The position numbers were made by a program, and so were the translations under genes. A model generated the notes under the pieces. That model worked only from the letters and a program-made list of their open reading frames with translations, did no database searches and was not told the DNA's origin. Below, in pieces: positions 1 to 15,142 of a stretch of DNA of 15,142 nucleotides (its first letter is position 1; the number at the start of each line of letters is the position of its first letter). The stretch spans positions 121,999 to 137,140 of the forward strand of contig DDQZ01000078.1 in NCBI GenBank assembly GCA_002343505.1, written 5' to 3'. This DNA is from Verrucomicrobiaceae bacterium UBA2429. Its GTDB lineage: Bacteria > Verrucomicrobiota > Verrucomicrobiia > Verrucomicrobiales > Verrucomicrobiaceae.

Positions 1-1
1 T

Positions 2-127
2 GAGCCGGGGAACTCCCCCGACGGGCGGGGGGCCCCCCCCGATGAGCGGGGGAACTCCCCCGACGGGCGGGGGGCCACCCCCGGTGAGCCGGGGAACTCC
101 CCCGACGAGCGGGGGGCCACCCCCGGA
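2..127. repeat. Three 42-bp GC-rich tandem repeats at the left edge
   Basis: Units start at 2, 44 and 86, exactly 42 bp each, and differ at only a few positions. Each unit contains two runs that can fold on themselves: a GGGGG-AACT-CCCCC type hairpin and a GGGGGG-CCA-CCCCC type hairpin. The array may continue to the left of the window. Because 42 is a multiple of three, both strands stay open through it and would read as 14-residue Gly/Pro-rich repeats, but no start, ribosome site or conserved domain supports translation. The array lies about 230 bp past the stop of the minus-strand NTPase gene, so it reads as intergenic. Confidence 0.9.
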
Positions 128-356
128 AGTCCGCTGCCAGTGCCCGCCGCCCTTTTCAGGAGGGGGAGGGTCTGCAAACGAAAACCCGCTCCCGGCAGCA
201 GGGCTGCCCGGCCCAAAAGCGGCAGCGGGCTGCCGCAGTCCAGGGCCTTCGGCTTGCAAGCCCTGGCCGGGGTGGCGGCTGTTCTGGCTGTCAGGAGACG
301 GTTTCTGCATCCACCCCCCAGGCGGCACGCCTTTTCCCCCTCACTTCACCCCAGGC
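128..356. other. Non-coding spacer with a cluster of hairpins
   Basis: No convincing gene was seen here. Besides the terminator listed separately, two further inverted repeats stand out: GGCAGC/GCTGCC with a 3-nt loop at 194-208, and CCAGGGC/GCCCTGG with a 13-nt loop at 240-266, which encloses the perfect palindrome GGCTTGCAAGCC at 251-262. Open frames crossing this stretch on the plus strand have no recognisable protein features and continue as the antisense of the NTPase gene. Confidence 0.6.
215..236 (-). terminator. Probable intrinsic terminator of the STAND NTPase gene
   Basis: Read on the minus strand, the perfect 7-bp stem GCGGCAG/CTGCCGC with a 4-nt loop (219-236) is followed by a short T run (215-218). 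It lies about 120 bp after the stop codon at 357. The T run has only four bases, so termination strength is uncertain. Confidence 0.5.
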
Positions 357-2836
357 TCACCAGCTCCCCGACGCCGCCTCCGCATCCGCCAGCTCCTCGG
401 CGCGGCGGCCGTAGCCGTGGTGCTTGATGAGGGCGCGGGCTTTGGCCAGTTCCGCCTTCGGGTCAATGCCGGGGTAGGCTTTCAGCCTTCTGCCTTCATC
501 CTTCACACTTCCCGCGAGGCGGGCGCGGTGCAGGTGGACATCGGCCAGATAAAGCGGCATCGGCCCGCGCTCGGCGATCTGCTGGGCCTCGTCCAGGCAG
601 CGGAGGGCGGCGGCGCTGTCGCCCAGGAAGTGATGATGCAGCGCGGCGGTGAGCAGGGCGCGGGGGAGCATCCATGTGTCGCCCGATTTGCGGAGGCCGT
701 CGAGGGCTTCGTGCAGGTGGGGGTTCGTGTAGGTGGAGGCGGGCGCGCCCTCCAGCACCGCGCGGTAGAGCGCCACCCGCGCCAGGGTCAGGTGGTCCAG
801 GGCGATGTCGAGGAGGCTAGGCTTGTTGGTGAAGATTTCACGCCAAGCGCGTTGAGCTTCAGTGGCCCGCCGTTCGGCCTCGGCGAGGGCAAAGTAGTCC
901 TCTCGCTCCGCGAGAGGAACAGGGGACTCCACTGCCTCATCGGGCTTCGAACATTCGGAAGTCGCACCTGACAGCGAAGCGCCAGACTCATCTCTCGGAG
1001 AGAGATGACAACGGTACGCCGCGCGCTCGGCGGGGGCCAGGATCAGGTCGCAGTAACGGAAGCCTGCCACGGAGTAGAGCAGGGGGAACTCGGGCTGGCG
1101 CTCGCGCTGGAGCGTCTCCGCCTGCTCGAAGAGACCCCGCGCCTCCGCCCGCTGCCCGCTCTGGTGCAGGGCATCGGCGGCGGTGGTGCGCTTGCTCATG
1201 CGCTGAAACGCATCCCCGCTCTGGTCGGCGAACTCGATGGCGCGCCGGGCCGTGGCCACCGCCTCCCCCAGCAGGCCCAGCGTCACTTCCAGCTCGCTGA
1301 GGTTGCTGGCGCTGATGGCGGCAGCTTTCCAGTTTTCGGCTTTAGCGTAGTTTTCCAGCCCCGCCCGCATCGGCTCCCGCGCTTCGGTGAGGCGGCCGAG
1401 GGCGCGGAGGTAGAACGCGGCTTGATTGAGCAGCCAGGCCTGATCGGGTTCGCTGAGATTCGGGGAGAGGCGGCTCCAGGGCGGGTCAAAGAAGGCCGCC
1501 ACCGCCCCCAGGTCCGCGCCGATGGCTCCGAGTTTCTTCGTGCTGTAGGACTCGCCGCCGCGGAGGATGCGGTCGAAGTAAACCCTGTCACACGCCTCCT
1601 GCTGCCGCCCGGCCAGGCAGCCGTGGACCACGGCCTGGTAGAGCGGCTGGAGGCCCTCCAGGGTCTCGGGCCGGTGCTCGGTGCTCTGGCACAGATGCTC
1701 AAACAACCGCGAGTGCGCCGCTTGGAATGCCTCCGGCTGCCGCTCCCGCAGTTGCTTGGCGAAGTATTCGCGGATGAGCGGGTGGGCATCGAGGGTCACC
1801 TGGCATGGCTCGGGGCGCGGGGCGAAACTTCCCGCCACCACCGGCGGGAAGCGGAGCTGGATGAGGTGGGCCTCGTGCAGGCGCAGCAGCACGGCATTCC
1901 AGGCGTCGTCATTCAGCGGCACGAGGGCGTCGGTGAGGCCGGGGATGGCGGGGGCGCGGCGCAGGGCGGCCAGACAGTCGGCGCTGGCCGGGCGGTCGAA
2001 CAGGCCGGTGAGGCGCAGGGCCTGGACATCGGTGGCGTGGCCCTGGGGGGAGGCCAGCCACTGCTCATAGGCCTCCAGGATGTGCCATGCATTGCGGGTG
2101 ATGCGCTGGTTGCGGTTGTCATTGGCGCGTTCGAGCTTGAGCTGGCTGCGCAGGCGGATGTCGCCGCCTTTGACGAAGAGGAAGCGGCCGAGCACGATGA
2201 GGCTGAGGGCGTGGCAGAAGTAGTCGGTGGCGGCCTGCTGGAGTTCTTCCTCCGTGCCGGTGATCTGCATTTTCCGCAGGAGGGAGACGGCGCACTCCAG
2301 CGGCAGCTCCTCCAGATCATGCTGGCGGGTGGGGCTGGTGCCGGCGCTGGGGAGGTCGGTGAGGGGCTGGCGGCTGGAGATGAGGCAGAGGCCGGGGTTG
2401 CGCTGGGCCAGCAGGCCGAGCAGCTCGCACAGGTCGGGATCGGTGAGCTGGCCGGCCTGGGGGTGGTTGGGCGGGTATTGCAGGGGCTCCAGGCCATCGA
2501 GGATGAGCAGGCTGCGCTGCGCCTGGAGGTGCCGGGCGAGGCGGGCGGCCTTTTTCTCCGGGTTCTCCGGCTCGGGATCGCCGAAGTGCTCCAGGGCTTT
2601 CTGGAAGAAGCTGCCGAGGCTGGCGGCGCCGGCGTGGGTGGCGTCGTCACCACGGGTGCCCTGGTCGTAGAAGGTCCAGTCGAAATAGGCGAGCGGGTCG
2701 GGCTGGCCTTTGGCATTGAGCCAGCCTTTTTCCGTGAAGCGGCTGCGCACCCAATACGCCAGCAGGGCGGTCTTCCCCACGCCGCCCCAGGCGATGATGG
2801 AGAGGAGGTTGGTGGTTCCTGGTTCTGGGCTGGGGG
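357..2836 (-). CDS. STAND NTPase with TPR repeats (C-terminal part of the frameshifted DUF4062-NTPase-TPR gene)
   Basis: This is the larger part of one gene whose N-terminal part lies at 2837-3532 in another frame. Restoring one base near 2832-2836 gives a protein of about 1058 residues. In that joined numbering the part opens with a Walker A loop (IIAWGGVGKTALL, about 245-258). It continues with an FDWTFYDQGT block, a Walker B strand (LLILDGLEP, about 342-350), the NPGLCLISSR strand, a winged-helix-like stretch with LTGLFDRPAS, and DAHPLIREYF (about 582-591). From about 600 to the end it is helical and rich in Ala, Leu and Glu, as expected for TPR repeats. This order is that of STAND/NB-ARC-type NTPases, which oligomerise on sensing a trigger. 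The frame has no ATG, GTG or TTG upstream of a GTG inside the Walker A loop itself, so it cannot make a working NTPase alone. Two odd insertions (482-509 and 898-1008) are listed separately. A role in phage defence or signalling is inference. Confidence 0.85.
482..509. repeat. Degenerate heptanucleotide tandem repeat inside the NTPase-TPR gene
   Basis: On the plus strand there are four consecutive 7-nt units: TCAGCCT, TCTGCCT, TCATCCT, TCACACT. The stretch is poorer in GC than its surroundings and encodes the basic piece around VKDEGRRLKAYPG near the C-terminus of the TPR protein, between two helical stretches. Short heptamer arrays of this look are known in some bacterial genomes, for example cyanobacteria. 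Here the array looks like an expansion or insertion within a loop. Confidence 0.7.
898..1008. repeat. 111-bp element bounded by two perfect hairpins, inserted in frame in the TPR region
   Basis: The left hairpin (898-918) has an 8-bp stem, TCCTCTCG/CGAGAGGA, with a 5-nt loop. The right hairpin (988-1008) has a 9-bp stem, TCATCTCTC/GAGAGATGA, with a GGA loop. Both share the CTCTCG core. The outer span is 111 bp, or 37 codons, so the frame is kept. In the protein it gives a Ser/Pro/Glu-rich stretch from LSPRDESG to PLAERED, between YCDLILAPAERAAYRCH and YFALAEAERR. Many of its codons end in A or T, unlike the surrounding gene. It resembles palindromic REP/BIME-like or RPE-like elements that insert in genes. 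No family name can be given from this sequence alone. Confidence 0.65.
2832..2836 (-). other. Probable site of a single-base frame change in the DUF4062-STAND gene
   Basis: A run of five C on the minus strand (five G on plus) sits where the DUF4062 frame must hand over to the NTPase frame. Upstream, the coding frame reads FLGRDKELALLDDAWNPPP. Downstream, the neighbouring frame reads NLLSIIAWGGVGKTALL. Adding one C to this run joins them smoothly as DDAWNPPPSPEPGTTNLLS. The two frames both stay open for hundreds of bases, so the exact position is only bounded to about 2800-2840. The heptamer G CCC CCA here is not a canonical slippery site. Confidence 0.7.
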
Positions 2837-3532
2837 CGGGTTCCAGGCGTCGTCGAGCAGGGCGAGTTCCTTGTCGCGCCCGAGGAAGTCGGCGGCGGTG
2901 TGGCGGCTGATGAGGCGGGTGGTGGCGATGCGCTGCGGGGGCTGCTGGGCGGGGAGGATGGCCTTCAGCGCGCGCAGCACGGCGATGGAGAGGTCGCGGT
3001 CATCGGTGAAGGTGATCTCGGAATAAAAGCCGCGTTGTTGCAGCTCCTTCTCATGCCAGGCCTGGGAGAGCTTTTGCGCATGAGCAGTGGCGGCATCGGC
3101 GGGGTGGTCGGGAACAAACGCAGAAGAGGGCGTCGCGACGATGAGCTTTAGTTCGGGGCGCTTTGTCTTGCGGTGGTAGAAGGCCAGCCAGGCTTCCCAT
3201 TGGGTGTAGGAGAGGGTGCGAAGTTCCGCGTCACCCAGCCCGACGACGCCGGGAAGGTCCGCGTGACGCTTCAGGAGGTCATCCACCGCTTCTTTGCCGG
3301 CCACCCTGCCGTCCTTGCTGGTCTGCCGGCCGATGAGATGAATCACCGCATCACACTGGGCGATGTAGTCGTCCAGCTTGATGAGGATGGTCTGGCCTGA
3401 GGCGAGAGCGGAGACGTTTTGCTCCTGCGTCTGCACATCCACATCGGGAAAGCGGAGATCGGTGGCGAGCCGCTCACGGCAGGTGAGGAACTCATGACTG
3501 ACTGTGGAGATGAAGATGCGGCAGTGTGGCAT
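2837..3532 (-). CDS. DUF4062 domain (N-terminal part of the frameshifted DUF4062-STAND NTPase-TPR gene)
   Basis: The first 170 or so residues match the DUF4062 pattern, a Rossmann-like fold related to TIR domains: CRIFISTVSHEFLTCRERL at the start, then DVDVQTQEQ, a KLDDYIAQCDAVIHLIG strand, a SYTQWEAWLAFYHRK helix and KLIVATPS. A linker follows, ending in FLGRDKELALLDDAW, the usual lead-in to a STAND NTPase. I chose ATG 3532 because the domain begins at once after it (MPHCRIFIS). A GTG ten codons upstream at 3562 is possible, and neither has a clear Shine-Dalgarno. The start overlaps the 3' end of the small membrane-protein gene by 41 bp, suggesting an operon with coupled translation. Without the frame change at about 2832-2836 the reading would run on as low-complexity Pro/Ser/Ala sequence to 1913, which is not a real protein end. 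Confidence 0.8.
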
Positions 3533-4054
3533 GGCGGCGGGAGGGAACGTTGCGACCGGCACGCTTCACGCCGGCGAAGCTGCGGCGGGCGTGCCAGTTG
3601 ACGGTCTCGCCCAGGAGGCGGCTTTCGGTCTCGATGAGGAGTTTGGCGAACTCGCGCGCGGTGGCGGCGCTTTCCAGCAGGCCGGTCTGGCGCTCCAGGA
3701 AGGCGACCCTTTCCTCGGAGGTGTGCTTTTTGGCCTCCAGGTCAAAGGCGGCGGCCAGGGACAGGGCGGCGACGGCGATCACGGGATAGATGATGGCGAA
3801 GCAGCCGAGGATGGCGACAGAGGGCTCTTTGATGCCGCCGGGCACAGGCAGGCAGCCGCACTGGGTCAGCAGCTTCGCCAGCGTGCCAGGGACTGCGAGT
3901 GGTGGAGGCGGACACGCCCACCCTGCTGCGCGTGCGCGACCATGTGCCCCAGGCGCCAGGCGTGCGCCGCTTCATGCGCCTGCGCGTGCAGCGTTGAAAG
4001 CAGCGGGCATTTTCTCCAGCCTTCACACGGCTTCCGGCAAATCCGCCCTGGCAA
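3492..4054 (-). pseudogene. Small membrane protein, SLATT/DUF4231-like (tentative), frameshifted
   Basis: The clear part is the 3' half. One strong membrane segment (SVAILGCFAIIYPVIAVAAL and onward) is followed by a charged helical tail (FDLEAKKHTSEERVAFLE, then FAKLLIETESRLLGETVNW). A membrane segment followed by such a tail, ending in Glu-rich then Trp, recalls SLATT/DUF4231 proteins, membrane partners in bacterial conflict systems. That assignment is from general resemblance only. Upstream of about 3884 the coding signal (G/C at third positions) moves to the next frame, which reads LLSTLHAQAHEAAHAWRLGHM and AHAQQGGRVRLHHSQSLA. The two halves join as HHSQSLATLAKLLTQCGCLP if one base is restored. 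The start is unresolved: candidate TTG codons lie at 4054, 4075 and 4114 and an ATG at 3943, none with a good ribosome site. It lies directly upstream of, and overlaps, the DUF4062-STAND gene. Confidence 0.45.
3878..3892 (-). other. Probable single-base frame change in the small membrane-protein gene
   Basis: On the minus strand the codons before about 3884 have G/C-rich third positions in the frame that ends HHSQSLA and then meets a TGA at 3866. From about 3884 the G/C-rich third positions are in the frame reading TLAKLLTQCGCLP. The switch is of the same kind as at 2832-2836 (one base missing, or a -1 shift). There is no homopolymer and no slippery heptamer here. Confidence 0.55.
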
Positions 4055-4084
4055 AAACGCCGCCGTCCGCTTCAATGGCTCATC

Positions 4085-5068
4085 ATGCCCGAGACTGTGA
4101 AAAGCGCGTTCCAAAGCCGGCCCGACGGCTGGGCGCTCGTGCGGCGGAACCGGCCCGCGATGGTCTCGCTCGTTTTTCTCGGCTTCGTGGTGCTGGCCGC
4201 CTTTGCTGTTCCGCTGCTGCTGCCAGACGGACTCAAAGGCACCGGCGAGGGCGTCTTTCTGCCTCCTTTCTCACCCGCTCCTGGCGGCGGCGTGCATTTG
4301 TGCGGCACCGACAACAACGGCCAGGACCTTTTTTTCCGGCTGCTCACCGGCGCGCGGGTCTCCCTCGGTGTCGGCATCATCGGCGCGCTCATCTCCCTGT
4401 GCATCGGCACGGTGTGGGGCATGGTCAGCGGTTTCTGCGGCGGCAGGGTGGACGCCTTGATGATGCGCGTGGTGGACATGCTGTATGCCGTGCCCCGAAT
4501 CCTCTTCATCATGATTTTCATCGCCGCCTTTGACAGCGTGTGCAAGGACTGGCTGGACGCGCTGCGGCTGCGCGCGCAGGAAGCGGGCTGGGCCGGTGTC
4601 GAGGGAGCCGCGCGGCAGTTGATCCCGTATTCGAAAATTCTCGTCATGATCCTCTCCCTGGGCCTCGTCGAGTGGCTGACGATGGCGCGCATCATCCGCG
4701 GCCAGGTGCTGGTGCTCAGGGAGACGGCGTTCGTGACCGCCGCGCGCGCTTTGGGGCAGAGCCGCGCCTCCATTCTTCGGAGGCACCTGCTGCCCAATCT
4801 GAGCACCCTCATTCTCACCTACCTCACCCTGACCATCCCGGCGGTGATCCTGGACGAGTCCTTCCTCAGTTTTCTCGGCCTCGGCATCGAGGACCCGGCG
4901 GCAAGCTGGGGTTCCCTGCTCAAGGATGGCGCGCAGGTCATCAACCCCTTCGAGAGCAAATGGTGGCTGCTGGCCTTCCCCGCCGCGCTCATGTCCCTGA
5001 GCTTGCTGGCGCTCAATTTTCTCGGCGACGGACTGCGAGACGCCTTCGATCCGAAGTCCGGGGACTGA
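4085..5068 (+). CDS. ABC transporter permease, OppC/DppC type (peptide/nickel family)
   Basis: An inner-membrane subunit of a binding-protein-dependent importer of the peptide/nickel class (327 aa). Visible features are an N-terminal cytoplasmic stretch and first membrane helix (VSLVFLGFVVLAAFAVPLLL, about 21-40), the family motif LCGTDNNGQDLFFRLLTGAR (about 76-95), helices with SLGVGIIGALISLCIGTVWG, and the EAA loop that contacts the ATPase (TAARALGQSRASILRRHLLPN, about 218-238). A DESFLSFLGLGIEDPAASWG block and a last helix (WLLAFPAALMSLSLLALNFL) follow. Between the third helix and the EAA region there is an extra stretch of about 35 residues (around KDWLDALRLRAQEAGWAG) not found in typical OppC. 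ATG 4085 gives the usual OppC N-terminus; no Shine-Dalgarno is seen. No OppB, ATPase or binding protein is present in the window, so this subunit is isolated. The substrate cannot be told. Confidence 0.9.
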   Translation: MPETVKSAFQSRPDGWALVRRNRPAMVSLVFLGFVVLAAFAVPLLLPDGLKGTGEGVFLPPFSPAPGGGVHLCGTDNNGQDLFFRLLTGARVSLGVGIIGALISLCIGTVWGMVSGFCGGRVDALMMRVVDMLYAVPRILFIMIFIAAFDSVCKDWLDALRLRAQEAGWAGVEGAARQLIPYSKILVMILSLGLVEWLTMARIIRGQVLVLRETAFVTAARALGQSRASILRRHLLPNLSTLILTYLTLTIPAVILDESFLSFLGLGIEDPAASWGSLLKDGAQVINPFESKWWLLAFPAALMSLSLLALNFLGDGLRDAFDPKSGD

Positions 5069-5081
5069 GAGGGCGCCAAGA

Positions 5082-6203
5082 TTATTTCATCATCTCACCG
5101 AGGCGCACCAAAGCACGGCCCAGTTTTGACTTCGGACGGCGCGCATGAGTCTGAAGCAGCACTTTGACAAGTGCGGCCAGCATTTCCCCAGTCGCCGGCG
5201 CGGACGCGATCCCGGCGTCCTCTTCGGGCAAGAATTCAAAAAGCCGCCCGGTAGTGTCGCCAAAATAGTCGCGCGCCACCAGCGCGTTGGACGCCTCATG
5301 CCGCGCCAGAAGGGAGGCGCGCGCCGGTCCGTCCATGTGCGAGTAGCTTTCATGCGGCTTCTTCGGGATGGAGGCCTGCAGGACGCGCCGCATCTCCCGC
5401 CTTTCCTCGGTGCCGAGGTGCGAGTTGCACTGCCGGGCGATCTCCGCCGCGATCCGGCTGTAGCCGGCGTTGGGGGCGGCATCACCCTGCCTCAATTCCA
5501 GCCCCGCATGACCGGCGCCGGTGATCTCGAAGAAGTCCTCCAGCAGGCTCTCACGCCTTGGCATGAAGCGCTTTTCGTAGCGCCGGACGATGATGTTTTC
5601 ACGTCCGAAAACCTCCGCGTAGCTCTCCAGCAGCGCGTGCCAGTCGAAGACGAGGCCTGAAATCTGGTCGAGGAACTCCTCAAAGGTCAAAGTGTGCCCC
5701 TCATGAATCTTCTGGGTGTAGAGAGACTCGATGAACTCGTCCTGGCGCCTGATGTAAACAAGAACCGTGACCTTGTAACCGGCGGTGCAGCTCCTCATTC
5801 TGCGCGCGAAGTCGGGCGCGTTCCGATAGCCCAGAAGAGGGTCGCCGCACAGACCCTCGTTGCTCACCACAAGCGAGGATGCCTTTGCCGTGCGGAAGGC
5901 GGCAAGCTGGCCGGCGATCCGCGCGCAGAGGGAGGCGTCCATCTCCCCGAGTTCGAGCATGGCGCGCAGGGCGTCGTTGCACCTCGGCTGGGAGACGATG
6001 CCGCGCTTGTGGAGAGCCGCCCGGTTCTTGCGCAAAGCCCTCTGGATGGCCGTGCTGCCTGTCTTGTGAGTGCCGATGTGCAGCAGCAGGGAAGGTTCCC
6101 GGGCACTCTTGCGCGCCGCTTCGCGAAGCGCCGGAAGCCCCGCTTCGAGATCTGTTCCGATGTCACCCATCTGCTTTCTGGCCAGGGCCAAAGGTTTTTG
6201 CAT
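5082..6203 (-). CDS. PAPS-dependent sulfotransferase-family protein
   Basis: Transfers a sulfuryl group from PAPS to an acceptor, probably a carbohydrate or lipid, though the acceptor is unknown. The 5'-phosphosulfate loop is clear: LLLHIGTHKTGSTAIQ, with HIGTHKTGST at 42-51. The 3'-phosphate motif is VYIRRQDEFIESLYTQ at about 149-164, with the Arg pair at 152-153 and Ser160. Between them is LVVSNEGL (111-118). The length of 373 aa is normal for bacterial members. The ATG at 6203 gives about 38 residues before the P-loop; a second Met at residue 12 is possible, and neither has a good ribosome site. The gene converges with the permease, with only 13 bp between the stops. It follows glpK on the same strand after a 95-bp gap, with no evident functional link. 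Confidence 0.85.
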   Translation of the reverse strand: MQKPLALARKQMGDIGTDLEAGLPALREAARKSAREPSLLLHIGTHKTGSTAIQRALRKNRAALHKRGIVSQPRCNDALRAMLELGEMDASLCARIAGQLAAFRTAKASSLVVSNEGLCGDPLLGYRNAPDFARRMRSCTAGYKVTVLVYIRRQDEFIESLYTQKIHEGHTLTFEEFLDQISGLVFDWHALLESYAEVFGRENIIVRRYEKRFMPRRESLLEDFFEITGAGHAGLELRQGDAAPNAGYSRIAAEIARQCNSHLGTEERREMRRVLQASIPKKPHESYSHMDGPARASLLARHEASNALVARDYFGDTTGRLFEFLPEEDAGIASAPATGEMLAALVKVLLQTHARRPKSKLGRALVRLGEMMK

Positions 6204-6298
6204 GGCGGTGAGGTAGGCGACGGATTTGGGGAGTCAACTGGAAGCGCGGGGTGCGAATCAAAGGCGGCCAGGACTTTATGACGGCATGAAGCCGCGCT

Positions 6299-7780
<1,482 letters not shown>

Positions 7781-7785
7781 CGCGC

Positions 7786-7801
7786 GGATTCTGATGAATC
7801 C
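7786..7801. promoter_or_regulatory. Perfect palindrome just upstream of glpK start
   Basis: GGATTC, a 4-nt spacer, then GAATCC gives a perfect 6-bp inverted repeat ending 5 bp before the ATG at 7780. In the glpK mRNA it would form a hairpin over the place where a ribosome site should be. As DNA it could be an operator. The function is inferred from position only. Confidence 0.4.
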
Positions 7802-7921
7802 GGCGTTGCTTGGCGAGCACATTTCCGCGCATTACGCTCCTTCCGGCCTCCCCGGGAGAACAGGCCGCCTTATGAATCGTCCTTGGCAAAAGAAGCGGCG
7901 GGCGGCTACCATGCGCAAATA

Positions 7922-10195
7922 TTGAATTCGCGTTTCCCAAATCATGCCGGCCGCCAGGCAAGTCCGGACTTCCCGGGCTTTCGGAGCTTTACCCCCGCGC
8001 TTTTTCTCCTGCTTGCGGCCTGGTCCGCGCATCCTCTTTGGGGACAAACCGACCGCGCGGAACTGACCCGGGTGAGGGAGGCGCTGACGCCGGCAACCGG
8101 TGAGGCGGCAGCGGGAACAACGCGGGCAAGGCTGCGCGGTGTCGTGACGGATGTCTCCGCCAAAAGGGACGAGTTTTCACTCCATGACGGTGACGCGTGC
8201 GTTTCTGTGATCGTGGGAGAAGGCGCGGCGGCGCCTGAATTCGGCATGGAGGTCGAGATCGAGGGCGTCGTGGTGGCGGAAATCTTCATGGATGGAAAGC
8301 GCGTGCGAATCAAGGCGGCAAAGGTCAGCGTGCTGGGAGCCGGCACGCTCCCGGAGCCTGAGGCGGTGAGAATCGAGGATGTCGCCAAATTCAAACACCT
8401 GGACCAGTGGGTGAGCGTGGAGGGCATGGTGCTCCAGGTGCGCTCCTCCATGTCTCTTTTCACCATCCAGATGGTGGACGATGCCGCCTCTTGCAATGTG
8501 CTCGTGCGCGACTGGCCGCGTGACGCGATCCCGCCGGACTGGATCGGCGGCAGGGTGCGCGTGGCAGGGGTGAACCGCGCGCATCTGCCGGGCAGCGGTT
8601 TTCTCTCGCTCACGGCATCGTCTCCGGATCAGGTGACGGTTTTGAAAACGGGCGTCGTTGACCCGCTGGATGCTCCTTCAGCCGCGCTGGAGGCTCTGCG
8701 CGGCGGCGAGCATGGAGGGCAGGAGCGCGTGAAGATCACCGGCACCCTGCTGGGGGCGACGATGGGAAATGTCTTCTATGCGCGCGGCGCGGGCGGCGGC
8801 GGTTTCTCCTTCTACATGCTGCACCCGATTGATGAGGACAAAAGCGGGCGTTTTTCCACGCCCATCATCATGCCCAAGGTCCAGCCGGGTGACGAGTTGG
8901 AAGTGACCGGCGTGCCAGGCAGGGGCGCGCCCGGCGTGCATCTGAACTTTGGCGTGGCGCGGGTGCTGCGCTCCGGCCCCGTGCCGGAGGCGCTGCCGTC
9001 GGACATCGCCGCCATCGCCGCCGGAGCGCATGTGCATGATCTGGTGCGGGTGCGGGGCAGGCTGCTGTCCGCCGATGACGTGCTCGTCGCGCCCGGCCGC
9101 TGGCGCACGACCATGCGGCTGGAGGCGGAGGGGAAAAAGATCATCGCCTTCCTGGACGCCCCGGCGCGCGGAACGCTGGCGCACCTGGAGGAGGATCATC
9201 TGCTTCAGTTGCGCGGCATTGTCACCGGTCCGCCGCATTTCCCGGAAATCCGGCTGTGGGCGCGCGCGCCGGAGGATGTTGAATCGCTCGGCATCGCCGA
9301 GGAGGTCGAGGCGCGCCGTCTGTGGACGGTGCTCGGAATCGCGGCCGCGGTCGTCGTCATGCTCTCCGGCTGGCTGCTGGTGCTGGTGCGGTCCCACGCG
9401 GCCGCGCGCGCGGCGAATGCCCGCCTGGAGACGCGCGTGGCGGAGCGCACGGCGGAGCTGGCGGCGGCTAAGGACGATCTGGCGCGCGCGCTTTCCAAGG
9501 AGCGCGAGCTCGGCGAGTTGAAGACGCGGTTTGTCTCGCTCGTCTCGCACGAGTTCCGCACGCCTCTCGGAGTCACGATGAGCGCGGTGGAGGTGCTGCG
9601 GCACTATCACGCGCAGGTTTCGGAGGAGAAACGCGCGGAGCTGCTCGACGACATTTTTTCCGCCACCATGCAAATGTCCGGCCTGATGGAGCAGGTGCTG
9701 CTGCTGGGCCGCGCGGAGGCTGGAAAGCTCGCGTGGAAGCCGTCCGGTCTGGATCTGCCGGAGCTGTGCGCCAAACTCGCCGAGGAAGCCGCCTCAGCCG
9801 CTCAGCACCGCTGCCCGATCACCCTCGACACCGGGGGTGATTTCACGGATGCGAGGATGGACGCGGCCCTGCTGCGTCATATCCTTGGCAACCTGCTGTC
9901 CAACGCGGTGAAGTACTCCCCGGAAGGCTCGCCGGTGGAACTCCGGCTGCGGAGCGAGGGCGGAGAGGCGGTGCTGACCGTGCGGGATCGCGGCATCGGC
10001 ATCCCGGAGGCCGATCAGGCGAGGTTGTTCGAGGCCTTTCATCGCGCGACGAATGTGGGAGACACACCCGGCACCGGACTTGGCCTGCTGCTGGTGAAGC
10101 GCTGCGTGGAACTGCACCGCGGCAGCATCCGCCTGCAATCGCAGGAGGGAGCCGGAACCACCTTCACCGTCCGGCTGCCGCTGCGGAATGAGTGA
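7922..10195 (+). CDS. Orphan sensor histidine kinase with periplasmic OB-fold-like domains
   Basis: A membrane sensor kinase of about 757 aa. From TTG 7922 it has a signal peptide (FTPALFLLLAAWSA at 23-36, likely cleaved near WGQ at 40-42). A periplasmic part of about 420 residues follows, built of repeated beta-rich OB-fold-like units such as ARLRGVVTDVSAKRDEFSLH, VSVEGMVLQVRSS, VKITGTLLGAT and LVRVRGRLLSADD. Next come one membrane helix (about 467-487), a coiled coil (RLETRVAERTAELAAAKDDL), the HisKA box FVSLVSHEFRTPL with His543, the N box HILGNLLSNAVKYSPEG, and the G boxes DRGIGIPEADQARLFEAF and GTGLGLLLVKR. All ATP-binding boxes look intact. The frame is open far upstream over glpK antisense, but no ATG or GTG fits near the signal peptide. 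TTG 7922 or TTG 7883 are the best starts, with no clear ribosome site. No response regulator is adjacent, so the partner is elsewhere. The ligand is unknown. Confidence 0.9.
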   Translation: MNSRFPNHAGRQASPDFPGFRSFTPALFLLLAAWSAHPLWGQTDRAELTRVREALTPATGEAAAGTTRARLRGVVTDVSAKRDEFSLHDGDACVSVIVGEGAAAPEFGMEVEIEGVVVAEIFMDGKRVRIKAAKVSVLGAGTLPEPEAVRIEDVAKFKHLDQWVSVEGMVLQVRSSMSLFTIQMVDDAASCNVLVRDWPRDAIPPDWIGGRVRVAGVNRAHLPGSGFLSLTASSPDQVTVLKTGVVDPLDAPSAALEALRGGEHGGQERVKITGTLLGATMGNVFYARGAGGGGFSFYMLHPIDEDKSGRFSTPIIMPKVQPGDELEVTGVPGRGAPGVHLNFGVARVLRSGPVPEALPSDIAAIAAGAHVHDLVRVRGRLLSADDVLVAPGRWRTTMRLEAEGKKIIAFLDAPARGTLAHLEEDHLLQLRGIVTGPPHFPEIRLWARAPEDVESLGIAEEVEARRLWTVLGIAAAVVVMLSGWLLVLVRSHAAARAANARLETRVAERTAELAAAKDDLARALSKERELGELKTRFVSLVSHEFRTPLGVTMSAVEVLRHYHAQVSEEKRAELLDDIFSATMQMSGLMEQVLLLGRAEAGKLAWKPSGLDLPELCAKLAEEAASAAQHRCPITLDTGGDFTDARMDAALLRHILGNLLSNAVKYSPEGSPVELRLRSEGGEAVLTVRDRGIGIPEADQARLFEAFHRATNVGDTPGTGLGLLLVKRCVELHRGSIRLQSQEGAGTTFTVRLPLRNE

Positions 10196-10251
10196 GCCCG
10201 GAATGACGGCCGGCAAGCCTCAACCCTTGTCCATGCCATTTGATGGAGTGC

Positions 10252-10279
10252 AAAAAAAGGCGGCCCGTTGAGGGCCGCC
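10252..10279 (-). terminator. Intrinsic terminator of the Gld-like operon
   Basis: On the minus strand the perfect 8-bp stem GGCGGCCC/GGGCCGCC with a 5-nt loop (10259-10279) is followed by seven T (10252-10258). It begins about 22 bp after the stop of the DUF4340 gene. On the plus strand no T run follows the stem, so it should stop only minus-strand transcripts. Confidence 0.92.
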
Positions 10280-10300
10280 GTGGTGGAGCGATTCGCGCTG

Positions 10301-11659
10301 CTACTGCTGTTTTGGCGCCGCGGGGTTGGCGGCGGGATCGGGCGCGGGTTTGACTTCGGTTTTCGGAAGCTCCGGCACGGCCACGGGAGGTGTGGTGACG
10401 CTGATGGAGGGGGGCTTGCTGTCGACTTCCAGCTTGGGCACAGGTGTGGCGGCGGACGGAGCAGGGGCGGCTGGAGCCGGAGCGTTCGGAACCGCCGGAG
10501 CTGGCGCCTCCTCGGTCTTGGCCTCGACTTTGACAATCTCGCTGCGTTTTTTGAAGAGGTTGTTGATGGTGTATTCGGACACCTCATACACCCAGCCGGC
10601 GAACTGCTGCTCCTTGGCGAGCTTTTCCTCCTTGGATTTCTTTTGCGCGGCGAACTCCTCGTCGGCTTTCTTCTTGTCCTCCTCCTTCTCATCCTTCACT
10701 TCCGGGCGCTTTTGGGGAATATCGGCGCTGACGGTGAAGCTGAGGTAATATTTGTCGCCGCCGTCCTTTGACTGTTTGGCGACCTGCACATCATAGGCAA
10801 AGCCGTCGAAGGTGGTGATCCTCGCCTTGGTCGCGCCTTTGAGCAGCTCGCCGGCTTTGTCTTTGGCATGGACGTCGTTGAAGGTGGGAGTGGAGAGCAG
10901 ACTGCTGATGGAGAGCTTGGGGCCGTCCAGCGCCTCGCCGGTTTTTGCGTCGAGGAGGACATAGTCGGCGGCGCTCTCATCTTTGCGCCCGACTTTCCAG
11001 TTTTCCTTTTCATCGGGACCGGTGACGGCGATCTCCCGGATCTTCTGCACGTCCATGAATGCCTTGTCGAGCCAGGACTCCGGCTTGGCCTCGATGTCGT
11101 AGAAAGTATTGCTGACGACCCAGATGGTGTCGCCATCCTCGGGGATGCGGATGAAGCGCTGATTGCCGCCGCTGAAGGAGGTGCTGCTGACGCCGCCAGT
11201 GATGTCCAACTGCTTGCCGAGCACAAAGGAGGCGAGCAGCTTGTTTTCAGCGCCATAGATTTCCACCTGAGTGCCGACACCTTCGGCATTGTCGCCGGGA
11301 GGCTGGACTTCGATCTCGGACCAGGCGCCTTTTCCGACGATCTGCTTGCTGGCGATTTTTTGCTCGCGCAGCTCATTAAGCACGCGGCCGACGCGCTCAA
11401 TGCTGGCGGAGTAACCGCCGCGCTCGGCCAGCCTGGCGCCTTTGCGGTCCTCGTTGATGGAGACGTTGACCTCGGCCTTGGAGTCCTTGATGCGGATTTT
11501 CTGGACTGCGGTGGGGTCGAGGCCGGGCAGCAGCAGTTCCCGGCTTTTCACGCCGCTGGTGGCGGCGGTGTTCAGAGTGGCGTTTTGCTGTTTTTGGTAA
11601 ACCACGGCCGTGACGACGAGCGCGGCCAGCACGACCAGGAGGATGAGGATCTTCTTCAT
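10301..11659 (-). CDS. DUF4340 domain-containing membrane-anchored protein
   Basis: A 452-aa protein with a single N-terminal membrane helix (ILILLVVLAALVVTAVVY, about 4-21) and a large extracytoplasmic part. The DUF4340 pattern is seen in LLLPGLDPTAVQKIRIKDS, ERVGRVLNELREQKIASKQIV, VEIYGAENKLLASFVLGKQ and FMDVQKIREIAVTG, a repeated beta-alpha arrangement. A Lys/Glu-rich coiled stretch (about 325-350, EEDKKKADEEFAAQKKSKEE) and an Ala/Pro-rich tail (about 385-452) follow, which look like a flexible linker or wall-spanning tail. It is the last gene of the operon, 41 bp after the GldG-family gene. DUF4340 proteins commonly follow GldG-like genes. They probably act with the transporter, but the biochemical role is not known. 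No Shine-Dalgarno is seen before ATG 11659. Confidence 0.9.
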   Translation of the reverse strand: MKKILILLVVLAALVVTAVVYQKQQNATLNTAATSGVKSRELLLPGLDPTAVQKIRIKDSKAEVNVSINEDRKGARLAERGGYSASIERVGRVLNELREQKIASKQIVGKGAWSEIEVQPPGDNAEGVGTQVEIYGAENKLLASFVLGKQLDITGGVSSTSFSGGNQRFIRIPEDGDTIWVVSNTFYDIEAKPESWLDKAFMDVQKIREIAVTGPDEKENWKVGRKDESAADYVLLDAKTGEALDGPKLSISSLLSTPTFNDVHAKDKAGELLKGATKARITTFDGFAYDVQVAKQSKDGGDKYYLSFTVSADIPQKRPEVKDEKEEDKKKADEEFAAQKKSKEEKLAKEQQFAGWVYEVSEYTINNLFKKRSEIVKVEAKTEEAPAPAVPNAPAPAAPAPSAATPVPKLEVDSKPPSISVTTPPVAVPELPKTEVKPAPDPAANPAAPKQQ

Positions 11660-11700
11660 GGGTTTTGCGTGTGGGGTAAAAAGTGCGGTTCAAACGAGGG

Positions 11701-13668
11701 TCAGACTGCCGCGGTGGCGATGCGCCGGCGGATGGCCAGGAGGAGGCCCACCGCGATGACCAAAAGGGGAACGGCGAGCACGTTGAGCAGGGTGATGATG
11801 GATTCGGTGAAGGCGATCTGCTTGTTCTGGGTCTTTTTGATCTCGCGGATTTCCTTTTTGATGTCGGTCTGCTTCCTTTCCAGCTCCTCCATTTTTTTGA
11901 CCTGGGCGGGATCAATAATCAAGGCGCCGTCCTTGACGCGCAGCGGTCCGATCTGCTGGGCGATCTCGTTGAGCTCCGTTTCGAGGCCTTTGAGCTTGGG
12001 CCGGTAGCCCCGCTCCACATTCTCGCGCAGTTCGTCCATTTTGGTGAAGGGCCTCTGGGTTGAGGCGCGGCTGCGGACCTTGAGAAGGTCTCCACCGCCG
12101 CTGAGGACTTCGATGGCGTTGAGCATGAGGGGCAGGTTTGAATTGGTGGCGATGAGGCCGCCTGTCATCGGGTCCTGCTGCACGCAGAAGGCGTCGTAGA
12201 GCATGTCGGCGTCCGAGAACAGGACGACCATGCCCTCGTTGTTGACGGACTCTTTGACCGTGCCGTCATCTTTGGGAGTCTCGTCCTTTTTCTCCGCCGC
12301 GTCCGCGGGCTTTTCAGGCTCGCTCTGAGCTTTGGGCGCTGCGGGGTCCTCCTGGGGGCCGCCGGTTTCGCCGCTTTCAGCGGGGCCTTTGGGCTTGCCG
12401 CCGGGGAAGGCGGTCTTGAATTTGCCGCTGACCATGAGGGCGAGCTGCTGGCGGCGGCCGCTGGGATTAAAGTTGGTGAGCGACTCCCGGCGCAGTTTTT
12501 CGGCGGCGGTGGTGTCAATCTTCTCGCTGGCCTCGGAGCTGGTGGCTAGCGCGGTGAATGCGAGGCCGTCCCTGCTCTCGGTTTCCAGCGCGCCGGCGGA
12601 CATCATGAGCAGGGACTGCAAGTCGGCGGTGATGCGCTCGTCCTTGTTGATGGCCTCCTTGGGCAGCTTGAGTGCCACGGGATTTTGGCGGCCCTGCATC
12701 ATGGAGCGGTAGTTCACGTCGGCGACGACGAGACCCTTGTCATAGGTGACTCCCCAGGCTTTGAGGAGGTTGGGCAGGTCGGACGCGGTGTTGATGACGC
12801 CGCCAGGCTGGCCGGTCATGGGGTTGGGCTGGCCGCTGTAGGCCTGGGCGATCCAGTTCTGCGGGTCCACCATGGCGATCACTTTGCCGCCTTTGAGCAA
12901 ATATTGGTCAATGGCATATTCGGCCTGCTCGGTGATGTCGGCAGGATGGATGACGAGCAGGGTGTTGATGTCGGAGTCAATGGTGTCGCTGGTCATGGGG
13001 ATGTCCCGCACCTCGTAGTCCATGCGCAGACGCTGGATGAGGATCCACGGCTCCTGGCCGCGCTGGCGCTGGAAGGGAAACATGGGGGAGCCCATGACGG
13101 GCATGGCGCTCATGACGCCGATGACGGTCTTGGTGTTTTTGGAGACCTTCTGGACGGCGCGGGCGATGTTGTATTCGAGCGCGGTTTCCTCGTTGGGGTT
13201 GAGGAAGGGAAGCACCTCCTTTTGCGCGGCGCTCTGGATGGCCATGCCGAGGTAGATGTTGTCACCTTCGGCGTTGACCTGCATGCCCTGGAGGTCGTCC
13301 TCGCGGGCGCGGTCCTCATCCTCGGTGTTGGGATTGGGGGCGAGCTTTTCGAGGATGACCTTTCCCTTGGCGGCTTTTTGGAACTCAAGGAGGAGGTCCT
13401 GCACGGTGCGGGCGTGGGTTTTGAGGATGGGCGGCATCACGCGGTCCTCGGTGGTGACGTAGTAGCGGATGGTGACCGGCTTGTCTGGATTGAGGCGGTC
13501 GAGGATGTTCCGCGTGCCGTCGGAGAGGGTGTAGAGTTTGTGCTCGGTGAGGTCGAGCCGGAAGTCGAAAAGGCCGAGGCCGCCGACGAGGAAGTTCACG
13601 GCCACGACAATGGCGATGACCAGCAGGGCCGTGATGCCCGCGGTGCCTTCTTTGCTGTTCAGATTCAT
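11701..13668 (-). CDS. GldG-family ABC transporter auxiliary protein
   Basis: A 655-aa membrane protein of the GldG / ABC-transporter auxiliary type. The N-terminal helix (GITALLVIAIVVAVNFLVGG, about 11-30) is followed at once by the family hallmark FDFRLDLTEHKLYTLSDGTR, then KPVTIRYYVT. The central part carries the conserved DTLLVIHPADITEQAEYAID-like stretch and GGKVIAMVDPQN. A long Pro/Glu/Lys-rich insert (about 424-470) follows. The C-terminal region then has VVLFSDADMLYDAF, a coiled coil (about 560-625, MDELRENVERG and KKMEELERKQTDIKKEI), and a final membrane helix (NVLAVPLLVIAVGLLLAIRRR). The topology, two anchors enclosing an extracytoplasmic domain, is typical. It sits between the ABC-2 permease (42 bp upstream) and the DUF4340 gene. 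In Bacteroidota GldG is needed for gliding; outside that phylum the role is unknown. ATG 13668 fits the family N-terminus. Confidence 0.92.
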   Translation of the reverse strand: MNLNSKEGTAGITALLVIAIVVAVNFLVGGLGLFDFRLDLTEHKLYTLSDGTRNILDRLNPDKPVTIRYYVTTEDRVMPPILKTHARTVQDLLLEFQKAAKGKVILEKLAPNPNTEDEDRAREDDLQGMQVNAEGDNIYLGMAIQSAAQKEVLPFLNPNEETALEYNIARAVQKVSKNTKTVIGVMSAMPVMGSPMFPFQRQRGQEPWILIQRLRMDYEVRDIPMTSDTIDSDINTLLVIHPADITEQAEYAIDQYLLKGGKVIAMVDPQNWIAQAYSGQPNPMTGQPGGVINTASDLPNLLKAWGVTYDKGLVVADVNYRSMMQGRQNPVALKLPKEAINKDERITADLQSLLMMSAGALETESRDGLAFTALATSSEASEKIDTTAAEKLRRESLTNFNPSGRRQQLALMVSGKFKTAFPGGKPKGPAESGETGGPQEDPAAPKAQSEPEKPADAAEKKDETPKDDGTVKESVNNEGMVVLFSDADMLYDAFCVQQDPMTGGLIATNSNLPLMLNAIEVLSGGGDLLKVRSRASTQRPFTKMDELRENVERGYRPKLKGLETELNEIAQQIGPLRVKDGALIIDPAQVKKMEELERKQTDIKKEIREIKKTQNKQIAFTESIITLLNVLAVPLLVIAVGLLLAIRRRIATAAV

Positions 13669-13710
13669 GTTGAGTTCGCGGTTGGGGTTCTCAGTTCACG
13701 GATGAAAAAA

Positions 13711-14469
13711 TCAGGCGCGCTTCGAGCGCAGGCCGAGGTGGGTGATGATAAGGGCTGTGACGATGACGGAGAGGAAGTAGAGCACGTCGCGGAAGATGAA
13801 CTTGCCCTTCGACATTTCGAAGAAGTGGTCCATGAAGCTCAAATAGCTGATGAGACGCACGATGCTCTCCAGCGAGGCGGGGACGGTGCGCACCACGGTG
13901 TCAACGATGCCTGGGTAACCGATGAGAGTGAGCAGGATGCACAGCGCCACGGAGACGATGAAGCACACCACCTGGCTGCGGGTGTAGGCGCTGGCGGCGC
14001 TGGTGACGGCCAGGCAGCCGAGCGCGTACAGGTAGCTGGCGATGTAGCCGGTGATGATGGGGCCGAGGTCCGGGCTGCCCAGCCAGTAAACCGTGATCAC
14101 CACCGGGAAGGTGAGCGTGAGGCCGATGAGCCAGACGAGAGCGGCGGCGACGAATTTGCCAATGATGGCCTGCCAGGGTGAAAGCGGCATGGTCATGAGC
14201 AGCTCGAAGGTGCCGAGACGGTGCTCCTCAGACCAGAGCCTCATGCCGACAGCCGGAGCCAGCACAATGTAAATCCATGGATGCCAGAAGAAGAACGGCT
14301 GGGTGAGGGAGGCGTTGTCAGTGTCGAGGAACCTGCCGAAAAAGAAGGTGAAGCCCATCGAGGCCAGCAGGTAGATCACCACAATGACGTAGAGCACGGG
14401 CGAGTTGAAGTAGGAGAGGAACTCCCGCTTGAAGATCGCCAGGGTGTTGTCCAGGTCGCGTTTGTTCAT
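13711..14469 (-). CDS. ABC-2 type permease, GldF-like
   Basis: A 252-aa integral membrane subunit with about six helices: 25-45 (VLYVIVVIYLLASMGFTFFF), 64-80, 103-130, 136-163, 168-192 and 227-247. The cytoplasmic coupling stretch between helices 2 and 3, EEHRLGTFELLMTMPLSPWQ (81-100), is the typical ABC-2 motif (Glu, Gly-Thr, Glu, Leu, then Pro). The N-terminus IFKREFLSYFNSPVLYVIV is that of GldF-like permeases. Spacing is 46 bp after the ATPase stop and 42 bp before the GldG-family gene, so it is one operon. Together with the ATPase it would form the transporter; the substrate is unknown. ATG 14469 gives the expected start, with no Shine-Dalgarno in the leader. Confidence 0.93.
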   Translation of the reverse strand: MNKRDLDNTLAIFKREFLSYFNSPVLYVIVVIYLLASMGFTFFFGRFLDTDNASLTQPFFFWHPWIYIVLAPAVGMRLWSEEHRLGTFELLMTMPLSPWQAIIGKFVAAALVWLIGLTLTFPVVITVYWLGSPDLGPIITGYIASYLYALGCLAVTSAASAYTRSQVVCFIVSVALCILLTLIGYPGIVDTVVRTVPASLESIVRLISYLSFMDHFFEMSKGKFIFRDVLYFLSVIVTALIITHLGLRSKRA

Positions 14470-14515
14470 GATTGATTTGGAATGGGGGAAAGGGGTTGCG
14501 CTGCGGGGTGCGGTG

Positions 14516-15142
14516 TCACTTCACGGTGTCCGGCCGGGTGATGGCGCGGAAGACTTCGTCAAGCGTGCCGCAACCGGGAACGGATTTTTTCAACTCATCA
14601 GGCGTGCCGTCCGCGACGACGCGGCCGCGGTCAATGATGATGGCGCGCGAGCACGCGGCCTCCACCTCCTCCAGGATGTGGGTGGAAAAGATGATGGCTT
14701 TGTTTTGCCCCATTCGCTTGATGAGGCCGCGCACCTCGTGCTTCTGGTTCGGATCGAGACCGTCGGTGGGTTCGTCGAGGATGAGCACATCCGGGTCGTG
14801 AATGATGCTCTGGGCGAAGCAGGTTCGGTGGCGGTAGCCTTTGGAAAGGGTGTCCACGCTCTGGTTGCGGACGTTTTCCAGAAAGCAAAGCTCCAGCACG
14901 CGGTCTATGGCCCTGCTCCTGGCAGCGCCGTTCAGGCCGCGCATCTCCGCGCAGAAGCCGAGGAAGCTGGCCACCGTCATGTCGGAGTAAAGCGGCGCGT
15001 TTTCCGGCAGGTAACCGATGCTGCGTTTCGCAGTTTCCGGGTCTTCGAGCATGTCAACTCCGCCAATGCTGATGCTCCCGGCGGTGGGGCGGAAGTAGCC
15101 CGTGACCATGCGCATGGAGGTGGATTTGCCGGCGCCGTTGGG
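14516..15142 (-). CDS. ABC transporter ATP-binding protein, GldA-like (5' end outside the window)
   Basis: The last 208 residues of an ABC ATPase; the window edge cuts through the Walker A loop, of which PNGAGKST is visible. Then come the Q-loop region SIGYLPENAPLY, the signature DTLSKGYRHR (here SKGYR instead of the classical SGGQ, as is common in this subfamily), Walker B DVLILDEPTDGLDP, and the switch His in IIFSTHILEEVE. It energises the adjacent GldF-like permease. It is the first visible gene of the operon; its promoter lies outside the window. An ATG at 15115 inside the frame is not the real start, because the Walker A loop lies upstream of it. Confidence 0.95.
   Translation of the reverse strand, partial: PNGAGKSTSMRMVTGYFRPTAGSISIGGVDMLEDPETAKRSIGYLPENAPLYSDMTVASFLGFCAEMRGLNGAARSRAIDRVLELCFLENVRNQSVDTLSKGYRHRTCFAQSIIHDPDVLILDEPTDGLDPNQKHEVRGLIKRMGQNKAIIFSTHILEEVEAACSRAIIIDRGRVVADGTPDELKKSVPGCGTLDEVFRAITRPDTVK

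Follow-up and report, generated by a model that had tools for sequence, protein, structure and literature searches.

Two adjoining genes on the minus strand of a 15,142-nucleotide stretch of DNA from Verrucomicrobiaceae bacterium UBA2429 (contig DDQZ01000078.1; the whole stretch is called the window here) raise the question of whether a small membrane protein and a DUF4062-STAND-TPR protein form a working conflict module, as a preliminary description of the sequence had proposed. As read, the locus comprises a frame-split DUF4062-STAND-TPR gene, before it a SLOG-SLATT gene cut down to its 3′ end, and oppC without the usual oppB alongside (Table 1). The intact two-gene module was therefore not recovered, the NTPase gene being frame-broken and the membrane gene truncated. 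We interpret the locus as what remains of a TIR-like conflict module after decay (probability about 0.6), with a proposed mechanism involving a sensor, an NADase, and a pore.

Table 1. Coordinates of the features of the locus within the window
Feature	Position	Strand	Basis or remark
STAND/NACHT-type NTPase and TPR region, second frame	360..2828	-	Called as 807-aa ORF 357-2780
TPR-like block 2	570..719	-	PF12862 and PF13181 stretches, residues 704-753; weak
TPR block 1	1089..1442	-	PF13424 and PF17874 stretches, residues 463-580 of the 360-2828 translation
Walker B, SLLILDGLEP	2484..2513	-	Translation
Walker A, GGVGKT	2769..2786	-	Translation
Frame-change zone, DUF4062 frame versus NTPase frame	2803..2840	-	Three-frame translation; P0014 continuous
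DUF4062 (TIR-like) effector part and following linker	2803..3532	-	Putative catalytic Glu at residue 113 (codon 3194-3196) within SYTQWE motif
Run-on beyond the usual family end, source of the 41-bp overlap	3492..3566	-	Ending distance after WxxRR
3′ remnant of SLOG-SLATT membrane-protein gene, last ~110 of ~540 residues	3567..3896	-	tblastn with P0137
Likely rearrangement junction, remnant/oppC	3897..4084	.	oppB absent here

Domains and reading frames of the large gene

The domain identities given in the preliminary description (a TIR-like DUF4062 domain, a STAND NTPase, and TPRs) were borne out by Pfam profiles in the window and its relatives, and the Walker A and B motifs that it had pointed out were located (GGVGKT at 2769-2786, LLILDGLEP near 2484-2513). 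PF13271 (DUF4062) matched residues 5 to 69 in the window at 20.1 bits (E = 7.7e-4; cut-off, 24.7 bits, not reached) and was matched at E <= 0.01 by 28 of 30 sequences in alignment A1, the window among them. Because the A1 relatives were gathered with patterns containing SYTQWEAW, the invariance of that stretch in A1 is biased. Among the 120 listed of 5,663 NTPase matches, the SxTQxE glutamate (E113) was kept without exception in the 80 rows not gapped at that position (8 others were gapped), a count that starts from the NTPase part and includes a few non-DUF4062 N termini (P0019 and P0077) placed by alignment only. E113 is a candidate for the conserved catalytic glutamate of DUF4062 NADase domains, and we infer that it is equivalent to KpSwz E97. 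The domain showed a TIR-like fold; the structure model included linker residues, at its low-confidence end. In a 2026 preprint (PMC13174449), DUF4062 is described as an antiphage NADase, and NAD+ hydrolysis is the predicted function of the window-type domain.

The remainder of the large gene carried a P-loop, a Walker B motif, NACHT/NB-ARC similarity, and TPRs. TPR_12 matched at 28.8 bits (E = 1.4e-6), slightly under its cut-off of 30.1, and the NACHT match was weak (E = 0.028); in relatives, NACHT exceeded its cut-off in L119, and NACHT or NB-ARC fell under it in L009, L117, and L161. Homologs of the NTPase were numerous (5,663 at E <= 1e-3 out of 7,998 candidates scored), and a phylum-wide search of 288 genomes returned only its own genome at E <= 1e-60. 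A phmmer search of the NTPase against solved structures gave no match at E <= 1, a tblastn search of plasmids with the NTPase and P0137 matched nothing, and no relatives were found in viral contigs scanned with the SLOG-SLATT alignment, P0021, and the NTPase. ORF length alone is not beyond chance, as the GC-rich window contains 62 stop-to-stop frames, real genes counted in, that reach 117 codons or more; the homologies of the window ORFs lie far beyond chance.

The large protein had been taken for one continuous product. Instead, its parts occupy two frames: DUF4062, starting at ATG 3532, lies in ORF 1913-3562 and the NTPase/TPR region in ORF 357-2780, and in three-frame translation the homology switches between them at about 2803-2840, in the linker before the P-loop. 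The close relative P0014 runs unbroken across this zone (94% to one frame, 90% to the other). The NTPase/TPR frame is otherwise open for 2.4 kb and finishes with the family C terminus. The 807-aa ORF occurs as one sequence from 5 source contigs, possibly non-independent, which makes a single assembly mistake less likely. The relative L008 is likewise broken near the P-loop, so frame breaks do occur in this family; in 108 of the 120 NTPase matches listed (of 5,663), a single frame takes in the P-loop together with 100 or more preceding residues. A programmed frameshift was ruled out by the continuity of P0014, and the linker was judged not to hold a repeat dispersed in the genome, since its 14-base pattern was found once in the organism's own genome. 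The frame breaks were also set aside as an on/off switch, the GTG starts at the P-loop being explained by codon availability.

The SLOG-SLATT remnant and its flanks

The small ORF (3492-3845, minus strand) corresponds to the C-terminal end of a P0137-type protein: P0137, the best of 89 family members, matched the window by tblastn with 73% identity over residues 430 to 539 of its 540 (E = 1e-40). The SLATT link drawn in the preliminary description therefore stands, while its intact small gene does not, what is left being the last ~110 of ~540 residues of a SLOG-SLATT protein. The same description had named the lack of any homologs as a result that would count against it; the piece is matched by 88 of the 89 family members. 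A SLOG-SLATT membrane protein joins a SLOG domain to a SLATT helical membrane module within ~540 aa, and its strong relatives found in whole genomes have open frames of 541 to 614 codons. The window ORF lacks both the first ~430 residues and the natural stop. From WxxRR to the protein end there are 6 residues in 83 of 89 family members and 29 in the window ORF. The reported 41-bp overlap is real (stop at 3492, ATG at 3532) and arises because the small ORF is truncated and its natural stop is lost; translational coupling was accordingly ruled out, as was a standalone small SLATT gene. The missing N-terminal part was not found, although the evidence for its absence is weak: searches of the organism's own genome with full-length relatives scored 3 candidates and left even the remnant unreported at their thresholds, and a further comparison covered the window plus three other stretches of this genome.

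Beside the remnant, oppC stands without oppB, which adjoins it in L136, L137, and L138; the closest oppB match in the same genome (79%) lies on another contig (C12:82313-83227). From this arrangement, a junction beside the remnant likely separated oppB from oppC. In the relatives examined, oppC is separated from the kinase gene that follows the NTPase gene in the window, which ruled out a simple empty insertion site. An extra sulfotransferase-like ORF sits between oppC and glpK.

Gene neighborhoods and competing explanations

The association of a SLATT-type protein with a TIR-like effector held from the membrane side and failed from the NTPase side. Of six close SLOG-SLATT genes of full length, four (L073, L076, L077, and L129) had a TIR-like gene immediately after them on the same strand; the six are strong matches, with weaker ones in 9 further genomes (E = 1e-5 to 0.01) and others in 9 further genomes (E = 1e-11 to 1e-20) excluded; the weaker-kind loci L079 and L081-L084 were viewed as ORF lists only. 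The followers were a DUF4062 protein, a STING fusion (twice), and a TIR-NB-ARC-TPR protein, the last at L129 (TIR, E = 1.6e-11; NB-ARC, E = 8.4e-4, under cut-off), which is the closest parallel to the window. Because the partner class varies, the exact pair of DUF4062-STAND-TPR and SLATT has no confirmed second instance. From the other side, the membrane gene was present at 0 of 17 NTPase relative loci, which come from 11 genomes or contigs with repeats (G108 gives four; L122 and L126, both from G131, could be a single gene; upstream sequence is lacking at L126 and L162). A lack of conserved association from the NTPase side had been set beforehand as a refuting test, and this was the outcome; across these neighborhoods, the NTPase family shows no dependence on the membrane gene. 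A possible intact second pair is P0021 (NTPase) with P0153 (SLOG-SLATT), for which the longest contig is 5,697 bases each and the sources overlap, as lists compared by eye; P0220 and P0193 are likewise equal at 3,939 bases, too short for both genes, so such equalities also arise by chance.

These observations bear on four other explanations. It is somewhat doubtful that the remnant and the NTPase gene were brought together by chance at a site prone to rearrangement and never formed one module: the opp junction, the extra sulfotransferase-like ORF, and the empty NTPase-side count fit such an encounter, but the gene order and strand agree with the four SLOG-SLATT loci, including the TIR-NB-ARC-TPR follower of L129. 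We consider it unlikely that the organism itself carries an intact NTPase gene, misread here through a sequencing or assembly error, that encodes a one-gene DUF4062-STAND-TPR defense protein beside irrelevant SLATT debris. The long open frame with its family C terminus, the absence of a membrane partner, the prevalence of continuous frames among the matches listed, and the unbroken P0014 favor this explanation, against which stand the recurrence of the 807-aa sequence in possibly non-independent contigs and the broken frame of L008.

That DUF4062 has no enzymatic role here and serves for oligomerization or as an adaptor, as could be the case for NWD1 and NPHP3, with the NTPase signaling by scaffolding, appears quite improbable; the DUF4062-NACHT proteins NWD1, NWD2, and NPHP3 were inactive according to PMC13174449, but the uniform retention of the SxTQxE glutamate argues for an enzyme. 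Two working genes, translationally coupled by their overlap, are highly improbable. The overlap and gene order are real, and SLOG-SLATT genes tend to directly precede TIR-like genes, yet the sequence as read contradicts this arrangement, with a C-terminal piece lacking its N terminus and natural stop and a large gene spanning two frames. We therefore retain decay of a TIR-like conflict module as the preferred explanation, in which a predicted TIR-like NADase most likely once had an ADP-ribose-type sensor/pore as its partner. In this genome, the module has probably lost its activity, and the intact relatives elsewhere suggest that the window holds a decayed form of known kinds of antiphage alarm systems rather than a working new one.

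Proposed mechanism and relation to known systems

In intact relatives, the TPR region would sense an infection cue, the NACHT-type ATPase would oligomerize, and the clustered TIR-like DUF4062 domains would cleave NAD+. With a SLOG-SLATT partner, SLOG would read an ADP-ribose-type product and the SLATT hairpins would open the membrane; without one, NAD+ loss alone would stop both cell and phage. Avs and related STAND defense proteins combine an exchangeable N-terminal effector, a STAND ATPase, and a C-terminal sensor. The window gene has the same layout but matched no PADLOC model.

Swarozyc (KpSwz), as described in PMC13174449, shares the DUF4062 TIR-like effector with its conserved glutamate and a presumed NAD+ depletion and abortive infection, and its helix-turn-helix/winged auxiliary domain binds the phage portal. 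In contrast, Pfam places an NTPase-TPR body after DUF4062 in the window and its relatives. Human TEP1, NWD1, and NPHP3 also carry DUF4062 directly before a NACHT-type ATPase, as described there; the window protein is bacterial with a TPR-type C-terminal part, and the likeness drawn here is in architecture. In Thoeris, as outlined in passages of PMC9503650, the TIR protein ThsB makes a cyclic ADPR signal that ThsA reads through its SLOG domain. The membrane-side loci similarly place a TIR-like gene beside one for a SLOG-bearing protein, but SLATT hairpins replace the sirtuin (absent from the Pfam matches of L077 and L073), and the TIR-like partner varies (DUF4062, NDT-like-STING, or TIR-NB-ARC-TPR). 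The mechanism may be similar despite the missing sirtuin. Comparative genomics had led to a prediction of SLATT effectors beside TIR genes (passages of PMC7159879 and PMC9503650), likewise as nucleotide- or ADPr-regulated membrane effectors; those passages do not name DUF4062 or NDT-like-STING partners, and the window copy is a remnant.

Tentatively, and with considerable doubt, all these TIR-like proteins (DUF4062-STAND-TPR, NDT-like-STING fusions, and TIR-NB-ARC-TPR) might form with SLOG-SLATT one modular two-gene family, a membrane-acting counterpart of Thoeris in which the TIR-like enzyme makes an ADP-ribose-type signal and the SLOG-SLATT pore reads it, with the window preserving the DUF4062-STAND-TPR version as a fossil. 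The recently described DUF4062 NADases are linked here to a large bacterial effector-swapping NACHT-TPR family and to SLOG-SLATT membrane proteins recurring beside TIR-like genes. This link would permit a direct test of the prediction, in passages of PMC9503650, that SLATT proteins are ADP-ribose-signal-gated membrane effectors; since both window genes are damaged, the intact relatives are the suitable material.

A literature search for bacterial STING with deoxyribosyltransferase and CBASS returned nothing. PADLOC 2.0.0 assigned the window module to no known defense system: the DUF4062 and NTPase pieces matched 0 families at E <= 1, the small ORF gave only a weak DpdE match (E = 0.0075), and P0014, P0137, and the L009 gene, an intact relative of about 1,034 aa, had no match at E <= 0.01. 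Among the L077 neighbors, the STING gene weakly matched a TIR effector model (E = 0.002), the DUF4062-TPR gene matched a TPR model (3.3e-10), and the next gene, SEFIR, matched bSEFIR (5.4e-14).

Reading frame of the large gene

The large gene had been taken in the preliminary description to encode one DUF4062-STAND-TPR protein. Translation of the window instead placed the DUF4062 and NTPase-TPR parts of this gene in two different frames, and the single-protein reading is not confirmed: as read, the large gene of the window is broken. By tblastn, residues 1-239 of P0014, a close relative, gave a 94% match to one window frame, and residues 234-856 gave a 90% match to the other; P0014 itself has a continuous frame across the region where the window gene changes frame. 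Because this continuous protein matches both window frames there, we placed the frame change in the short linker that precedes the P-loop. The 807-aa NTPase ORF of the window is a single sequence for which five contigs are listed as the source. A second frame-broken member of the family, 71% identical, was detected at locus L008, with its break near the P-loop (L008:8700-8730), and the relative at locus L009 has one uninterrupted frame, about 1,034 aa long. Among the 120 NTPase matches listed, 108 carry the P-loop and at least 100 preceding residues in one frame; these 108 range in length from 845 to 1,381 residues (67 of them 1,000-1,150).

We considered whether the second frame alone could yield a working NTPase by initiating at the internal GTG codon of the GVGKT motif. 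Such a start would lose the first part of the P-loop, and a working product from this frame alone is therefore unlikely.

Other features of the family and its flanks were also recorded. The TPR loop after the LAPAER motif (from about window position 1017 downwards) is highly variable in length and composition, and in four matches (P0036, P0038, P0055, and P0086, on contigs of 33-292 kb) the reading frame stops at this loop. The precomputed domains of another relative, P0030, include an IS200-type transposase domain (PF01797). Just beyond the 3′ end of the NTPase gene, window positions 1-126 hold a tandem repeat of a 42-base GC-rich unit (three copies, 94% matches).

Truncation of the membrane gene

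In three relatives (G017, G159, and G008; loci L136, L137, and L138), oppB lies directly before oppC. It is absent from this place in the window, and the closest match to the relatives' oppB in the window's own genome (79%) is located on contig C12 (G000:C12:82313-83227). The two genes, adjacent in the relatives, are separated onto two contigs in this genome (window 3897-4085 versus C12). A rearrangement with its junction between 3897 and 4085 would explain the truncation of the SLOG-SLATT membrane gene, of which the last ~110 of ~540 residues are left. glpK adjoins oppC in L137, and in the window an extra ORF separates the two. We take this ORF, judged by eye, to be sulfotransferase-like (LHIGTHKTGSTAIQ); it had no Pfam match, and no counterpart was found in L137.

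Pairing of SLOG-SLATT and NTPase genes

The proposal that the membrane gene and the NTPase gene form a recurring pair was examined from both sides, and it held loosely from the membrane side only. From the NTPase side, none of the 89 SLOG-SLATT proteins gave a tblastn match at E ≤ 1e-3 to any of 17 NTPase loci, two of which have no upstream DNA. As a positive control, each of six control loci was matched by all 89 proteins in the same search.

From the membrane side, we examined the six genomes with strong full-length SLOG-SLATT matches (G204, G093, G153, G444, G002, and G103), leaving weaker matches uncounted. At four of the six loci, a TIR-like gene comes directly after the SLOG-SLATT gene and shares its strand (see table), and at the other two (L074 and L075) the neighbors were judged by eye to be unrelated. 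Since L076 and L077 represent one genus, the four loci comprise three independent partner types. Genes for DUF4062 are scarce, with seven matches in the window's own genome (five above the cut-off), so chance is an unlikely explanation for four loci out of six, albeit in a small sample (n = 6).

Features of the window and of the SLOG-SLATT loci
Locus	Coordinates	Strand	Feature	Match
Window	5082-6203	-	ORF separating oppC from glpK	
L073		same strand	Next gene, 208-aa DUF4062 gene	E 1.6e-9
L076	L076:8286-9398	-	PF05014-like + prok_STING (PF20300) fusion, directly after SLOG-SLATT gene	STING E 2.2e-10
L077	L077:2331-3425	+	PF05014-like + prok_STING (PF20300) fusion, directly after SLOG-SLATT gene	STING E 1.4e-12
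L129		same strand	Next gene, TIR-NB-ARC-TPR	TIR E 1.6e-11; NB-ARC E 8.4e-4, below cut-off

In the fusion genes of L076 and L077, a nucleoside-deoxyribosyltransferase-like domain (PF05014) is joined to the prokaryotic STING domain. Among the genes neighboring these fusions, most of them judged only by eye, no cyclase gene was seen. The fusion gene of L077 is followed by a DUF4062-TPR gene. In L129, TIR-TPR, SLOG-SLATT, and TIR-NB-ARC-TPR genes are consecutive on one strand (L129:4218-12423), with the TIR-TPR gene upstream. On contig C8 of the window's own genome, an ORF that is TIR-like by eye comes after a distant SLATT-type match region (L084:7985-10897).

Effector domains and a possible mechanism

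According to a preprint (PMC13174449), DUF4062 proteins cleave NAD+ and protect Escherichia coli against phage, and this activity depends on a conserved Glu. Among the matches listed, which were found with the NTPase part alone, the candidate catalytic Glu is shared by every one of the 80 rows that are ungapped at its column. Other effectors also occur on the NTPase-TPR body: precomputed Pfam domains assigned TIR/SEFIR to 18 and trypsin-like domains to 6 of the 112 listed matches with the P-loop motif. Sensor-ATPase-effector logic is typical of STAND defense proteins, and an NTPase-TPR body with swapped effectors fits this logic.

The YpsA-like clade of SLOG domains has cyclic ADP-ribose sensors among its members, and a role as ADPr-regulated membrane effectors has been predicted for SLATT proteins encoded next to TIR genes (PMC9503650; PMC7159879). 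Because of this published sensor role and effector prediction, our preferred explanation of the paired loci is a TIR-like enzyme that would feed a putative SLOG-SLATT pore.

No PADLOC model fit the window pieces or the intact relatives tested. In the literature searched, mainly open-access papers, we found no description of DUF4062-STAND-TPR paired with SLOG-SLATT. We take the window locus to be most likely a decayed TIR-like conflict module. At locus L009, a cluster discerned by eye (L009:5609-16162) comprises, besides the DUF4062-STAND gene, a patatin-like gene, a TIR fragment, and a further large gene whose start is TIR-like.
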